Source: Microcystis aeruginosa W13-11
Lineage (GTDB): Bacteria > Cyanobacteriota > Cyanobacteriia > Cyanobacteriales > Microcystaceae
Direction: 5' to 3'
Length of the DNA: 64,000 nt
Assembly (NCBI GenBank): GCA_009995705.1
Contig: JAADBR010000001.1
Coordinates: 1-64,000, forward strand
Every line of letters starts with the position of its first letter. The stretch's first letter is position 1. Both the position numbers and the translations under genes were made by a program. The notes under the pieces were generated by a model. That model saw only the letters and a list, made by a program, of their open reading frames with translations. It was not told where the DNA came from and made no database searches. Of this stretch, positions 1-64,000 are shown piece after piece.

Positions 1-2
1 TA

Positions 3-191
3 ACTGAAAAGCCAGTGTTTTCAGAAAAAAGGATTAAACGAGGTTTATATCGCACAGATAGAGGATTTCTTTGCCAATTTGATGTGATGGGTTCCTACAA
101 CATTTTGCGAAAAGTATTCCCAAATGCGTTTAACCGCTATGGGATAGAGAGGTGCGTAGTTCAGCCAAGGAGAATCAATCTCTCGAAGTAA
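3..191 (+). CDS. tnpB: TnpB (IS200/IS605 family), C-terminal end
   Basis: The frame is open from the left edge of the window and gives 62 residues ending at TAA. It contains FDVMGSYNILRK, which matches the conserved end of the TnpB RuvC-like nuclease (canonical D-x-NGAxNI-x-RK), including the last catalytic Asp. TnpB proteins are RNA-guided nucleases carried by IS200/IS605 elements. The start and most of the protein lie outside the window, so I cannot say whether the gene is intact. No tnpA is visible here. The right end of the element should lie within a few hundred bases downstream but could not be fixed. Confidence 0.8.
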   Translation, partial: TEKPVFSEKRIKRGLYRTDRGFLCQFDVMGSYNILRKVFPNAFNRYGIERCVVQPRRINLSK

Positions 192-333
192 AAGTGAAGG
201 GAATTTTTGAAACGGAATTCAGTCTGTCTATATTTGACTATACTTTTACTAACTATTAGCTATTTCTTCGGGGACTCTAGCCACTATTTTCAGAGATTGC
301 TGTAATGGGGATTGGCTGACGTCCGTTTAAGTG

Positions 334-455
334 CAGCAACCCTCATTTTAAGGTTTCATGACATTAAAACCCTTGAACCTAGAGGGGTTAATAATTCTGA
401 ACAAATCTCTAGATCGCTGAAACAACGCAAAATCGTTTCAAAATGAGAATTGCTG
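334..455. mobile_element. MITE family A, copy 1 (122 bp, 9-bp TSD)
   Basis: The element starts CAGCAACCCTCATTTT and ends AAAATGAGAATTGCTG, so the ends are imperfect inverted repeats. It is flanked by a perfect 9-bp direct repeat, GTTTAAGTG, at 325-333 and 456-464, which reads as a target-site duplication. It has no coding capacity. A 122-bp relative lies at 23279-23400 and a 206-bp relative with similar ends at 7851-8056. It sits at the 3' end of the 458-727 gene, whose stop codon lies inside the right target duplication. Confidence 0.85.
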
Positions 456-457
456 GT

Positions 458-727
458 TTAAGTGGATTGACTGGCCAGAAATTGTCTTTGATAGTCTAAA
501 AACTCGCCATGCCATTCTGCAAAACGCCGCTCCCCATCTCTGACTAAAAGTTGGCGGTAGGCTTCCGAAGAAATCCAGGGCTTTGTTGGACGTTGTTGGG
601 CAGAACGAGCTTGGTATTCAGCCGTTGATTGACGGCATTGGTTGTGATAATTTTGGTGCCATTCCCGATAGCGCCGTTCTCCGTCCCGCACGAGGGCTTG
701 GCGATAGGCTTCTGAAGATAGACTCAT
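458..727 (-). CDS. Small protein with duplicated SSEAYRQ-LVRDGERR motif
   Basis: This is an 89-residue product of unknown function. The start at 727 is chosen because AAGGAG lies 6 bp upstream of that ATG; an ATG six codons earlier lacks such a site. The protein is an internal duplication: SSEAYRQALVRDGERRYREWH near residues 4-24 recurs as SSEAYRQLLVRDGERRFAEWH near 53-73. It is rich in Arg, Glu, Gln and Tyr, with no membrane segment. A perfect TATAAT lies about 40 bp upstream. The stop codon falls in the target duplication of a MITE, so the original C-terminus may have been altered. Confidence 0.6.
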   Translation of the reverse strand: MSLSSEAYRQALVRDGERRYREWHQNYHNQCRQSTAEYQARSAQQRPTKPWISSEAYRQLLVRDGERRFAEWHGEFLDYQRQFLASQST

Positions 728-767
728 GGTGTTACTCCTTTTCAAATCCCTTAATGGCTTGGCCAGA

Positions 768-773
768 ATTATA
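768..773 (-). promoter_or_regulatory. Candidate -10 box for the 458-727 gene
   Basis: On the minus strand this is a perfect TATAAT about 40 bp upstream of the ATG at 727. No convincing -35 hexamer at 16-18 bp was found; a TTGACA occurs but is about 33 bp away. It is inferred from sequence only. Confidence 0.4.
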
Positions 774-1021
774 ACACAATGGGTGAACTACCCAGCACTG
801 ACCTCTTGTCAAGGTAAAATATAGGCCCTTGCCTTCAGTGGCAAGGTTTCTTTGCTATCCTAACTGCTGCATTCTGCCCCGCTTTGCGTTGCTTCCCTCG
901 GCCACAGCTAACCCCATTCAAAAAGTCTAGTTTTTCTGGTTTTTTCTCCTCGGTTAACATTGATCGTAACCTATGGTAGGTAGGATATACACTTTAGGTA
1001 TCAATATATGTGGTAATTTTT
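774..1021. other. Non-coding stretch upstream of dnaE C-half
   Basis: No reading frame, RNA gene or clear hairpin was recognised here. The region from 774 to 1259 contains only the dispersed repeat at 1022-1152 and about 100 bp of unremarkable sequence before the dnaE start. Confidence 0.5.
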
Positions 1022-1152
1022 TGGCTCTCTTGGGTTTGGTGGGTAAAATGTACTTTAAGATACAGTCCTGCTGGCGAGCTAGTAGAAAGAACCACAAAGA
1101 CACGAAGAACACAAAGATTGATCGCTCTTATATAAGTTAAACTTATGACACA
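1022..1152 (+). repeat. Dispersed repeat F, copy 1
   Basis: About 130 bp recur in inverted orientation at 9290-9420. Shared blocks include GGTTTGGTGGGTAAAATGTA, a CACAAAGACAC-type block and AAAGATTGATCGCT followed by TATATAAGTTAAACTTAT. The two copies differ at scattered positions. No inverted ends or target duplication were recognised, so its mobility class is unknown. Confidence 0.75.
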
Positions 1153-1259
1153 AGGGATAAGAGAGTCATTTTTGGGACTTTGGCAGCCTGATTTGGCAAA
1201 GAAATGCCATATTTCCATTAGCACCGTTACAAAAATCTCTGGACAGTTGAGTTACTAAT

Positions 1260-1367
1260 ATGGTTAAAATTATCAGTCGTCAATCCTTGGGAAGAAAACC
1301 CGTTTACGATATTGGTGTAGAGAAAGATCATAATTTTTTGCTGGGCAACGGGTTAATTGCCTCCAAT
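1260..1367 (+). other. Split intein C-fragment (IntC) coding segment
   Basis: Thirty-six codons encode the IntC part: the block with Asp17 in VYDIG, the HN pair at 24-25, and terminal Asn36 that cyclises. The +1 nucleophile is Cys37. Residue 35 is Ser rather than the penultimate His of many inteins, which is usual for cyanobacterial DnaE inteins. No homing endonuclease is present. Confidence 0.95.
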
Positions 1368-2597
1368 TGTTTTAATAAATCTCACTCTACCGCTTATGCT
1401 TACGTCACCTATCAAACTGCTTATTTAAAAGCTAATTATCCTGTGGAATATATGACAGCGTTACTAACTGCTAGTAGCGATAATCAGGATAAGGTGGAAA
1501 AGTATCGAGAAAACTGTCAGAAAATGAATATCGATGTCGAACCTCCCGACATCAATCGATCGCAAAAACATTTTACCCCGATTGGGCGCAAAATTCTCTT
1601 TGGTTTGTCCGCAGTTAGAAATCTGGGCGAAAATGCGATCGAGGCTATTTTAAAAGCCCGGAAAGCAGCGGGAGGAAAGTTTACTTCCTTAGGAGATTTT
1701 TGCGAGCGTGTTGACTTGCGAGTGATCAACAAAAGAGCTTTAGAAACGCTAATTTATTCTGGTGCTTTTGATAAAATTCAACCGAATCGCCATCAATTAA
1801 TTGAAGATTTAGAATTAGTAGTTGCTTGGGCGCAAAAACGCACCAAAGAGAAAGAAAGTGGTCAAATGAATATTTTTGATATGCTAGGAGGTAGCACAGA
1901 AAATAAACAAGAATCAGAGTTTGAACAGTCTCCCAGTGCCACCGCAGTGGAAGATTTTTCCCTACAGGAAAAGTTAAGACTAGAAAAAGAACATTTGGGT
2001 TTTTATGTTTCCGAACATCCTTTAAAAGCTTTACAAAGAGCTGCTCAAGTCCTATCTCCCATCAATTTAGCTGATTTAGAAGAACACAAAACCAGAAAAA
2101 AAGTCAGTGCCATTGTCCTATTAAATGCCGTCAAGAAGATTATGACTAAAAAAGGGACTCCCATGGCCTTTTTAACCCTAGAAGATGCCTCGGGACAATC
2201 GGAAGCGGTGATTTTTTCCGATACCTACGAACGGCTGCAAAAATTATTAGTGGAGGAAGCAACTTTAATGGTGTGGGGAAAAGTGGATCGCCGAGATGAT
2301 CGGGTACAATTAATTATCGAAGATGCGGAACCGATCGAAACCATTAAAATGGTGATGGTTAATTTATCGATGCAAGATGTCGTCAACCAAAATCGTCAAA
2401 ATCTTCTTAAAAGTATTCTGCAATCAGGAGACAAACAAAAGGCAAAAGTTCCCGTTATTGCCACCATCGGTGCGGGAACTCAACGTCAATTTGTGCGTTT
2501 AGGACAAAACTATTGGGTAGAGGATGACAATTCAGTGGTAGAGTCTCTGAAAGTTGCGGGTTTTCTGGCTAATTCCGCACCTTTGATTAATCATTAA
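1260..2597 (+). CDS. dnaE: DNA polymerase III alpha subunit, C-terminal half with split intein IntC
   Basis: This 445-residue product is the C-terminal half of the replicative polymerase, which in many cyanobacteria is made as two proteins joined by trans-splicing. Residues 1-36 are the IntC piece (starts [11 protein letters not shown], ends [13 protein letters not shown]), followed by Cys37 and the extein [20 protein letters not shown]. Downstream come the helix-hairpin-helix region (about 105-190) and an OB-fold of the tRNA-anti type (about 275-345). The extein, about 409 residues, fits the usual split position. The N-half gene is not in this window, as expected, since the two halves are normally far apart. 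No obvious strong RBS was seen. Confidence 0.97.
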
Positions 2598-2712
2598 ATG
2601 CTAACTGGCAATCACTCAAGGGCGATGATTGCGCCAATATTGTTCCTGTAAAACCTTCTCAATTTCCGGTTTCGATAATAATTCTTTTTCCACCCACAAA
2701 ATCAAGACAAAT

Positions 2713-3747
2713 ATGGATTTTGATCACCTCTTTGACACTATTGCCACTCTTGTCTTCCATCATTCTCCTAGTGGGATGGAAACGGAAATCGATCGCTTTT
2801 TACTAGAACGCTTTCAAGAGTTAGGATTAGAAACATGGCAAGATCAAGCGGGAAATGTCATTGGAAGAATTAAAGGACAAGATTCGACTAAAAAAATTGC
2901 TATTACCGGTCATAAAGACGAAATTGGGGCTATTATCAAGGCAATTAATCCCGATGGTACTCTGCAAATTCGCCGACTCGGGGGCGCTTTTCCCTGGATT
3001 TACGGAGAGGGGGTGGTAGATATTATCGGTGATAGGGAAACCAGATCGGGGATTCTCTCCTTTGGTTCCCGTCATATTTCCCATCAATCCCCGCAAAAAG
3101 TGCAGCAGGAAAACACTCCCGTCACCTGGGAATCCGCATGGATAGAGACGAAATTGACTCCAGAGGAATTAGACGCTTGTGGGGTGCGCGTCGGTAGTCG
3201 AGTTGTGGTGGGAAAACACCGAAAACAACCCTTTCGACTAAAAGACTACATTGCCAGTTATACCCTTGATAATAAAGCTTCCGTGGCGATTCTTTTGGCA
3301 TTAGCGGCCAGAATAATTAACCCTGCGGTGGATATATATCTGGTTGCCTCAGCAAAGGAGGAGGTAGGAGCCTTAGGGGCCTTATTTTTCACCGCAAATA
3401 ACCGCTTAGATGCTTTAATTGCCCTAGAAATCTGTCCCCTCGCTCCTGAATATCCGATTAAGGATGGCAGCAGTCCTGTGTTATTGTCTCAGGATGGTTA
3501 CGGTATCTATGATGAGGAATTAAATCAAGAATTAAGAATAGCGGCCGAAAAGGCGAGAATACCTCTGCAATTAGCTATTATTAGCGGTTTTGGTAGCGAT
3601 GCCTCCATCGCCATGAAATTCGGTCATATAGCTAAGGCCGCTTGCTTAGGTTTCCCCACCCAAAACACCCACGGTTATGAAATCGCCCATTTAGGAGCCA
3701 TGGCTAACTGCATTAGCATATTAGAAGCTTATTGTCAACTAATTTAG
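2713..3747 (+). CDS. M42 family metallopeptidase (cellulase M / FrvX-type aminopeptidase)
   Basis: The 344-residue product is a cytosolic dinuclear-metal aminopeptidase of the M42 family. The ATG at 2713 is preferred over one 28 codons upstream because the upstream extension does not resemble the family and the protein then begins MDFDHLFDTIATL. Visible ligand motifs are GHKDEIG (His67, Asp69), YTLDNKA (bridging Asp), KEEVGALGA (catalytic and ligand Glu pair) and NTHGYEIAH (distal His). Length fits the family. It converges on the next gene and overlaps its stop by 4 bp. Substrate is not predictable. Confidence 0.9.
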   Translation: MDFDHLFDTIATLVFHHSPSGMETEIDRFLLERFQELGLETWQDQAGNVIGRIKGQDSTKKIAITGHKDEIGAIIKAINPDGTLQIRRLGGAFPWIYGEGVVDIIGDRETRSGILSFGSRHISHQSPQKVQQENTPVTWESAWIETKLTPEELDACGVRVGSRVVVGKHRKQPFRLKDYIASYTLDNKASVAILLALAARIINPAVDIYLVASAKEEVGALGALFFTANNRLDALIALEICPLAPEYPIKDGSSPVLLSQDGYGIYDEELNQELRIAAEKARIPLQLAIISGFGSDASIAMKFGHIAKAACLGFPTQNTHGYEIAHLGAMANCISILEAYCQLI

Positions 3748-4235
3748 CTATTTTTAGCAAAAAACCAGAGCATCAATAGAATAATAGCGATCGCCAGTCC
3801 GATAAAAACAGTATTTTTATGCTGCTCTAACTGCATAGGTGCGGGGAGTTCTTCTTTTTTCTGTTTATTTGTTCCCTTTTTAAATTGCGCTGTGCTATCG
3901 GGAAGTTTCTCTAAATCGGGAATCTTCGTCATCCACTCATCTGGGCGTTTGAGACGGGGAGCTTCGATAATATAAAGCAGACGCTTGGCCTGTTCGCGAA
4001 TTTGATCGATAGGATGGGTAATAAGTTGCCTACAGATTTCACTAGCTTTCTCCTCCTCTCCTAACCCCTGATGGGCAGAAATTAACCAAATTTGAACCTC
4101 ACCCCCTGCTCGAGATCCTAAGGAAATTAAGGCTAAAGCCGCATTTAATTGCTGGATACTAAGACGATATTGTCCACGCTCAAAGGCACTGATTCCAGCT
4201 TGATAAAGGTCTTGAAAAGAAAGATTTTCGGCCAC
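3744..4235 (-). CDS. TPR-containing protein with C-terminal membrane anchor
   Basis: The 163-residue product starts MAENLSFQDLYQAGISAFERG, a tetratricopeptide-type helical pair covering about residues 8-75 (FERGQYRLSIQQLNAAL then IWLISAHQGLGEEEKASE). Residues about 110-135 are Lys- and Glu-rich. A hydrophobic helix (VFIGLAIAIILLMLWFF) lies at the C-terminus, so it is probably a tail-anchored membrane protein. The function is unknown; TPR units normally mediate protein contacts. It is convergent with the M42 peptidase and divergent from the O-antigen-ligase-like gene. A HIP1 octamer lies inside it at 3787. Confidence 0.8.
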   Translation of the reverse strand: MAENLSFQDLYQAGISAFERGQYRLSIQQLNAALALISLGSRAGGEVQIWLISAHQGLGEEEKASEICRQLITHPIDQIREQAKRLLYIIEAPRLKRPDEWMTKIPDLEKLPDSTAQFKKGTNKQKKEELPAPMQLEQHKNTVFIGLAIAIILLMLWFFAKNS

Positions 4236-4375
4236 GGAGTCAAGATCGAGATAAATGAAATTTTACACAAGTATAGCAACAGGTAAGAAGCAAAAGGAAA
4301 CTCTCGACCATTGAGAATGAGAGTCTTGACAAAAATCTGGTACACTTTCTGCTAAACCTGTTAAAGCTGTACGGC

Positions 4376-5935
4376 ATGAAAGAGAGTAACTCCCTGTCAC
4401 TAACTATATTAGTGATCGCCACTACAATAATTAGTGTAGTTTTGGGGATTTTATTTGACGAAAAAGCATCTTTATTAGGTATTTTGGCAGTTCCTGCCAT
4501 GGTTGCTTCTTTTATCCATCCCCGTCTAGGATTATTAGCCCTGCTCATCTATCTTCCCCTGAGTAATACCATCACTTTTGCCGTGGTGAGAGTTTTTCAG
4601 GTAAAGGGCAACTTCATTGATGGAGAGCCATCCTATGCCCTCTACAAAATCGCCAAGGATGCCTTTTATTTACCAGCTTTAGCGGCAATTTTAATTAAAA
4701 CCAAAACTTTTAAGCAATTAAGCCCGCAAATCAAGCCTTTTCTCCTCACGGCTTCAATTTTACTTGCCATCTGCTTGATAACTTTTCTTTTTGTCAATCT
4801 GCCCCAAGGATCAATTGCTGTGGGAATTGTGGGATTAAAAACCATCTTCGGTTATATTCCCCTGATTCTCTGTGGCTACTATTTAATCGAGCAAAAACAG
4901 GATTTATTCGTAGTTAATCGGCTTTTAATCGTGATGATCTTAGTCTGTTGCAGTTTAGCTCTAATTCAATACTTCTTACTCCTCCAAGGCATCTGTCACG
5001 ATAGCGAATTCTTCAATCAACTAGAAGTTAGAGCCCCGAAATCCGACAGCCAATTTTATCCAGATATTACCGCCAAAGCCAGCTTGAAAGCTCAATGTTT
5101 TGTCGGGGGTTCGGTGTTGTATAATCCCGATCGAGGCTTAATTCGTCTCCCCGGCACATTTTCCGATCCTTGGCAATGGGGTTGGTTTTTAGTATCTAGT
5201 AGCGTCATCAGTTACGCAGCCAGCTTTAGTGATCCACAAAAAAGATGGCGCGTCGCTGGTTGGGTGGCAATAGTTTTAGTCTTCCTTGCGACTCTGGTTT
5301 CTGGACAAAGATTACCTTTTTTGCTAGTACCTTTGTTTTACTTAGTTTTTTTTATTGCTAATAGCAAAAATAAGCAAAAGTTACCATTAAAATTGGTAAT
5401 TGTGGCGATGCTTTCCCTGCTCGCGGTGATGTTAATTCCCTTTATTCGGGAAAGAGGGCTAAATTTTATCGGTCGCTGGCTATATTCGTCTCCCATTGAC
5501 TTTGTAGGCAATCAAATGCAGTGGGCCTTAAGATATTTACAGCTTTTTGGTTTTGGTTTAGGCACAGCCACCACTGGCTCTCGTCATATAGTGGGGGAAG
5601 ATGGGATAAGACTAATTGAAACCTACTACGCTAAACTTATCTACGAAATCGGTATCGTCGGTTTTATCGCTCTTATGGCACTGGTGACAATTCTCTGTAT
5701 TCTCACCTTTAAAGCCTATTTAAAAGTAAAAAATCCCGCTTTAAAGCATTGGGGTCTCTCTATCTGGATTTTTATACTTTTTATTAGCTATAATCCCTAC
5801 TATTATCCTCTCTCCGTCGAGCCTGTTTCTGTTTACTATTGGTTATTCGCTGGAATATTGCTAAAACTGCCAGAAATCAGCGATAAATTGGAAGATGAGG
5901 CGGGATTTTCCGAAAAAAATGAAGTGGAAAATTAA
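4376..5935 (+). CDS. O-antigen ligase / Wzy-like polytopic membrane protein
   Basis: The 519-residue product has about 10-12 hydrophobic segments from residue 10 onward and a long extracytoplasmic stretch around residues 205-265, typical of the Wzy_C / O-antigen ligase superfamily. The segments GLIRLPGTFSDPWQWGWFL and, later, FGFGLGTATTGSRHI resemble the conserved loops of that family. These enzymes polymerise or ligate lipid-linked glycans in the inner membrane. I cannot distinguish ligase from polymerase. It stands alone here, far from the glycan region at 37-54 kb. The start ATG at 4376 follows a divergent promoter region. Confidence 0.8.
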   Translation: MKESNSLSLTILVIATTIISVVLGILFDEKASLLGILAVPAMVASFIHPRLGLLALLIYLPLSNTITFAVVRVFQVKGNFIDGEPSYALYKIAKDAFYLPALAAILIKTKTFKQLSPQIKPFLLTASILLAICLITFLFVNLPQGSIAVGIVGLKTIFGYIPLILCGYYLIEQKQDLFVVNRLLIVMILVCCSLALIQYFLLLQGICHDSEFFNQLEVRAPKSDSQFYPDITAKASLKAQCFVGGSVLYNPDRGLIRLPGTFSDPWQWGWFLVSSSVISYAASFSDPQKRWRVAGWVAIVLVFLATLVSGQRLPFLLVPLFYLVFFIANSKNKQKLPLKLVIVAMLSLLAVMLIPFIRERGLNFIGRWLYSSPIDFVGNQMQWALRYLQLFGFGLGTATTGSRHIVGEDGIRLIETYYAKLIYEIGIVGFIALMALVTILCILTFKAYLKVKNPALKHWGLSIWIFILFISYNPYYYPLSVEPVSVYYWLFAGILLKLPEISDKLEDEAGFSEKNEVEN

Positions 5936-5988
5936 GAGGATTTTTATCGATAATTACATTATCTCTCCACTGATAGGAGTTAACCGCA

Positions 5989-6168
5989 ATGACAGCAGAA
6001 ATCGTTAACTATCCCCTCGAATCTGTCCTTAAGGAAATCAAAGATAGTATTCAAAGTGTTGATCAAAAGCTAGAAACCTTCCAGAAAGATGTTGATCAAA
6101 AGCTAGATAATCTCGAAAAAGGTTTCGATCAAAAGCTAGAAACCTTCCAGAAATTGGTGGTGGGTTAA
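5989..6168 (+). CDS. Short coiled-coil protein with repeated DQKLE units
   Basis: This 59-residue reading frame is preceded by TAGGAG 8 bp before the ATG. It starts MTAEIVNYPLESVLKEIKDS and continues with three copies of a VDQKLETFQK-type unit, i.e. heptad coiled coil. It ends abruptly in KLVVG just before the insertion zone of the IS66 element at 6246. Longer cyanobacterial coiled-coil proteins begin the same way, so this may be a C-terminally truncated relative; that is inference. A broken relative may lie at 31574. Function unknown. Confidence 0.5.
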   Translation: MTAEIVNYPLESVLKEIKDSIQSVDQKLETFQKDVDQKLDNLEKGFDQKLETFQKLVVG

Positions 6169-6288
6169 TAATTGGCTCTGGGGGAACGCGGTTCGCCCCT
6201 ACGGTTTTATGTTCTTGCTTAAAACAACAAATCTAAATATAATTTGTAACCGTTCAGGGGGGGACGAAATCTGGTAATCTAAGAGACA

Positions 6289-7850
6289 TGGATGAGAAGC
6301 AGCTACTAGAGATGTCAGGAATTGGCGCAGAGGATTGGGAGAGGACGACCGCCAGCGTCAGACAGCTAGTAGTGCAGTTAGGTTTGAAGATAGAGCAACT
6401 AGAGCAACACCTCAAAGAATTACAAGGAGCTAACGAGTAGATAACCGAGAAAGTCAATCGTAACTCCCCAGAACTCCCATAGCCCAACCGCTTCAGACCC
6501 TCCCAACGTCGAGAAGACGGAGAAAAAAAGCCAACGGGAAAAAAGCGAGGGGGGCAACCAGAACACGCAGGCCATAGTCGTCGTTTGTATCCAGTCGAAG
6601 GGTGTGATAGCGTCATCAACCACTATCCTAAAACTTGCAACTGTTGTGGCGAACCCCTACAAGGAGTGGACTCCAACCCCTACCGCCATCAAGTAGTAGA
6701 AATTCCCCCGATTAAGCTCCAAATCGCGGAGCATCACCCGCACCAACTAACTTGCACTCGCTGCGGACAGACAAGTCCAGCCACTCTACCTGAAGCGGTA
6801 GAAGCCAGTGGCTATGGCGAAACAGTCCTAGCCATCGTCTCAGTGCTGAGCGGGATGTACCGTCATTCCCATCGGATGGTGGTTTCGGCGATGTCGGACT
6901 TGTTTGGGGTGAAAATGTCTTTGGGGACAGTCAACCGTCTGAGAAAAGAAGCTAGTGAGGCGGTCTCAGCCTCACTAGAGGAAGTCAAAGCCTACATCCA
7001 AGCTGCGCCCATAGTGGGAGCCGATGAGACCGGTTTTGGACAAGGAAATGCCGATGGGGACAATCCCCAGTCCAAGAGAGCCTGGTTGTGGGTAGCCGTC
7101 ACCCCCCTGGTCAGCTTCTTCTGTGTGGGGTTGTCGCGCTCGACAGCAGCGGCTCAAGGGTTATTGGGAGAGAACTTTGGCGAGATTCTCAACAGTGCTG
7201 CCGTAGGCACTGGCTTCGCCAGCCCGCTATAATGCTTACAATTGGGTCGATGTTGACCAAAGACAACTGTGTTGGGCGCATCTGAAGCGGGAGTTCACCA
7301 AAATCTCTGAACGCAGTGGAGTCTCCCGTCAACTGGGACGAGACTTACTGGCTCAGCAGAAAAAGTTATTTCGCCTCTGGCAGCGAGTGCGAGATGGAAC
7401 CCTCAGTCGCAGGGAGTTTCAGTTATTATGTCACCGATTTAAGCGCGGGTGAGCAGTTTGCAAAGGGCAGGGAGCGGCGTATCAGATTGGCTTCAAAGAA
7501 AAGACTCCTTTGGCGAAAACCGTCCGCATCTGCCGACAACCGCTGAAAGTGGAGCCAGCCCTGTGGCTGTTTGTCACGGTAGAGGGACTGGAGCCGACGA
7601 ACAATGCCGCTGAGAGAGCAATTCGTCCGGCGGTACTGTGGCGGCGGACTAGCTTTGGTTCTCAAAGCCAGGCGGGTAGTGTGTTTGTGGCGCGGATGCT
7701 GACAGTAGTGACGAGTCTGCGTTCTCAAAACCGGAATGTCTTGGAATTCATGACTGAGGAACCCTTCGCGCCTCTAGGGGAGAGAATTCTCCTCCCTCTC
7801 TCCTGCCCCAGGAGAGTGCTTCCACAGAGTCAATGCTACTGGCTGCTTGA
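6289..7850 (+). pseudogene. IS66 transposase, inactivated
   Basis: Reading from ATG 6289 gives an N-terminal helical region (IEQLEQHLKELQGANE), then in-frame TAG codons at about 6439 and 6481, then the zinc-binding IS66 motif (CNCCGEPL ... CTRCGQ) and the DDE domain (IVGADETGFGQG). At about 7197-7224 an insertion of about 27 bp with a CTGGC-TTC-GCCAG hairpin shifts the frame in place of the expected NSDRYNAYNWV. A further shift near 7450 separates the last block (KVEPALWLFVTVEGLEPTNNAAERAIRP), and another near 7760 precedes the terminal LLAA. At least two stops and three frame breaks make it non-functional. Confidence 0.9.
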
Positions 7851-8056
7851 CAGCAATCCTAAATTTGCCCTTTAGCAAGGCTTTTGGGAGTTAGTTCGCA
7901 TAATACGGGGTAAAATTCAATAGGATGGCGAATTTCATTTCACGAGTCTTTGGGCTTTTGACGTGATAGTACACCCAAAGTTGCCTCAAAAATCCCCCTT
8001 TAAAATGTTCTTTAAATCCCTAAAAGGCTTGCTGTGTCTAAAACTGAGAATTGCTG
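7851..8056. mobile_element. MITE family A relative nested in IS66 (206 bp, 9-bp TSD)
   Basis: The element starts CAGCAATCCTAAATTTG and ends AAACTGAGAATTGCTG, with imperfect inverted ends close to those of the 122-bp MITEs. GCTGCTTGA is directly repeated at 7842-7850 and 8057-8065, giving a 9-bp target duplication. Removing the element joins the transposase terminus directly to the IS66 right end, so the insertion came after the IS66. It has no open frame of its own. Confidence 0.8.
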
Positions 8057-8200
8057 GCTGCTTGACACCTCCCCCCTGAACGGTTATCCTCAGTATTTAG
8101 ATAGGTACTGTATCATGGTCGGATTAAACAACATTGTTGTATCCGTTAGTGTGCAATCTCTGTTTTTCAACTTTTGCCCTATTACTAACTAGAAATCAAA

Positions 8201-8920
8201 ATGATCACAAACATCTCTAGACAATTAACCACGGGCGTTCTTGCCATCGCTGGCAGCGTTGCAGCTTTCGGCTTCGGCGGTATCGTTCAGGCTCAAACTA
8301 CTGCTAATGCCACCTTTGGTGCTACCACGGGCGGTGTAACGTTCACTGGTGATCTCAGTACAGCTACCTCCATCACCTTTAGCACGTTATCAGGAGTAGT
8401 GACCGACGTTCCCACTACCTATACCCCTTTCGGCGGCACCTCCGCTCCTAACAACTTCAGCGCCGGTAATGGTCCGACTGGAGCTACTTTTGCTGTCGGG
8501 GCGGGGTTCGGCGTGACATTTACTGGTGGTGGTACCATTCTAGATTTCACTGGCGCTGGTGCGGGTAATAGCACTGAAGGCATCACCCTTAACTTCGCTT
8601 CCACTACTGGTTTTGGTTCTGGTACATCCCCTGCAAACCGCTATACTTTCACTGCTAGTTCTGGTATAGTCACCAGCCAGACTATCACTGGTTTAAATAT
8701 TGCTTTTTTGGGAAGTTTCGCAGATAGTGGCGGCTCCTTCTCAACTTCTGCTGCCACAGTCAGTCTATCGATTGCTTCTTCAGGTGTGGGTCAAGGTACT
8801 AATACTTTCACCTTCGGTACACCTCCCGCTTTTGTATCAACAAGTGTTCCCGAACCTTCTGCTATCTTGGGTATCTTAGCCTTTGCTGGTATTGGCGCCT
8901 TTGCTCGTCGCAAGAGATAG
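8201..8920 (+). CDS. PEP-CTERM sorting-signal protein
   Basis: The 239-residue product has a Sec signal peptide (MITNISRQLTTGVLAIAGSV, cleavage probably after VQAQ near residue 31) and a C-terminal PEP-CTERM tripartite signal: VPEPSAI near 216, a hydrophobic helix (LGILAFAGIGAFA), and the basic tail RRKR. Such proteins are processed by exosortase and exported to the envelope or matrix. The middle is rich in Gly, Thr, Ser and Ala with little charge. No exosortase gene is in this window. A terminator follows directly. The role in this organism is unknown. Confidence 0.93.
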   Translation: MITNISRQLTTGVLAIAGSVAAFGFGGIVQAQTTANATFGATTGGVTFTGDLSTATSITFSTLSGVVTDVPTTYTPFGGTSAPNNFSAGNGPTGATFAVGAGFGVTFTGGGTILDFTGAGAGNSTEGITLNFASTTGFGSGTSPANRYTFTASSGIVTSQTITGLNIAFLGSFADSGGSFSTSAATVSLSIASSGVGQGTNTFTFGTPPAFVSTSVPEPSAILGILAFAGIGAFARRKR

Positions 8921-8954
8921 TCACTGCCATTAATCAAAAGTAATGGAAAAAACG

Positions 8955-8984
8955 AGCGTTAAAGTCAAACTTAACGCTTTTTTA
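8955..8984 (+). terminator. Rho-independent terminator after PEP-CTERM gene
   Basis: Stem AGCGTTAA / TTAACGCT with a loop AGTCAAAC is followed by a run of six T. It lies 35 bp beyond the stop codon at 8920. Confidence 0.85.
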
Positions 8985-9116
8985 TGTGTCTAGAGAAGGA
9001 AGTGGGGTGTAGGGAGATGGGGAAGTGGGGGAGTTTGAGCATTTGTATCCCACATTCCGCACCCTAAGTGTCACAATGTCTCAAAAAAGGGAGAGGCGTG
9101 AGTCAAAATACTTGTC

Positions 9117-9265
9117 TAGGGTTTGCTGAAAAAGGTCTAGACTGGGGTTAGGCGGTCGGCAGGAGTTTCAGGCTTTGTTGACTTCTTTTTTGTACCAGTT
9201 TTTATACTACACAGAGGATAATGCAAGGTTTTTGAAGTTCCCAATCCTATATTAAGCAAACCCTA
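9117..9265 (-). mobile_element. MITE family B, copy 1 (149 bp)
   Basis: Ends TAGGGTTTGCTGAA and TTAAGCAAACCCTA form inverted repeats. The inner part, read on the minus strand (AAAAACCTTGCATTATCC, then CAACAAAGCCTGAAAC), matches the copy at 61937-62187, and the ends match the copy at 53536-53738. It has no coding capacity. The 8985-9116 stretch before it holds only a GGGGAAGTGGGG-type low-complexity run. Confidence 0.75.
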
Positions 9266-9289
9266 TTTAGGCAGAGGAGTCTTCTCGAC

Positions 9290-9420
9290 TTTGTGTGATA
9301 AGTTTAACTTATATAGTAGCGATCAATCTTTGTGTCCTTTGTGTCTCTGTGGTTCGTTTCACTCACTCGCCCGCAAGACTGTATCTTAGAATACATTTTA
9401 CCCACCAAACCTGGGAGAGC
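9290..9420 (-). repeat. Dispersed repeat F, copy 2
   Basis: This is the inverted copy of 1022-1152. The stretch 9421-9564 after it contains a short open frame ending KYEIPVFAGEAIQEIL, possibly a gene tail cut off by the repeat, but I do not recognise the family. No other feature is seen before queC. Confidence 0.75.
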
Positions 9421-9564
9421 AGGCAGAGTAATAATTAATGGTCAGAAATACGAAATTCCCGTTTTTGCAGGGGAGGCAATTCAGGAGATTTTGTGAGATT
9501 TGCAGTAGCTCAAACAATTTATCTTAGTAGCTAATTATCAACAAGTACAGGTGACATTAGGATA

Positions 9565-10281
9565 ATGACAAAAAAGGCGATTATTTTACTTTCTGGGGGA
9601 TTAGATTCAGCGACAACAGCAGCGATCGCTTCAGCTGCTGGCTATCAATTAATTGCCCTTTCCTTTCGTTATGGACAAAGACACGAGCGAGAATTAGCGG
9701 CGGCCAAAAAAATTGCTAATTTCCTCGAAATTAAAGAACATCATCTGCTCGAAGTCAATCTATCTTTATGGGGAGGTTCCGCTTTAACGGATCAATCTAT
9801 TGCTATTCCCCAAGAGGGAATTAACCCTAATATTATCCCGATTACCTATGTGCCGGGGAGAAATACGGTTTTTATTTCGATCGCTCTTTCTTTAGCGGAA
9901 GCAAGGGAAGCGGAGGCGATATATTTAGGGATTAATGCGGTGGATTATTCTGGTTATCCCGATTGTCGTCCCCAGTATTTAGAGGCCTTTCAAACTTTAG
10001 CTAATTTATCATCGAAAGCCGGTTTAGAAGGGAAAGCACCCCAATTAATTGCCCCTTTGGTGATGGATAGTAAGGTAGATATAGTCCGTCGTGCTGTTAG
10101 TTTAGGGGTTCCCATTGCTGATACTTGGTCTTGTTATCAAGGAGAAGTTGAACCCTGCGGTTTATGCGATTCCTGTCGCATCAGAGATCAGGCTTTAATT
10201 GAGGCTGGTTATCCCGAATTAGCCACTCCCCTGTTCAAACAGAGGGGGGATAGTCAACAATTTCTATCTTCTCTTCTTTGA
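9565..10281 (+). CDS. queC: 7-cyano-7-deazaguanine synthase
   Basis: The 238-residue cytosolic enzyme makes preQ0 from 7-carboxy-7-deazaguanine with ATP and ammonia, in queuosine and 7-deazaguanine-modification pathways. The PP-loop motif [11 protein letters not shown] is at residues 8-18, and the zinc-binding cluster C-x7-C-x2-C-x2-C ([15 protein letters not shown]) is near 191-205. FRYGQRH and YVPGRNT are also typical. The last about 16 codons overlap the 3' end of the convergent DUF3368 gene by 47 bp, so the exact C-terminus may have been reshaped. A HIP1 octamer lies near the start at about 9624. Confidence 0.96.
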
Positions 10282-10666
10282 GAAGTTTACGAATAACCGC
10301 TAAAGTTCCTTTAACATTCAATCCTAAACTTATTGCTTCTTTTCTTGCGGCAAAGTCATCAAGGATGATATAATCGGTTTGTAATTCTATTCCTAAAGTG
10401 ATGGCATCAGATTCACCTTTCCCTAAACGTTCATTTAAACTATTTGCTAGAGAGATTAATTGAATATTTAGCATGGTTAATTTTTGTTGATCGATCAGCT
10501 TATTAAGAGTCTCTGAAGATTGATCTTGTTTGGCATTAATTTCTTGTTGTACGGTTACAGACAAATAAAAGTTATCATTAGAATCTAGGAATTTTTCTAA
10601 AAATCCTAACCGAGATAAAAAGAGTAAAGGAGAAGAATTGAAAACATTTTTCCTAGAGATTACCAA
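10235..10666 (-). CDS. DUF3368 PIN-like toxin (VapC type)
   Basis: The 143-residue product resembles DUF3368 proteins, PIN-like putative ribonuclease toxins. [18 protein letters not shown] near residue 9 corresponds to the N-terminal core. [11 protein letters not shown] and [13 protein letters not shown], with the conserved acidic residues, lie near 83-110. The start is a TTG at 10666 that overlaps the antitoxin stop (TTGGTAA), which suggests translational coupling. The family's usual start (VISDSSPL) appears here as [13 protein letters not shown], a few residues longer, so a near-start alteration is possible. It converges on queC with a 47-bp overlap. Confidence 0.75.
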
Positions 10667-10815
10667 TTTTTTTCTCTATCTATGTCTTCCGTAGTAAGAT
10701 AAGAAAAATCGATTCCCATTAATTCTAAAATTTTCAAGAACATTTCTGTATCCATTTCCATTACTTCTGCTGCTTTATGAAAGGCGATTTCTTGAAAAGT
10801 AGTCGAAGTATTCAT
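10660..10815 (-). CDS. UPF0175-like antitoxin, small
   Basis: This is a 51-residue product starting MNTSTTFQEIAFHKAAEVMEM. The segment KAAEVMEMDTEMFLKILELMG followed by IDFSYLTTEDID matches the helix-turn-helix end of UPF0175 proteins (KAAELAGMSxxEFLELLxxxGI). UPF0175 genes typically precede DUF3368 toxins. It is shorter than the usual 75-90 residues, lacking the N-terminal strand region, so it may be a minimal or trimmed antitoxin. It overlaps the toxin start by 7 nt. Confidence 0.65.
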   Translation of the reverse strand: MNTSTTFQEIAFHKAAEVMEMDTEMFLKILELMGIDFSYLTTEDIDREKNW

Positions 10816-10958
10816 TGTCTTGCTAAGTTTTATTAATTAAGACAGACCTAACCCAATTTTAACACCAAACCAAGCCAACATTGAGTGAGATGCTCGAAAG
10901 AACAACATCAATATCAAAAAACACGGGATCGACTTTAATTTTGCCAAGGAATTGTCCT

Positions 10959-11020
10959 AAGTAGGTAGGTGGAATTAAATATAAGATGAACGTAGGTTGG
11001 GTTGAAGCATGAAACCCAAC
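10959..11020 (+). repeat. MITE family C, left-end fragment
   Basis: AAGTAGGTAGGTGGAATTA and the following CGTAGGTTGGGTTGAAGCAT hairpin block match the left half of the full element at 35486-35605. The right half is missing. The fragment ends 6 bp before the stop codon of the restriction-modification gene. Confidence 0.75.
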
Positions 11021-11026
11021 AAAAAG

Positions 11027-14000
11027 TCATCTGAGGTTTTCCATCTCCTCGATAATTGCCATTGTCTCAACACTAACAGTACACAAACGAGTCAATAAGT
11101 CAATAACTTTGTCTTTATAATTTACAAAACGATAACTATTAAATTTCTCAGCGATGGTTTTATCTTTGGGTTTCTTTTCTTTGTATTGATCCAATACCCA
11201 TTCTAACGCGCAACGATTACCGAGTTTATATTCCCAAGCAGTTGCGGGGATTTTTTCGAGGGTGGTGACATCATCAAGAATTATTTTTCCTGTGGGTTTA
11301 TCTGCTTTCAGTTTTGGGGTGGGGTTATCTTTGCTAGAGGGAATATCAACGCGGGTTAACGGATAGGGATTGACGGTTTCATAGTTGATATGCAGATGGA
11401 TTAATTTTTCTCCCCAGTTTACCCATTGTGGGAAGTTTTCATACAAGGGAATACGAGGAAATTCTCGCTTAAGATTTAATTCGTATTTACTGCGATATGC
11501 TGGATAATGAAGGACTGCATAGGTATAGTTAAATATGTCTTCTTTGCTGATGTGCTTATCTTGGTAATGATCCTGAATTTTTTTTAATCCCCAATCGGTT
11601 ATATTATCTACCCGATTCCCTTCTTTATCGTAGCGGTATAAGGGTAAACATTGGGAGTCTCCTGTGAGATGTAAATCAATAATTAATTTACTTGCTAAAC
11701 AATGAAATGATTTACTATTACCTAATGCTGAAAAAGCGATAAATCTGTGATCGGACTCAGTAGAGTTATAAATGTCTAACCATTGATAGATCATTCCGTT
11801 AAAATGTTTATCAAAGTAAAAATACTGTTTGGTATAAGGACGATATAAACTTTGAACTATGCTTTGATAATCAAAAGATTTTTCTATTCTTCTGTCTAAA
11901 TACTTTGTTAGTTCTCGATCCCATTTAATCGCATCTTGATTAGAATAATTTTCATCTTTGAGAGTTGCTGAATAAATATCGATAAAAAATTTTATCTTTG
12001 TTTCTAAAGACTTTCGATCAAAATCATAAACCCATTCATCTTTTTGTGTTGAAACACCTCTCGAAAACAACTTAAATATCGCTTCTTCTGACTTACCACT
12101 TTTAACATCCTTATCAACTAAAGGCAATAAATCATCAAAGTCATTATCTGCTTGGTTAATCCAGTTGTTTTTTTTGTCTGGTTGGATATGCTGAAAAGAT
12201 AATTGACTGAGTTTACTTTGTCCCAAAAACTGTAACTTATCGATAGCTAACTCATCTTCATGACGACGCAGATAATAAATCTGACACGGTAAACTATTAT
12301 TATCTCGTTTTACCATTAAACTAATAGCGACACCAGTTTGAATTCCAAAAACGTTGTGAGTTGTTCCTGCTATTTTGGGATTTTTGCGAACATTCCCACC
12401 CAAATCAATTAGATATATTTCGCTAAACTCATCGGTAATTACCTTTCTAAAACCATCATAGGTAATTGCATCAAGAAAAGAGGAATTAGTCACAAAAGCT
12501 AAGATACCATTGTTACTTAATCTATCCATTCCCCAACGGATAAATCTGGTGTACATATCATAGAGAACATTTTGATTTTGTGCCTTACCGTAACGAATAT
12601 AAGTATCTTTGATACGATTATCGATCGCCGTGTATTTTCTGTTAGCATTATTTTGGTTAAAATTTTCCTGTTTAGCATTATAGGGAGGATTACCAATAAT
12701 AACCGATATAGTGCGATCATTTTGTCGTTTAATCCTTGCGGTGTTCTCTGCGGACATAGCGAATAGATCCATCTGTTTTTTCTCAAAGGACGTGTGATCC
12801 AAAGTATCAACAAAACAGATATTGTTAAACTCTAGATATTCCCCCATCTTTTGCTTGTAGGTAAATTCTATATTCAGATTAGCGATATAGTAAGGAAGAA
12901 TAGCCACTTCATTACAGTGAATCTCATTTTGATATTTATAGGCTAATTTGTCCTTAGGTAAATACTCGATTAACTCAGTGATAAAAGTACCTGTACCCGT
13001 AGCAGGATCAAGAATTTCCACCCCCGGATCTGCTAAAAGTTTACCAAAGTGTTTATGAGTCAGATAATCGACACTCTCGATCATAAATTTGACAATTTCA
13101 CTGGGAGTATAGACAATCCCTAATCGATCAGCAGCTTTAGGATTATACGCTTTATAAAAGTTCTCGTAAACTGCCTTAAGAAATTTTTGTTTTTCCTGAT
13201 GATTGTAGATACTGGCAGCCGTGCGACGAATAACTGCATAATATCGTTCAATAGTGCTGAGGGTATTGCGTTTGATATTGCCAGTGAAAAAAGTTTCGAT
13301 GACTTTTTGCAGTTGATTAGCGATATTATTTTCCCGATGAAACTGGGATTCATTAAAAATATTGATAAAAATATCTTCCGTGAGAATATGCTGAATCATC
13401 ATCTCGCGCACATCCTCTAAACTCACATCTGGATTAATGGAATCCCGACAAACTGCTAAAAAACTATCTCGCGCTTGTCTAAATTTGGGGTTAGCTTGGG
13501 ACTGTTGATTGATTAATTCCCGCAAAGCGATTAAAATAGTCGGTAAGTCTTCCTTAAAAGATTCGAGCGCTTCTCGAAAATCTTTAACCTCTGGACGAAT
13601 ATAATTAATAAAAGTATTGAGTAAATTATCTAAAGCGTCTGCATCTCGCACAGGAATCCGCAGAATTTCCGTCCCCGATTGGATCAAAACTGCTGTCTGG
13701 GAATCCTCAAAGATAATATTATCGTCAGGATAACCTTTAGTTTGAATTTTATACTCGATTTCTTTGTCCAAATTATCCTTTTCGTCCTTACTTTCCCAGT
13801 AACCCCAGTCTAATCTTAAAGCATCTTTGACTGTACCATCGGGATAAACTAACTTTCCTGACTTGTTGCGATAATCTAATTCCGGAATTAATAAAAAATC
13901 ACGGGTTTTACAGTATTCATTTAAAAGATTCTGAAAAGCAACCCTTAAAGAAGTTTCTTTTTTACTGCCTCCAAATTGAATAATTTTATCGACTTCCCTA

Positions 14001-14029
14001 TAGTATTGCTGGATGAGGAGACGAGACAT
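11027..14029 (-). CDS. Single-chain restriction-modification protein (type ISP/IIG-like)
   Basis: The 1000-residue protein begins MSRLLIQQYYREVDKI; the open frame extends 32 codons further from a TTG but without family resemblance. Order of parts: an N-terminal PD-(D/E)xK-like nuclease region (LDWGYWESK near residues 70-80), helical linker (100-300), an N6-adenine methyltransferase with motif I DPATGTGTF (near 364) and motif IV NPPY (near 475), then a C-terminal target-recognition region with the hallmark AVLHYPAYRSKYELNLKREF of type ISP enzymes. No helicase motifs are present, unlike long LlaGI-type ISP proteins, so it may cut like a type IIG enzyme. No partner specificity gene is adjacent. 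Recognition sequence unknown. Confidence 0.85.
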   Translation of the reverse strand: MSRLLIQQYYREVDKIIQFGGSKKETSLRVAFQNLLNEYCKTRDFLLIPELDYRNKSGKLVYPDGTVKDALRLDWGYWESKDEKDNLDKEIEYKIQTKGYPDDNIIFEDSQTAVLIQSGTEILRIPVRDADALDNLLNTFINYIRPEVKDFREALESFKEDLPTILIALRELINQQSQANPKFRQARDSFLAVCRDSINPDVSLEDVREMMIQHILTEDIFINIFNESQFHRENNIANQLQKVIETFFTGNIKRNTLSTIERYYAVIRRTAASIYNHQEKQKFLKAVYENFYKAYNPKAADRLGIVYTPSEIVKFMIESVDYLTHKHFGKLLADPGVEILDPATGTGTFITELIEYLPKDKLAYKYQNEIHCNEVAILPYYIANLNIEFTYKQKMGEYLEFNNICFVDTLDHTSFEKKQMDLFAMSAENTARIKRQNDRTISVIIGNPPYNAKQENFNQNNANRKYTAIDNRIKDTYIRYGKAQNQNVLYDMYTRFIRWGMDRLSNNGILAFVTNSSFLDAITYDGFRKVITDEFSEIYLIDLGGNVRKNPKIAGTTHNVFGIQTGVAISLMVKRDNNSLPCQIYYLRRHEDELAIDKLQFLGQSKLSQLSFQHIQPDKKNNWINQADNDFDDLLPLVDKDVKSGKSEEAIFKLFSRGVSTQKDEWVYDFDRKSLETKIKFFIDIYSATLKDENYSNQDAIKWDRELTKYLDRRIEKSFDYQSIVQSLYRPYTKQYFYFDKHFNGMIYQWLDIYNSTESDHRFIAFSALGNSKSFHCLASKLIIDLHLTGDSQCLPLYRYDKEGNRVDNITDWGLKKIQDHYQDKHISKEDIFNYTYAVLHYPAYRSKYELNLKREFPRIPLYENFPQWVNWGEKLIHLHINYETVNPYPLTRVDIPSSKDNPTPKLKADKPTGKIILDDVTTLEKIPATAWEYKLGNRCALEWVLDQYKEKKPKDKTIAEKFNSYRFVNYKDKVIDLLTRLCTVSVETMAIIEEMENLR

Positions 14030-14262
14030 AGCAGAAAAATTAGAGATTGAGGTGATTATCTTTATTATTCCCGAAAAAGCTAGAAAAATCTCACCGGGTG
14101 AGCGCATCTCAAAAACTATTGACAATTAGCCAATTTTGTGATCAGCGTGGGTATTTCCAATGATACCAGTCAATCAGACTCCCCTCTCCCGTCCCCCTTT
14201 TTTTGCCCCCCGATGTCGAGGGGTTGGGAGGTTGTCTCTTACCTTCAGTAATTGATAACTGA

Positions 14263-15942
14263 TTAAGACTTCACTCCCAGATTAAAGAAAATCGTTCCCC
14301 GACGCACAGAATTTTCACTACCTTGGCTGCTAATAGTAAGAGAACGCAGATTATTAAATAAAGGCTTAATCGACAATTCTAACACCCGCACGATTGGGAA
14401 TTTTGCCTCGATAACTGGCTGTAATTGTCGCCAATCGATGTAAAAATAACCATCATTTTCCGCAGGTAACGCAGTAATTGCCTGTTGAAAGTTACCACTG
14501 CTTAAAATCGGGTTTTTCTGTGCCGATAAAGCTAAACCCATCGCTTCCACAGAACTAGCGATAATTTCATAATTATCGACTCTCGTATGCACTCCCGTCA
14601 CGATCGTCTCTAGTTGCGCTTTTCCTCCGGGGGCTGCCGTAGTTAACTTTGTCCAAGCTGTCACTGTTCGATCGAGTAAAGGCAGATTAACCACATTATA
14701 GCCGCGACTGCGGGCCAACTCGTCCAAATGCTCGATCGCACTGTCCACATCCACCCCTGTCACCCGTTCCCCTACAAAAACACTATCAGGTTCCATCCCT
14801 CTTGAGTTAGGCACTAGAGCAAGGCTATATTCGCCTCTAACCCAGCTAAAAACGTCTTCAGGTAAATTTAAACCTAAAGGCGATTGGAAACGGTTTAAGA
14901 CCTGTGTTATTAATTCCTGTAGGGGACTATCTGCTTCTAACCCCTCCTCTACCTGAGTCCAAAAACGATTTAAATCCCGACTAGCGGCGACTAAAAGGCT
15001 ATTTTCGCTGATGAAAGATAATGCTCCCACAGGACTAGATAAAATTGGAGCTTGATTATCCTGTCCTAAGACCCCAATTAAGGCGGTTTGAGCGACTATT
15101 CCCCTAGATTTGATGGTAAAAGCCGTGGCCAATCGTTGTTTCGCTTCGGGACTCTCCGGGACGGGTTGATTGGCGATCCAAGCCGATAACGTGGGTAAAT
15201 TGCCGTAAACAATAGCTATACGCGGTTCAGTGATATTTTTTATGGCTTCTTGGTAATCGGGGCTATTTTTTAGGTTTAAATCCGGTACCTGCACGTTATT
15301 AAGTGCCTCGCGCAAAACCTTGATATTATTGGCAAAAAGCACCGTATCACCCACCACGGCACTAGCGAGAAAACGATTATTATTTCCCGCAGTCAAGGGA
15401 CGTTGATAAATCAGGTTAACTCCCTTGTAGGGTTCAAAAACCAGGTCAAATTTGCCCGAAACCGCCTGTTTTGAGTAGGAAGCTTGCAGAAATTCCTTAG
15501 CACTTTCACTATTTTTACTTTGAATTGCCAAAAGATAACCCGGTTGGATACCATTATCGGTATCGCGATCGAAATCTAGGGAAGTAACAGCGAGGGTAAT
15601 TTCCTCCCCTAACCAGGGTTTGATTTCCTTTTGATAATTCAATCCCGTTTTACCGAGCAGACTTTTTTCTAAATCCTTAATTTCTTGGTGGGAACGTCGT
15701 CGATTAGCCGGTGTAGCGATTAATTGGCCAAAAGACTCTAAACGTTCGGGATTGACCAGCAAGGATACCATAACCGGGGCTTGTTTCGGCACAAAAACCG
15801 CCGCCGTCGGTTCCCGCAGCACCCCTCCTTTGAGCAAAGACAGCGGACTATCGGCGAGAATCCAAGCAAAACTGGCTGTAGCGACTCCTAGGAGAATGAT
15901 TACCGTCGCACCTAAAATATAGAAAAACGATCGCAATTTCAC
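14263..15942 (-). CDS. DUF3352 domain-containing membrane-anchored protein
   Basis: The 559-residue protein has one N-terminal membrane helix (YILGATVIILLGVATASFAW, residues 8-27) with the rest presumably outside the cytoplasm. The sequence from about 45 (AAVFVPKQAPVMVSLLVNPE) to the C-terminus matches cyanobacterial DUF3352 proteins, including EITLAVTSLDFD and FSWVRGEYSLALVP. No enzymatic motif is visible. The function is unknown. It sits upstream of petJ on the same strand with about 115 bp between them. Confidence 0.85.
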   Translation of the reverse strand: MKLRSFFYILGATVIILLGVATASFAWILADSPLSLLKGGVLREPTAAVFVPKQAPVMVSLLVNPERLESFGQLIATPANRRRSHQEIKDLEKSLLGKTGLNYQKEIKPWLGEEITLAVTSLDFDRDTDNGIQPGYLLAIQSKNSESAKEFLQASYSKQAVSGKFDLVFEPYKGVNLIYQRPLTAGNNNRFLASAVVGDTVLFANNIKVLREALNNVQVPDLNLKNSPDYQEAIKNITEPRIAIVYGNLPTLSAWIANQPVPESPEAKQRLATAFTIKSRGIVAQTALIGVLGQDNQAPILSSPVGALSFISENSLLVAASRDLNRFWTQVEEGLEADSPLQELITQVLNRFQSPLGLNLPEDVFSWVRGEYSLALVPNSRGMEPDSVFVGERVTGVDVDSAIEHLDELARSRGYNVVNLPLLDRTVTAWTKLTTAAPGGKAQLETIVTGVHTRVDNYEIIASSVEAMGLALSAQKNPILSSGNFQQAITALPAENDGYFYIDWRQLQPVIEAKFPIVRVLELSIKPLFNNLRSLTISSQGSENSVRRGTIFFNLGVKS

Positions 15943-16058
15943 AACCTTGCCCCGAGATGAACCATTAGCTATTTTAAGCCAGCAAATGACCCAAGAATTT
16001 CGATCGCTACAATTCTTACCAGACTGATAACCGATAACTCGCCACCGATAACTAACTT

Positions 16059-16379
16059 TTACCAGCCTTTTTCCGCTTGAGCGAGGACATAATTAGCTAC
16101 AGTTTCGATATCTTCAGCGCTGAGACGACCACCGAAAGCGGGCATTGCCCCCATACCTTTGGTAACTTGGGTAACGAGAGCTTCAACGGAATCTTTGCCG
16201 TACTTAACTAAATCTTCCTTTTTCAGGGTCTTAGCGGCATTAACCACGTTTTTACCCCCCATGTGGCAGGAAGCACAGTTAGCACTGAAAATCGAAGCCC
16301 CATCAGCTAAAGCGGGACGAGCCATACCGAAAGTAACCACAGCCAAGAGCAAGCACAGGGAAATTAATAGTCTTTTCAC
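16059..16379 (-). CDS. petJ: Cytochrome c6
   Basis: The 106-residue precursor of the soluble lumenal electron carrier moves electrons from cytochrome b6f to photosystem I. The start is taken as GTG at 16379 because GGAG lies 8 bp upstream; a longer frame has no support. The signal peptide [19 protein letters not shown] ends at ALA near residue 25. Heme motif CASCH is at residues 35-39 and the axial Met is Met79 in GAMPAF. It is divergent from petE, its copper-dependent replacement. The shared 190-bp region carries repeated GACN5GTC sites. Confidence 0.96.
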
Positions 16380-16440
16380 GATAGGTTCTCCTCTATTTCT
16401 CAAGAAACTCCCCAACCATGGTCAGAAAAAAACGGTTTTC

Positions 16441-16540
16441 TTGTCAAAAGACAAGCTGTCAAACTTGGTGTAGAATTAATTCATGGGACAGTCAAAAGCA
16501 AACTTTTACTTTTTTGTCAAAAGACAGGCTGTCAAACTTG
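16441..16540. promoter_or_regulatory. Twin repeated operator between petJ and petE
   Basis: A 27-nt unit occurs twice, at 16441-16467 and 16514-16540, differing at one base. Each contains GTCAAAAGAC followed by GAC-N5-GTC (GACAAGCTGTC at 16450-16460; GACAGGCTGTC at 16523-16533). The spacing is 73 bp, about seven helical turns. In Synechocystis the petE/petJ copper switch is run by the BlaI-type repressor PetR with the protease PetP; I recall GACN5GTC as its site but cannot confirm it here. petR/petP are not in the window. Confidence 0.7.
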
Positions 16541-16571
16541 TCATCTTCCCTCGCGTAAAGGATTAACAAGC

Positions 16572-16949
16572 ATGAAAAAATTAGGTTTATTGGTCGCTAC
16601 CGTGGTGCTAGTCGTCTCTAGCTTCTTCTTCAACACTACCGCCGTTGCTGCGGAAACCTTCACGGTTAAGATGGGCGGTGATGCAGGCACACTAAAATTT
16701 GATCCCCCCACCCTCACCATTAAAGCAGGAGATACGGTGAAATGGGTTAATAACAAACTTTCTCCCCATAACATCGTTTTCGATAGTACCAAAGTTCCCG
16801 AAGCCCAAGCCAGCAGATTATCCCATAAAAGCTTGGCTTTTTCCGCCGGTGAGTCCTTTGAAAGCACTTTCAGCGAACCTGGTACTTACACCTACTACTG
16901 CGAACCCCATCGCGGCGCCGGTATGGTTGGAACGATTACCGTTCAGTAA
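16572..16949 (+). CDS. petE: Plastocyanin
   Basis: The 125-residue precursor of the lumenal type I copper protein replaces cytochrome c6 when copper is available. An N-terminal signal peptide ends at AVAA near residue 27. Copper ligands are visible as His66 (SPHNIVF), Cys110 (TYYCEPH), His113 and Met118 (GAGM). AAAGGA lies 8 bp before the ATG. It is divergent from petJ with the repeated operator between them, and is followed by a terminator. Confidence 0.98.
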
Positions 16950-16971
16950 TTATCCGATTTTAAGCAAAAAT

Positions 16972-17004
16972 AACTCGCGGTTAACTGCTGCGGGTTCTTT
17001 TTTT
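16972..17004 (+). terminator. Terminator after petE
   Basis: AACTCGCGG pairs imperfectly with CTGCGGGTT around a short loop, followed by a seven-T run. It starts 22 bp after the petE stop. Confidence 0.8.
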
Positions 17005-17011
17005 GGGGTGT

Positions 17012-17047
17012 GGGGAAGTGGGGAAGTGGGGAAGTGGGGAAGTGGGG
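17012..17047 (+). repeat. Tandem GGGGAAGT octamer, about 4.5 copies
   Basis: GGGGAAGT is repeated head to tail just after the petE terminator. Single or degenerate copies of the same motif occur at about 9010 and 24730, so it is a local low-complexity family. Confidence 0.85.
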
Positions 17048-17227
17048 AAATTGAACTAAAACCCCAACACCCCCCGCAACGCGCACGCAGTGACCACCCC
17101 AACACCTAAAACCTGTCTGCTGTCTCCTATCTCCTGTCTCGTGAAATATAAAGTCTCGGTTACAAAAACTGACTTCTGAGCAGTTCTCACCCCACCATAG
17201 AAACAGAAGCCCGTAGGAAAATCAGCC

Positions 17228-18955
17228 ATGAAAGAACACGATGTCGTTATAGTGGGCGGTGGGTTAGCAGGATGCCGCGCCGCCTTAGAAATCAAACGCC
17301 TCAACCCGACTATCGATGTTGCTGTCGTTGCCAAAACCCACCCGATTCGTTCCCACTCCGTCGCTGCCCAGGGAGGTATCGCCGCCGCCCTGCAAAACGT
17401 TGACCCCAAAGATAATCCCAAGGCCCACGCCTACGATACTGTCAAAGGGTCCGATTTTCTGGCTGACCAGGATGCGGTGGATATCCTCACCCAAGAAGCC
17501 CCCGAAGTTATCATTGAATTGGAACATCTAGGCGTGTTATTCTCCCGTCTCGAAGATGGACGCATTGCCCAAAGAGCCTTTGGCGGTCACAGCCATAACC
17601 GTGCCTGTTACGCCGCCGATAAAACCGGTCACGCCATGCTGCACGAATTAGTCAGCAATTTAGGCCGTAATCAGGTAAAAATCTACGATGAATGGTACGT
17701 TTTGCGTCTTATCCTCGAAGAAGGTACAGCTAAAGGAGTAGTTATGTACCAAATCGCCACCGGACAGTTAGAAATCCTCCGGGCAAAAGCAATTATGTTC
17801 GGGACGGGGGGCTATGGTCGCGTTTATAACACCACCTCCAACGATTTCGCCTGTACGGGAGACGGTTTAGCTTTATCGGCAAAAGCGGGTATTCCCCTAG
17901 AAGACATGGAATTTGTCCAATTTCACCCCACTGGACTCTATCCCGTCGGTGTTTTAATCTCGGAAGCGGTCCGGGGTGAAGGTGCTTATTTAATCAATAG
18001 CGAAGGTCGTCGTTTTATGGAAGACTACGCCCCCTCGCGCATGGAATTGGCTCCCCGGGACATCACTTCCCGGGCCATTACCCTAGAAATTCGCGCCGGC
18101 CGGGGGGTAAATCTGGACGGTAGCGCCGGGGGTCCCTTTGTCTATCTGGATTTACGTCATTTAGGCCGGGAAAAAATTATGAGTCGCATTCCCTTCTGTT
18201 GGGAGGAGGCCCACCGTCTCGTCGGTGTCGATGCGGTAGAGGAACCGATGCCTGTACGTCCTACAGTTCACTATTGTATGGGCGGCATTCCCGTTAATAC
18301 CGATGGTCGCGTTCGCTTAGGTGCCGATACCCTCAGCGAGGGCTTTTTCTCCGCCGGGGAATGTTCCTGTGTCTCCGTTCACGGGGCCAATCGTTTGGGC
18401 AGTAATTCCCTGTTAGAATGTGTGGTCTATGGGAGAAGAACCGGCAAATCGATCGCTAAATACGTCGAAAAACGCGCTTTTCCCGTCTTTAATCCCGATA
18501 TTTACCTTCAGGATGCGAAAGAGGAAATCACCGCTCTATTGACCAAAAAAGGCACGATTCGCATCGGTCAACTACGTCAGCAATTCCAAGACTGTATGAC
18601 CCAACATTGCGGCGTTTTTCGCAGCGAAGCGACTATGCGCGAGGGAATTAAACAAATCGGCGAGTTAAAGCGCAAATACGAGCAGATTTACCTCGATGAT
18701 AGGGGGGATTGCTGGAATACGGAACTAATCGAGGCCTGGGAATTACAAAGTCTCATGGTGGTGGGGGAAATTATCCTTACCTCTGCCCTCAATCGTCAAG
18801 AAAGCCGAGGGGCCCACTCCCGCGAAGATTTTCCCCAACGGGATGACCAAAATTTCCTTCAGCATACCCTTGCCTATTATTCCCCCGACCGCATCGATAT
18901 CGACTATATGCCCGTGGTGATTCAGGATTTCACCCCCGTGGAACGTAAGTATTAA
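17228..18955 (+). CDS. sdhA: Succinate dehydrogenase / fumarate reductase flavoprotein subunit
   Basis: This 575-residue protein oxidises succinate to fumarate at the membrane and feeds the quinone pool. The FAD-binding [14 protein letters not shown] is at residues 6-19. The [15 protein letters not shown] stretch near 39-53 carries the His that bonds FAD. The substrate-site segment [11 protein letters not shown] lies near 238, and [13 protein letters not shown] near 389. Full length for the family. sdhB is not adjacent, which is common in cyanobacteria. Spacing suggests a single-gene unit. Confidence 0.95.
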
Positions 18956-18968
18956 CCTCTGGTCGGAC

Positions 18969-19009
18969 GGTAAATGTAAAGGAATATTACAAACTCCTTG
19001 GCATTTACC
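18969..19009 (+). terminator. Inverted repeat after sdhA, possible terminator
   Basis: GGTAAATG and CATTTACC enclose a second pair, AAGGA and TCCTT. There is no T-run afterwards, so it may be an RNA-stabilising or attenuating hairpin rather than a classic terminator. Confidence 0.5.
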
Positions 19010-19038
19010 GAGATTTAGTCCTATACTAAATAAAGCAA

Positions 19039-19112
<74 letters not shown>

Positions 19113-19148
19113 TTACTTATAAAGCCGGTAGTTAACCCCGATTTCCCG

Positions 19149-19883
19149 TTAGGGAACATCGAACATTACCCGTTCAAGAGAGCGATTGGGGTCAATGTAA
19201 GATTGGCGAGAATGGAGACAAGTATAATTATCTATGATCAATATTTGTCCTGCTTTTAAATAGAGCGGAACCTGATAGGCTTCAAACAGTACCAGAAATT
19301 TATCACATAAAGCCATTAAACGGGGATTTAGACCGGAAGCGACCGGTTTATTAAGATCGGGGCTAAATTCCCGATAAATCAGCACATTATAGCTAAAGCG
19401 GGTGATTTCGGCATCTCGTTGCCAAATTGGTGCAAAACAGCTTTCTTTGCCGTCTTTGGACATAAAATATTGAGGTTGAGCCGCCATAAAATGTTGTTCC
19501 TCAAGGGTAAAATGACGCAATAAGTCATCAAACTTAACCAAAGTCGTTGCACCCCCACCCCAACGATCCAGAGTTTTACAGCGCAAACAGAGGTATTTAG
19601 GAGGGATAGCTTTGTAGGACCATTCTGTATGAGGTAAAAGCCCAATTCCGGGGGATTGTGCGTCACTTTTTCCCATAGCGTCAGGATTTGCTTGGATAGG
19701 ATAGATAATCTCTCCGTTAGTTTGGATAACGGGGGTTGCTTGGGTAAAATCCTGTAAACATTGAAACCAGCGATCGCACCAAGCATTATCGAAGACAACA
19801 AAACCGTTCTTTTTAACGATATAGCTACCAAATCCTCTGGAAATGCGCCCAAACCCTATCTTATCCCGAATTTTACCAAGCAT
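19149..19883 (-). CDS. TauD/TfdA-like Fe(II)/2-oxoglutarate oxygenase
   Basis: The 244-residue product carries the metal triad of this superfamily as His85-x-Glu87 (PHTEWSY) and a distal His near 224 (NYTCLHSRQS), with Arg further on for 2-oxoglutarate. HxE instead of HxD is known in clavaminate synthase-like members. The substrate is unknown. In-frame sequence before the ATG at 19883 (RWGWFLGWWERA) looks coding but has no start codon, so the N-terminus may be truncated or mis-started. Upstream lies the gene remnant at 19924 on the opposite strand. Confidence 0.75.
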   Translation of the reverse strand: MLGKIRDKIGFGRISRGFGSYIVKKNGFVVFDNAWCDRWFQCLQDFTQATPVIQTNGEIIYPIQANPDAMGKSDAQSPGIGLLPHTEWSYKAIPPKYLCLRCKTLDRWGGGATTLVKFDDLLRHFTLEEQHFMAAQPQYFMSKDGKESCFAPIWQRDAEITRFSYNVLIYREFSPDLNKPVASGLNPRLMALCDKFLVLFEAYQVPLYLKAGQILIIDNYTCLHSRQSYIDPNRSLERVMFDVP

Positions 19884-19923
19884 GGCACGCTCCCACCAAC
19901 CCAGAAACCACCCCCATCGGTGA

Positions 19924-20292
19924 CACCCCCACTTACTCCCCCCTGAGTACCTTTACCTTAACCCCGAAACCCTCAACCACTATAATACATCTGAACTTAG
20001 CCAAGAACTCTGTAATCTTATCTACCACAGACTGCAACAATACCCCATCCCGGAAGCCAACAACATCCCCCAACTCAAACGTCATCTTATCCCTCTAATC
20101 GACCAAAATCCCCAATTAACTCTCATTTTCGGAGAAAGTAACCCTAGCGAAACCCTTTTATCCCTCTGTCAACAACTTAACCCGACTATTCCCACCGCAT
20201 GGATTACCGAAAACCCCATTGCTAACCTACAAACCTTCTCCCCCAACCAACCCAACCTAATCGAAGTGATCTTAAACTGGAAAAATCGGTAA
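19924..20292 (+). pseudogene. 5'-truncated gene, unknown family
   Basis: The frame is open for about 122 codons to TAA but has no ATG, GTG or TTG near its beginning. The sequence EYLYLNPETLNHYNTSELSQ onward, ending EVILNWKNR, has normal codon composition and reads like the C-terminal part of a real protein. I do not recognise the family. It is cut off just where the 2OG oxygenase gene begins on the other strand. Confidence 0.5.
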
Positions 20293-20300
20293 ACACCTCT

Positions 20301-20393
20301 GAATTATGCCAAGAATTGGGTATTCCCTTGGTTAAAGACTGTGAGGAACTGTTAGGGCAAATTCAGGAAAACTTAGGAGAAGCCAACAAATAA
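20301..20393 (+). pseudogene. TPR-end fragment, copy 1
   Basis: A 30-codon fragment, ELCQELGIPLVKDCEELLGQ onward to a stop, is nearly identical at DNA level to 22312-22404 and similar to 21513-21626. It lacks the upstream helices and a start. It looks like the C-terminus of a tetratricopeptide protein left by recombination. Confidence 0.6.
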
Positions 20394-20394
20394 A

Positions 20395-20727
20395 ATGAAA
20401 CTTCCCAATGCCGATCAAGCCAACCTAGGAGACAAACTTGAACGTTACTGCCTCAATCCTGAGCATTCAAAAGGAAAACATAAAGCCTTGCTTTTCAAAC
20501 AAAGATTAGGGATTACCTTAGCTAATAAAGAAATTCTAGAAAATGCTCTTAAAAAAGCAGTAATGGAAGGAGAAGCCGAACTTTATAAAATCGATCAATA
20601 TGGCACTCACTATGATCTGAAATTTAACCTCTGTACCGACATCGGAGAATCCTTAATTTTAAGTTGCTGGATTGTCCAAATAACTGAAAATTTTCCTCGT
20701 CTTACTAATGTCTATCCCATTAATTAA
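20395..20727 (+). CDS. DUF6883 domain-containing protein
   Basis: The 110-residue product begins MKLPNADQANLGDKLERYCL and contains NPEHSKGKHKALLFKQRLGI, the characteristic DUF6883 block. It is followed at 7 bp by a DUF4926 gene; the two often occur together in cyanobacteria and resemble a toxin-antitoxin-like pair. That role is inferred from size, pairing and position in a hotspot full of such modules. No catalytic motif is evident. Confidence 0.75.
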   Translation: MKLPNADQANLGDKLERYCLNPEHSKGKHKALLFKQRLGITLANKEILENALKKAVMEGEAELYKIDQYGTHYDLKFNLCTDIGESLILSCWIVQITENFPRLTNVYPIN

Positions 20728-20734
20728 CTAGCCC

Positions 20735-20980
20735 ATGATGAATACCATTCAAGAATACGACCTCGTTGCCCTAACGGAAGATGTTACGGCTACTCACAAA
20801 ACGACCCATCAGCCCATCCTTCTGCGTCGCGGACAAATGGGAACTGTTTTAATGTCTTTTAATCAGCAAGCTTTTCTGATTGATTTTACCGATCAAAACG
20901 GTCAAACCTTTGCGATGGAAACCGTTGATCACTCAAAACTTCTACGGCTGATCAGTGAACCTGAATTAGTCTCAGTCTAA
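20735..20980 (+). CDS. DUF4926 domain-containing protein
   Basis: The 81-residue product begins MMNTIQEYDLVALTEDV and shows LLRRGQMGTVLMSF and FLIDFTDQNGQTFAMETV, the small beta-barrel-like DUF4926 pattern. It probably forms a two-gene unit with the DUF6883 gene just upstream. Biochemical role unknown. Confidence 0.8.
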   Translation: MMNTIQEYDLVALTEDVTATHKTTHQPILLRRGQMGTVLMSFNQQAFLIDFTDQNGQTFAMETVDHSKLLRLISEPELVSV

Positions 20981-20985
20981 GATAA

Positions 20986-21150
20986 AACTTTCGCCAACTT
21001 TTAGATAGAACTCTTTATCTTGCTATCCGGGAAAAAACTTTCAACAGCTTATTTCATCAAGAAATTGGTCAGATAATCCTCGAAGAAAAAACACTAAAAC
21101 TAATTATCTTTAACCCTGACAATGAGGTAATCACCCAATGGATAAACTAA
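20986..21150 (+). pseudogene. XisH, 5'-truncated remnant
   Basis: An open frame without a start codon reads LLDRTLYLAIREKTFNSLF and ends LIIFNPDNEVITQWIN, matching the last about 55 residues of XisH, the partner of XisI. The rest of XisH (over half the protein) is missing. It overlaps the xisI start by 13 nt, the normal arrangement of the pair. Confidence 0.75.
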
Positions 21151-21473
21151 ACCATTACCGCGAAATTATTCATCAGATTCTTGTCCCCTATAGCCAAATT
21201 ATTTATAACAATGCGGACATTCAAAATCGTCTAGCTTTTGATCCTCAGAATGATCAATATCTCGTTATTTCAGAAGGTTGGCAACAGAATCAGCGTTATC
21301 ATGATTGTCTGATTCATTTAGAAATTATTAACGAGAAAATTTGGGTACAATGTGACAACACCGAAGACGGTATCACCAAAGAATTACTAAGCGCAGGCAT
21401 TGCTAAAGAAGATATTGTTTTGGGATTTCATGAACCTAAAATACGTCAATATACAGGCTTCGCTCTTGCTTAA
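21138..21473 (+). CDS. xisI: XisI family protein
   Basis: The 111-residue product begins MDKLNHYREIIHQIL and contains YLVISEGWQQNQRYHDCLIH, IWVQCDNTEDGITKELLSAG and DIVLGFHEP, all diagnostic of XisI. XisH and XisI were named as factors controlling excision of the fdxN element in Anabaena, but most homologues, as here, have no such element nearby, and they are common in accessory regions. The xisH partner is truncated, so this xisI is effectively orphaned. Confidence 0.9.
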   Translation: MDKLNHYREIIHQILVPYSQIIYNNADIQNRLAFDPQNDQYLVISEGWQQNQRYHDCLIHLEIINEKIWVQCDNTEDGITKELLSAGIAKEDIVLGFHEPKIRQYTGFALA

Positions 21474-21482
21474 CGTTTAAAT

Positions 21483-21626
21483 ATGATGGATAATTCTCAA
21501 GACTGCGATCGCGCTCTTAACTACTGCCAACAAGCCCTTAAATTCTCCCAAGAGCTAGGCATTCCCCTAAGGAAAGACGGTGAGAAACTCCTCGCCAAAA
21601 TTCAGGCTACATTAGAAGGAGATTAG
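21483..21626 (+). CDS. TPR-end small protein, copy 2
   Basis: This 47-residue frame starts MMDNSQDCDRALNYCQQALK and continues QELGIPLRKDGEKLLAKIQA. It is a diverged copy of the sequence at 22192-22404 and contains a HIP1 octamer. It could be expressed as a single helical hairpin, but more likely is a residue of a larger TPR gene. It sits 9 bp after xisI. Confidence 0.4.
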   Translation: MMDNSQDCDRALNYCQQALKFSQELGIPLRKDGEKLLAKIQATLEGD

Positions 21627-21707
21627 AAACCCTTGATCACCTATACCAACCATGAAAATTAAAGCGATTCTCAAAATTTAACTTTTTATCCAAATAGGAG
21701 AAATTTC

Positions 21708-21941
21708 ATGAGTACCACCATCAATCTTCAAATCACTTTTGAATCTATAACCGAAGCGATTAAATCCCTTGACTTAACGCAAAAACAACAATTATTAGAA
21801 ATACTAGAACAACAAATTTTTCAAGCAGAAGAAACTTCCTATCAAGACGACGAGGAAACCTTAGCAGAACTTCAACAAGTTCGGGATGAATATCAATCAG
21901 GCGACTATGTGACCCTTGAACAATACTTGAGCAAGGATTAA
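21708..21941 (+). CDS. Putative antitoxin of a RelE/ParE pair
   Basis: The 77-residue acidic product begins MSTTINLQITFESITEAI and has a helical segment LTQKQQLLEILEQQIFQ and a Glu/Asp-rich tail. TAGGAG lies 9 bp before the ATG. It is followed at 6 bp by a broken RelE/ParE toxin gene, the usual order antitoxin then toxin. The antitoxin family is not firmly identified. It is intact while its toxin is not. Confidence 0.65.
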   Translation: MSTTINLQITFESITEAIKSLDLTQKQQLLEILEQQIFQAEETSYQDDEETLAELQQVRDEYQSGDYVTLEQYLSKD

Positions 21942-21947
21942 ATCACA

Positions 21948-22205
21948 ATGGATTATAGTATTAAAATCTCTAAATCTGTATAACAACAGATTGATAACTT
22001 ACCTAATCCCATCAAAAATCGTATTCTTGAAAAAATCAAAGATTTATCAAGAGAACCGCGTCCCTCTGGTGTAGTTAAATTAAAAAATTCTGATTATGAA
22101 TACCGTTTGCGTGTTGGTGACTATCGAGTTCTCTATGAAATTGATGACCCAAAACAGGTAATACTCATCTTGCAATGTAAACATCGAAGAGATGTCTATC
22201 GCTAA
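21948..22205 (+). pseudogene. RelE/ParE toxin with nonsense codon
   Basis: The frame encodes an 85-residue RelE/ParE-like toxin (RPSGVVKL, YRLRVGDYRVLYEID, HRRDVYR) but codon 12 is TAA after ISKSV. Everything after it is conserved, so a single substitution inactivated it or the remainder is made only by re-initiation or readthrough. It is related to the intact toxin at 43824-44087. Confidence 0.85.
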
Positions 22206-22404
22206 TAATTTAGAAACATTGCGCTACTTCAAATCCGAATTGGTGTTTCTCGCCGAAATCGCCCATAAAACTAATCGCCCTGAACTTGCCCTCAGCTATT
22301 GCCAACAAGCGCTTGAATTATGCCAAGAATTGGGTATTCCCTTGGTTAAAAATTGTGAGGAATTGTTAGGTCAAATTCAGGCTACATTAGAAGATAATAA
22401 TTAA
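22192..22404 (+). CDS. TPR-end small protein, copy 3
   Basis: The 70-residue product begins MSIANNLETLRYFKSELVFL and has a TPR-like pair, NRPELALSYCQQALELCQEL, ending LGQIQATLEDNN. It overlaps the toxin frame by 14 nt. It is the longest of three related sequences (20301, 21483). It may be a small adaptor or the stump of a larger TPR protein. Confidence 0.5.
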   Translation: MSIANNLETLRYFKSELVFLAEIAHKTNRPELALSYCQQALELCQELGIPLVKNCEELLGQIQATLEDNN

Positions 22405-22448
22405 GGTAAATTATTATCTCAACAATCAATATTTAACTGAACAAAGGA

Positions 22449-22676
22449 ATGATAAAACTAACTTTAAACGAAGCCCAAAGTCAACTATCTGACCTCCTTA
22501 AAGCTGCCTCAAAAGGTGAACAAGTTATTATCCAGAATCATGAAGGTTAAGACTTTCAACTTATTTCTCTTGCTCCCAATGTTAAAAATCCCCAATATGG
22601 AAGTGCAAAAGGCATCGTTAAAATGCTTGACAATTTTGATGATCCTATCGAAGACTTTGAGAACTATATGCCATGA
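22449..22676 (+). pseudogene. Phd/YefM-like antitoxin with nonsense codon
   Basis: The frame encodes a 75-residue antitoxin: MIKLTLNEAQSQLSDLLKAA is the Phd N-terminus, GEQVIIQNHEG follows, then TAA at codon 34, then DFQLISLAPNVKNPQYGSAK and an acidic C-terminal tail. The stop overlaps the toxin start (ATGA). An internal ATG at codon 59 could restart just the acidic C-terminal peptide. The toxin downstream is intact. Confidence 0.85.
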
Positions 22677-23059
22677 AAATTTTAATGGATACCCATACTT
22701 TTTTATGGTTTATCGAAGGTGATAATAATCTTAGTGATACTGCTCGTTCTCTGATCGAAAATAATCAATATCAAAAACGATTAAGTATCGCTAGTCTTTG
22801 GGAAATGTCCATCAAAGCCAGCCTTAACAGATTAGAATTAAAGACGACTTTCCCAAATTTAATTCAAAATTATGTTTATGGTGACGGCTTTGATATACTA
22901 TCTATTAACGCCGAACATCTCGAACAACTCAAGAGACTCCCTTACTACCATAAAGATCCTTTTGATCGCCTAATAATCGCTCAAAGCTTAACTGAAAATA
23001 TTCCGATTATCACTAAAGATGAGTTATTTAAGCGATATACTGAAAATTCATTGTGGTAA
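22673..23059 (+). CDS. VapC-like PIN-domain toxin
   Basis: The 128-residue PIN ribonuclease shows the acidic residues of the family: Asp6 in ILMDTHTFLWF, Glu in IASLWEMSIKASL near 43, Asp in HKDPFDRLIIAQ near 97 and Asp in PIITKDELF near 115. Its ATG overlaps the stop of the Phd-like antitoxin, the normal coupled arrangement. The toxin frame is intact although the antitoxin has a nonsense codon, an unusual combination. Confidence 0.9.
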   Translation: MKILMDTHTFLWFIEGDNNLSDTARSLIENNQYQKRLSIASLWEMSIKASLNRLELKTTFPNLIQNYVYGDGFDILSINAEHLEQLKRLPYYHKDPFDRLIIAQSLTENIPIITKDELFKRYTENSLW

Positions 23060-23132
23060 ACCTGAAAAGAAGAAACTTTAGCAAATTAATCACAAAAACT
23101 AACAGGCAAACTTTAAACCCTATGGATTCCCC

Positions 23133-23306
23133 ATGCAAAACCCAATTAACCTCACTATTGAACGCTTTCAAGAAAACGGCCAAGATTACTATGTCGCCAT
23201 CAGTCCTGATATACAAGGACTTGTCGCTGAAGCTGATACAATAGATGCCGTCATTGATATTGCCAAAGACTTAATTCCGAGCAATTCCCATTTTAAGGTT
23301 TCATGA
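23133..23306 (+). pseudogene. HicB/DUF1902-like antitoxin, cut by MITE
   Basis: From ATG 23133 the frame reads INLTIERFQENGQDYYVAIS and PDIQGLVAEADTIDAVIDIA, a HicB/DUF1902-type fold that partners small toxins. At 23279 the family A MITE begins and the frame runs into it, stopping at 23306 after nine foreign codons. The rest of the gene and any partner are gone. Confidence 0.7.
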
Positions 23307-23400
23307 CATTAAAACCCTTGCACCTAGAGGAGTTAAAATTCTTTAACGAATCTCTAGATCGCTGAAACAACGCAAAATCGTTTCAAAATGAGAATTGCTG
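23279..23400. mobile_element. MITE family A, copy 2 (122 bp)
   Basis: Same length and orientation as the copy at 334-455 and highly similar throughout, including CTCTAGATCGCTGAAACAAC. The ends are GAGCAATTCCCATTTT and AAAATGAGAATTGCTG. Unlike copy 1 the flanks do not match (left TTAATTCC, right GAATGGGT), so one flank was replaced after insertion. Confidence 0.8.
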
Positions 23401-23404
23401 GAAT

Positions 23405-23436
23405 GGGTAGGGTTGATTCATGAATCAACCCTACCC
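23405..23436. repeat. Perfect 32-bp palindrome
   Basis: GGGTAGGGTTGATTCA is followed at once by its exact reverse complement. The central 26 bp also occur at 63667-63692. It begins 4 bp after MITE family A copy 2. Confidence 0.9.
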
Positions 23437-23500
23437 AAACCTCCCGTTGGGGGCGTGGCGCGGTCACTGAGCGTGTCGAAGTGCCGCCCCTAAACCCCGG

Positions 23501-23569
23501 CGCACATTAGTTTTTCGGTGGGATGCTTACACGCAGCCGCTGACACATCTGTAATAATTTAAGAGTCAC
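23501..23569 (+). repeat. Dispersed repeat D, copy 1
   Basis: TTAGTTTTTCGGTGGGATGC and CTGTAATAATTTAAG are shared with 35333-35401, in the same orientation, over about 69 bp with a few differences. The 23437-23500 stretch before it is GC-rich with no recognised feature. Confidence 0.7.
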
Positions 23570-23638
23570 CCCCCTTGCAGGAGTGCCTCTCCTGATACGT
23601 AGCCTATACTCAACGGATTTAGTATCAGATGGGAATCG

Positions 23639-24673
23639 TTACTTAGCTTCAAATTGAGCTTGTTTACGAAGTAATTCCCCGATGGTTAAATTGGGTTGGG
23701 GTCGGCCATCAAAAACCGTTCCTACCTCAAATTTTTGCAACTGCACCCTTGCCAAATGATAGGCCTCGTCGGGTAGGGGAATATAACCAATACTATCTAA
23801 TAAATCAGGAACTCGATCGAGATAATGTTCGACAAATCTCTCTAAAGCGGGATTCTCTTGGGCTTTTTGGGCATTAACATAAATAAACAAAGGACGAGAT
23901 AAAGGCTGATATTTGCTATCCTCGACATTGCTGCGAGTTGGTTTAATACCGTTAACTTTCAAAGCTTTTAATTTATCCCGATTTTGTTCATAGTAAGCAT
24001 GACCAAAATAGCCTAAAGCGTTGGGGTCTTGACTGACGGCATTAACTAAAGCTTGGTCATCTTCACTAAAGTTAAAATCCCCACGACTGGCATCTTTGCC
24101 ATTAATTACCTCACTAAAAAAATCGTAGGTTCCAGAGTCTTTACCCGGTCCATGAAGGGTAATCGGTTGGTCGGGCCAAGCGGGATTAATTTGATTCCAA
24201 CGTTTGATTTTATTCTCGGCTGCTGGTTCCCAAATAGTTCTTAATTCTGTGGTGGAAATATCATCAACCCAGTTATTTTGGGGATTGACTACCACGGTTA
24301 AAGCATCAAAAGCGATCGGTAGTTCGATAAATCTTACCTTATTAGCATCACATTCTTTTAATTCTTCCACAGAAATCGGCCGAGAAGCATTATTAATATC
24401 GGTTTCTCCCGCACAAAATTTTCTAAAACCACCGCCGGTTCCTGAAATATTAGCATCAACTTTAACATCAGCCAAAGCTTTTTGGGGAGGATTGGCTTTA
24501 AAATCTTCGATAACTTTGTCGGTAATTGGTGCTACGGTACTCGAACCATCAATTTTAATTGGTTTTAGGTCTTGAGGATTAATATTGGCACAAGCGGGTA
24601 AAAGTAGAGCAGTGCCTAGGATGGTTGCGACTACTTTGGTGGGACGAGATAGCTGAGTAAAAATTTCTAGCAT
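23639..24673 (-). CDS. sphX: PstS-family phosphate-binding lipoprotein, SphX-like
   Basis: The 344-residue periplasmic phosphate-binding protein has a lipobox (LLLPAC near residue 28) and the PstS ligand segments DGSSTVAPI near 42, GTGGGFRKFC near 78 and GKDSGTYDFF near 177. This is the SphX type, distinct from the second PstS at 25372. The ATG at 24673 is preferred over a TTG three codons earlier. It is transcribed away from pstSCAB, and the pair of binding proteins fits phosphate-starvation uptake. Confidence 0.9.
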   Translation of the reverse strand: MLEIFTQLSRPTKVVATILGTALLLPACANINPQDLKPIKIDGSSTVAPITDKVIEDFKANPPQKALADVKVDANISGTGGGFRKFCAGETDINNASRPISVEELKECDANKVRFIELPIAFDALTVVVNPQNNWVDDISTTELRTIWEPAAENKIKRWNQINPAWPDQPITLHGPGKDSGTYDFFSEVINGKDASRGDFNFSEDDQALVNAVSQDPNALGYFGHAYYEQNRDKLKALKVNGIKPTRSNVEDSKYQPLSRPLFIYVNAQKAQENPALERFVEHYLDRVPDLLDSIGYIPLPDEAYHLARVQLQKFEVGTVFDGRPQPNLTIGELLRKQAQFEAK

Positions 24674-24772
24674 AGGTGTCAAAAGGAGAAAGTAAAAACG
24701 GGTATTGGGGAGACTTTTCAGTTATCAGTGGGGAAGTGGGAAGTTTTTTCAGTTATCAGTGAACAGTAAACA

Positions 24773-24863
24773 GAACGTAGGTTGGGTTGAGGCATGAAAC
24801 CCAACGCCCGATTATGTTACGCTACCGCTAACCCATTCAACAAATAATTGTGCCTCCCTACTT
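24773..24863 (+). repeat. MITE family C, right part
   Basis: GAACGTAGGTTGGGTTGAGG through TGCCTCCCTACTT matches the right three quarters of the element at 35486-35605. The left end is missing. The 24690-24772 stretch contains only degenerate GTTATCAGT and GGGGAAGT motifs. Confidence 0.75.
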
Positions 24864-24952
24864 ATCAGTGTGCAGTAATCAGTTATCAGTGAGGGATTGG
24901 GGAGTTTTTTGCAGTAATCGGTAATCGGTGAACTGAAAACTCACATCTGATA

Positions 24953-25045
24953 TAGCGGTAAGCGCTTGAGTGAGATACAAACTAAGCTTTGCCTGGCATG
25001 GTTTATGGCTCGTGACACTGTACCTCATACGACTGCACACCGCTA
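24953..25045 (+). mobile_element. 93-bp MITE family E, copy 1
   Basis: The element runs from TAGCGGTAAGCGCTTGAG to GACTGCACACCGCTA with TA on each side, the pattern of IS630/Tc1-mariner-derived elements. It is identical over all 93 bp (97 counting the flanking TA) to the inverted copy inside the carbonic anhydrase gene at 58236-58328. Here it lies in the sphX-pstS intergenic region. No transposase of that type is in the window. Confidence 0.92.
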
Positions 25046-25295
25046 TAACTGATAACTGACCACTGATTCAAGGCTGAGGGATGATGGCTAAAAACCTTAA
25101 TCTTTTCTTTGTTGTTTTTACGTCACTATAATGGTAAGGAAGGAGAAACCTCCTATATAGACGGGAAAAGTTAGTGGCTTTACCCGCGACTTAAAACTAA
25201 TGTTTAGTCAAAATAAATGGTAAAAGAAGTTGAGATTTTTGTCTAGTTATCGAGAAAAATTTTCTTGACAATACATTACGTTCTTTTATTCACTT

Positions 25296-25325
25296 CTTAA
25301 CCTATTCTTTACCAAGCCGTGGTAA
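25296..25325 (+). promoter_or_regulatory. Pho box upstream of pstS
   Basis: CTTAACCT-ATT-CTTTACCA-AGC-CGTGGTAA fits the cyanobacterial SphR/PhoB box, 8-bp units spaced by 3 bp, with the third unit weak. It ends 46 bp before the pstS ATG, a proper position for activation under phosphate limitation. The rest of 25046-25295 shows no gene. Confidence 0.65.
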
Positions 25326-25371
25326 ATTTTAGCGTAAGATTCAAGGCAGTTTACGGATCAAAATTAATCCT

Positions 25372-26493
25372 ATGCTCAACAAGAACAGAACCCATTTACT
25401 CATAGCCTTATCCATAGCCACTTTAACAGCGACTTTAACCGCTTGTGGTGGCGGTGATAAGGCAGGAACTAGCGGAGAGGGAAGCAATAGAATCGTCCAG
25501 GTTCCCCTAAAAGCAGAGGTCGCCCTCAATGGTGCGGGCGCTTCTTTTCCTGCACCCCTATATCAAAACTGGTTTGTCACCATTAATCAACTACTTTCTA
25601 AACTGCTAATTAACTATCAATCTACTGGTAGCGGGGCGGGAGTCGAACAATTTATCCAAGGTACGATCGATTTTGGCGCTTCCGACGTAGCCATGACTGA
25701 CGAAGATATGGCCAGAGTTAGCCGCGGGGTTTTACTGCTACCGATGACGGCGGGAAGCATCGTTATGGCTTATAATTTGCCCGGAGTAGAAGGGCTGAAA
25801 CTAAGTAGGGAAGCATATGTGGGCATCTTTTTGGGCACGATTACCCGTTGGAACGATGCCAAAATTGCCGCCGATAACCCCGATTTAAAACTACCCGATG
25901 AAGAAATTACCGTAGTTCACCGGGCAGACGGTAGCGGAACAACGGGAGTTTTTACTAAGTTTTTAAGCGCCGTTAGTCCCGAATGGAAAAAAAGCATCGG
26001 TGACGGAAAAGCCGTACAATGGCCGACCCAAAAAGGTAAATTTCTTGGCGGTAGAGGCAATGAGGGCGTAACTGCCCTAATTCAACAAAATCAGGGCTCG
26101 ATCGGTTATATTGAGTACGGTTTCGCTAAAAATAATAACCTGCCCATGGCCGCCCTGCAAAATCAGGCGGGTAAATTTGTCGTTCCCGATGAAACCAACG
26201 CCGCTGCTACCCTCGCTAACGTTGAACTGCCTGAAAATTTACGCGCTTTTATCGTCGATCCGCCGGGGGAAAATTCCTATCCCATTGTCACCTATACCTG
26301 GATGTTGGTTTACAAAAAATACAACGATCCCCAAAAAGCTTTAGCAATGGAGGCGATGATTGAATTTGGACTTAATCAAGGACAAGAACAAGCAGCTCCC
26401 CTTGGTTATATTCCCCTACCGAAAAACGTCCGGGAACGAGTAGCCGCCGCTGCCGATGTCATCTATCCTGATTACACGATCAGGGTGGATTAG
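25372..26493 (+). CDS. pstS: Phosphate ABC transporter, substrate-binding lipoprotein
   Basis: The 373-residue lipoprotein has a signal peptide ending in the lipobox LTAC (Cys25). Phosphate-binding segments are GAGASFPAPLYQ near 54, GSGAGVEQF near 85 and ADGSGTTGVFTKFL near 188. It captures inorganic phosphate for the PstCAB importer encoded directly downstream. A Pho box lies upstream. First gene of the pst operon. Confidence 0.97.
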   Translation: MLNKNRTHLLIALSIATLTATLTACGGGDKAGTSGEGSNRIVQVPLKAEVALNGAGASFPAPLYQNWFVTINQLLSKLLINYQSTGSGAGVEQFIQGTIDFGASDVAMTDEDMARVSRGVLLLPMTAGSIVMAYNLPGVEGLKLSREAYVGIFLGTITRWNDAKIAADNPDLKLPDEEITVVHRADGSGTTGVFTKFLSAVSPEWKKSIGDGKAVQWPTQKGKFLGGRGNEGVTALIQQNQGSIGYIEYGFAKNNNLPMAALQNQAGKFVVPDETNAAATLANVELPENLRAFIVDPPGENSYPIVTYTWMLVYKKYNDPQKALAMEAMIEFGLNQGQEQAAPLGYIPLPKNVRERVAAAADVIYPDYTIRVD

Positions 26494-26584
26494 TCGCCGA
26501 AAAAATGTATTCAAAGTTACAATAGTGTAGAAAGGTCAATTTCGACCTTAGCTACCTCAAACTAGCTGGATTTAACCCCTAATC

Positions 26585-27544
26585 ATGAGTGCGCCCACAG
26601 TTTTGCCCGACTCAACTTTTAAAGAACGTCCAGAATCGGAAAAAATCCTCGATAAAGGCTTTGTTGGATTAACCACCGCCTTTGCCATCGCTATTGGGGT
26701 AATTTTGCTCCTAATTGCCCTAGTTATTTTTATTCGGGCTTTACCAGCGATTCAAACCTTTGGTCTGGGATTTTTGACCAGTAGCGCTTGGAATCCCGTG
26801 CGCGGTCGGGAAGAATTCGGAGTTCTGCCGGTTATCTACGGAACTCTCGTTAGTTCTCTAATTGCCCTCCTGATTGCTGTTCCCCTCGGTATCGGTTCAG
26901 CGATTTTTTTAAGCGAAGATTTTATTCCCTTAAATGCGCGGACAATTTTGGTTTTTCTCGTACAACTTTTGGCCGCCATTCCCAGTGTTGTTTACGGATT
27001 ATGGGGTATTTTTGTACTGATTCCTGTCCTTAGACCCCCTGGTAACTGGTTAAATGCTAATTTTGGTTGGATTCCTCTGTTTAGTACTCCTTTAGGAGGC
27101 CCTGGAATGTTACCAGCGGGGGTAATTTTAGCAATTATGATCCTGCCGATTATCATCGCTATCTCTCGTGACTCTTTGGCCGCTTTACCGCCGGATTTGC
27201 GACAAGCTTCTCTAGGTTTGGGGGCCACCCGTTGGGAAACAATTTTTCGGGTCTTAATTCCTGCCGCTTTTTCTGGGATTGTTGGAGGGATTATGTTAGC
27301 TTTAGGGCGAGCTTTAGGGGAAACCATGGCAGTAACGATGATCATCGGCAATTCTAACCGCATTAGTGCCTCTATTCTCGCCCCCGCTAACACGATCGCT
27401 TCCTTATTGGCTAACCAATTCGCCGAAGCATCGGGAATGCAAGTATCGGCACTCATGTATGCGGGTTTTGTTCTCTTGGTTTTGACCCTAGTAGTCAATA
27501 TCTTCGCAGAATTAATCGTTAATCGCGTCAAAGCTAAGTATTAA
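26585..27544 (+). CDS. pstC: Phosphate ABC transporter permease
   Basis: The 319-residue membrane protein has six predicted helices and the inner-membrane binding-protein-dependent transport loop near 205-225 (LPPDLRQASLGLGATRWETI), the coupling helix to PstB. It forms the channel with PstA. It lies 92 bp after pstS and 174 bp before pstA; the latter gap is filled with heptamer repeats. Confidence 0.96.
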   Translation: MSAPTVLPDSTFKERPESEKILDKGFVGLTTAFAIAIGVILLLIALVIFIRALPAIQTFGLGFLTSSAWNPVRGREEFGVLPVIYGTLVSSLIALLIAVPLGIGSAIFLSEDFIPLNARTILVFLVQLLAAIPSVVYGLWGIFVLIPVLRPPGNWLNANFGWIPLFSTPLGGPGMLPAGVILAIMILPIIIAISRDSLAALPPDLRQASLGLGATRWETIFRVLIPAAFSGIVGGIMLALGRALGETMAVTMIIGNSNRISASILAPANTIASLLANQFAEASGMQVSALMYAGFVLLVLTLVVNIFAELIVNRVKAKY

Positions 27545-27549
27545 GCCAT

Positions 27550-27718
27550 CTTTCGTCAGTTATCAGTTATCAGTTTTAAGTTTTGAGTTTTAATTGAGCA
27601 TTGTGTATTAAGTGATCATCATCAAATGGCAGTTTACTGCCGTCTTTTCACTTTTCACTGTTTACTGTTTACTGATAACTGATTACTGATAACTGATTAC
27701 TGTTTACTGATAACTGAT
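27550..27718 (+). repeat. Degenerate heptamer array between pstC and pstA
   Basis: Runs of CAGTTATCAGTTATCAG, then TTTACTGTTTACTGATAACTG-type units, i.e. short tandem repeats built on TGATAAC/TTACTGA heptamers. They resemble the STRR repeats known from cyanobacteria. The array separates two genes that should be co-transcribed. Confidence 0.75.
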
Positions 27719-28612
27719 ATGGATAGTGTGAATTTAGGCAATAATCTCAAAAAGAAACCGGGTAGTCCTCGATCGCTATTGGGGACAATTATGACCGTTC
27801 TCTCGGCTGTATGTTTAGCCGTAACGGTGATCCCCCTCTTTGCCGTCCTAGGCTTCGTTTTTGTGCAAGGGGTGGGTCGTTTAAACGCCAATCTCTTTAC
27901 CAAATTACCGCCACCACCGGGGTTAGGAGGAGGTGGCATCGCTAACGCCATTTTAGGGACAATTATTGTCGTTGCCCTCTCTACAGCGATCGCAGTTCCC
28001 ATCGGTGTTTTAGCGGCGGTTTATCTCTCGGAATTTAGCGGTGATAACAAACTTGCCCAGGGTGTGCGCTTTGCTACCAACGTTTTAGCGGGTGTCCCTT
28101 CGATTATTGTCGGGGTTTTCGCCTTCGGTTTGTTAGTTGCGCCCTTATTTGGCGAAGGAACAGCCCTTTTAGGCTTTTCTGCCCTAGCCGGTTCGATCGG
28201 TTTAGCGGTGTTAATGTTACCGACTATTATTAGAACCACCGATGAGGCTTTAAAAATCGTTCCCCAGGACATCCGCTGGGCAGCCATGGGTTTAGGGGCC
28301 TATAACTACCAAACCGTCCTAAAAATCGTCCTTCCTGCGGCAGTTCCCGCTATTTTAACCGGTGTGACTTTAGCAATTGCTAGGGCTGCCGGAGAAACCG
28401 CCTCCTTAATTTTTACGGCATTATTCTCTAACTTTTGGCCTCGGGGTGTCTTTGAACCGATTGCCACCCTTTCGGTCTTAGTTTTCAACTTTGCTACTGC
28501 CCCTTTTGCCCCTCAACAGCAATTAGCTTGGGCTGGTGCTTTAATTCTGGTGCTTTTGGTGTTGATAACTAACATTTTATCCCGTTTAGCCACTCGCCAG
28601 AAAACCTATTAA
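27719..28612 (+). CDS. pstA: Phosphate ABC transporter permease
   Basis: The 297-residue membrane protein has six predicted helices and the coupling loop VPQDIRWAAMGLGAYNYQTV near 181-200. It pairs with PstC. Its ATG directly follows the heptamer array, so the natural RBS is not obvious. The hydrophobic profile and length are normal for PstA. Confidence 0.96.
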   Translation: MDSVNLGNNLKKKPGSPRSLLGTIMTVLSAVCLAVTVIPLFAVLGFVFVQGVGRLNANLFTKLPPPPGLGGGGIANAILGTIIVVALSTAIAVPIGVLAAVYLSEFSGDNKLAQGVRFATNVLAGVPSIIVGVFAFGLLVAPLFGEGTALLGFSALAGSIGLAVLMLPTIIRTTDEALKIVPQDIRWAAMGLGAYNYQTVLKIVLPAAVPAILTGVTLAIARAAGETASLIFTALFSNFWPRGVFEPIATLSVLVFNFATAPFAPQQQLAWAGALILVLLVLITNILSRLATRQKTY

Positions 28613-28707
28613 GTCAGGGAAAAAGTGAAAAGCAAAAAGGGATATTTAAGTAAAAATCTACCTATCTTTCTGATTCCTCAATTAGCCAAATTCAAGGTAA
28701 ATGATTT

Positions 28708-29511
28708 ATGCTAACTAACTCTAACCCCCATTCTGCAGGAACCGTTTTAAAGGTCGATAAGGCTGATATCTACTATGGTAATTATCGGGCAGTGCGGGAC
28801 GTTTCCATCGATATTCCCAAAAATAGAGTCACCGCTTTTATCGGACCCTCTGGCTGTGGAAAAAGTACCATTCTCAGGTGCTTTAATCGTCTCAATGATT
28901 TAATTCACGGTTTTCGTATTGACGGCAAAGTTTTTTATCATAACCAGGATATTTACTCTCAAGAGGTGGATCCTGTCGAAGTCAGAAAATGTATCGGTAT
29001 GGTGTTCCAGCGCCCTAATCCCTTTCCCAAATCCATCTATGATAATGTGGTTTACGGAGCGCGATTAAATGGTTATAAAGGCGATTTAGATGAATTAGTA
29101 GAAACTTCCTTGCGTCGAGCAGCTCTCTGGGAAGAAGTAAAAGATAAACTGAAAGAAAGCGGTTTTTCCCTATCGGGGGGACAACAACAAAGATTATGTA
29201 TTGCTCGTACTATTGCCGCTCAACCAGAAGTATTATTAATGGATGAACCCTGTTCGGCACTCGATCCAATTTCAACTTTAAAAGTTGAGGAATTAATGCA
29301 CGAATTAAAAGAACGTTATACAATTATTATTGTTACTCACAATATGCAACAAGCTACTAGAGTAGCGGATTTAACGGCTTTTTATAACGCTGAACCCACC
29401 GATAAAGGTGGCAAAATTGGTTATTTAGTCGAGTTTGATCATACTAACAAAATCTTCGGTGATCCTCAAGAACAAGCAACTAAAGATTATGTTAGTGGAC
29501 GTTTTGGCTAA
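28708..29511 (+). CDS. pstB: Phosphate ABC transporter ATPase, copy 1
   Basis: The 267-residue ATPase has Walker [10 protein letters not shown] (residues 46-54), Q-loop [16 protein letters not shown], signature LSGGQQQR, Walker [13 protein letters not shown] and the switch His in [10 protein letters not shown]. It energises PstCA. The next gene is a close paralogue; tandem pstB copies are common in cyanobacteria. Confidence 0.97.
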
Positions 29512-29514
29512 ATC

Positions 29515-29611
29515 AGTTATTCAGTTATCAGTTATCAGTTATCAGTAATCAGTATAAAGTGGCAAGTTTGGAGTTTTCTTTTCACTGATTACTGTTCACT
29601 GGTCACTGAAA
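29515..29611 (+). repeat. Degenerate heptamer array between the pstB genes
   Basis: TCAGTTATCAGTTATCAGTT and later TTTCACTGATTACTGTTCAC units fill most of the gap. Same family as the array at 27550. Confidence 0.7.
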
Positions 29612-29642
29612 AAAACACCCAACACCTATTCCTTTAAAGATT

Positions 29643-30440
29643 ATGTACAGTAGCGATGTTGTCACCGATGCGGTTTTGAGAACCAAAAGCTTAAACGTTT
29701 ACTATGGTTCTAATCTTGCTGTTCGTGATGTTAACCTTGATATTCCTGAGAAAAAAGCGATCGCTTTTATCGGTCCTTCTGGCTGCGGAAAAAGTACGGT
29801 TCTGCGCTGTTTTAATCGCATGAATGATCTAGTTAAAAGTGCCAAAATCGAGGGAAAAGTTACCTTTCGCGGTCAAGATATTTATGGTAATTCCGTTAAT
29901 CCTATCGGGTTACGCAGTCGCATCGGTATGGTTTTTCAGAAACCGAATCCTTTCCCCAAATCTATCTATGAAAATATCGCTTTTGGGGCGCGCTTAAATG
30001 GTTACACTGGTGATATGGATCAATTGGTAGAGGAATCTTTAAAAAAAGCCGTTCTCTGGGATGATGTTAAAGATAAACTCAAAGAAAGTGGTTTAGCTTT
30101 ATCAGGGGGACAGCAACAAAGGTTATGTATTGCTCGCGCTATTGCGGTTAAACCGGAAGTTGTTTTAATGGATGAACCCTGTGCGGCACTCGATCCGATT
30201 TCTACCCTAAAAATTGAGGAATTAATTCACGAATTGAAAACCCAATATACTATAGTTATTGTTACCCACAATATGCAACAAGCGTCGCGGGTTTCTGATT
30301 TAACGGCTTTTTATAATGCTGAACCGACACCAAAAGGCGGTAAAGTAGGTTATTTAGTGGAATATGATCGCACCGAGGTTATCTTTCAAAATCCTGCTCA
30401 AGAGTCCACTAGAGATTATGTTAGCGGTCGTTTTGGTTAG
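29643..30440 (+). CDS. pstB: Phosphate ABC transporter ATPase, copy 2
   Basis: The 265-residue paralogue of the preceding gene has Walker [10 protein letters not shown] (44-52), signature LSGGQQQR, Walker [13 protein letters not shown] and the switch His in VIVTHNMQQ. It carries a HIP1-like GCGATCGC at about 29758. Both copies look functional, so two ATPases may serve one permease, perhaps under different phosphate levels; that is inference. Confidence 0.97.
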
Positions 30441-30514
30441 AGCATTAACAATTAATCGTTATTCACGACTCCGGGATAGATTAATTTTTTCCATCTGGAA
30501 TGATTGAAAAACGA

Positions 30515-30622
30515 TTAAATTAACTGATTGCGAAAACCTTTGGCACTAATAGTTAAAAGTATCACAGAGAAACCAATCGGAGCCAATAAACGAATAGCAA
30601 AACCAAAGATAAAAAGAGTCAT
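30515..30622 (-). CDS. Possible small membrane protein
   Basis: From ATG at 30622 the 35-residue frame is MTLFIFGFAIRLLAPIGFSV followed by ILLTISAKGFRNQLI, one hydrophobic span with a basic end. Upstream in the same frame, more hydrophobic codons (NFIKLILSVL) precede it without a start, so it may be the remnant of a longer protein. I do not recognise a family. Confidence 0.3.
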   Translation of the reverse strand: MTLFIFGFAIRLLAPIGFSVILLTISAKGFRNQLI

Positions 30623-30682
30623 CAGGACGGAGAGAATTAGTTTGATAAAATTGCCCGATTACCGATAAATTTTTAGGCAGTT

Positions 30683-30874
30683 TTATGAAACTTCTCGCCT
30701 AGTTTCCCTGTCTAAGTCTAAGGAAGTAGCGAGGGTAATATAATCTAACTGTGCTGGTAATTTTTCCCGTCTTTGACCTTCTTCTCTATCTTCTTTTATT
30801 GCTTCTTGATAGACTTTAGTTTGTTTGAGATGGCTAAGGCTAAATAGAACTTCAAAAAATAAGCTTACTAACAT
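30683..30874 (-). pseudogene. Fragment of a Rpn/PD-(D/E)XK transposase-like protein
   Basis: The frame from ATG 30874 contains SLSHLKQTKVYQEAIKEDREEGQ, like the C-terminal stretch of cyanobacterial Rpn-family proteins (LSDLKQTKVYQEA plus a basic-acidic repeat tail). The nuclease domain is absent and the tail is unlike the usual one. I read it as a decayed remnant, though a short expressed product cannot be excluded. Confidence 0.45.
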
Positions 30875-31248
30875 TAAACACCCCCACAGTAATGCCAAGA
30901 ATTCATCGCTTTAAAATACTGTTTAGTTCTATAGTTTAACACACTGTAAATTTTACCTTGTTCATCATCTGGTGAACAATCATCTGGCACTTGAGTTAAA
31001 CAGAGTTTTACTTTATCGCCGGGTAAAGCTGGAACTTCATCAATTTTCACATAGAAAAACAGAATAACTCCGTTGGTTAGAACCACAACTGCTTCTGCAT
31101 CAGCTTCGCCATCAAATCTGGTGGTTATTTCTTGGATAAAAGTGTTAGAACAATAATTAATACGAGTGGGGGGTGGTGCGGCAAGAACCCTAGCAGTAAG
31201 AAGTAAATATAATAAGGTGAATCTAATAGTTTGTTGAAGATTTTTTAT
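30874..31248 (-). CDS. Putative secreted small protein, start codon lost or unusual
   Basis: The frame ends FKAMNSWHYCGGV at 30874 and reads back through PALPGDKVKLCLTQVPDDCS to a signal-peptide-like LLYLLLTARVLAAPPP. The natural start would be at 31248 but the codon is ATA (then AAA AAT CTT), not ATG; a GTT precedes. Internal starts would lose the signal. Four Cys residues in the mature part suggest disulfides outside the cytoplasm. Family unknown. It may be a pseudogene by start-codon mutation. Confidence 0.4.
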   Translation of the reverse strand: MKNLQQTIRFTLLYLLLTARVLAAPPPTRINYCSNTFIQEITTRFDGEADAEAVVVLTNGVILFFYVKIDEVPALPGDKVKLCLTQVPDDCSPDDEQGKIYSVLNYRTKQYFKAMNSWHYCGGV

Positions 31249-31573
31249 AACAAAGTTTTCTAGATAAAATTAAATCAAAACTAAAACCTTTTCTATTATT
31301 ATGGGGGTGTGGCCAATCTTGCAATCGCTTGTGTTCTGCTTATGGCGAGGATTTTGCCCTTAAGTTGCTAACAGTTTCTCGCCGTCAGGCATAATAATCC
31401 TCATCTTCCCTGAAACTGTTGATCGGTGGTCGTTACGGCTTAGGTTTCTAATATTAACCCATTCTACAACCCTTAATGAGAACAGTTGTGATTGATCCCC
31501 CATAATTAAAATAATCCCTTAACGACTACTATTGGCAAGGGACAGATAAAAAGCGCTAAAGGGATTGTAACCG
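31249..31573. other. Non-coding stretch
   Basis: No reading frame, RNA gene or strong hairpin was recognised in this 325-bp stretch. Confidence 0.5.
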
Positions 31574-31836
31574 ATGACGGATGAAAGATTAGAACGGGTC
31601 GAGAGCATACTACAGGCTATCGTTGTCCTCACGCAACAGAATCGAGAAGATATAAGCTAACCCGTGAGGTTAGGACAATAGCAGGGAGTTTTGAACGAAC
31701 CAACGAGTGCTTAAATCAATTTATCACTCAAGCTGAGAGCGATCTACAGTTTTTCCGCAACGAAGTCACCGGCATCCGTACAGAAGTTAAGCGAATCGTA
31801 GAGCATCTTTTCGAACAATCCCCAGATCAGGAGTAA
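31574..31836 (+). pseudogene. Coiled-coil protein gene, frameshifted
   Basis: ATG 31574 gives MTDERLERVESILQAIVVLT and stops at TAA after 28 codons. One base out of frame the sequence continues without interruption as TREVRTIAGSFERTNECLNQ to FEQSPDQE at 31836. A single missing base near 31660 restores an 87-residue helical protein. Similar small coiled-coil proteins are frequent in cyanobacteria. A sequencing error could also explain it. Confidence 0.65.
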
Positions 31837-31995
31837 AGATCAGCCAACAGGTATATATTAGCCAAATCACCAGCCAAAAGCTTGATCAACCCTAATTAAT
31901 TCTTTATACAACGCTGAACAATGGGTCTTCTCAAGAAAAGGTAAGCAAACTCAAGTGTTTTAGCTTTATTCCCACGGCATAAATAAAAGTTGATA

Positions 31996-32020
31996 GGGTG
32001 AGTCAATCTCACCCCATTTT
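31996..32020. terminator. Hairpin with T-rich tail
   Basis: GGGTGAG and CTCACCC flank the loop TCAAT, followed by CATTTT on the plus strand. It may end the broken coiled-coil gene or act on the minus strand for the remnant at 32027. The 31837-31995 stretch is otherwise empty. Confidence 0.5.
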
Positions 32021-32026
32021 AACCGT

Positions 32027-32106
32027 CTAAAACTTGGCTTTCTCGCGCAGCAATTCGGCTAAAGTCACATCGAATTTTGAGTGTCCCCCGAAAACTCCGC
32101 CAATTC
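32027..32106 (-). pseudogene. PstS/SphX-type C-terminal remnant
   Basis: The minus strand reads GGVFGGHSKFDVTLAELLRE, then KAKF and a stop. This parallels the SphX end in this window (GTVFDGRPQPNLTIGELLRK, QAQFEAK). About 25 codons remain, with no start. It suggests that another phosphate-binding gene once lay here. Confidence 0.4.
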
Positions 32107-32176
32107 AAAAATGAAAAGCATCAACCTCAAGAGTTGACAAAGAAAGGCTAATCAGTATTGTAAAGTATCAAAACTA

Positions 32177-32249
32177 TCCAGGGTGCAGGAGTTGAACCTG
32201 CCTAGCACGAATTATGAGTTCGTTGCCTCAACCGCTCGGCCAACCCTGG
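32177..32249 (-). tRNA. tRNA-Ile(CAU), lysidine type
   Basis: On the minus strand the 73-nt sequence folds as acceptor CCAGGGT/ACCCTGG, D-arm GCCGAGCGGTTGAGGC, anticodon arm ACGAA-CTCATAA-TTCGT, variable loop GCTAG, T-arm GCAGG-TTCAACT-CCTGC and discriminator A. Anticodon CAU with this D-arm and anticodon-loop context matches the chloroplast trnI-CAU type rather than Met. C34 would be changed to lysidine by TilS. Confidence 0.88.
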
Positions 32250-32313
32250 GTTATACTATTAACTCATTATAGATCGGTAATTACTCTGAACGTGAGAATT
32301 CAGCCCCACCAAG

Positions 32314-32607
32314 ATGAAAAAATTTGCAATCAGCACCTCCTTGCAGTTAGGACTCCTTTTGATGGTAGCCATGTTAGCCGCCGGTTTCGGTAGCGGTTGG
32401 GTAGCCTATCAATTGGGAATCGCCTCCCTCAAGGGAGTCAGTCAACCGGATATCAACCCCGCTAAAAAGTTTACCAACGATCGCACCAGTTATGGTCGCA
32501 ATCAAACTTTTATCCCCGTGAAAGAAGAAGAAGTAATTAAAAGAGTGAGAGTTTATATGCAACAACAGAAAAACAAACCGCAATCAAAGAACGAAACCAA
32601 AGGATAG
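32314..32607 (+). CDS. Small single-span membrane protein
   Basis: The 97-residue product has one hydrophobic helix (LGLLLMVAMLAAGFGSGWVA, residues 12-32) and a charged C-terminal part ending in a Lys/Gln-rich tail (MQQQKNKPQSKNETKG). It looks like a conserved cyanobacterial hypothetical protein. It is followed at 32 bp by the CNNM/CBS gene on the same strand, so the two may be co-transcribed. Function unknown. Confidence 0.7.
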   Translation: MKKFAISTSLQLGLLLMVAMLAAGFGSGWVAYQLGIASLKGVSQPDINPAKKFTNDRTSYGRNQTFIPVKEEEVIKRVRVYMQQQKNKPQSKNETKG

Positions 32608-32639
32608 GCTTTAAAAAAGGCTAATTTTGCCTTTTCGCT

Positions 32640-33974
32640 ATGGATAATCAGGATTTATTGACTCGTTTAATTTTAGTCTTTTTACTAATCGTCCTCAATG
32701 CTTTTTTCGTAGCGGCGGAATTTTCGCTTGTGTCGGTTCGTCGTACCCGCATCAGTCAGCTAGTGGCTGCGGGAGATGTGCCAGCGCAGACGGTACAATC
32801 TCTACAAAGAAGTCTCGATCGCTTACTTTCCACTACCCAATTAGGCATCACCCTTTCTAGCTTAGCTTTAGGTTGGATCGGGGAGAGTACCATGACCGTT
32901 TTTGTGAAGAAATTACTAAGTTTTTTACCCTTTTCTTTGAACTGGCAAAATCTTCTCTCCCATGGTTTCTCTCTTTGTCTAGCTTTTTTAATTGTTGCCT
33001 ATCTCCAGATAGTTTTTGGGGAACTTTATCCCAAATCCCTAGCTTTAATTTATGCCGAACCGATGGCGCGATTATTAGCGGCACCTATTGGCGTTATTTC
33101 CCGGATTTTTAAGCCTTTTATCGGTATTCTCAACCAATCAACCCGTTTTTTATTGGTTTTAACCCGTATTCCCGAAGTGGATCTACAGCGTTCTAGTCGG
33201 GTAACTTGCGAGGAATTACAATTAATTATCAGCATGGAAGGGGAATTAACGGGATTAGAAGCAGCGGAAAGGAAAATCTTAAACAATGTTTTCCAGTTTG
33301 GCGAAATCACTGCTGCGGAAATCATGGTTCCCTATAACCGTTTAATAGCTATTGCCTCGACTGCAACTTTTGAGGAATTATTGCTCCAAGTAGTTAACAG
33401 TGGCTATTCTTGTTATCCTGTGACAGGAGATTCCGGTGATGATATCCGTGGTCTGATCGATTTTAAAGATTTAGCCTTACCCCTTGCCGAAGGTCAGTTA
33501 AATTTAAAAACTCCGATTAAACCTTGGTTAAAACCTGTGCGTTTTTTCCCCGAAACTACCCCTTTAAATGAATTACTGATCGTGATGCAGGAATCATCCT
33601 TAAAGATGGTTATCATTGTGGATGAATTTGGCAGAACAGCCGGTTTATTAACCCTCAAAGATTTAATCGGCGAGATTCTAGGAACTTTTTCCCCTAGTGA
33701 TCAATCAGGAATATTAGAATACCAACTCCTCGATGAATCAACTTTTCTCGTACAAGCACAAATGAATTTAGAGGACGTGAACAAAGCATTAAATTTAAGC
33801 TTACCCTTAGCCGATGAATACCAAACCCTAGCCGGTTTTATCCTCCATCATTGGCAAAAAATACCGAGGGTGGGAGAACAATTATATTACCAAAATTTAG
33901 AATTTACCATCATTTCTAAGGTAGGCCCTCGCTTGGAACAAATTAAAATTTATCGACAACAATTATCCTCATGA
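32640..33974 (+). CDS. Hemolysin C/CorC-type CNNM transporter with CBS pair
   Basis: The 444-residue membrane protein has an N-terminal CNNM/DUF21 domain (residues 1-195, four hydrophobic segments, with FFVAAEFSLVSVRRTRI and GWIGE), a CBS pair (about 210-330, with ITAAEIMVPYNRLIAI and VDEFGRTAGLLTLKDL) and a C-terminal CorC_HlyC domain (about 350-440). Such proteins are linked to divalent cation, mainly Mg2+, export. Start MDNQDLLTRL is the only good candidate. Confidence 0.92.
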   Translation: MDNQDLLTRLILVFLLIVLNAFFVAAEFSLVSVRRTRISQLVAAGDVPAQTVQSLQRSLDRLLSTTQLGITLSSLALGWIGESTMTVFVKKLLSFLPFSLNWQNLLSHGFSLCLAFLIVAYLQIVFGELYPKSLALIYAEPMARLLAAPIGVISRIFKPFIGILNQSTRFLLVLTRIPEVDLQRSSRVTCEELQLIISMEGELTGLEAAERKILNNVFQFGEITAAEIMVPYNRLIAIASTATFEELLLQVVNSGYSCYPVTGDSGDDIRGLIDFKDLALPLAEGQLNLKTPIKPWLKPVRFFPETTPLNELLIVMQESSLKMVIIVDEFGRTAGLLTLKDLIGEILGTFSPSDQSGILEYQLLDESTFLVQAQMNLEDVNKALNLSLPLADEYQTLAGFILHHWQKIPRVGEQLYYQNLEFTIISKVGPRLEQIKIYRQQLSS

Positions 33975-34050
33975 TATAAATAAGAAACAACTTTTATAAT
34001 CGCTCCTTCTTGATTGTTAATCGCGTCAATAGCTGCCCACTCCTATCACC

Positions 34051-35172
34051 ATGAAACACCTTTTGGCACTCCTCCCCCTCAGCTTGGGATTAATTGCCCT
34101 CACCCCCGCAAATTTGCCCCTAGAACCTTTGGAAATCTCACAATTGGCAACATCTACGGGATACGACGAACGACTGCTAACGGATAAAAAAACCCTACTA
34201 CAAGCGATCGATCATAGTTTACGTTATCTGAATAGCTCGGCGGCGATCCGCGCCTATCAAAATTATCCTATTCCTGAAATAACTCGTCAGCGAGTGCAGC
34301 GTTCCTTAGTACGTTTTCGTCAATTAGTGCAGAATTCTACCACTCCCGCAGCTCTACAAAAGGCAATTAAAAAAGAATTTATTTGGTATCGTTCTTTGGG
34401 TAATGATAGTCAGGGAAATGTTAAGTTTACTGGTTATTTTGAGCCAATTTATCAAGCAAGTCGGCAAAAAAAAGCCGAGTATAAATATCCTCTCTATCGC
34501 CAACCTGCTAACTTTTCTCGCTGGTCTAAACCCCATCCAGCTAGGGTAGAATTAGAAGGAAAAGATGGTTTACTAGGGGAAAATAGCCGTCTAGCGGGAT
34601 ACGAATTAGTCTGGTTAAAAGATCGCTTAGAAGCTTATTTAGTTCATGTGCAAGGTTCGGCAAAATTACGTTTACCTAATGGTCAAATTATGAGCATCGG
34701 TTTTGATGGCAATACCGAGCATCCCTACACAAGTCTGGGAAAAGAAATGATTGCCGATGGTATTTTTGCTGCTGAGGGTTTAACTTTACCAATGGTTTTG
34801 GATTTTCTCAGAAGTAATCCTGAGCAATTAAAGAATTATATTCCCCGCAATAATCGGTTTATTTTCTTTCGAGAAACCCACGGTGCGTCTCCCACTGGTA
34901 GTATTGGAGTTCCGGTTTTACCAGAAAGATCGATCGCTACAGATAAAAGTATTTTTCCCCCCGGTGCTTTAGCGGTAATTGAGACAGAAATTCCCCAGGA
35001 AAATCTTAATAAAAAATTAGTGAGTCGCTATGTTCTCGATCAAGATACCGGCAGCGCGATTAAAGGTGCTGGGAGGGTAGATATTTTTATGGGAACAGGA
35101 AAAAATGCTGGCGAGCGGGCTGGTTTAATTAATACTCCGGGTCAATTATATTATTTATTATTGAGGGAATAG
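34051..35172 (+). CDS. mltA: Membrane-bound lytic murein transglycosylase A
   Basis: The 373-residue exported peptidoglycan lytic enzyme has a signal peptide at residues 1-18. The MltA barrel runs from FTGYFEPIYQ near 126 through AYLVHVQGSAKLRLPNG near 191-207. The C-terminal 3D domain is marked by VLDQDTGSAIKGAGRVDIFMG near 329-349, with its Asp residues, the last in RVDIFMGTG being the expected catalytic Asp. No lipobox Cys was seen, unlike E. coli MltA, so it may be soluble or anchored by an uncleaved signal. Confidence 0.92.
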   Translation: MKHLLALLPLSLGLIALTPANLPLEPLEISQLATSTGYDERLLTDKKTLLQAIDHSLRYLNSSAAIRAYQNYPIPEITRQRVQRSLVRFRQLVQNSTTPAALQKAIKKEFIWYRSLGNDSQGNVKFTGYFEPIYQASRQKKAEYKYPLYRQPANFSRWSKPHPARVELEGKDGLLGENSRLAGYELVWLKDRLEAYLVHVQGSAKLRLPNGQIMSIGFDGNTEHPYTSLGKEMIADGIFAAEGLTLPMVLDFLRSNPEQLKNYIPRNNRFIFFRETHGASPTGSIGVPVLPERSIATDKSIFPPGALAVIETEIPQENLNKKLVSRYVLDQDTGSAIKGAGRVDIFMGTGKNAGERAGLINTPGQLYYLLLRE

Positions 35173-35332
35173 GAAATAGTATAGGTAGAATTAAGATAGA
35201 CTGGGTATATCCCATTTTTGTAAATCTACTGAGTTGGGATTTTTAAAGGGAAACTATCTTCTAAAATTGGTCATTACTTCCGATTTTACCACTCAATCCA
35301 AGCCTTTGGGGGGTTCTACCCCCCGAACCCCC

Positions 35333-35401
35333 CGCGCATTAGTTTTTCGGTGGGATGCTTACAGGCAGCAGCTGATATATCTGTAATAATTTAAGGGTCA
35401 C
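35333..35401 (+). repeat. Dispersed repeat D, copy 2
   Basis: Same orientation as 23501-23569, sharing TTAGTTTTTCGGTGGGATGC and CTGTAATAATTTAAG. The surrounding 35173-35485 holds no gene; just before the repeat is the short inverted GGGGGGTTC/GAACCCCCC. Confidence 0.7.
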
Positions 35402-35485
35402 TGATAATTGCTGATTGTCGGTATTTTTGCAAATGTGAGATCCACCCGATAGACTTCCCGGAATCAGTTATCTGTTATCATACTT

Positions 35486-35605
35486 AAGTGGGTGGGTGGA
35501 ATTAAATATAAGATGAACGTAGGTTGGGTTGAAGCATGAAACCCAACGCCCGATTATGTTACGCTACCGCTGACCCATCCTACAAATAATTATGCCTCCC
35601 TACTT
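35486..35605 (+). mobile_element. MITE family C, full copy (120 bp)
   Basis: Ends AAGTGGGTGGGTGGAATTA and TAATTATGCCTCCCTACTT are imperfect inverted repeats. Inside is the GTTGGGTTGAAGCATGAAAC hairpin common in cyanobacterial intergenic DNA. Partial copies occur at 10959 and 24773. The right end lies 25 bp before the GrrM-like start codon, so it has replaced the native upstream region of that gene. Confidence 0.8.
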
Positions 35606-35630
35606 AAGTGAGAAGATTAAAAATAGAATC

Positions 35631-36791
35631 ATGAAAAAAACCGTAAATATAGATTGGTCGGATTGTGGTCCAATTACTTTAGTAGTCGTGCAACCGACCT
35701 CTTTTTGTAATCTCAATTGTGATTACTGTTATTTACCCGATCGCCATTTAAAAAATACCCTATCCTTAGATTTAATCGAGCCGATTTTTCAGAGGGTTTT
35801 TAGTAGTCGTTTTCTCCAAAATGATTTTACCATTTGCTGGCACGCCGGCGAACCCTTAGCAGTTCCCATCAGTTTTTATGAAAGTGCCTTTGCTAAAATT
35901 GCAGAAGTTAGCGAGAAATATAATCAGCAGGGTTACTGTTTTCGTCATTCGGTACAAACTAACGCCACTTATATTAACGATGCTTGGTGTGAATTATTTA
36001 AAAAGCATGATGTTTATGTAGGAGTCAGTCTTGATGGACCAGCTTTCATTCACGATATCCACCGGCAAAACCGCAAGGGAACTGGCAGTCATGCTGCTAC
36101 CATGCGGGGGATTTCTTTCTTGCAAAAACATGAAATTGATGTCAGTATCATCGCTGTTTTAACAGAAGATTCTCTCGACTATCCCGACGAAATTTTTAAC
36201 TTTTTTTGGGATCATGGTCTTACCGATGTGGCTTTTAATATGGAAGAAACTGAGGGGATTCATTCACAGTCTTCTTTAGATAAATTAGGGATTGAACAAT
36301 GTTATCGCCAGTTTATCGCCAGATTTTGGCAGTTAGTCACGGCGAAACAAGGAGAATTTAAGCTGCGGGAATTTGAATCGATCTGTAGTTTGATTTATGC
36401 CGATGAACGCTTAGAAAATACTGATATGAATCGACCTTTTATGATTGTCAATTTTGATAATCAAGGTAATTTTTCCACCTTTGATCCGGAATTACTATCG
36501 ATTAAAACCCAACCCTACGGCGATTTTATCTTTGGTAATGTTTTGACCGATTCCCTGGAATCTATCTGTGAAACTGAGAAATTTCAAAAAATTTACGCTG
36601 ATATGCGCGGTGGAGTCGATTTATGTCGGCAAAACTGCGATTATTTTGGGGTTTGTGGGGGTGGTGCCGGTAGTAACAAATATTGGGAAAATGGCACTTT
36701 CAACTCCACAGATACTAAAGCCTGTTTATACCGGATTAAGTGTATCACCGATATAGTTCTCGATCGCTTAGAAAATTTATTAGAAGTTTAG
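35631..36791 (+). CDS. grrM: Cyclophane-forming radical SAM/SPASM peptide maturase, GrrM/OscB type
   Basis: The 386-residue radical SAM enzyme has CxxxCxxC at Cys26, Cys30 and Cys33 (SFCNLNCDYCYLPDRH), a conserved WHAGEP and LDGPAFIHD in the barrel, and a C-terminal SPASM domain (LCRQNCDYFGVCGGGAGSNK, with the final Cys in KACLYRIK) for further Fe-S clusters. GrrM/OscB enzymes crosslink residues of a glycine-rich GrrA/OscA precursor. No such precursor is seen on either side. The start at 35631 is used because an upstream ATG lies within a MITE. Confidence 0.85.
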   Translation: MKKTVNIDWSDCGPITLVVVQPTSFCNLNCDYCYLPDRHLKNTLSLDLIEPIFQRVFSSRFLQNDFTICWHAGEPLAVPISFYESAFAKIAEVSEKYNQQGYCFRHSVQTNATYINDAWCELFKKHDVYVGVSLDGPAFIHDIHRQNRKGTGSHAATMRGISFLQKHEIDVSIIAVLTEDSLDYPDEIFNFFWDHGLTDVAFNMEETEGIHSQSSLDKLGIEQCYRQFIARFWQLVTAKQGEFKLREFESICSLIYADERLENTDMNRPFMIVNFDNQGNFSTFDPELLSIKTQPYGDFIFGNVLTDSLESICETEKFQKIYADMRGGVDLCRQNCDYFGVCGGGAGSNKYWENGTFNSTDTKACLYRIKCITDIVLDRLENLLEV

Positions 36792-36853
36792 GGGAGTGGG
36801 GTGTTAGGGTTTGGGGTTTGGGGTTTGGGGAGAATAAATAAAATAATCTCCTA

Positions 36854-36892
<39 letters not shown>

Positions 36893-37059
36893 GGAGATGA
36901 TCGACTTCCCAAAACGAAAACTTCCTACCTCAATATTAAGATAACTGCTATAGCTTAGTTCTAGATTTTAAAAATTGCCTAGAGGATAATTTATACTTAA
37001 AATCAGCAACGCCCAAATATGAACCCTGACTCGAACTGGCAAACCTATCTCAGAAATAG

Positions 37060-38232
37060 TCAATCATCGGCATTATTCTCCCTTTCCCAAGAATTAACTA
37101 ATAGATAAACAAGGGCAATTAACCAAATTGTATTTTGAAAAATTGACCAGTAAGGACTAGCTAAATTTTGAATACTTAGGGGAAGCCAAAGAGTTAATCC
37201 CACTAAAGACACAATGATTATATTTAAGCGAGATGGGTAACTAAAAGCTAGGGTTAGTAAAGCCAAGAGTAAAAAAACTAACATCAGATCGTCGTAGGGT
37301 CGATGATAGGTGAAAACCCGACCAATAACTGCAGCACAAGTAAACAGGGTTAATAGAGAAGTATGCTGTAATTTTTGGAAAATCACGATACCTAGAACTA
37401 GGCCAATTGTGGTTAATAAAACAAGAGTTATTTCTGTACTAATTCCGAATTTCATGATAATATTAATACTTGAAACACCATCATCTGCCACATATTTGAT
37501 CTGATTTAAAAAGCTACCGATTACTTTCTCAAAGTTTAATCTAGTGGTGTGAGCGATAGCAAAAGTAGCCGAAATAATATAGACAAAAGCGAGAAGTACC
37601 GTTTTAAACTTTCTCTTAATTACTAAACTCAAAAGATAGGGTGCTGAGATGTTAGGTTTAACGAGAGCAATGCCCATAAATACCCCCGCTAGATAATTTT
37701 TATTGGCTTGTAATAACCAGTGGACAATTATTAAAAAAGCATTGACAATTAAACCATATTGCCCATTATTAATGGCGGTACAGTTACTACTAATGGCCAG
37801 AGAAGTAAACACAAAAAAATAGGCAGCCATTCGGCCAAAAGGCAAACCTAATTGATAGGCAAAACGGCTTAAAATGCCCAGAGAAATCAGATTTAAAAAA
37901 ACGTGATAGAAACGGGTTAAAGTCGAAGAAATGGGGGGAAACATGAAAAATCCCGTCAAAAAAGCCCAGGGTGGATAGCCACCGGAGCGAATTCTCCCCA
38001 ATTCTGCATTAATATCGGCGGGATTCATGCGATAGGGGTAAATTCCCAGATAAATATACTGTTGTTCTTGCCAACGTTCTAATAAATCTCTGGCACCAGA
38101 GGGACTACTATCAAAAGCTAGGGTATAAAATCCTTTAGCTAAGTAGGCAACGGCCAGCCAAGCAAAAATAAGCGTAAGAATCGATAAAATTGGCTGTTTT
38201 TTGGCAAAAATCATGGCTTTATTCAGGAACAT
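37060..38232 (-). CDS. GT87-like (DUF2029) membrane glycosyltransferase
   Basis: The 390-residue polytopic protein has about nine or ten hydrophobic segments. NGQYGLIVNAFL near 157 and TYHRPYDDLMLVFLLL near 310 are typical of the DUF2029/GT87 GT-C family, which uses polyprenyl-phosphate sugars on the outer face of the membrane. An early loop with GIYPYRMNPAD may hold the catalytic acidic residue. ATG at 38232 is preferred to a TTG three codons earlier. It is divergent from the next GT2 gene and opens the glycan region. Confidence 0.75.
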   Translation of the reverse strand: MFLNKAMIFAKKQPILSILTLIFAWLAVAYLAKGFYTLAFDSSPSGARDLLERWQEQQYIYLGIYPYRMNPADINAELGRIRSGGYPPWAFLTGFFMFPPISSTLTRFYHVFLNLISLGILSRFAYQLGLPFGRMAAYFFVFTSLAISSNCTAINNGQYGLIVNAFLIIVHWLLQANKNYLAGVFMGIALVKPNISAPYLLSLVIKRKFKTVLLAFVYIISATFAIAHTTRLNFEKVIGSFLNQIKYVADDGVSSINIIMKFGISTEITLVLLTTIGLVLGIVIFQKLQHTSLLTLFTCAAVIGRVFTYHRPYDDLMLVFLLLALLTLAFSYPSRLNIIIVSLVGLTLWLPLSIQNLASPYWSIFQNTIWLIALVYLLVNSWERENNADD

Positions 38233-38309
38233 ACTTCGCAAAAATCAGCAACTCCTTGACAAGATAGCAAATCTGAGCCTCAATATACATTAAACTTGAC
38301 CAAAAAACT

Positions 38310-39308
38310 ATGAATAATTTTTTTAATAATTCCTTAATTTCTATCATTATTCCGGTCTATAGAGGCGGACAAGCCTTTAATAACTGTTTAGCCAGCTTAT
38401 CCACCAGTTTGCTCGCCCCCACGGAAGTTATTGTCGTGGTTGATGGAAATGATCCCCAATCCTATGAAACTGCAGTCAGTTTTGGGGCAGAAGTCTTACA
38501 GTTAGAAAGTAATCAGGGGCCGGCAGTGGCAAGAAATCAAGGGGCGGCCATGGCTAAGGGTGATATTCTCTTTTTTATGGATGCAGATGTGACTATTCAT
38601 CCCGATACTTTAGCAAAAATCGCCCAAGTATTCCATCAAGATTCTACCCTAGCAGCTTTGATTGGTTCCTACGATGACCAACCCAGAGCGGTTAATTTTC
38701 TTTCCCAGTATAAAAACCTTTTTCATCATTATAATCATCAAATTGGTTGTGAGGAAGCTTCCACTTTTTGGGGAGCTTGTGGGGCGATTAAACGGGATAT
38801 TTTTGAGAAAATGGGCGGCTTTGACGAAAGTTATCGTCATCCTTCTATTGAAGATATCGAACTGGGTTATCGTCTCAAAGCTCACGGCTACCGCATTCGT
38901 TTGTGCAAAGATATCTACATTAAACATCTCAAACATTGGACGGTTTTTTCCCTATTGAGAGCCGATTTTTTCTATCGCGCCCTACCCTGGACAGAATTAA
39001 TTCACCGCCAACAAAATTTTGTCAATGACCTCAATTTACAATGGTCTAGCCGTTGGAGTGTTGTATTCGTCTATGCGCTTTTATTTTTTCTGTTAGCCAG
39101 TTTATGGTATTTTCATTTGCTTTTAGGCGTGGGTGTGTTAGTCTTGGGCTTAGTTCTGTTAAATTTACCTGTTTATAAGTTTTTCCAACAAAAGCGAGGA
39201 TTAGGATTTGCGATATTAACCCTACCTTGGCACTGGTTATATTATCTCTACAGTGGTTTGGCTTTTGCCCTCGGTACAGGACGCTATTGGCTGAAACGTC
39301 TGGCTTGA
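38310..39308 (+). CDS. GT2 family glycosyltransferase with C-terminal membrane segments
   Basis: The 332-residue protein has a GT-A fold: SIIIPVYRGGQAF at residues 10-22, EVIVVVDGND near 38, the metal-binding MDADVTIHPD near 90, WGACGAIKRDIF near 152 and the catalytic-base PSIEDIELGYRLKAHG near 173. Residues about 245-325 contain two or three hydrophobic helices, suggesting membrane attachment. It is followed at 35 bp by the FAD oxidoreductase on the same strand. Confidence 0.85.
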   Translation: MNNFFNNSLISIIIPVYRGGQAFNNCLASLSTSLLAPTEVIVVVDGNDPQSYETAVSFGAEVLQLESNQGPAVARNQGAAMAKGDILFFMDADVTIHPDTLAKIAQVFHQDSTLAALIGSYDDQPRAVNFLSQYKNLFHHYNHQIGCEEASTFWGACGAIKRDIFEKMGGFDESYRHPSIEDIELGYRLKAHGYRIRLCKDIYIKHLKHWTVFSLLRADFFYRALPWTELIHRQQNFVNDLNLQWSSRWSVVFVYALLFFLLASLWYFHLLLGVGVLVLGLVLLNLPVYKFFQQKRGLGFAILTLPWHWLYYLYSGLAFALGTGRYWLKRLA

Positions 39309-39343
39309 GTTGACAAAATTTGTGAAAAAATTGAGGGTAAACC

Positions 39344-40798
39344 GTGAAAACAGTAAATAAAGCTAATTTTCCTAATACCGTGGTTATTGGTGGCGGACCG
39401 GCCGGATTAACTGCCGCCTATTGTCTAGCTAAACAGGGACTACATTCAATTGTACTAGAAAAAGGCGATCAAGTTGGGGGCATTTCTCGCACCGAAACCT
39501 ACAAGGACTATCGCTTCGATATCGGTGGTCATCGCTTTTTTACCAAAGTTCCCGAAGTACAACACCTGTGGCGGGAAATGTTAGGGGATGATTTTATTAA
39601 AGTTCCCCGTGTATCACGGATTTACTATCAGGGTAAATTTTTTAGTTATCCCTTGGAACCCATGAATGCTGTTAGTAATTTAGGGTTTATCCAGAGTATA
39701 TTAATTGTTTATAGTTACTTCAAAGTTAAATTTTATCCTTTACCCCTAGAAGAAAATTTTGAACAATGGGTGACTAATCGCTTTGGTCAACGGTTGTATC
39801 AAACTTTTTTTAAAAGTTATACCGAAAAAGTTTGGGGGATTCCCTGCACCCAAATTCGGGCAGATTGGGCAGCCCAACGTATTCAAGGATTATCCTTAAA
39901 GAAAGCTGTTATTAATGCTTTTTTTGGGGCAAATGATACCAAAACTTTAATTAAAGAGTTTGATTATCCGCTGCTTGGACCGGGGATGATGTGGGAACGT
40001 TTTCAAGAAAAGTTAGAAGCCCAGGATTGTCCCGTGTGGCTAGATACGGAGGTTATTAAAGTCAAAAGAGACGGTCAAAAAATTACCAGTATCATCATCA
40101 AAAAAGGTGAGGAAATAACCGAGATTACGGGCGATAATTTTATCAATACCATGCCGATTACTGCCCTGATGCACCGTTTAGACCCCTTACCGCCTGAAAA
40201 TGTTCTCAAGGCTGCCCGTGGACTCAAATATCGTGACTTTTTAATCGTGCCAATTATCATCAATCAAGAGCATATTTTCCCCGATAATTGGATTTATATT
40301 CACAGTCCTGAATTTAAAGTAGGACGGATTCAGAACTTTAAAAACTGGAGTCCGGAAATGGTTCCCGACCCTCAGAAAACTTGCTTAGGAATGGAGTATT
40401 TTTGTAGCGAAGGAGATGATTTATGGGAAATGAATAATCAGGATTTAATTAAACTAGCTAGTCAGGAAATAGTTAATCTTGGCCTCGTAGATGACATCAA
40501 AAAAGTGGTGGACGGGACGGTAATTCGCCAAAAGAAAGCTTATCCCGTTTATGACGACGAATATCAGCAACATTTACTGGTGATTCAAAACTATGTCGAT
40601 AGTTTTGAAAATCTGCAATCTGTGGGCAGAAATGGAATGCACCGCTATAATAATCAAGACCATTCTATGTTATCGGCCATCCTAGCTGCTGAGAATATTA
40701 TGGGGGCTAATCATAATCTCTGGAAAGTCAATACCGAGCGCTCTTACCATGAGGAATTTATGACGAAACCTAAACCAGAGCTTGCTAACATCAGTTAA
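39344..40798 (+). CDS. NAD(P)/FAD-dependent oxidoreductase, UDP-galactopyranose-mutase-like
   Basis: The 484-residue flavoprotein has the dinucleotide fold VVIGGGPAGLTAAY near 13-26, then VLEKGDQVGGISRTETY and FDIGGHRFFTKV, the pattern shared by sugar mutases and amine oxidases. GRNGMHRYNNQDHSM near 441-455 is the C-terminal FAD contact. The start is GTG. In this setting, between glycosyltransferases, a role in sugar-nucleotide or glycan oxidation or isomerisation is inferred; the reaction is not known. Confidence 0.8.
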   Translation: MKTVNKANFPNTVVIGGGPAGLTAAYCLAKQGLHSIVLEKGDQVGGISRTETYKDYRFDIGGHRFFTKVPEVQHLWREMLGDDFIKVPRVSRIYYQGKFFSYPLEPMNAVSNLGFIQSILIVYSYFKVKFYPLPLEENFEQWVTNRFGQRLYQTFFKSYTEKVWGIPCTQIRADWAAQRIQGLSLKKAVINAFFGANDTKTLIKEFDYPLLGPGMMWERFQEKLEAQDCPVWLDTEVIKVKRDGQKITSIIIKKGEEITEITGDNFINTMPITALMHRLDPLPPENVLKAARGLKYRDFLIVPIIINQEHIFPDNWIYIHSPEFKVGRIQNFKNWSPEMVPDPQKTCLGMEYFCSEGDDLWEMNNQDLIKLASQEIVNLGLVDDIKKVVDGTVIRQKKAYPVYDDEYQQHLLVIQNYVDSFENLQSVGRNGMHRYNNQDHSMLSAILAAENIMGANHNLWKVNTERSYHEEFMTKPKPELANIS

Positions 40799-40836
40799 TT
40801 GTTTTTAATTCACCTTATTAACTCAAAGAGGTTTAG

Positions 40837-41793
40837 ATGAAATCGATGGCTCAAGTTACTTTAATTGTCACCCAACGGGAACGATTTAGCTATACTCAAG
40901 CTTCCCTTGAAAGCATTTACCAAAATACCCATGTTCTCTTTGATTTATTCTATGTAGATGGTAATTCCCCTTCTCATATTCAGCAATACGTAGAAGCTCA
41001 GGCAAAAGAAAAGGGTTTTACTTTAGTTCGCAAAGAAACTTATCTTGCCCCCAACCAAGCCCGAAATTTAGTTTTAAACCAAGTGAAAACTCCCTATGTT
41101 GTTTTTATTGATAATGATGTTTTAGTCACATCGGGTTGGTTGGAACGGTTAATAGAATGTGCGCAAGAAACAGGAGCATTGCTAGTTTCCCCATTGTATC
41201 TGGAAGGAAAGCCCGAAGATCAAGTGATTCACATGGCAGGGGGATTTGCTCATTTTCGAGAAAAACAAGGAAAGAAAACCTTTTTTGAAAAACACCGTTG
41301 GTGTAAACGCAAAGTTGGCCAAGTTCAAGAACAATTAAAGCGAGAACCTACAGAATTAGTTGAATTTCATTGTACATTAATCAAAATGTCAGTTTTTGAA
41401 CAATTAGGAATATTAGATGAGCAGTTCATGAGTACCGCAGAACATATTGACCTGTGCTTACAAATAAGAGATTTAGCAGGAAAAGAAGCTATTTATTTTG
41501 AACCCAATTCTGTAATTAGTTATGTTGCACCTCCTCCTTTTGAAGCAACAGATTTGCCTTATTTTCGTTTACGTTGGAGTGAAGAATGGAATCGAATCAG
41601 TTTAGAGTATTTTCGCCAAAAATGGCAACTAACTAAGGATGATCCCTTTATTCGGGGACATTATAAGTGGTTAGCCTATCATCGTCAACTAGCTGCTGAA
41701 AAATCATTACATAAAACTCTCTCTATCCGTTATGACTCATGGCTAAATCGAACCGTTTTGAGTCAAGTTGAAGATAAATTGCCGTTTTTTTAG
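40837..41793 (+). CDS. GT2-like glycosyltransferase
   Basis: The 318-residue protein has a GT-A fold: VTLIVTQRERFSYTQASLES near residue 7, YVVFIDNDVLVTSGWLERL near 87 with the DND metal motif, and a later acidic segment (DEQFMSTAEHIDLCLQIRD near 190-207) as likely catalytic base. No membrane segment. It follows the FAD oxidoreductase by 38 bp on the same strand. Acceptor and donor unknown. Confidence 0.8.
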   Translation: MKSMAQVTLIVTQRERFSYTQASLESIYQNTHVLFDLFYVDGNSPSHIQQYVEAQAKEKGFTLVRKETYLAPNQARNLVLNQVKTPYVVFIDNDVLVTSGWLERLIECAQETGALLVSPLYLEGKPEDQVIHMAGGFAHFREKQGKKTFFEKHRWCKRKVGQVQEQLKREPTELVEFHCTLIKMSVFEQLGILDEQFMSTAEHIDLCLQIRDLAGKEAIYFEPNSVISYVAPPPFEATDLPYFRLRWSEEWNRISLEYFRQKWQLTKDDPFIRGHYKWLAYHRQLAAEKSLHKTLSIRYDSWLNRTVLSQVEDKLPFF

Positions 41794-42042
41794 CTGTTTT
41801 TTAGAGGTTGTATAGTTTAGAGGTGATTTGATTTGGGTGTATCTAAGTTTTGCAAAAATACCTGATTGGGAACGCTGACAACACCTAAAAACTTTATTTG
41901 TAGGGATTTATAAAGGTGATATACATCCTGATGATTTGCTCTGATGGCAAAAAATTTTCTCAACTTGATCAATTGTTTTGGTGTATATGTATTGAATAAT
42001 TATCCCCAAAGTGTGCAACCCGATTTTTTCAGGAGGTGAATC

Positions 42043-42825
42043 ATGTATCTTTTTGCTCAAACTAATTTGCAATTGTTTAATCAACTACACAAGGCAGGAT
42101 ATACAGAAGCTGATTTAGTCTGTATTCATCAATCCTATCAGTTGGCGAGTCGTTTATTTACGGGCTTTTTTCGAGGTTCAGGAAAACCTTTTATTAACCA
42201 CTTAGTCGGAACAGCCAGCATTTTAGTCTCTGTTAATGCACCCATTGATGTGATAGCAGGGGGATTACTTCATGCTGTTTACGAGTTCGGAGATTTTGGC
42301 GATGGAGCAAGAGGGATCACGGCGAAAAAACAAGCTCAAATTAGAAAAATAATGGGGGAATCTATTGAAAGTTATATAGCAAAATATACTGCTTTAAATT
42401 GGCAAGAAAATAATATAATTAACCTTTATCGGAATTTAGACAAGCTGGAGCAACAACAGAAAGAGGTTTTATTAATGCGTTTAGCTAATGAATTAGAAGA
42501 CCATCTAGATGGAGGCATACTATACTGTGGTAATGCTCAAAAACGCTTAGATTACCTTAATTATTGCGGTAATCTAATAATAGAAATGGCAAAAAAATTA
42601 GACTATCCTGAATTAGCAAATATTTTAAGTCAGGTTTTCCAAGAAACTTTTTCTTTAAACATTTCAACAGCCTTACAAAACAAATATCCTTACTCTTATC
42701 TTCTACCAACCAGTTCTCCTTTAATGCAATTTATGGGTCGATGGCGTTATCGTGCATTATCTGGTACACAAATTATTTTAAATCAAATTAATTTTAATAA
42801 ATTCAAAGAATTCCTTCGCTTTTGA
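42043..42825 (+). CDS. DUF6817-like protein related to RelA/SpoT HD domains
   Basis: The 260-residue product has an excellent RBS (AGGAGGTGA, 5 bp from ATG). KPFINHLVGTASILVSVNAP near 49 and GGLLHAVYEFGDFG near 75 resemble the HD phosphohydrolase fold of RelA/SpoT-like proteins, but the expected HD pair reads HA, so catalysis is doubtful. DUF6817 members occur in polysaccharide clusters. It is 21 bp upstream of the sulfotransferase gene. The preceding 249-bp gap (41794-42042) has no gene. Confidence 0.65.
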   Translation: MYLFAQTNLQLFNQLHKAGYTEADLVCIHQSYQLASRLFTGFFRGSGKPFINHLVGTASILVSVNAPIDVIAGGLLHAVYEFGDFGDGARGITAKKQAQIRKIMGESIESYIAKYTALNWQENNIINLYRNLDKLEQQQKEVLLMRLANELEDHLDGGILYCGNAQKRLDYLNYCGNLIIEMAKKLDYPELANILSQVFQETFSLNISTALQNKYPYSYLLPTSSPLMQFMGRWRYRALSGTQIILNQINFNKFKEFLRF

Positions 42826-42846
42826 GTCACAATTTATGGTAAGTTT

Positions 42847-43737
42847 ATGACCAAATCAATTCAGCCTCTCTCTAATCCTAAACAACGACAAAAAATTCTC
42901 CCCAATTTTATTATTATCGGAGGGATGAAATGCGGAACAACCAGCCTTCATTATTATCTAAATTGTCACCCAGATATTTCTATGTCAACAGAGAAAGAAC
43001 TAGACTTTTTTCTTGAGAAAAAGAATTGGTATAAAGGACTAGGCTGGTATCAATCTCAATTTCGGGGTAAAGGAAAAATCTATGGAGAAGCTTCCCCTAA
43101 TTATACCAATTTCCCCCACTGGCCAGAAACCGCTTCACTGATGTCTAAAATTCTTCCTGACGTGAAACTAATCTATCTAGTTAGAGAACCAATTCAAAGA
43201 CTTATCTCCCATTATGTTCACAAATTAGCGGATGGAGGAGAAAATCGTTCCATTGAGGAAGCTCTCAGTGATTTTGAAGATAACTCTCATAATCCCTACA
43301 TTTGTCGGAGCCGTTACTATTTGCAGTTAGAGCAGTATTTACAGTATTTTGATGCTGCTAATCTCTTGATTATCACCACGGAAGAATTATATTATTACCC
43401 AGAACAAGTTTTACCAAAAATATTTAGATTTTTAGGAGTATCCGATAATATAACTTCTATCAACTGTCGAAAAAGGCTGCATGAATCTGTACTCAAAAGA
43501 AGGAAAACATTCCTAGGTAATCACATAGCTCAACTACCGATAATGACCAAAATAAATCATCTTCCACCTAGTCTGAGAAATCATGTTAATAAATTAATTT
43601 ATTTTCCTTTTTCCACTCCCGTTAGTAAACCTATCTTAGATACAGAATTGCGTCACCAATTAATTGAATATCTCAAAGATGATGTGGAGCAATTACGCCA
43701 GTTTACAGGTCAGAAATTCAGTGAGTGGTCTATCTAA
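42847..43737 (+). CDS. PAPS-dependent sulfotransferase domain protein
   Basis: The 296-residue cytosolic enzyme would transfer sulfate from PAPS to a glycan or small molecule. The 5'-phosphosulfate loop GMKCGTTSL is at residues 26-34, the 3'-phosphate site LVREPIQRLISHYVH near 113-127, and the RSRYYLQLEQYL region near 156. The last about 62 codons and the following 150 bp recur almost unchanged at 51594-51938. A sulfated surface polysaccharide is the simplest inference from its neighbours. Confidence 0.85.
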   Translation: MTKSIQPLSNPKQRQKILPNFIIIGGMKCGTTSLHYYLNCHPDISMSTEKELDFFLEKKNWYKGLGWYQSQFRGKGKIYGEASPNYTNFPHWPETASLMSKILPDVKLIYLVREPIQRLISHYVHKLADGGENRSIEEALSDFEDNSHNPYICRSRYYLQLEQYLQYFDAANLLIITTEELYYYPEQVLPKIFRFLGVSDNITSINCRKRLHESVLKRRKTFLGNHIAQLPIMTKINHLPPSLRNHVNKLIYFPFSTPVSKPILDTELRHQLIEYLKDDVEQLRQFTGQKFSEWSI

Positions 43738-43888
43738 AACTGTTCCTTAAAAACATCACTGAATTCATATAAATGTTTTTGATTTTAAGGATAAAGATTA
43801 TTTGTAGAAAATATGTTTCTTTTTCATTCTTTATAAACATCTTGGCGATGTCTAATTCTGGTGATTTTTATTATTTTATCATGATCAT
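43540..43888 (+). repeat. Duplicated block, copy 1
   Basis: This block (sulfotransferase 3' end, intergenic region and 3' end of the ParE-type toxin gene) matches 51588-51938 with about eight substitutions and one 4-bp insertion by eye. Upstream of it the two sulfotransferase genes are only distantly related; downstream copy 2 jumps into a flippase sequence. Confidence 0.85.
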
Positions 43889-44087
43889 CTATTGTGTAAA
43901 CAATGCGATAATCACCGATACGAACCCGATATAATTGATATTCTCCTTGTAGTTTAACAACACCAGAGGGACGAGGATCTTGCTGTAGTTGATCAAGACT
44001 TTCACCCACCCGTTGCTTAACCGAAAGGGGTAATTTTTTGAATTCTTTGGCTGCAGAAGTTTTAAATTGAATTCGATAATTATTCAT
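43824..44087 (-). CDS. RelE/ParE-family toxin
   Basis: The 87-residue product starts MNNYRIQFKTSAAKEFKKLP and has PRPSGVVKLQGEYQLYRVRI, GDYRIVYTIDD and the C-terminal TRIRHRQDVYKE, the RelE/ParE fold with its basic active-site region. It overlaps the upstream antitoxin by 8 nt. It would act as an mRNA interferase or gyrase inhibitor; the class cannot be told from sequence. It is homologous to the broken toxin at 21948. Confidence 0.9.
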   Translation of the reverse strand: MNNYRIQFKTSAAKEFKKLPLSVKQRVGESLDQLQQDPRPSGVVKLQGEYQLYRVRIGDYRIVYTIDDHDKIIKITRIRHRQDVYKE

Positions 44088-44271
44088 TGAGTGTATTTTC
44101 TGTTTCTAATTCTTGTTTTAACTCATCCCAAGAAATTTCTAATTCATTTTCTCGACTACGAGAGACTAAAATATCTGAAAAATCTTCCCAAAGTTCTCCC
44201 CATTCTTCTAAGTCAATGAGGACAGCTTTCTTTTCACCTTTTTCATTAATTACAAAGTTAATTCCTTTCAT
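44080..44271 (-). CDS. Antitoxin partner of the RelE/ParE toxin
   Basis: The 63-residue acidic product starts MKGINFVINEKGEKKAVLID and has EEWGELWEDFSDILVSRSRE, a Phd/YefM-like short antitoxin. It precedes and overlaps the toxin gene, the usual operon order. The autoregulatory DNA-binding part would be the N-terminus. Confidence 0.85.
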   Translation of the reverse strand: MKGINFVINEKGEKKAVLIDLEEWGELWEDFSDILVSRSRENELEISWDELKQELETENTLNE

Positions 44272-44336
44272 AATTGTTTTAAAAACAGAACCTTACACCT
44301 AATTGTACCATAAATCTGAGATACTCCCATCAATAA

Positions 44337-44987
44337 CTATTCCTCTTCTAAACCTAATCCTAACGCCTGTAAGCGTTCAGCTGGTCGGTCTGCACGTTTT
44401 TTCTCTTTATCCGCACGCTGTTTTTCTTGACGCATTTGAGACTCTAACTCAACGGTTGTTAAAAACTTCTCTCCATCGGGACGATACAATTCTAAGCTTG
44501 ATTCATTCCAGATAAAACGCATACCTAAACGGGGACTTATCCAGTCATTGATGGGGATAATTTCTGCTAAAATTTCTCCCTGTCTTTGCCATCCTTGTAA
44601 ACGACAGCGCATCGGATTATATAAATAGTATTCTTCTACCCTATAAGTGTCATAAAACTCCAATTTTCGACTCATTTCTGCTTTTGTATTCTTCGGTGAT
44701 AGAATTTCAAAAACCACTTGAGGAGGGATATTTTCTTGCTGCCATTGACGATAGGAACCGCCAAAAGCTACCATCACATCAGGAGCAACCGGTGAAACCA
44801 AAGTAGAACGCAGAGGATACCAGAGTAAATCTCCGGCAATAAACACCTTAGGGTCATCCGGAAAGATAATCTCTAAATTCTCCTTAATTTTGACAATTCA
44901 CTCATATTGTTCGGTATTATCTGCCATCGGTTGACCATCGCTATCGGGGAAAAGAAGATCGTCGTCAACATCAAGATAACTAACCAT
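44337..44987 (-). pseudogene. Uma2 family (DUF820) nuclease-like gene with nonsense codon
   Basis: The full frame is a 216-residue Uma2 protein, but the codon after NTEQYE is TGA where the intact copy at 53803-54513 has TGG (Trp). The rest is preserved: VSPVAPDVMVAFG, PPQVVFEILSPKNTKAEMSR, FYDTYRVEEYYLYNP. It also lacks the GRPKGRR insert of the other copy and has a shorter KKRADKE coiled-coil repeat. A downstream restart would miss the N-terminal region. Confidence 0.85.
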
Positions 44988-45073
44988 TGTCTTTTAATTT
45001 TAATAGATGGTTGTTTTCTGATTATAGCAAGATTTTGATCTATAATAAAGGCTGAAATTAAAATATATTAAAG

Positions 45074-46528
45074 ATGAACATTAAAAAGAAAACTATTCAA
45101 GGCATTTTTTGGTCAGGACTGCAAAATTGGGGTAGTCAAGCGGGTTCATTTATAATATTTTTAATTCTCGCTCGTCTATTAACTCCAGAAGCTTTTGGTT
45201 TAGTAGCATTGGCTAATGTATTGATAAACTTCATGCAGATTTTTTTAAATCAAGGGTTTGCTCAAGTATTGATTCAAAAACAGGATTTAGAATCGCAAGA
45301 TATAAATACAGTTTTTTGGACACAGGTATTTACGGGATGTCTTTTAACAACTATCACTTTTTTTTCTGCTATTTTAATATCTAAAGTTTTTCATCAACCC
45401 TCTTTAATTCCTATCCTACAAATTCTTGCGTTAGTTTTTATTATTAATGCTTTTAGTCAAACTCAAGCATCCCTATTAAGACGTGATTTTAAATTTAAAG
45501 TCCTGGCAACTCGCTCTTTATTAGGAATCATCATTGCTGGTATCGTCGGTGTGGTCATGGCACTTTTAGGATACGGTGTTTGGAGTTTAGTCAGCCAACA
45601 GTTAACCTACGAACTTATGGGGGTTGTTGTTCTTTGGACTGCCGGCAATTGGCGACCAAAATGGGAATTTTCTTGGATAACTTTAACAGAAATATTTTCT
45701 TTTAGTATCAATGTTTTAGGATATAAAATGATGGAGTTCTTTAACCAGAAAACTGATAATCTATTAGTCGGTTATTTTTTAGGGGAAGTTGCCCTAGGTT
45801 ATTATGCAATTTCCCATCGAATTTTAGAAGTAATGACCCAATTGTTAATCGGAACATTAAACCAAGTTGCTTTACCAACTTTTTCGCGCTTGCAAAAAGA
45901 TTCTCAAGGGTTTATAGCCGCCTATTATCGAATCACTCAATTTACCAGCTTAATCGCTTTTCCAGTCTTTTTTGCCGTGATAATTCTCAGTCCAGAATTA
46001 TTGGTGAGTTTGTTTGGTCAAAAATGGACTAACGCTATTCCTATTCTCCAAATTATTCCCCTCGTGGGAATACTTCATGCTATCACTTTCTCTCAAAGGT
46101 CTGCTTTTGTCGCCCTAGGCAAACCCATATTACAGTTTAAATTGGGACTACTCAATGCAGTTTTAAATATTATTGCTTGTTTAATCGCCCTACAGTGGGG
46201 AATCTTAGCTGTAGCCACAGCTTATGTCCTCAGTGATTATCTAGTTTTTCCCCTTGGACAATGGCTTTTAAGTCAATTAATTCCCCTGACATGGAAAACC
46301 TATCTATCGCAATTTATTGCCCCTATAACCTGCACAGCAATTATGATTTTTACCCTGCTTGGCACTCAAAGAATTTTTTTATCTCATTCCTATCCCTTGC
46401 TGAATTTAGTTATTGCTTCCCTCCTGGGAACAATTGCCTATATTCTCAGCTTTTTTCTCCTCTTTCCTCAACTGTTTCAACAAATATGGGAACTAGGAAG
46501 ACTCTTAAAACCCACCTCTGAAAATTAA
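45074..46528 (+). CDS. Oligosaccharide flippase (MOP superfamily, WzxC-like)
   Basis: The 484-residue membrane protein has about 12-14 helices and the family signature near the N-terminus (FWSGLQNWGSQAGSFIIFLI, then LARLLTPEAFGLVALANVL). MOP flippases move lipid-linked oligosaccharide repeats across the inner membrane. It is followed within 13 bp by a GT4 gene, so it belongs to the glycan operon. A truncated second copy of its C-terminal third lies at 51939-52463. Confidence 0.9.
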   Translation: MNIKKKTIQGIFWSGLQNWGSQAGSFIIFLILARLLTPEAFGLVALANVLINFMQIFLNQGFAQVLIQKQDLESQDINTVFWTQVFTGCLLTTITFFSAILISKVFHQPSLIPILQILALVFIINAFSQTQASLLRRDFKFKVLATRSLLGIIIAGIVGVVMALLGYGVWSLVSQQLTYELMGVVVLWTAGNWRPKWEFSWITLTEIFSFSINVLGYKMMEFFNQKTDNLLVGYFLGEVALGYYAISHRILEVMTQLLIGTLNQVALPTFSRLQKDSQGFIAAYYRITQFTSLIAFPVFFAVIILSPELLVSLFGQKWTNAIPILQIIPLVGILHAITFSQRSAFVALGKPILQFKLGLLNAVLNIIACLIALQWGILAVATAYVLSDYLVFPLGQWLLSQLIPLTWKTYLSQFIAPITCTAIMIFTLLGTQRIFLSHSYPLLNLVIASLLGTIAYILSFFLLFPQLFQQIWELGRLLKPTSEN

Positions 46529-46540
46529 ATACCTAATTGC

Positions 46541-47725
46541 ATGAAAATTTTACTAATTAATGACTATTCAACCCCTAGCGGAGGCGCAGAATTATTGATG
46601 CTATCCTTGCGGGATAAGTTGCGGCAAAGGGGACATGATGCTCGTTGCTTTTCCAGCAATGCTCAACCCCTAAAAATGAACCCAGAGGCAGATTATACCT
46701 GTTTTGGAACCACATCTTCTTGGCGAACAATTCTCCAAACTGGCAACTTTTGGGCAGTACAGCACTTGCAACAAGTTTTAAAAACATTTCAGCCAGATTT
46801 GGTACATATCTTCCTATTTTTAACCCAATTATCCCCTTTAATCTTACCCTTGCTCAAAGATATTCCTAGTATTTATTATGCCGTTTGGTATCGGGCCATC
46901 TGTCCAATAGGAACAAAATTACTACCGAACGGAGTACCCTGTCAAGTTCCCTTCGGTATTCCCTGCTATCAAAATCGTTGTCTCCCCTTGCGCGATTGGC
47001 TGCCGTTAATGTTACAGATGAATTTATGGCAAAAATGGGGTAATAACTTTAATCTTTGGACTGCCGCCAGCAAAACCGTCCAAGAGTCGATGCTAGAAGC
47101 CAATTTTAATCATGTAGAAGTAGTTTGGCACGGAGTCCCCCAAGAAAACCAACGCCTACCCTTACAATTTCCCCCAAATATTGCTTTTGCTGCCCGTTTA
47201 GTCAAGGAAAAGGGAGCAGACATATTATTACGGGCTTTTGCTCAGGTTATCGCCCAAATTCCCCAGGCACAATTAAATCTAGTTGGAGAGGGAGTAGAGC
47301 GAGACAATCTCGAAAAACGTATAATAGAGCTTAATTTAACTAAAAACGTCGTCATGCACGGACAGATGCCTCGTAACGCCATGGAAGCTCTATTTTCTAA
47401 CGCTTGGGTGCAGGTAGTCCCCTCTCTGTGGGCGGAACCCTTTGGCTTAATTACCGCCAGTGCTATGATGCGAGGTACTGCGGTAATTGCCAGCGCCACT
47501 GGTGGTTCTCAAGACATAGTAACAGAGGAAAAAACTGGTTTTCTGTTTCCGCCAGGGGATGTGGATGCTTTAGCGACAAGTTTATTAAAAATCTTACAAA
47601 ATCGAGAACTAGCCGAAAAATTGGGGTACCATGGCCGAAAATTTGCCCTCGCACATTTAACAGAGGATATTTTTGTCGATAACTTTTTGAGTTTATATGA
47701 TAGACTACTGCATCAAAAGTTATAA
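46541..47725 (+). CDS. GT4 family glycosyltransferase
   Basis: The 394-residue protein has a GT-B fold: STPSGGAELLMLSLRDKLRQ near 10-30 for the acceptor side and, in the C-half, IAFAARLVKEKGADILLRAF near 212, LNLVGEGVERDNLEKRI near 245 and the donor-site WAEPFGLITASAMMRGTAVI near 299, including the E-x7-E motif. It lies in a tight operon after the flippase and just before the AlkP-like gene. Sugar specificity unknown. Confidence 0.9.
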   Translation: MKILLINDYSTPSGGAELLMLSLRDKLRQRGHDARCFSSNAQPLKMNPEADYTCFGTTSSWRTILQTGNFWAVQHLQQVLKTFQPDLVHIFLFLTQLSPLILPLLKDIPSIYYAVWYRAICPIGTKLLPNGVPCQVPFGIPCYQNRCLPLRDWLPLMLQMNLWQKWGNNFNLWTAASKTVQESMLEANFNHVEVVWHGVPQENQRLPLQFPPNIAFAARLVKEKGADILLRAFAQVIAQIPQAQLNLVGEGVERDNLEKRIIELNLTKNVVMHGQMPRNAMEALFSNAWVQVVPSLWAEPFGLITASAMMRGTAVIASATGGSQDIVTEEKTGFLFPPGDVDALATSLLKILQNRELAEKLGYHGRKFALAHLTEDIFVDNFLSLYDRLLHQKL

Positions 47726-47755
47726 GTTTTGTTAAAAAAAGGAGGTAAAAAAATC

Positions 47756-49258
47756 ATGAATACTTCTATTAATTCTTCCCCCTTAGTTATTCTAGGTTTA
47801 GATGCAGGCGATGCTAACCTAATTGAAAAATGGGCTAGGGAAGGCTATCTTCCTCATATTAACTCAATTATGAATCGAGGTTGTTGGGGACGAACCATAG
47901 GAGTAGATTTAATTAATGAAGATGGCGTTTGGACAAGATTATTTAGCGGTGTTTCCCAAAAAGAACAAGGTTTTTATTATTTTCGTCAATTAAAAACTGG
48001 TAGCTATGATTTATACACGGTAGAAAAGACAGCAGCAACACAAAAAGTTTTTTGGTCTGACTATCAAGGAACCGATAAAAAAGTAGCTTTGATTGATATT
48101 CCCGATTTGGATATTATACCTAATCTGCAAGGAATTCAATTATACAATTGGGCAGTTCACAATTCCCACTATATTCCTCCGTCTAGCTATCCAGAAAAAC
48201 TACTATCTACTATTAATCAAAAGTTTAGCCAACCCGATAATATTACTGAAAAATTTATCAGTAGTTTCCCAGAAGACAAAAGAATTTATCAGCGCTTAAG
48301 AAATCGTTTAGCTAAAAAAGGTGAATTATGTCGCTATCTTTTGTCTCAAGATAACTATGACTTAATTGTATCAGTATTTGGCGAATGTCATACGGGAGGA
48401 CATCAATTTTGGAAATATCGCCCTGAAGCTCAAGGTAATGAGAAAGTTATTGCCTTAACGGAACTAACTTATGCTATTAGAGAAATCTATCAGGCTATTG
48501 ACCGAGAAATTGGTTCAATTCTGCAAGAATTACCTCCAAATGTTAACATTGTTATTGCTTCTTCCGTTGGTTTAATTGATAGATACTCCACCGAAGGGCT
48601 AATCGAAGATTTTTGCCATAAACTTGGTTATCAGAAAGCAATTAATGATAATATTTTACCCCCAACACTCTTAAATATCCTGCGTCAGATTATCCCCACA
48701 ACTTGGCGTATGTTCCTGAGTCGTTATCTTCCTAGAGACATCAAAGAAAAAATATTTGCCGATAATTTTCGTCAGGGAACAGATTGGAATCAAACCAAAG
48801 CTTTCGCTATTCCTTCTGCTTATATGAGTTTTATTCGTGTTAATCTACAGGGAAGAGAACCTCAAGGAATTGTGAGTCACGGGGAGGAATACGAAGCGGT
48901 TTTAAATCAAATTGAAGCAGATTTATCTCAATTAATTGATAAACGAAGTGGACAAAAAGCTATTCAGAAAATCTGGCGTAGCAGAGAGTTATTTAACAAT
49001 GATATTGACAGCGAATTACCTGATTTATTAGTAGAATGGCAACCGTTACCCTATTTTATGGAAAAAGTCCATCATCCCCGGGCTGAAATAACCCAAACTA
49101 AACCAGAATTTTTTCGAGGAAGTGACCACACTCACGAAGGATTTATCGCTTTTGCCGGTGATTTAATTCCCAACAGAGGGAATCTAGGAAAAATTGATTT
49201 TACTTCCTTAAAACCAGCCTTTTTATCCTTAATGAATAATCAAACTCCTAACTTGTAA
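47756..49258 (+). CDS. AlkP-superfamily phosphohydrolase/phosphomutase-like protein, paralogue 1
   Basis: The 500-residue protein starts at ATG 47756, preceded by AAAGGAGGT; an upstream TTG start is less likely. VILGLDAGDANLIEKWAREG at 11-30 carries the first metal-site Asp16. Thr60 in GVWTRLFSG sits at the nucleophile position of the family. The usual metal-binding SDHG is replaced by SSVG, while a later GSDHTHEGF keeps a His. Similar proteins occur in polysaccharide clusters. Activity is therefore uncertain; it may modify a phosphate-bearing glycan. Confidence 0.75.
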   Translation: MNTSINSSPLVILGLDAGDANLIEKWAREGYLPHINSIMNRGCWGRTIGVDLINEDGVWTRLFSGVSQKEQGFYYFRQLKTGSYDLYTVEKTAATQKVFWSDYQGTDKKVALIDIPDLDIIPNLQGIQLYNWAVHNSHYIPPSSYPEKLLSTINQKFSQPDNITEKFISSFPEDKRIYQRLRNRLAKKGELCRYLLSQDNYDLIVSVFGECHTGGHQFWKYRPEAQGNEKVIALTELTYAIREIYQAIDREIGSILQELPPNVNIVIASSVGLIDRYSTEGLIEDFCHKLGYQKAINDNILPPTLLNILRQIIPTTWRMFLSRYLPRDIKEKIFADNFRQGTDWNQTKAFAIPSAYMSFIRVNLQGREPQGIVSHGEEYEAVLNQIEADLSQLIDKRSGQKAIQKIWRSRELFNNDIDSELPDLLVEWQPLPYFMEKVHHPRAEITQTKPEFFRGSDHTHEGFIAFAGDLIPNRGNLGKIDFTSLKPAFLSLMNNQTPNL

Positions 49259-49279
49259 TCTCAGTTTACTCTAAAAATT

Positions 49280-50809
49280 ATGACTGTTAACCAACCTCCC
49301 TTAATTTTAATTGCCATTGATGGTGGTGATGATCGTTTAATTCAAAATTGGGTAAAAGCAGGTTATTTACCTACCATTGCCTCGCTTATGGAAAAAGGCT
49401 GTTGGGCAAAAATTACTGGTTCCGAATATGTGGGTGAACACGGTACATCTTTAAGTCTTATCAGTGGTATTTCGCGGGCAAACCATGGTTATTATTATTT
49501 CCGTCAATTAACCCCCAAAACCTATAATCTCCAACCCTATAATTTTGCTAATACTCAAGTATTACCTTTTTGGTCTTATTTAAAGGATACCAATAAAAAA
49601 GTAGCCATTATCGATGCTCCTGATAGTGTAATTGTCGGTAATTTACTAGGAATTCAAGTTGCTAATTGGGCTATTCATAAAGCCGCTATTTGTCATCTCA
49701 CCCCCCAGACTAATCCCCCTCAATTGTTAGAAGATGTTAAAAATATTTTTGGTTCCCAAATTACTGTCTCAGAGTTTGATGCTAATGCTTCTTTTGCTAC
49801 GGATTTATTAATGTATAATTCTTTCCTAGAAAGAATCGCTAAAAAAGGAAAACTCTGCCGCAAATTGTGTCAACAGGATAATTTTGATTTAATCAGTATT
49901 GGCTTTTATGAATCCCATACAGCCGCTCATCGCTTTTGGAGATATCGTCAAGAAGTCAATTCTAATCAAAATCAACTCAGTCAAGCTATTCGAGACATTT
50001 ATCAGGCAATAGATCGAGAAATCAGCTTACTTTTGGAGAAACTGCCCAGCCGTGCTAATATTGTTATTTACTCTGCTTTTGGCATAGAAGATAGTTACCA
50101 CACTACAGAATTAATACCAGATTTTTGTCAAAAATTAGGTTATCACGTTTTACAATCTACTCCAGAAAATATTTCTCTAAATCCTTTAAATTTAGCTCGT
50201 CGTTTTATTCCCCAATCTTGGCGAAAATCTCTAAGTAATTATTTTTCCCTATCCTTACAAGAAAGATTATTAAATGATGATTTTGCTAATAATACTGACT
50301 GGCAAAAAACCCGCGCTTTTACTATTCCTTCCCTCTACACCAGCTTTATACGAGTTAATTTACAAGGAAGGGAACCTCAAGGCATTGTTCAACCTGGGCA
50401 AGAATACTATGACTTATTAAATGAAATAGAAGCTAATTTGCAACAGTTAATCGATCCTATTACCAAAAAACCAGCCATTAAACAGATTGCTAAAACCATC
50501 GATTGGTTTAATTGCGATATACCAGATAATCTACCCGATATTTTTATTGAATGGCAACCCGCCCAATATTATATGGAAAAATTACTACACCCTCAAACAG
50601 AAATCAATCAATCTCTCTCTCATTATCATCGAGATAGCTATCATTCTCTTAATGGTTTTATCATAGCAGCTGGAGAATCAATACATCAAAAAGGACAGCT
50701 AGGAGATATTGATTTATTAGATTTAACTCCCAGTTTTCTGAAATTACTCAATGTAAATATTCCCAGTCACTTAACAGGAAAGGTCATCGCATTATTTGGC
50801 ACGAATTAA
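49280..50809 (+). CDS. AlkP-superfamily-like protein, paralogue 2
   Basis: The 509-residue paralogue of the preceding gene lies 21 bp after it. Asp14 in LIAIDGGDDRLIQNW is kept, but the nucleophile position aligned to Thr60 is Leu58 (HGTSLSLISG), SDHG is SAFG, and the later motif reads DSYHSLNGF. The INDFRQGTDWNQ-type block and LYTSFIRVNLQGREPQGIV are strongly shared. It may be a non-catalytic partner of paralogue 1. The change is in a conserved core, so it is not a general decay. Confidence 0.7.
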   Translation: MTVNQPPLILIAIDGGDDRLIQNWVKAGYLPTIASLMEKGCWAKITGSEYVGEHGTSLSLISGISRANHGYYYFRQLTPKTYNLQPYNFANTQVLPFWSYLKDTNKKVAIIDAPDSVIVGNLLGIQVANWAIHKAAICHLTPQTNPPQLLEDVKNIFGSQITVSEFDANASFATDLLMYNSFLERIAKKGKLCRKLCQQDNFDLISIGFYESHTAAHRFWRYRQEVNSNQNQLSQAIRDIYQAIDREISLLLEKLPSRANIVIYSAFGIEDSYHTTELIPDFCQKLGYHVLQSTPENISLNPLNLARRFIPQSWRKSLSNYFSLSLQERLLNDDFANNTDWQKTRAFTIPSLYTSFIRVNLQGREPQGIVQPGQEYYDLLNEIEANLQQLIDPITKKPAIKQIAKTIDWFNCDIPDNLPDIFIEWQPAQYYMEKLLHPQTEINQSLSHYHRDSYHSLNGFIIAAGESIHQKGQLGDIDLLDLTPSFLKLLNVNIPSHLTGKVIALFGTN

Positions 50810-51032
50810 ACCCTATCTCAGTCCCCACGCAGTTCTCCTATTTGATGATATTCATTGGACAAAGCAGGGCAATCGCATACAAAACTTAATATTTGATCAA
50901 AAGGATGAAAATCCTTATTAGATAAGGGTTTAGACAAAAGTGATTTTTCGACAAGTGCATAAATTCAATATCATTAATCAGGGAATTATTGAGAATAATA
51001 TGGTAGGAAATCGTTAGAATCTTGAAGTCTCG

Positions 51033-51786
51033 TTGCCCAAAATAACTCAAGTTAAAATGTTAAGAAACGTTTGCGATTGCCCTTTTGGACAAAGGATATG
51101 GTACAAGTCCCAGTTTGTCAGTAGTGCTAAAATTTATGGAGAGGCTTCACCTTCTTATGCTAAATACCCCATTTTTACGGGAGTTCCTGAGAGAATGTAT
51201 TCTGTTATTCCCTATGCTAAATTAATTGATGTTGTCCGATATCTCATTCAAAGAATTCTTTCTCAGTATGTTCATAGATATGCTGATGGAACCGAGGATC
51301 GAACCTTAGCGGAAGCATTGACAGATTTTGAAAATAATTCTTATATCTGTCGTAGTCAGTATTGTTTACAAATAGAACAATATCTACAGTATTATTCTCC
51401 TGACAAAATTTTAGTCATCTCCTCTGAAGAATTATCAAATACTCCTCAGAAAACTCTACAAACTGTCTTTAAATTTTTGGGAGTATCCGACAATTTTGAA
51501 ATCATTAAGCATCAAAAAAAATTACATAAGCCAATTTATAAACGAAGAAAAACTAACGTTGGTGAGAGGATTGCATCTTTACCAGTAATGACCAAAATAA
51601 ATCATCTTCCACCTAGTCTGAGAAATCATGTTAATAAATAAATTAATTTATTTTCCTTTTTCCACTCCCGTTAGTAAACCTATCTTAGATACAGAATTGC
51701 GTCAGCAATTAATTGAATATCTCAAAGATGATGTGGAGCAATTACGCCAGTTTACAGGTCAGAAATTCAGTGAGTGGTCTATCTAA
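51033..51786 (+). pseudogene. Second sulfotransferase, truncated and frameshifted
   Basis: The frame begins without the PAPS loop: the first recognisable part is WYKSQFVSSAKIYGEASPSY, and the 3'-phosphate site reads VVRYLIQRILSQYVH instead of VREPIQR. A 4-bp insertion after SLRNHVNK (AATAAATAAATTAATT) ends the frame at 51641; the last 47 codons continue out of frame. It lacks about 55 N-terminal residues. The 50810-51032 gap before it has a short LLFDDIHWTKQGN, possibly a methyltransferase scrap. Confidence 0.85.
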
Positions 51787-51938
51787 AACTGTTCCTTAAA
51801 AAGATCACTGAATTCACATAAATATTTTTGATTTTAAGGATAAAGACTATTTGTAGAAAATATGTTTTTTTTTCATTCTTTATAAACATCTTGGCGATGT
51901 CTGATTATGGTGATTTTTATTATTTTATCATGATCATC
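51588..51938 (+). repeat. Duplicated block, copy 2
   Basis: Matches 43540-43888. It ends exactly where a flippase-like sequence begins (CATGATCAT then CTTTGGTCAAAAATGG). It carries the sulfotransferase end and, on the minus strand at about 51877-51938, the last about 20 codons of a ParE-type toxin gene. Confidence 0.85.
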
Positions 51939-52463
51939 TTTGGTCAAAAATGGACTAATACTATTCCTATTCTGCAAATTATCTCCCTTGTGGGAATACT
52001 TCGGGCGATTACTGTCTTTCAAAGGTCTGCTTTTGTTTCCCTCGGTCAACCCTTGCTACAATTTAAATTAGGTTTACTCAATGCCACTTTAAATGTTATC
52101 GCTTGCCTCATCGCCGTGCAGTGGGGCATTTTAGCCGTAGCCACAGCTTATGTCCTCAGTGATTATCTAGTTTTTCCCCTCGGACAATGGCTTTTAAGTA
52201 AATTAATTTCCCTTTCTTGGAAAACCTATCTAGCTCAATTTATCGCCCCCATTACTAGCACGGTTATAATGGGTTTAACGATTTTAATAACTCAACAATT
52301 ACTCAGCTCTTGGTTAAAACCTCAAGGTTGTTTAATAATATGCCCCCTTCTGGGAATAACTATCTATACTGCCACCCTCCGCTTCGCTTTCCCCCAATTA
52401 TTTTCGCAAATTTTTACCACGCTTAATCTCCTGCGAAATTCTCCTAAAACTAGCCGCAAATAA
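51939..52463 (+). pseudogene. Flippase C-terminal fragment
   Basis: Starting at FGQKWTNTIPILQIISLVGI the frame matches the last about 170 residues of the flippase at 45074 (FGQKWTNAIPILQII), including YVLSDYLVFPLGQWLLS. The N-terminal two thirds are absent and replaced by toxin-antisense DNA. No proper start. It is a deletion-fusion remnant. Confidence 0.88.
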
Positions 52464-52480
52464 AGAAACTATTCAAGTTT

Positions 52481-53374
52481 ATGATGACAGAAACGCCAAT
52501 CACTTTTTCTATTATTACTCCCACCTATAACCGTCCCGAAAGACTCAAAACCTGCCTAGACTCTCTCCTAAGTCTAGATTATCCTCCAGATAACTTTGAA
52601 ATTATTATCGTCGATGATGGCAGTAATCAACCCCTTGATACCCTGGTTAACCCTTACCAAAATCAATTAAATTTAACTCTCATTCGTCAGAATAATTCAG
52701 GACCGGCTAAAGCCAGAAATACTGGTGCTAACGCAGCCCAAGGTGAATATTTAGCCTTTACCGATGATGATTGCACCCTTGATCAAAAATGGCTCTCAGC
52801 CCTTGAAAAAGGCTTCTTAGAAACACCAAACGCTCTCTTAGGAGGAAAAACGATCAACGCCCTGCCCAATAACCCCTATTCCACTGCTAGTCAGCTATTG
52901 ATCGATTACCTCTACGATTACTATAATCACCAATCCCAAAAAGTCCAGTTTTTTGCTTCTAATAATTTCGCCCTTTCTAGAGAATTATTCCAAAAAGTCG
53001 GACAATTTGATCTTAGCTTTCCCCTCGCCGCCGGAGAAGATCGAGAATTTTGCGATCGCTGGTTAGGGGCTGGTTATCCCCTAGTCTATATTGACGATGC
53101 GATCATTTACCATGCCCATCACCTCACCCTGACTAAATTCTGGCGACAACATTTTAACTATGGTTGTGGTGCTTACTATTTCCATCAAATTCGTTCTCGT
53201 CGTAATCAAACATCCCTGAAAGTTGAGCCATTAAACTTTTACTTTCAACTACTAACTTATCCATTTTTAAAACAATGTGAGCAAACATCAAAAGTATTCC
53301 TTTCGGGTTTATTATTAATCTCACAATTAGCCAATATTTTAGGTTTTTTTAAGATAAAATTGCAAAATATTTAG
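52481..53374 (+). CDS. GT2 family glycosyltransferase
   Basis: The 297-residue GT-A enzyme has FSIITPTYNRPERLKTCLDS at 9-28, FEIIIVDDGS near 39-48, YLAFTDDDCTLDQKW near 90 with the metal motif, and LAAGEDREFCDRWLGAGYPL near 183 as catalytic base. One or two weak hydrophobic segments near the C-terminus may tether it. It follows the flippase fragment and precedes a truncated GT4 gene. Intact by length. Confidence 0.88.
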   Translation: MMTETPITFSIITPTYNRPERLKTCLDSLLSLDYPPDNFEIIIVDDGSNQPLDTLVNPYQNQLNLTLIRQNNSGPAKARNTGANAAQGEYLAFTDDDCTLDQKWLSALEKGFLETPNALLGGKTINALPNNPYSTASQLLIDYLYDYYNHQSQKVQFFASNNFALSRELFQKVGQFDLSFPLAAGEDREFCDRWLGAGYPLVYIDDAIIYHAHHLTLTKFWRQHFNYGCGAYYFHQIRSRRNQTSLKVEPLNFYFQLLTYPFLKQCEQTSKVFLSGLLLISQLANILGFFKIKLQNI

Positions 53375-53400
53375 CTCAATAAATTGCCAAAAATAAAAAA

Positions 53401-53535
53401 ATGAACCAGAATTATTCGATTAAAATAGGTATAGATGGCAGTTTTTTATCAGGTCAAAAACGAGGTCATGCTCGTTATGCTTTTGAGCTTTGTCGTGAAC
53501 TAGACACATATTTACCTAACGCCAATTTCTTTATT
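53401..53535 (+). pseudogene. GT4 glycosyltransferase, truncated by MITE
   Basis: From ATG 53401 the frame reads IKIGIDGSFLSGQKRGHARY, then AFELCRELDTYLPNANFFI, a typical GT4 N-terminus with the donor-independent glycine loop. The family B MITE starts at 53536 and supplies an immediate stop. No remainder of the gene is found on the far side, so about 320 residues were deleted or replaced. Confidence 0.85.
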
Positions 53536-53738
53536 TAGGGTCTGCTGAATAAATCTAAAAACCTTGTTGGGTAAAACTTTTAGACTTTTTGTCAATCAAA
53601 AAGTAGCGGACTGGGAGTGATCAGGGGGAAAATTCCGGGACTTTTTCCCTGAAAATTAGGTAGTTGACCACCTGAAAATCGGTAAAACCCCACACCCCAC
53701 ACCCTACCCCCAAGAAAAACTTTTTGCCGCAAACCCTA
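53536..53738 (+). mobile_element. MITE family B, copy 2 (203 bp)
   Basis: Ends TAGGGTCTGCTGAATAAATC and TTTTTGCCGCAAACCCTA, with ATT and AAT immediately outside. Left end TAGGGTCTGCTGAA matches copies at 9117 and 61937; TAAAAACCTTG is shared inside. It truncates the GT4 gene. Confidence 0.75.
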
Positions 53739-53802
53739 AATACTATTTTCCCAAAGTAAAGATAGAGATGGTCATGCCTGCTACCAATAAAGAAAAATGG
53801 TA

Positions 53803-54513
53803 TTATTCTTCTTCTAAAGTTAATCCTAACGCCTGTAAGCGTTTCGCTAGTCGATCAGCGCGTTTCTTTTCTTGGTCAGCGCGTTTCTTTTCTTTATCGG
53901 CACGTTTCTTTTCTTGATCAGCGCGTTTCTTTTCTTGACGCATTTGAGACTCTAACTCAACAGTTGTTAAAAATTTCTCTCCATCAGGACGATACAATTC
54001 TAAACTAGATTTATCCCAGATAAAACGCATACCTAAACGGGGACTTATCCAGTCATTAATGGGGATAATTTCTCTTAAATTCTCTCCCTGTCTTTGCCAT
54101 CCTTGTAAACGACAGCGCATCGGGTTATATAAGTAGTATTCTTCCACGCTATAGGTGTCATAAAACTCTAATTTTCGACTCATTTCTGCTTTTGTATTCT
54201 TCGGTGATAGAATTTCAAAAACCACTTGAGGAGCGATATTTTCTTCCTGCCATTGACGATAAGAACCCCTTCGTCCTTTGGGACGGCCAAAAGCTACCAT
54301 CACATCGGGAGCAACTGGTGAAACCAAAGTAGAACGCAGAGGATACCAAAGTAAATCTCCGGCAATAAACACCGTAGGATCATCGGCGAAGATAATCTCT
54401 AAATTCTCCTTAATTTTGACAATCCACTCGTATTGTTCGGTATTATCTGCCATCGGTTGACCATCACTATCTGGGAAAAGAAGATCGTCGTCAATATCAA
54501 GATAACTAACCAT
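53803..54513 (-). CDS. Uma2 family (DUF820) endonuclease-like protein
   Basis: The 236-residue protein has the PD-(D/E)XK-like Uma2 fold (PDVMVAFGRPKGRRGSYRQW, VVFEILSPKNTKAEMSRKLE, EEYYLYNPMRCRLQGW) and a C-terminal coiled coil built from seven-residue KKRADQE/KKRADKE repeats near 196-222. Uma2 proteins are numerous in cyanobacteria and of unknown biological role. It is the intact relative of the gene at 44337-44987, with more coiled-coil repeats. It starts MVSYLDIDDDLLFPDSD. Confidence 0.88.
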   Translation of the reverse strand: MVSYLDIDDDLLFPDSDGQPMADNTEQYEWIVKIKENLEIIFADDPTVFIAGDLLWYPLRSTLVSPVAPDVMVAFGRPKGRRGSYRQWQEENIAPQVVFEILSPKNTKAEMSRKLEFYDTYSVEEYYLYNPMRCRLQGWQRQGENLREIIPINDWISPRLGMRFIWDKSSLELYRPDGEKFLTTVELESQMRQEKKRADQEKKRADKEKKRADQEKKRADRLAKRLQALGLTLEEE

Positions 54514-54596
54514 TGTCTTTTATTTTTAATAGATGGTTGTTTTCTGATTGTAGCAAGATAATTATGAATTATGGGGAGTAGGGGAGCGGCGGTTAT

Positions 54597-54662
54597 ATCT
54601 ATTAAAATCTATATTTATCAAAAAGTTAATTGACTAGAATCTATAAAAACGTTAGGATCTAT
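54597..54662 (+). promoter_or_regulatory. ATCTAT repeats upstream of ndhR
   Basis: ATCTAT occurs four times, at 54597, 54607, 54639 and 54657. The first two are spaced by one helical turn. They lie within 105 bp of the TTG start of a LysR gene and could be regulator or RNA-polymerase contacts. They do not match the published NdhR box as I recall it, so this is inference. Confidence 0.35.
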
Positions 54663-54699
54663 CGTAACAAATAGTTGTTATTGAGGAGGGCATAGGAAC

Positions 54700-55644
54700 T
54701 TGATACAGGCAACCCTGCACCAGTTAAGGGTTTTTGAGGCTACCGCTCGACACAGTAGCTTCACCAAGGCGGCCGAGGAGTTATTTATCACTCAACCCAC
54801 CGTCTCAACCCAAGTCAAACAACTCACAAAAGCCGTGGGTTTACCGCTATTCGAGCAAATTGGCAAACGTTTATTTTTAACCGAAGCGGGTCAGGAATTA
54901 CTGTTCACCTGTCAAGAGATTTTTGATAAATTGGACAACTTTCAAATGAAAGTGGCCGATATTAAGGGAACTAGACAGGGAAAGCTGACTTTAGCCGTAA
55001 TTACCACCGCTAAATACTTTGTGCCGCGATTACTGGGGGCGTTCTGTCAACAGTATCCTGGCATTGACATCGCCCTGCAAGTGACTAATCATCAGAAACT
55101 GCAAGAGCGAATGTCAAACAACGAGGATGACCTCTATATTCTCAGTCAACCGCCGGAAGAAGTGGAACTGTGTTCTCAGTCTTTTCTGGAAAATCCTCTA
55201 GTGGTGGTGGCGCGACGGGATCATCCTTTGGTGGGTAAGAAAAATCTCCCCCTTGAGTGCCTCAACCATCAACCTTTCATCATGCGCGAATCGGGATCCG
55301 GAACCCGACAAGCGGTACAAAAATTATTTAATCTCCACGATATTAAAGTTAAGGTGCGCTTGGAATTAGGCAGTAACGAAGCTATTAAACAGGCTATTTC
55401 TGGCGGTTTGGGAATATCGGTACTATCTAAGCACACTCTCATCTCGGAAGGGGAAAACGGCGAACTAGCCATCCTCGACGTGGAACAGTTTCCGATTCAG
55501 CGCCATTGGTACGTTTGTTACCTGGCCGGAAAACAACTTTCCGTGATTGCCGATGCTTTTTTAAAATACCTACTGGAAGCTAGTCAAACCATCCCCATTC
55601 ATGCCCCGTTAAAAAATGGCCACAGCCTATTAGTGACCCATTAA
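54700..55644 (+). CDS. ndhR: LysR-type regulator NdhR/CcmR
   Basis: The 314-residue LysR regulator has an N-terminal winged helix (LHQLRVFEATARHSSFTKAA, EELFITQPTVSTQVKQLTKA, residues 6-45) and a periplasmic-binding-like effector domain (about 95-300). Position directly upstream of ndhF3-ndhD3-cupA identifies it as NdhR/CcmR, which in Synechocystis represses the high-affinity CO2-uptake genes and senses 2-oxoglutarate and NADP+. The start is TTG with GGAGGG upstream. It is 46 bp from ndhF3, so it may be co-transcribed. Confidence 0.88.
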   Translation: MIQATLHQLRVFEATARHSSFTKAAEELFITQPTVSTQVKQLTKAVGLPLFEQIGKRLFLTEAGQELLFTCQEIFDKLDNFQMKVADIKGTRQGKLTLAVITTAKYFVPRLLGAFCQQYPGIDIALQVTNHQKLQERMSNNEDDLYILSQPPEEVELCSQSFLENPLVVVARRDHPLVGKKNLPLECLNHQPFIMRESGSGTRQAVQKLFNLHDIKVKVRLELGSNEAIKQAISGGLGISVLSKHTLISEGENGELAILDVEQFPIQRHWYVCYLAGKQLSVIADAFLKYLLEASQTIPIHAPLKNGHSLLVTH

Positions 55645-55690
55645 ACCTTAAACTTTAATTCAGGATCATTTTTCTTCTTGAGGTGGTTAT

Positions 55691-57544
55691 ATGTTCGAGT
55701 CCTTCAGCCAGACTATCTGGTTGGTACCTCTTTATGCCTTTGCGGGCGCACTTCTGGCTCTACCCTGGTCTCCCGGCATTATCCGGCAAACCGGCCCGCG
55801 ACCGGCTGGTTATCTGAACTTGATCATGACTTTCTTGGCTTTTTTCCATAGCCTTTTTGCTTTAATCGCCGTTTGGGGTCGTCCACCGCAATCTCTAGCA
55901 TTTAATTGGCTAAATGCGGCAGATTTAAGCATATCTTTAGATGTGCAGATTTCGGCTGTTAACATCGGGGCTTTACTGCTAATTACCGGCTTAAACCTCG
56001 CCGCTCAGGTATATGCGATCGCCTATCTAGAAATGGATTGGGGTTGGGCAAGATTTTATTCTCTCGTCGCTCTCTTTGAAGGGGGTATGTGCGCCCTCGT
56101 TATCTGTAATTCGCTATTTTTCAGCTATTGTGTGCTAGAAGTTCTCACCCTCGGCACTTATCTGCTGATTGGTTTCTGGTTCAATCAATCTCTGGTGGTG
56201 ACGGGGGCGCGGGATGCTTTTCTAACCAAACGGATTGGCGATTTAATCCTCTTGATGGGAGTGGTGGCCCTTTTACCCCTAGCGGGAACCTGGAACTTTG
56301 ACCAATTGGCAGAATGGGCGGCTACAGCCAATTTAAACCCCAATGTGGCTAATTTACTCTGTTTAGCCCTGATTGCCGGTCCGATGGGCAAATGCGCTCA
56401 ATTTCCCCTGCATTTATGGCTAGATGAGGCCATGGAAGGACCGATGCCGGCGACAATTCTGCGGAATACCGTCGTCGTTTCCACTGGAGCCTGGTTATTG
56501 GTGAAATTAGAGCCGGTGCTACAATTATCGCCTTTAACCTTACAAGTAATGACCATTGTTGGCTCTGTCACTGCCATCGGTGCGGGTTTAATTGCGATCG
56601 CCCAGATCGATGTTAAGCGCTCCCTTTCCTATTCCGTCAGTGCCTACATGGGACTGATTTTTATCGCTGTGGCCACCGGACAAACAGAAACCGCTTTAGT
56701 GTTACTGTTTACATACGCGATCGCTATGTCCCTGTTAGTCATGGTGGTGGGTAACATCATTTGGAATAATATCAGCCAGGATTTAAGCCAATACGGCGGT
56801 TTATGGTCCCGTCGTCCCGTTTCTGGTATTTGTTATCTCGTCGGTGCCGCTAGTTTAGTCGCACTGCCTCCCTTTGGTGGTTTTTGGTCATTAGCCCCCA
56901 TGGGCGATCGCCTCGCAGAAGTCAGTGGTTTACTGTTATTAGTGCTATTGTTGGTCAATGCTTTAACTGCTTTTAGTGTCACTAGAGAATTTTGCGTTTT
57001 CTTTGGCGGTAAAATCAAACCAATGACCCTGCGCTCTCCGGAAGCTCTTTGGCCCTTAGTTATCCCCATGACTGTGACCATGGGTTTCGCCATTCATGTG
57101 CCGATTTTATTAGCGCAATGGCATTTATTACCAAGTAACTTAAATCTGGGAGTGGCTTTTCTCTTGGTGCTTTCCACTGCTGCGGGCGTAATTCCGGCAG
57201 CATATATTTATCTGAATGATAATATCCCCAAACCGATCGTTTTTCAACCGAAAGCTCTTCAAGATTTCTTTGCCAACGACCTTTATACAGCCAAATTGTA
57301 TAAAGTCACCATCGTTTTTGTCGTCGGATTAATCTCGCAAATTATTAACTGGATCGATACCTTTCTGGTGGATGGCATCGTTAACCTAGTGGGATTAGCC
57401 ACGGTTTTTGGTGGTCAGAGTTTGAAATATAACGTCTCGGGCCAGACCCAATTTTACTTTCTGTCGATTATTTTAGGGGTGGCTTTGATTGGTATTATCA
57501 TCTGCTGGCCTCTGCTATCACAGATTTCTCTAGTTTTCAGTTAA
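55691..57544 (+). CDS. ndhF3: NDH-1 subunit F3 (CO2 uptake complex NDH-1MS)
   Basis: The 617-residue antiporter-like membrane subunit of the inducible NDH-1MS complex has about 15 helices and Lys-containing segments of the proton channel. The position just before ndhD3 and cupA marks it as ndhF3 rather than ndhF1 or ndhF4. NDH-1MS couples reduced plastoquinone chemistry with hydration of CO2 to bicarbonate in the cytoplasm. The next gene is a broken carbonic anhydrase, 81 bp on. Confidence 0.93.
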   Translation: MFESFSQTIWLVPLYAFAGALLALPWSPGIIRQTGPRPAGYLNLIMTFLAFFHSLFALIAVWGRPPQSLAFNWLNAADLSISLDVQISAVNIGALLLITGLNLAAQVYAIAYLEMDWGWARFYSLVALFEGGMCALVICNSLFFSYCVLEVLTLGTYLLIGFWFNQSLVVTGARDAFLTKRIGDLILLMGVVALLPLAGTWNFDQLAEWAATANLNPNVANLLCLALIAGPMGKCAQFPLHLWLDEAMEGPMPATILRNTVVVSTGAWLLVKLEPVLQLSPLTLQVMTIVGSVTAIGAGLIAIAQIDVKRSLSYSVSAYMGLIFIAVATGQTETALVLLFTYAIAMSLLVMVVGNIIWNNISQDLSQYGGLWSRRPVSGICYLVGAASLVALPPFGGFWSLAPMGDRLAEVSGLLLLVLLLVNALTAFSVTREFCVFFGGKIKPMTLRSPEALWPLVIPMTVTMGFAIHVPILLAQWHLLPSNLNLGVAFLLVLSTAAGVIPAAYIYLNDNIPKPIVFQPKALQDFFANDLYTAKLYKVTIVFVVGLISQIINWIDTFLVDGIVNLVGLATVFGGQSLKYNVSGQTQFYFLSIILGVALIGIIICWPLLSQISLVFS

Positions 57545-57624
57545 AGATTTGATAACTTAGGCTTTTCTTTAGCATCCCCAGCCCTGACAATAGGATTTGT
57601 CCTGATTAATGGAAACAACTACCG

Positions 57625-58445
57625 ATGTTCAATACCTCTCGTCGCCAATTAATCCGTTATGGGGGTGGTTTTTTGGGAACTGGTCTAGCCGCTACTATTT
57701 TAGGCTCGCAACTGTCCCAAACTAACGCCCAAACTGCTGTTAATTCCGAGCCATGGCTAACTGCTCAAAATAAGGGATTGAACCCCGACCAAGCTTTAAC
57801 TATGCTCATGGAAGGCAATCAACGTTTCTGGGAACGAAGACAAAAAAGTCCTAACCGCGATCAAGCTCGACTCACAGAAGTGGCCGAAAGTCAAGCCCCT
57901 TTTGCGGCAATTTTGGGCTGTGCCGATTCTCGCGTGCCGGCAGAAATCGTTTTTGATCAAGGATTAGGAGATCTATTTGTTTGTCGGGTAGCGGGAAATT
58001 TAGCCACTTCCGAAGAAATTGGTAGCCTCGAATTCGGCACGTTGGTGTTAGGAGCTAAGGTAATTGTTGTCCTCGGTCATTCCCGTTGTGGAGCGGTAAA
58101 AGCTACCATTGAAGGGGGTCGTTTTCCTGGACAAATCGGTCGTTTAATCGATGGCCTACAGGTGGGAGTTGATCGAGCCGAAAGACAACCCGGTTCTAAC
58201 AAACTTGAGCGAGCAATTAAATCCAATGTTAACTATAGCGGTGTGCAGTCGTATGAGGTACAGTGTCACGAGCCATAAACCATGCCAGGCAAAGCTTAGT
58301 TTGTATCTCACTCAAGCGCTTACCGCTATATCAAGTAGAGAAATTAGGCAAATCCCCAGTTATCGGTGAATTAGTGGACGGCAAACAATTAAAAGTTGTC
58401 GGTGCTTACTATGATCTCGATAGCGGCAAAGTGAGTTTAATCTAG
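57625..58445 (+). pseudogene. Tat-exported beta-carbonic anhydrase, interrupted by 93-bp MITE
   Basis: The N-terminus has a twin-arginine signal (SRRQLIRYGGGFLG). The beta-class zinc site is complete: GCADSRVPAEI (Cys, Asp, Arg) and GHSRCGAVKA (His, Cys). At codon 204 (AIKSNVNY) the MITE enters. Without it the codons join as N-V-N-Y-Q-V-E-K and run to DSGKVSLI at 58445, which restores a normal 240-residue enzyme. As is, the product ends after 217 residues with 14 foreign residues, losing the C-terminal segment. It resembles periplasmic EcaB-type enzymes. A partly active truncated product cannot be excluded. Confidence 0.92.
58236..58328 (-). mobile_element. 93-bp MITE family E, copy 2
   Basis: The reverse complement is identical to 24953-25045 at every base. 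Flanking TA dinucleotides are at 58234-58235 and 58329-58330; one TA belongs to the TAT codon of the host gene. This is the TA-target pattern of IS630/Tc1-mariner elements. Confidence 0.95.
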
Positions 58446-58523
58446 TCAATTCCATATTAGTCATCCTGTTGGTTGGCTAATCGTTTTCTCATCCCAGTCA
58501 TTGTAAATTCGATCGATACCAAT

Positions 58524-60074
58524 ATGCTCAGTACCCTGCTTTGGTTGCCAATAATTGGAGCAATTATCGTCGGTCTTTTCCCCGATAAATTCGCCCCAGC
58601 AAAATTACGTCAAATAACTCTCTTTTTTGTTGCCGCCGTCTTCGTTTGGTCTTTATATCTGCTGACTCAATATAACTTAACCAGCAGTGGCTTTCAATTT
58701 TCTGAATACCGCGAATGGGCAAAACCAATCGGTTTAAATTATAACCTCGGAGTCGATGGTTTGTCCTTACCGTTAATTATTTTAAACTGTTTCTTGACAG
58801 GAATAGCTATCTATAGTAGCGAAGAAAAACTAGAGCGTCCCCGACTTTACTACATCCTCATCCTCCTAATTAACGCTGGGGTTTCTGGGGCATTAATGGC
58901 CAAAAATCTGCTGCTGTTCATCGTTTTCTATGAACTAGAATTAATCCCCTTTTATCTGATGATTGCTATCTGGGGAGGCGAAAAACGTGGCTATGCTTCG
59001 ATTAAATTCCTTCTCTACACTGCCGTCTCCGGGTTATTAGTCCTAGCGGCATTTTTAGGCATAGGTTTCCTCAATGGTGGCACTTTTGACTATTCTTCCC
59101 TCTCGACCGATGATTTCTCCCAAAAAACCCAATTACTGCTCTTAACTCTGTTGTTAGTGGGATTTGGCATCAAAATCCCCCTCGTACCTCTCCACACTTG
59201 GCTACCGGATGCCTATACGGAAGCTTCCCCCGCTACAGCAATTTTATTAGGTGGTATTCTCGCTAAACTGGGTACTTATGGCTTAGTTCGCTTTGGTCTG
59301 CAATTATTCCCAGAAACTTGGTCTTTAATCGCCTCTGGACTGGCAATTATCGGCGTTACTAGCGTTATTTACGGGGCCTTGAGCGCTATTGCCCAAAAAG
59401 ACATTAAACGCATGGTGGCCTACAGCTCGATCGGTCACATGGGCTATATACTGGTAGCAGCCGCCGCCGGCACGGGTTTAAGCGTTCTTGGTGCCGTCGC
59501 GCAAATGATTAGCCACGGTTTGATTCTTGCCCTTTTATTCTATCTGGTGGGCATTGTCGAACGCAAAGCCGGAACCAGAGATTTAGACGTTTTAAACGGT
59601 TTAATGAACCCAATTCGCGGTTTACCCCTAGTTAGCGCTCTGTTAATTCTCGCCGGTATGGCCAGCGCTGGTATTCCAGGATTAGTGGGATTTGTGGCGG
59701 AATTTATCGTTTTTCAGGGTAGTTTTTCCCGTTTTCCCTTGCAGACGGTTTTCTGCATCATCGCTTCAGGTTTAACGGCGGTTTACTTTGTTATCCTGCT
59801 TAATCGCACCTGTTTTGGCAAATTGGATAATAAACTTGCCTACTATCCCAAAGTCTTGAAATCGGAAACTATCCCCGCTTTTGTCCTAATGGTATTAATC
59901 GTCTTTTTAGGTATTCAACCCAATTATTTAGTCCGTTGGATTGAACCCACCACTAACTCGATGGTTGCCAGCTTATCGGGACAAGCAAAACCTAGTTTTG
60001 TCCTCAAAAAATCTCCGCAGAAGTCCTCAAAAACTAACTGGTTTAATCGGGGTAAATATTTATCTGCCAGTTGA
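58524..60074 (+). CDS. ndhD3: NDH-1 subunit D3 (CO2 uptake complex NDH-1MS)
   Basis: The 516-residue membrane subunit has about 14 helices, beginning MLSTLLWLPIIGAIIVGLFP; the open frame extends upstream from a TTG but ATG 58524 matches the NdhD start. Conserved proton-channel segments are YELELIPFYLMIAIWG (Glu) and GIKIPLVPLHTWLPDAYTEA (Lys). Between ndhF3 and cupA it is the D3 type. If the mutant upstream carbonic anhydrase transcript is polar, ndhD3 could be affected. Confidence 0.93.
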   Translation: MLSTLLWLPIIGAIIVGLFPDKFAPAKLRQITLFFVAAVFVWSLYLLTQYNLTSSGFQFSEYREWAKPIGLNYNLGVDGLSLPLIILNCFLTGIAIYSSEEKLERPRLYYILILLINAGVSGALMAKNLLLFIVFYELELIPFYLMIAIWGGEKRGYASIKFLLYTAVSGLLVLAAFLGIGFLNGGTFDYSSLSTDDFSQKTQLLLLTLLLVGFGIKIPLVPLHTWLPDAYTEASPATAILLGGILAKLGTYGLVRFGLQLFPETWSLIASGLAIIGVTSVIYGALSAIAQKDIKRMVAYSSIGHMGYILVAAAAGTGLSVLGAVAQMISHGLILALLFYLVGIVERKAGTRDLDVLNGLMNPIRGLPLVSALLILAGMASAGIPGLVGFVAEFIVFQGSFSRFPLQTVFCIIASGLTAVYFVILLNRTCFGKLDNKLAYYPKVLKSETIPAFVLMVLIVFLGIQPNYLVRWIEPTTNSMVASLSGQAKPSFVLKKSPQKSSKTNWFNRGKYLSAS

Positions 60075-60113
60075 GAATATTTTTTCCTAATTACTTAATC
60101 TTGGAGAAAAATA

Positions 60114-60479
60114 ATGAAATTAATCTCACTGATTTCCTTTAGTTTGCTAACCACAGGAATTATTACTTTATCTCCCTTGGTTGTCGCCCAAACAGCAATC
60201 AGCGGCCTAAGAGATACAAGAACAATTACCATATCTGGACAGGTAAAAAGTGTGGTTGGTAACGACTTTATTTTAGCTGATCACACTGGTCAAGTAATTG
60301 TCGATGCAGGACCGCGCTGGTGGCAAGAAATTAACGTATCAGTGGGAGAATATCTCACCGTGGTCGGAGAGTATGACGAGGGAGAATTTGATGCTTTTTC
60401 GATTACTCGTCCCAACGGTCAAGTTATGCAAATTCGTCCCCAATTTGGACCGCCACCCTGGGCAGGAAAAAAAGATTAA
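60114..60479 (+). CDS. Exported BOF-type OB-fold protein
   Basis: The 121-residue product has a signal peptide (MKLISLISFSLLTTGIITLS, cleaved near VVAQ at 26). The rest is a compact beta-barrel: ITISGQVKSVVGNDFILADH, GQVIVDAGPRWWQEINVSVG and EYLTVVGEYDEGEFDAFSI resemble the bacterial OB-fold (YgiW/DUF5666-like). It is placed between ndhD3 and cupA on the same strand. A periplasmic partner in CO2 uptake is possible but nothing shows it. Confidence 0.7.
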   Translation: MKLISLISFSLLTTGIITLSPLVVAQTAISGLRDTRTITISGQVKSVVGNDFILADHTGQVIVDAGPRWWQEINVSVGEYLTVVGEYDEGEFDAFSITRPNGQVMQIRPQFGPPPWAGKKD

Positions 60480-60527
60480 ACCCCGAATATTGACTCAACA
60501 AGTTTCTTAAGCTAACCAGCACAAATC

Positions 60528-61829
60528 ATGGTACAAACTCCTGTTAAACCCACTGCCAAAATTCCCCCTTCTACTCACGAATTCGCCGACATTATCCACC
60601 GTTTAGAATCGGGTGGCTCCATGTTACCGGATACTCCCGAAAACCTGATGCAAATTATCGGCATTTATAAAGCTTATGCTGTACCGATGGATTTTTATTG
60701 GCGAGATCTGCTCTATATTGCCGAACGAGTTTTCCTCGATCCTTTGCCCTTTTTTAAATATTTTCTACCCCAAGAATACCTAGACCTACAAAATCATTAC
60801 TCCGGCGATAATGCCGATTTACGCATCTGGCGCGGCACGGGTTCTGCTCACCCTGAATTGTTAGAATTTATGGATAAAGGTAAAACCCGAAAAATGCCCA
60901 GATTAATCCATCATCTTTGGCATGATCGCATTAATATGGAATTTGCCGAAGCATGTATGCAAGCCATGTTATGGCATGGCCGTGATATGGGTTGGGGTTT
61001 ATTTGATGCCTATCTTGATTCAGAAGAATATCGCCAAAATGCCGACCGCGCTATTAAGGCCTATTTCAAGAAAAACCCCGTGATGATGAAACTTTATGAC
61101 CTGTTCCCCGATATGTTCTTAGAACAGGTGCGGATGATGTCCTATTACTCTAATTTAGGACTATTCTGGGAAGTGATGGCTCCAGTATTTTTCGAGATGT
61201 CTGATATCTACGATGAAGGCGGATTTAAAGGTGTTCCCGATGCCATGAATTTCCTCGTTAATGGCATTTTTGCCATCGCTGGCCGGCCAATTTATCATCA
61301 CGTTTATATTGATGGTCAATGCTACGAAATTATCCCCAAATCAAAGGCTTTTACTTGGCTTTATGAAGCGGCTTTACCCTATGTAGAAGCGGTCTTTTAT
61401 CGTACTGCACCCTTCCGGGGTACAAAGTCCTATAATGCCCAAGCAAAACAGGTTCCCGACCAACAAAAAGACTTTCACTATGGTATTCTTTACGCGGATG
61501 TTTTCCCCGTGGGTACTGCGGGAATTCCTCCGACCTTGTTAATGGATGATATGTATCATTTTTTACCCCAATATCTGATCGATTACTATCAACAAAACTG
61601 CCGGGGGGAAGATGATATTTTGATTCAATTGGGTATTAGTTTCCAGCGATCGATGTATAATGTGACTTCGGCAGTTATTCAAGCTCTACGCACTGCTTTA
61701 CTCTATCCCCTCGACGATCCTAATCCCAAACATTTACTGAAAAATCGTCAATTCTTTGAGGCACAAATGGACAGATTTAAACGCCCCGAAGCGCGTCTTA
61801 GAGATATCCAAAGTCCTAATTATCGTTGA
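60528..61829 (+). CDS. cupA: CO2 hydration protein CupA/ChpY
   Basis: The 433-residue soluble subunit sits on NDH-1MS and converts CO2 to bicarbonate. FADIIHRLESGGSMLPDTPE at 19-38, RLIHHLWHDRINMEFAEACM near 125-144 and MLWHGRDMGWGLFDAYL near 147-163 are hallmark His-rich segments of ChpX/ChpY. The neighbours ndhF3 and ndhD3 mark it as CupA/ChpY rather than CupB/ChpX. cupS, which follows cupA in Synechocystis, is not found here. Confidence 0.95.
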   Translation: MVQTPVKPTAKIPPSTHEFADIIHRLESGGSMLPDTPENLMQIIGIYKAYAVPMDFYWRDLLYIAERVFLDPLPFFKYFLPQEYLDLQNHYSGDNADLRIWRGTGSAHPELLEFMDKGKTRKMPRLIHHLWHDRINMEFAEACMQAMLWHGRDMGWGLFDAYLDSEEYRQNADRAIKAYFKKNPVMMKLYDLFPDMFLEQVRMMSYYSNLGLFWEVMAPVFFEMSDIYDEGGFKGVPDAMNFLVNGIFAIAGRPIYHHVYIDGQCYEIIPKSKAFTWLYEAALPYVEAVFYRTAPFRGTKSYNAQAKQVPDQQKDFHYGILYADVFPVGTAGIPPTLLMDDMYHFLPQYLIDYYQQNCRGEDDILIQLGISFQRSMYNVTSAVIQALRTALLYPLDDPNPKHLLKNRQFFEAQMDRFKRPEARLRDIQSPNYR

Positions 61830-61936
61830 GGTTTTTTGGTTACTTTTCTGGTGGGTTTATCGCCCACCTTTTTTGATTATGAGATAACCGACACCCAACC
61901 TCAAAAAAGATGACCACTTCTTCCATCATCGATAAT

Positions 61937-62187
61937 TAGGGTCTCCTGAATAATGGTAAAACCCTTTTAAAATAAGGCTTTTGACCTGTTAAAATCCGAT
62001 GTTAGTGCCAGAAAATCGGATTGAGACCCTTAAAAACCTTGCGTTATCCTTCTTGTAGTACATACATTAGTATAAAAGAGAGGGCAACAAAGCCTGAAAC
62101 GACCGACGACCGGCTACTGACTCCGTTCAGACCTCGGTGTGAGCTTTTGTCGAACGTTGAGCTCACGGCCGAAGTCTAAAAACCCTA
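61937..62187 (+). mobile_element. MITE family B, copy 3 (251 bp)
   Basis: Ends TAGGGTCTCCTGAATAATGG and GTCTAAAAACCCTA are weak inverted repeats. The inner AAAAACCTTGCGTTATCC and CAACAAAGCCTGAAAC match copy 1. It lies in the space where cupS might be expected. Confidence 0.7.
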
Positions 62188-62224
62188 ACTATTGATTATG
62201 TTTCCGCTGCAACTAGCGCACAGA

Positions 62225-62374
62225 CTAATCTTCGCTTTCTTGATCATTCCTCTCTTCAAACCCTAGCCAAAAAAGTAACGCATTTTCAACCTCCATCATT
62301 TGCTCAGATGTCAGATTTCCTAATTTACGCAAAAGCTTTGCATGGGGAATTGTATAGTGAAAAGTTCTGGCTTC
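62225..62374 (-). pseudogene. PemK/MazF toxin C-terminal remnant
   Basis: The minus strand reads ARTFHYTIPHAKLLRKLGNL, then TSEQMMEVENALLFWLGFE, matching the MazF/PemK end (KLGxLTxEQMxxVxxAL). An in-frame stop (TAG) sits just upstream and the rest of the toxin and its antitoxin are missing. Confidence 0.6.
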
Positions 62375-62398
62375 CTAATCGCTAAATAAAACTATAAG

Positions 62399-63445
62399 TT
62401 AAACTCCATCGCGATGACGGCGATCGGCGATAAAAGACTCCACCAATTTAACATCTTCGACGCTACCGATCACTAAAGGTGTGCGGGTGTGTAATTTATC
62501 GGGAACGATATCTAAAAGATTTGTCACCCCATCACTAGCTTTACCTCCTGCCTGTTCAATTAAAAAAGCAAGGGGGGCAGTTTCATAAATTAAGCGCAAT
62601 TTTCCCTGGGGATTTTTAACAGTACCTGGATAGAGAAAAACACCACCCTGCATTAAAATTCGATGGATATCTCCCACTAATGCCCCACTGTAACGGGCCG
62701 TGTAACCATCATGACGGTGGACATAACGGGTATAGTCGCGAATTGCCTCATCCCACTGCCAAAAATTGCCCTCATTGGTACTATAAATCGGGCCATGGTC
62801 AGGGATAATAATATTCTCTTGGGCAAGGATAAATTCCCCTAAACTGGGGTCAAGGACAAAGGCATGAACACCGCGACCGATCGAGTAAACTAAAATAGTC
62901 GAGGGTCCGTAGAGAATATAACCGGCAGCGATTTGTTTACGACCATTTTGCAGTAAATCCCGCGCCTCTCCGTCTAAATCATTGTCTTCCTGTTGACGGA
63001 TGGCAAAAATCGAACCCACATTTAGGTTAATATCCACATTGGAAGAACCATCGATCGGGTCGTAGAGTAGGGTATAGCGACCGATGGGACAGTTTTCTGG
63101 GATATAATAGGGTTTATCCATTTCCTCGGAAGCAAGACGGCAAACTAAACCACTTTGCTTAAAAACCGAGATAAATACTTCATTGGCAAAAACGTCCATT
63201 TTCTTGACTGATTCCCCTTGTACGTTGGTTTCTCCAGTAAAACCTAGCACATCCGCCATTAATCCCGCTTTACTGAGACGACGGGCAATTAATTTCCCCG
63301 CTAGGGCAATCCGACTCATAATTGCGCTTAAATCCTGCGCGTCGGGGGAAAAGCTTTGTAGTTGCTGCAGGACGTGACGGGAGAGGGTGGTACAATCTCG
63401 ATCGAGGCTATGTTCGGGGATAGAAAAGGGAATATTGCTAACCAT
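62399..63445 (-). CDS. fbp: Fructose-1,6-bisphosphatase, class I
   Basis: The 348-residue enzyme of gluconeogenesis and carbon fixation hydrolyses fructose-1,6-bisphosphate. The class I active site [20 protein letters not shown] is near residues 127-146. MDVFANEVF near 82 and [20 protein letters not shown] near 255 are also typical. It starts [17 protein letters not shown]. Cyanobacteria also have the bifunctional class II FBP/SBPase elsewhere; this is the second form. The 63446-63751 gap upstream has a palindrome but no gene. Confidence 0.96.
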
Positions 63446-63666
63446 AACTGTAATTGCCAGTAATAAAGTAAAAAAAGGGAAACTCGTCTAGTCTCAATTA
63501 TGACTATGATTTGATCCTAGCCAAAATTTTCCCCATTGTTGGCCAATTTTTAGATCAGTTTTAGAGTTTGCTAATTTTTACCCCATTGATCATTAAATCT
63601 CGGTCAATAAGTAGCTGTTTATAATTAGATTGAAGATAAATTTTGGGTTCGATCCCCCCTTAATCC

Positions 63667-63692
63667 TAGGGTTGATTCATGAATCAACCCTA
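63667..63692. repeat. Perfect 26-bp palindrome
   Basis: TAGGGTTGATTCA plus its reverse complement, the core of the 32-bp palindrome at 23405-23436. Confidence 0.88.
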
Positions 63693-63751
63693 CCCTTGAT
63701 AAGGGGGTGTCTGACAGTTTTTAACACTAACTACTTAGTTGCCCTCTCAAT

Positions 63752-64000
63752 TTAAGTCGATGGGGATACACCGGGCAAGCGTTTATATTTCAAGTAATAG
63801 GCAAAAACTGTTATTAAAGCAATAATTATTGTGCCGATACCCAAATAGTTAGGAACCCAAAAAGCCGCCGCAATGGTGTTAATTTCTCCCGGTTTTAAAT
63901 GCCAAATTAACTGATTATCAACTTGTTCTACCGGGGGATTTAATCCTGAGTCATCTTCAATATTTTGACCAGCGAAGGGAGTCTTTAAAGCGAAGTCGAT
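63752..64000 (-). CDS. DUF3153-like membrane protein, C-terminal end
   Basis: The frame is open to the right edge and gives 83 residues. LIWHLKPGEINTIAAAFWVP precedes a membrane helix (YLGIGTIIIALITVFAYYL) and a basic tail, the C-terminal pattern of cyanobacterial DUF3153 proteins, with most of the protein presumably outside. The start is beyond the window. Confidence 0.7.
   Translation of the reverse strand: MDFALKTPFAGQNIEDDSGLNPPVEQVDNQLIWHLKPGEINTIAAAFWVPNYLGIGTIIIALITVFAYYLKYKRLPGVSPST

Follow-up and report, generated by a model that had tools for sequence, protein, structure and literature searches.

The whole stretch of DNA analyzed here, 64,000 nucleotides of Microcystis aeruginosa (the window), holds a beta-carbonic anhydrase (CA) gene that is interrupted by a short mobile element. 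We are highly confident in the following scenario: an IS630/Tc1-type non-autonomous MITE of 93 bp, probably moved in trans by an IS630-family transposase, has inserted, in a jump that looks young, at a TA in codon 204 of this operon-borne gene. Translation now runs on for 14 codons and stops in the element. The truncated CA retains the Tat-type signal as well as the zinc and catalytic residues, yet has likely lost its function, with ndhD3 and cupA downstream probably still being transcribed.

Materials and methods

Twelve Microcystis genomes were searched as relatives of the window; the CA gene is present in eleven of them, and the twelfth (G003) gave no match. Seven named Microcystis contigs (L001-L007), with which the window shares 93-98 % identity in the 5' part of the CA gene and 87-98 % in its 3' part, correspond to contigs of seven of the searched genomes and are therefore not independent of the count of eleven. 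From at least 555 candidate loci in the CA locus scan the best 80 were kept (L001-L080); the cut between L021 and L022 used below was seen in the data and not set beforehand. The CA protein alignment (A1) has 46 rows, i.e. one intact relative and 45 proteins chosen from the 120 listed of 8000 scored. Counts of the element family cover the genomes of the 12 relatives and the window. For comparison of element copies, 75 distinct copies were used (74 from Microcystis genomes and one viral), 72 of them gap-free. The end pattern by which a related IS630 element was found was sought in eight of the 12 genomes. Articles cited by PMC number are represented by excerpts, and statements on their content hold for these excerpts.

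Results

The MITE begins with TAGCGGT and ends with ACCGCTA, and its terminal inverted repeats are perfect over 9 bp including the TA and imperfect to about 28 bp (coordinates in Table 1). A preceding sequence-only reading of this DNA had described the 93 bp as identical, in inverted orientation, to a second stretch of the window. Our repeat search confirmed this: the identity extends over 100 bp (58234-58333 versus 24948-25047), comprising the 93 bp, both TAs and a right-hand TCA. A 27-base pattern of the left end, searched with up to 3 mismatches allowed, matched the window twice, both times exactly, against a mean of 0.00 in 100 shuffles.

By coordinates, the flanks of the element join in 11 of the 11 relatives holding the gene, their site being 95 bp shorter (93 bp plus one TA), and none of them carries the insertion; the letters of the empty site were printed for seven genomes (six plus one). 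A single TA at the empty sites faces two in the window, i.e. the insertion duplicated the TA. The frame of the relatives is continuous and encodes 241 aa, which bears out the earlier claim that the element entered after codon 203 and that removing it with one TA restores the frame. Since empty and filled sites both read TAT (Tyr) at the codon following 203, the protein diverges after residue 204. At the locus of the second copy both near flanks were found, without the element, in three of the 12 relatives (L117, L119 and L120); a near flank is missing from the remaining nine.

Table 1. Position of the element, the interrupted gene and the neighboring genes in the window.
Feature	Position	Strand	Evidence
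Other copy of the 93-bp MITE, amid further repeats	24953..25045	-	repeat search
LysR-type regulator upstream of the operon	54700..55644	+	ORF, locus comparison
ndhF3	55691..57544	+	TIGR01960, 941.5 bits, above cut-off
Truncated beta-CA frame of 217 aa (203 codons of the host gene + 14)	57625..58278	+	PF00484, stretch 95-202
Left TA target duplication	58234..58235	.	single TA at relatives' empty sites
93-bp MITE in the CA gene	58236..58328	+	repeat search, terminal inverted repeats, empty sites in relatives
Right TA target duplication	58329..58330	.	single TA at relatives' empty sites
Detached 3' part of the CA gene, original stop TAG at 58443-58445	58331..58445	+	continuous with 5' part in relatives; no private substitutions
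ndhD3 (presumed), start ATG at 58524, frame open	58524..60074	+	ORF, locus comparison
121-aa protein, weak BOF (OB fold) likeness	60114..60479	+	PF04076, 22.7 bits, below cut-off of 25.8
cupA (chpY), CO2 hydration protein	60528..61829	+	TIGR01964, 782 bits, above cut-off

The interrupted CA frame ends at a new TAA (58276-58278) within the element. Intact, the CA has 241 aa in all 18 loci read, which stand for the 11 genomes; the truncation removes its last 37 residues. All 46 aligned proteins share five residues, C99, D101, R103, H152 and C155, each of which precedes the break. We take C99, H152 and C155 to be the Cys-His-Cys zinc ligands, and D101 and R103 to be the Asp-Arg pair. A twin-arginine motif at residues 6-7 is also invariant in all 46 rows and is followed by a hydrophobic stretch (a reading of the motif). 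At sequence level these features support the earlier description of a beta-CA with an intact zinc site; the protein bears a Tat-type signal, and the break falls after its zinc and catalytic residues.

Beyond residue 203, and hence in the lost part, the same 46-row alignment has six more invariant residues. Residues 51-238 of the intact relative can be aligned with solved beta-CAs; its best solved relatives are the beta-CAs 1ym3/2a5v, Rv3588c, and its model matches Rv3588c best. With the 45 relatives of this alignment, AlphaFold2 gave a mean pLDDT of 71.6 and a pTM of 0.71 for the intact protein (residues 201-241 at 84-94), and with the same relatives 46.1 and 0.31 for the truncated one, such confidence values being no test of stability. 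In the model the truncation removes the C-terminal strands, one helix and the end of another, and because of this loss the truncated CA most probably fails to fold or to assemble. Alignment and model together make the strain a probable natural loss-of-function mutant for this CA.

A truncated CA that is still active and exported, with an insertion near neutral for CO2 handling, would be in keeping with the retained zinc and catalytic residues, the Tat-type motif and most of the Pro_CA domain (PF00484, 97.9 bits versus 135.3 in the intact relative, cut-off 25.7). There is also an analogy in Microcystis sbp, which is cut by another MITE and for which a kept binding site and a similar fold have been argued (PMC11448079). 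Against this, the alignment pairs the missing residues with the C-terminal region of Rv3588c, the intact model predicts them with some of its highest confidence, the model of the truncated protein has low confidence, and the six invariant residues beyond the break are gone; residual activity is in our view unlikely.

The only other match in the 11 relatives is a distant (31-33 %) CA of 287 aa, present in nine of them. A deposited 217-aa truncated form was not found at the identity of the window among the 120 proteins listed of 8000 scored, which says little, as the protein database is clustered at 90 %. The sole 217-aa protein listed (P0111) is 65 % identical and has the full C-terminus, and so do two shorter Microcystis forms (P0017 and P0018); none of the three represents this mutation.

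The host gene does lie between ndhF3 and ndhD3, as stated in the sequence-only reading. The name ndhD3 and the designation of the LysR-type gene upstream as CcmR-like are our assumptions from position. The frames of ndhF3, ndhD3 and cupA are open in the window. Between ndhD3 and cupA, the 121-aa BOF-like gene is found in the window and in L002 and L003 (at E <= 1e-20 in two of the seven contigs L001-L007), and gave no match at E <= 1e-20 in the other five.

The suggestion that the insertion may be polar on ndhD3 found no support. Rho above the curated cut-off was found in none of the 12 Microcystis genomes, with 8 of 14 controls passing; the weak matches in all 12 genomes (at most 38.3 bits, cut-off 509.45) are probably other ATPases. 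Terminator-like sites were not found in 58000-58700, and for the MITE inside Microcystis sbp transcription through the element has been reported from RT-PCR, with faint bands (PMC11448079). Given these three observations polarity is not the best reading, and ndhD3 and cupA are, as we infer, probably still transcribed. An insertion that acts mainly by polarity would lower ndhD3 and cupA and so the whole high-affinity CO2-uptake complex. Indeed the MITE lies upstream of both genes on the same strand, the untranslated gap before the ndhD3 start has grown from 78 nt (79 in one relative) to 245 nt, and the RNA of the element is predicted to form a hairpin (-30.6 kcal/mol, z -2.4). Hairpin and longer gap may affect downstream expression; as the main effect of the insertion, however, polarity is quite improbable in view of the lack of Rho matches above the cut-off and of terminator-like sites, and of the sbp analogy.

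In G003 no match to ndhF3, CA or cupA was obtained at operon-level identity. The stretch beside its cupB starts with a run of 12,001 N, seven other loci of this genome being free of N runs, and absence of the operon there is therefore not proven. The LysR gene has only a 67 % match in G003; cupB-type and ndhD4-type genes are present. Elsewhere in the window, four pairs of direct repeats (293-300 nt, 85-97 % alike, 5.9-9.5 kb apart) between 43588-46312 and 51637-54572 suggest duplicated genes.

The MITE family has 105 matches in 11 of the 12 Microcystis genomes (none in G001). By our own count 73 of them are 93-97 % identical to the window copy and 32 are 74-82 % identical, the single 82 % match covering half of the element only; no match among the 105 in the 12 genomes exceeds 97 %. 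TA stands at both ends in 74 of the 75 copies compared, and one identical sequence accounts for 27 of the 75 and is spread over six genomes. At the level of sequence the family is homogeneous across strains. Its TA duplication, short terminal inverted repeats, many copies and IS630-like ends agree with the assignment to TA-flanked MITEs of the IS630 type; at 93 bp the element is too short for a transposase gene.

A search for an IS630-type element with the ends of the MITE, which the sequence-only reading had proposed, yielded one with similar ends, an IS630 element of 1077 bp between TA flanks. Its left end agrees with each MITE end at 23 of 28 terminal bases, and its right end with the two MITE ends at 23 and 19 of 28. 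The 321-aa product of this element is an IS630-family transposase (NF033545, 200.7 bits, cut-off 100). An origin of the MITE as a deletion derivative of this element is not supported: the match fades past about 28 of the 45 terminal bases compared. Among the 12 genomes, an intact matching transposase in a full-length single open frame is present in G003 only (G003:C1:446568-447530). G010 and G011 hold a full-length copy with a stop, and several copies in G003 and G012 consist of two overlapping frames, reminiscent of frameshifted IS630 transposases. Three MITE-rich genomes are without an intact copy: nothing matched in G005 at E <= 1e-60, and the matches in G006 and G007 are all diverged, with stops or as a 107-residue fragment. 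The 64-kb window itself contains no match to the transposase. Judging from the similar ends, an IS630-family transposase acting in trans probably moved the window copy; the rarity of intact copies of the matching transposase counts against it.

Some further members of the family deserve mention. In G012, 13 stretches (L192-L204) hold 13 MITE copies with the same 20-base left flank and differing right flanks. By eye the common flank resembles the terminus of a different TATAGCG-type MITE, and these copies are perhaps a chimeric MITE that multiplied. On a 51-kb IMG/VR viral contig a copy with 6 differences and one damaged end (L111:13589-13685) adjoins a HAD-like gene, the other ORFs of this contig being phage-like by eye; phages may carry the MITE between strains. 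M. aeruginosa LEGE 91341, to which the window is most closely related at the CA gene, has a MITE of the same family about 0.4 kb downstream of cupA (L001:10117-10213), which is a separate insertion.

Over 726 aligned bp the CA gene of the window has no private substitutions relative to the 11 relatives. One intact relative also has none, the others have 1-14 over the same 726 bp, and the nearest relative differs from the window at 10 places; the zero is thus weak dating, which fits a young insertion without dating it. Compared with the sequence that occurs 27-fold in the family, the window copies show three differences. At MITE position 41 both window copies carry a C, which none of the 72 gap-free copies compared shares, and the bases at the other two places are present in 7 and 6 of the 72. 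Because of position 41, both window copies seem to stem from one variant that is, among the copies compared, special to this lineage.

The earlier note had concluded on very recent movement or recombination from the identity of the two copies. This inference is weakened, as identical copies are common in the family and a very recent jump can hardly be read from identity by itself. What stands is an insertion that looks young relative to the divergence of the compared strains, supported in sequence by the empty site in all 11 gene-holding relatives, the lack of private substitutions and the window-only MITE variant. The identical window copies could instead reflect recombination or gene conversion between repeats and no recent jump. 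In favor of this are two identical, inverted copies 33 kb apart and a family with many identical copies within and between genomes. However, gene conversion alone cannot make an insertion at an empty TA, and the flank order at both places of the window is kept in the relatives, which leaves this alternative little probability; because of the unchanged flank order we also reject an inversion between the two copies. A later conversion could nevertheless have homogenized the window copies, which would weaken the dating. An assembly artefact, conceivable for a multi-copy short element, is extremely improbable, since both flanks are parts of a single gene, uninterrupted in all 11 relatives that have it, the TA duplication is clean, and ordinary reads should be able to span so short an element.

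Discussion

The less expected part of our data is not the MITE insertion but its target, a beta-CA with a Tat-type signal between ndhF3 and ndhD3 in nine families. In L001-L021, the best 21 of the 80 loci kept (seven of them Microcystis), ndhF3 and ndhD3 enclose the CA and cupA follows. None of the 59 loci L022-L080 has ndhF3 or ndhD3 near the CA, some of those contigs being short. The 22 linked CA proteins, from nine named cyanobacterial families, fall within one branch of 24 rows (support 99/98). This branch also holds two long-branched Gemmatimonadota rows, so that the linkage label needs two changes on the tree. As the twin-arginine motif is found in non-linked CAs examined as well, it does not mark the linked clade. 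In the literature excerpts at hand we found no description of the gene order ndhF3-CA-ndhD3; Sandrini et al. 2014 may show one. An exported-type beta-CA beside ndhF3 in nine families is circumstantial evidence for a role with NDH-1MS.

Such a role could be that of a dedicated lumenal partner of NDH-1MS, with the CA forming CO2 from bicarbonate in the acid lumen and feeding the NdhF3 channel, an idea that we put forward tentatively and with low confidence. It is disputed whether NDH-1MS draws its CO2 from the cytoplasm or from the lumen of the thylakoids (PMC10096703, PMC13249358). Structural work has proposed a hydrophobic channel of NdhF3 as the CO2 entry, which leads to the lumen, biochemical proof lacking (PMC13249358), and according to a review EcaB interacts with CupA/CupB (PMC10096703). 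A CA of exported type whose gene adjoins ndhF3 would fit a lumenal source. Counting against the lumenal idea, external CA activity in Microcystis was negligible in older studies to which PMC4419860 refers. At high CO2 the same article reports constant ecaB expression and slightly decreased ndhF3 expression, where we assume that its ecaB is the present gene.

EcaB of Synechocystis PCC 6803 is an exported beta-class CA of thylakoid/periplasmic location (PMC10096703), the window CA being of exported type by motif only. We regard the latter as putatively EcaB-type, likened by class and signal motif; the name ecaB has also been applied to a Microcystis gene (PMC4419860, PMC4681089). Synechocystis ecaB is slr0051 and ndhF3, ndhD3 and cupA are sll1732-sll1734 (PMC5472144), which places ecaB outside that operon, unlike the window CA. 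In the excerpted text of PMC5472144, twelve alkaliphilic strains have ndhF3, ndhD3 and cupA with no EcaB orthologue detected, and EcaB or CcaA is given for only six of 17 thermophiles in that of PMC9120777. The enzyme is accordingly no constant component of all NDH-1MS complexes. If the lumenal idea is true, the MITE-hit strain would be a natural test, keeping the other parts of the NDH-1MS operon and having no lumenal CA. The role of exported beta-CAs is unproven, and a broken copy with the rest of the operon open allows a comparison without genetic engineering.

The disruption of cyanobacterial genes by MITEs is already known, and it is the target gene that gives the present case its value. 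Kaneko et al. 2007 reportedly dealt with MITEs of Microcystis NIES-843 and Min et al. 2006 with an element of Microcystis FACHB-854, and the 93-bp family may be among those already described for the genus. In another genus of planktonic cyanobacteria, Anabaena sp. 90 has likewise short MITEs, 15 of 147 inside disrupted ORFs (pseudogenes); they were called type II, with no IS with matching repeats (PMC3542288). The closest parallel in the genus itself is the MITE in Microcystis sbp (PMC11448079), which is also transposase-free and multi-copy, sits in a coding gene and cuts the protein short, and has homologues in other strains and on putative viral scaffolds, as is the case here. The sbp element, however, measures 187 bp, has an 8-nt target duplication and 9-nt ends (GGCTCTTCG) and is of the ISL3 type, whereas the window MITE has 93 bp, a TA duplication and IS630-type ends, with a carbonic anhydrase as its target.
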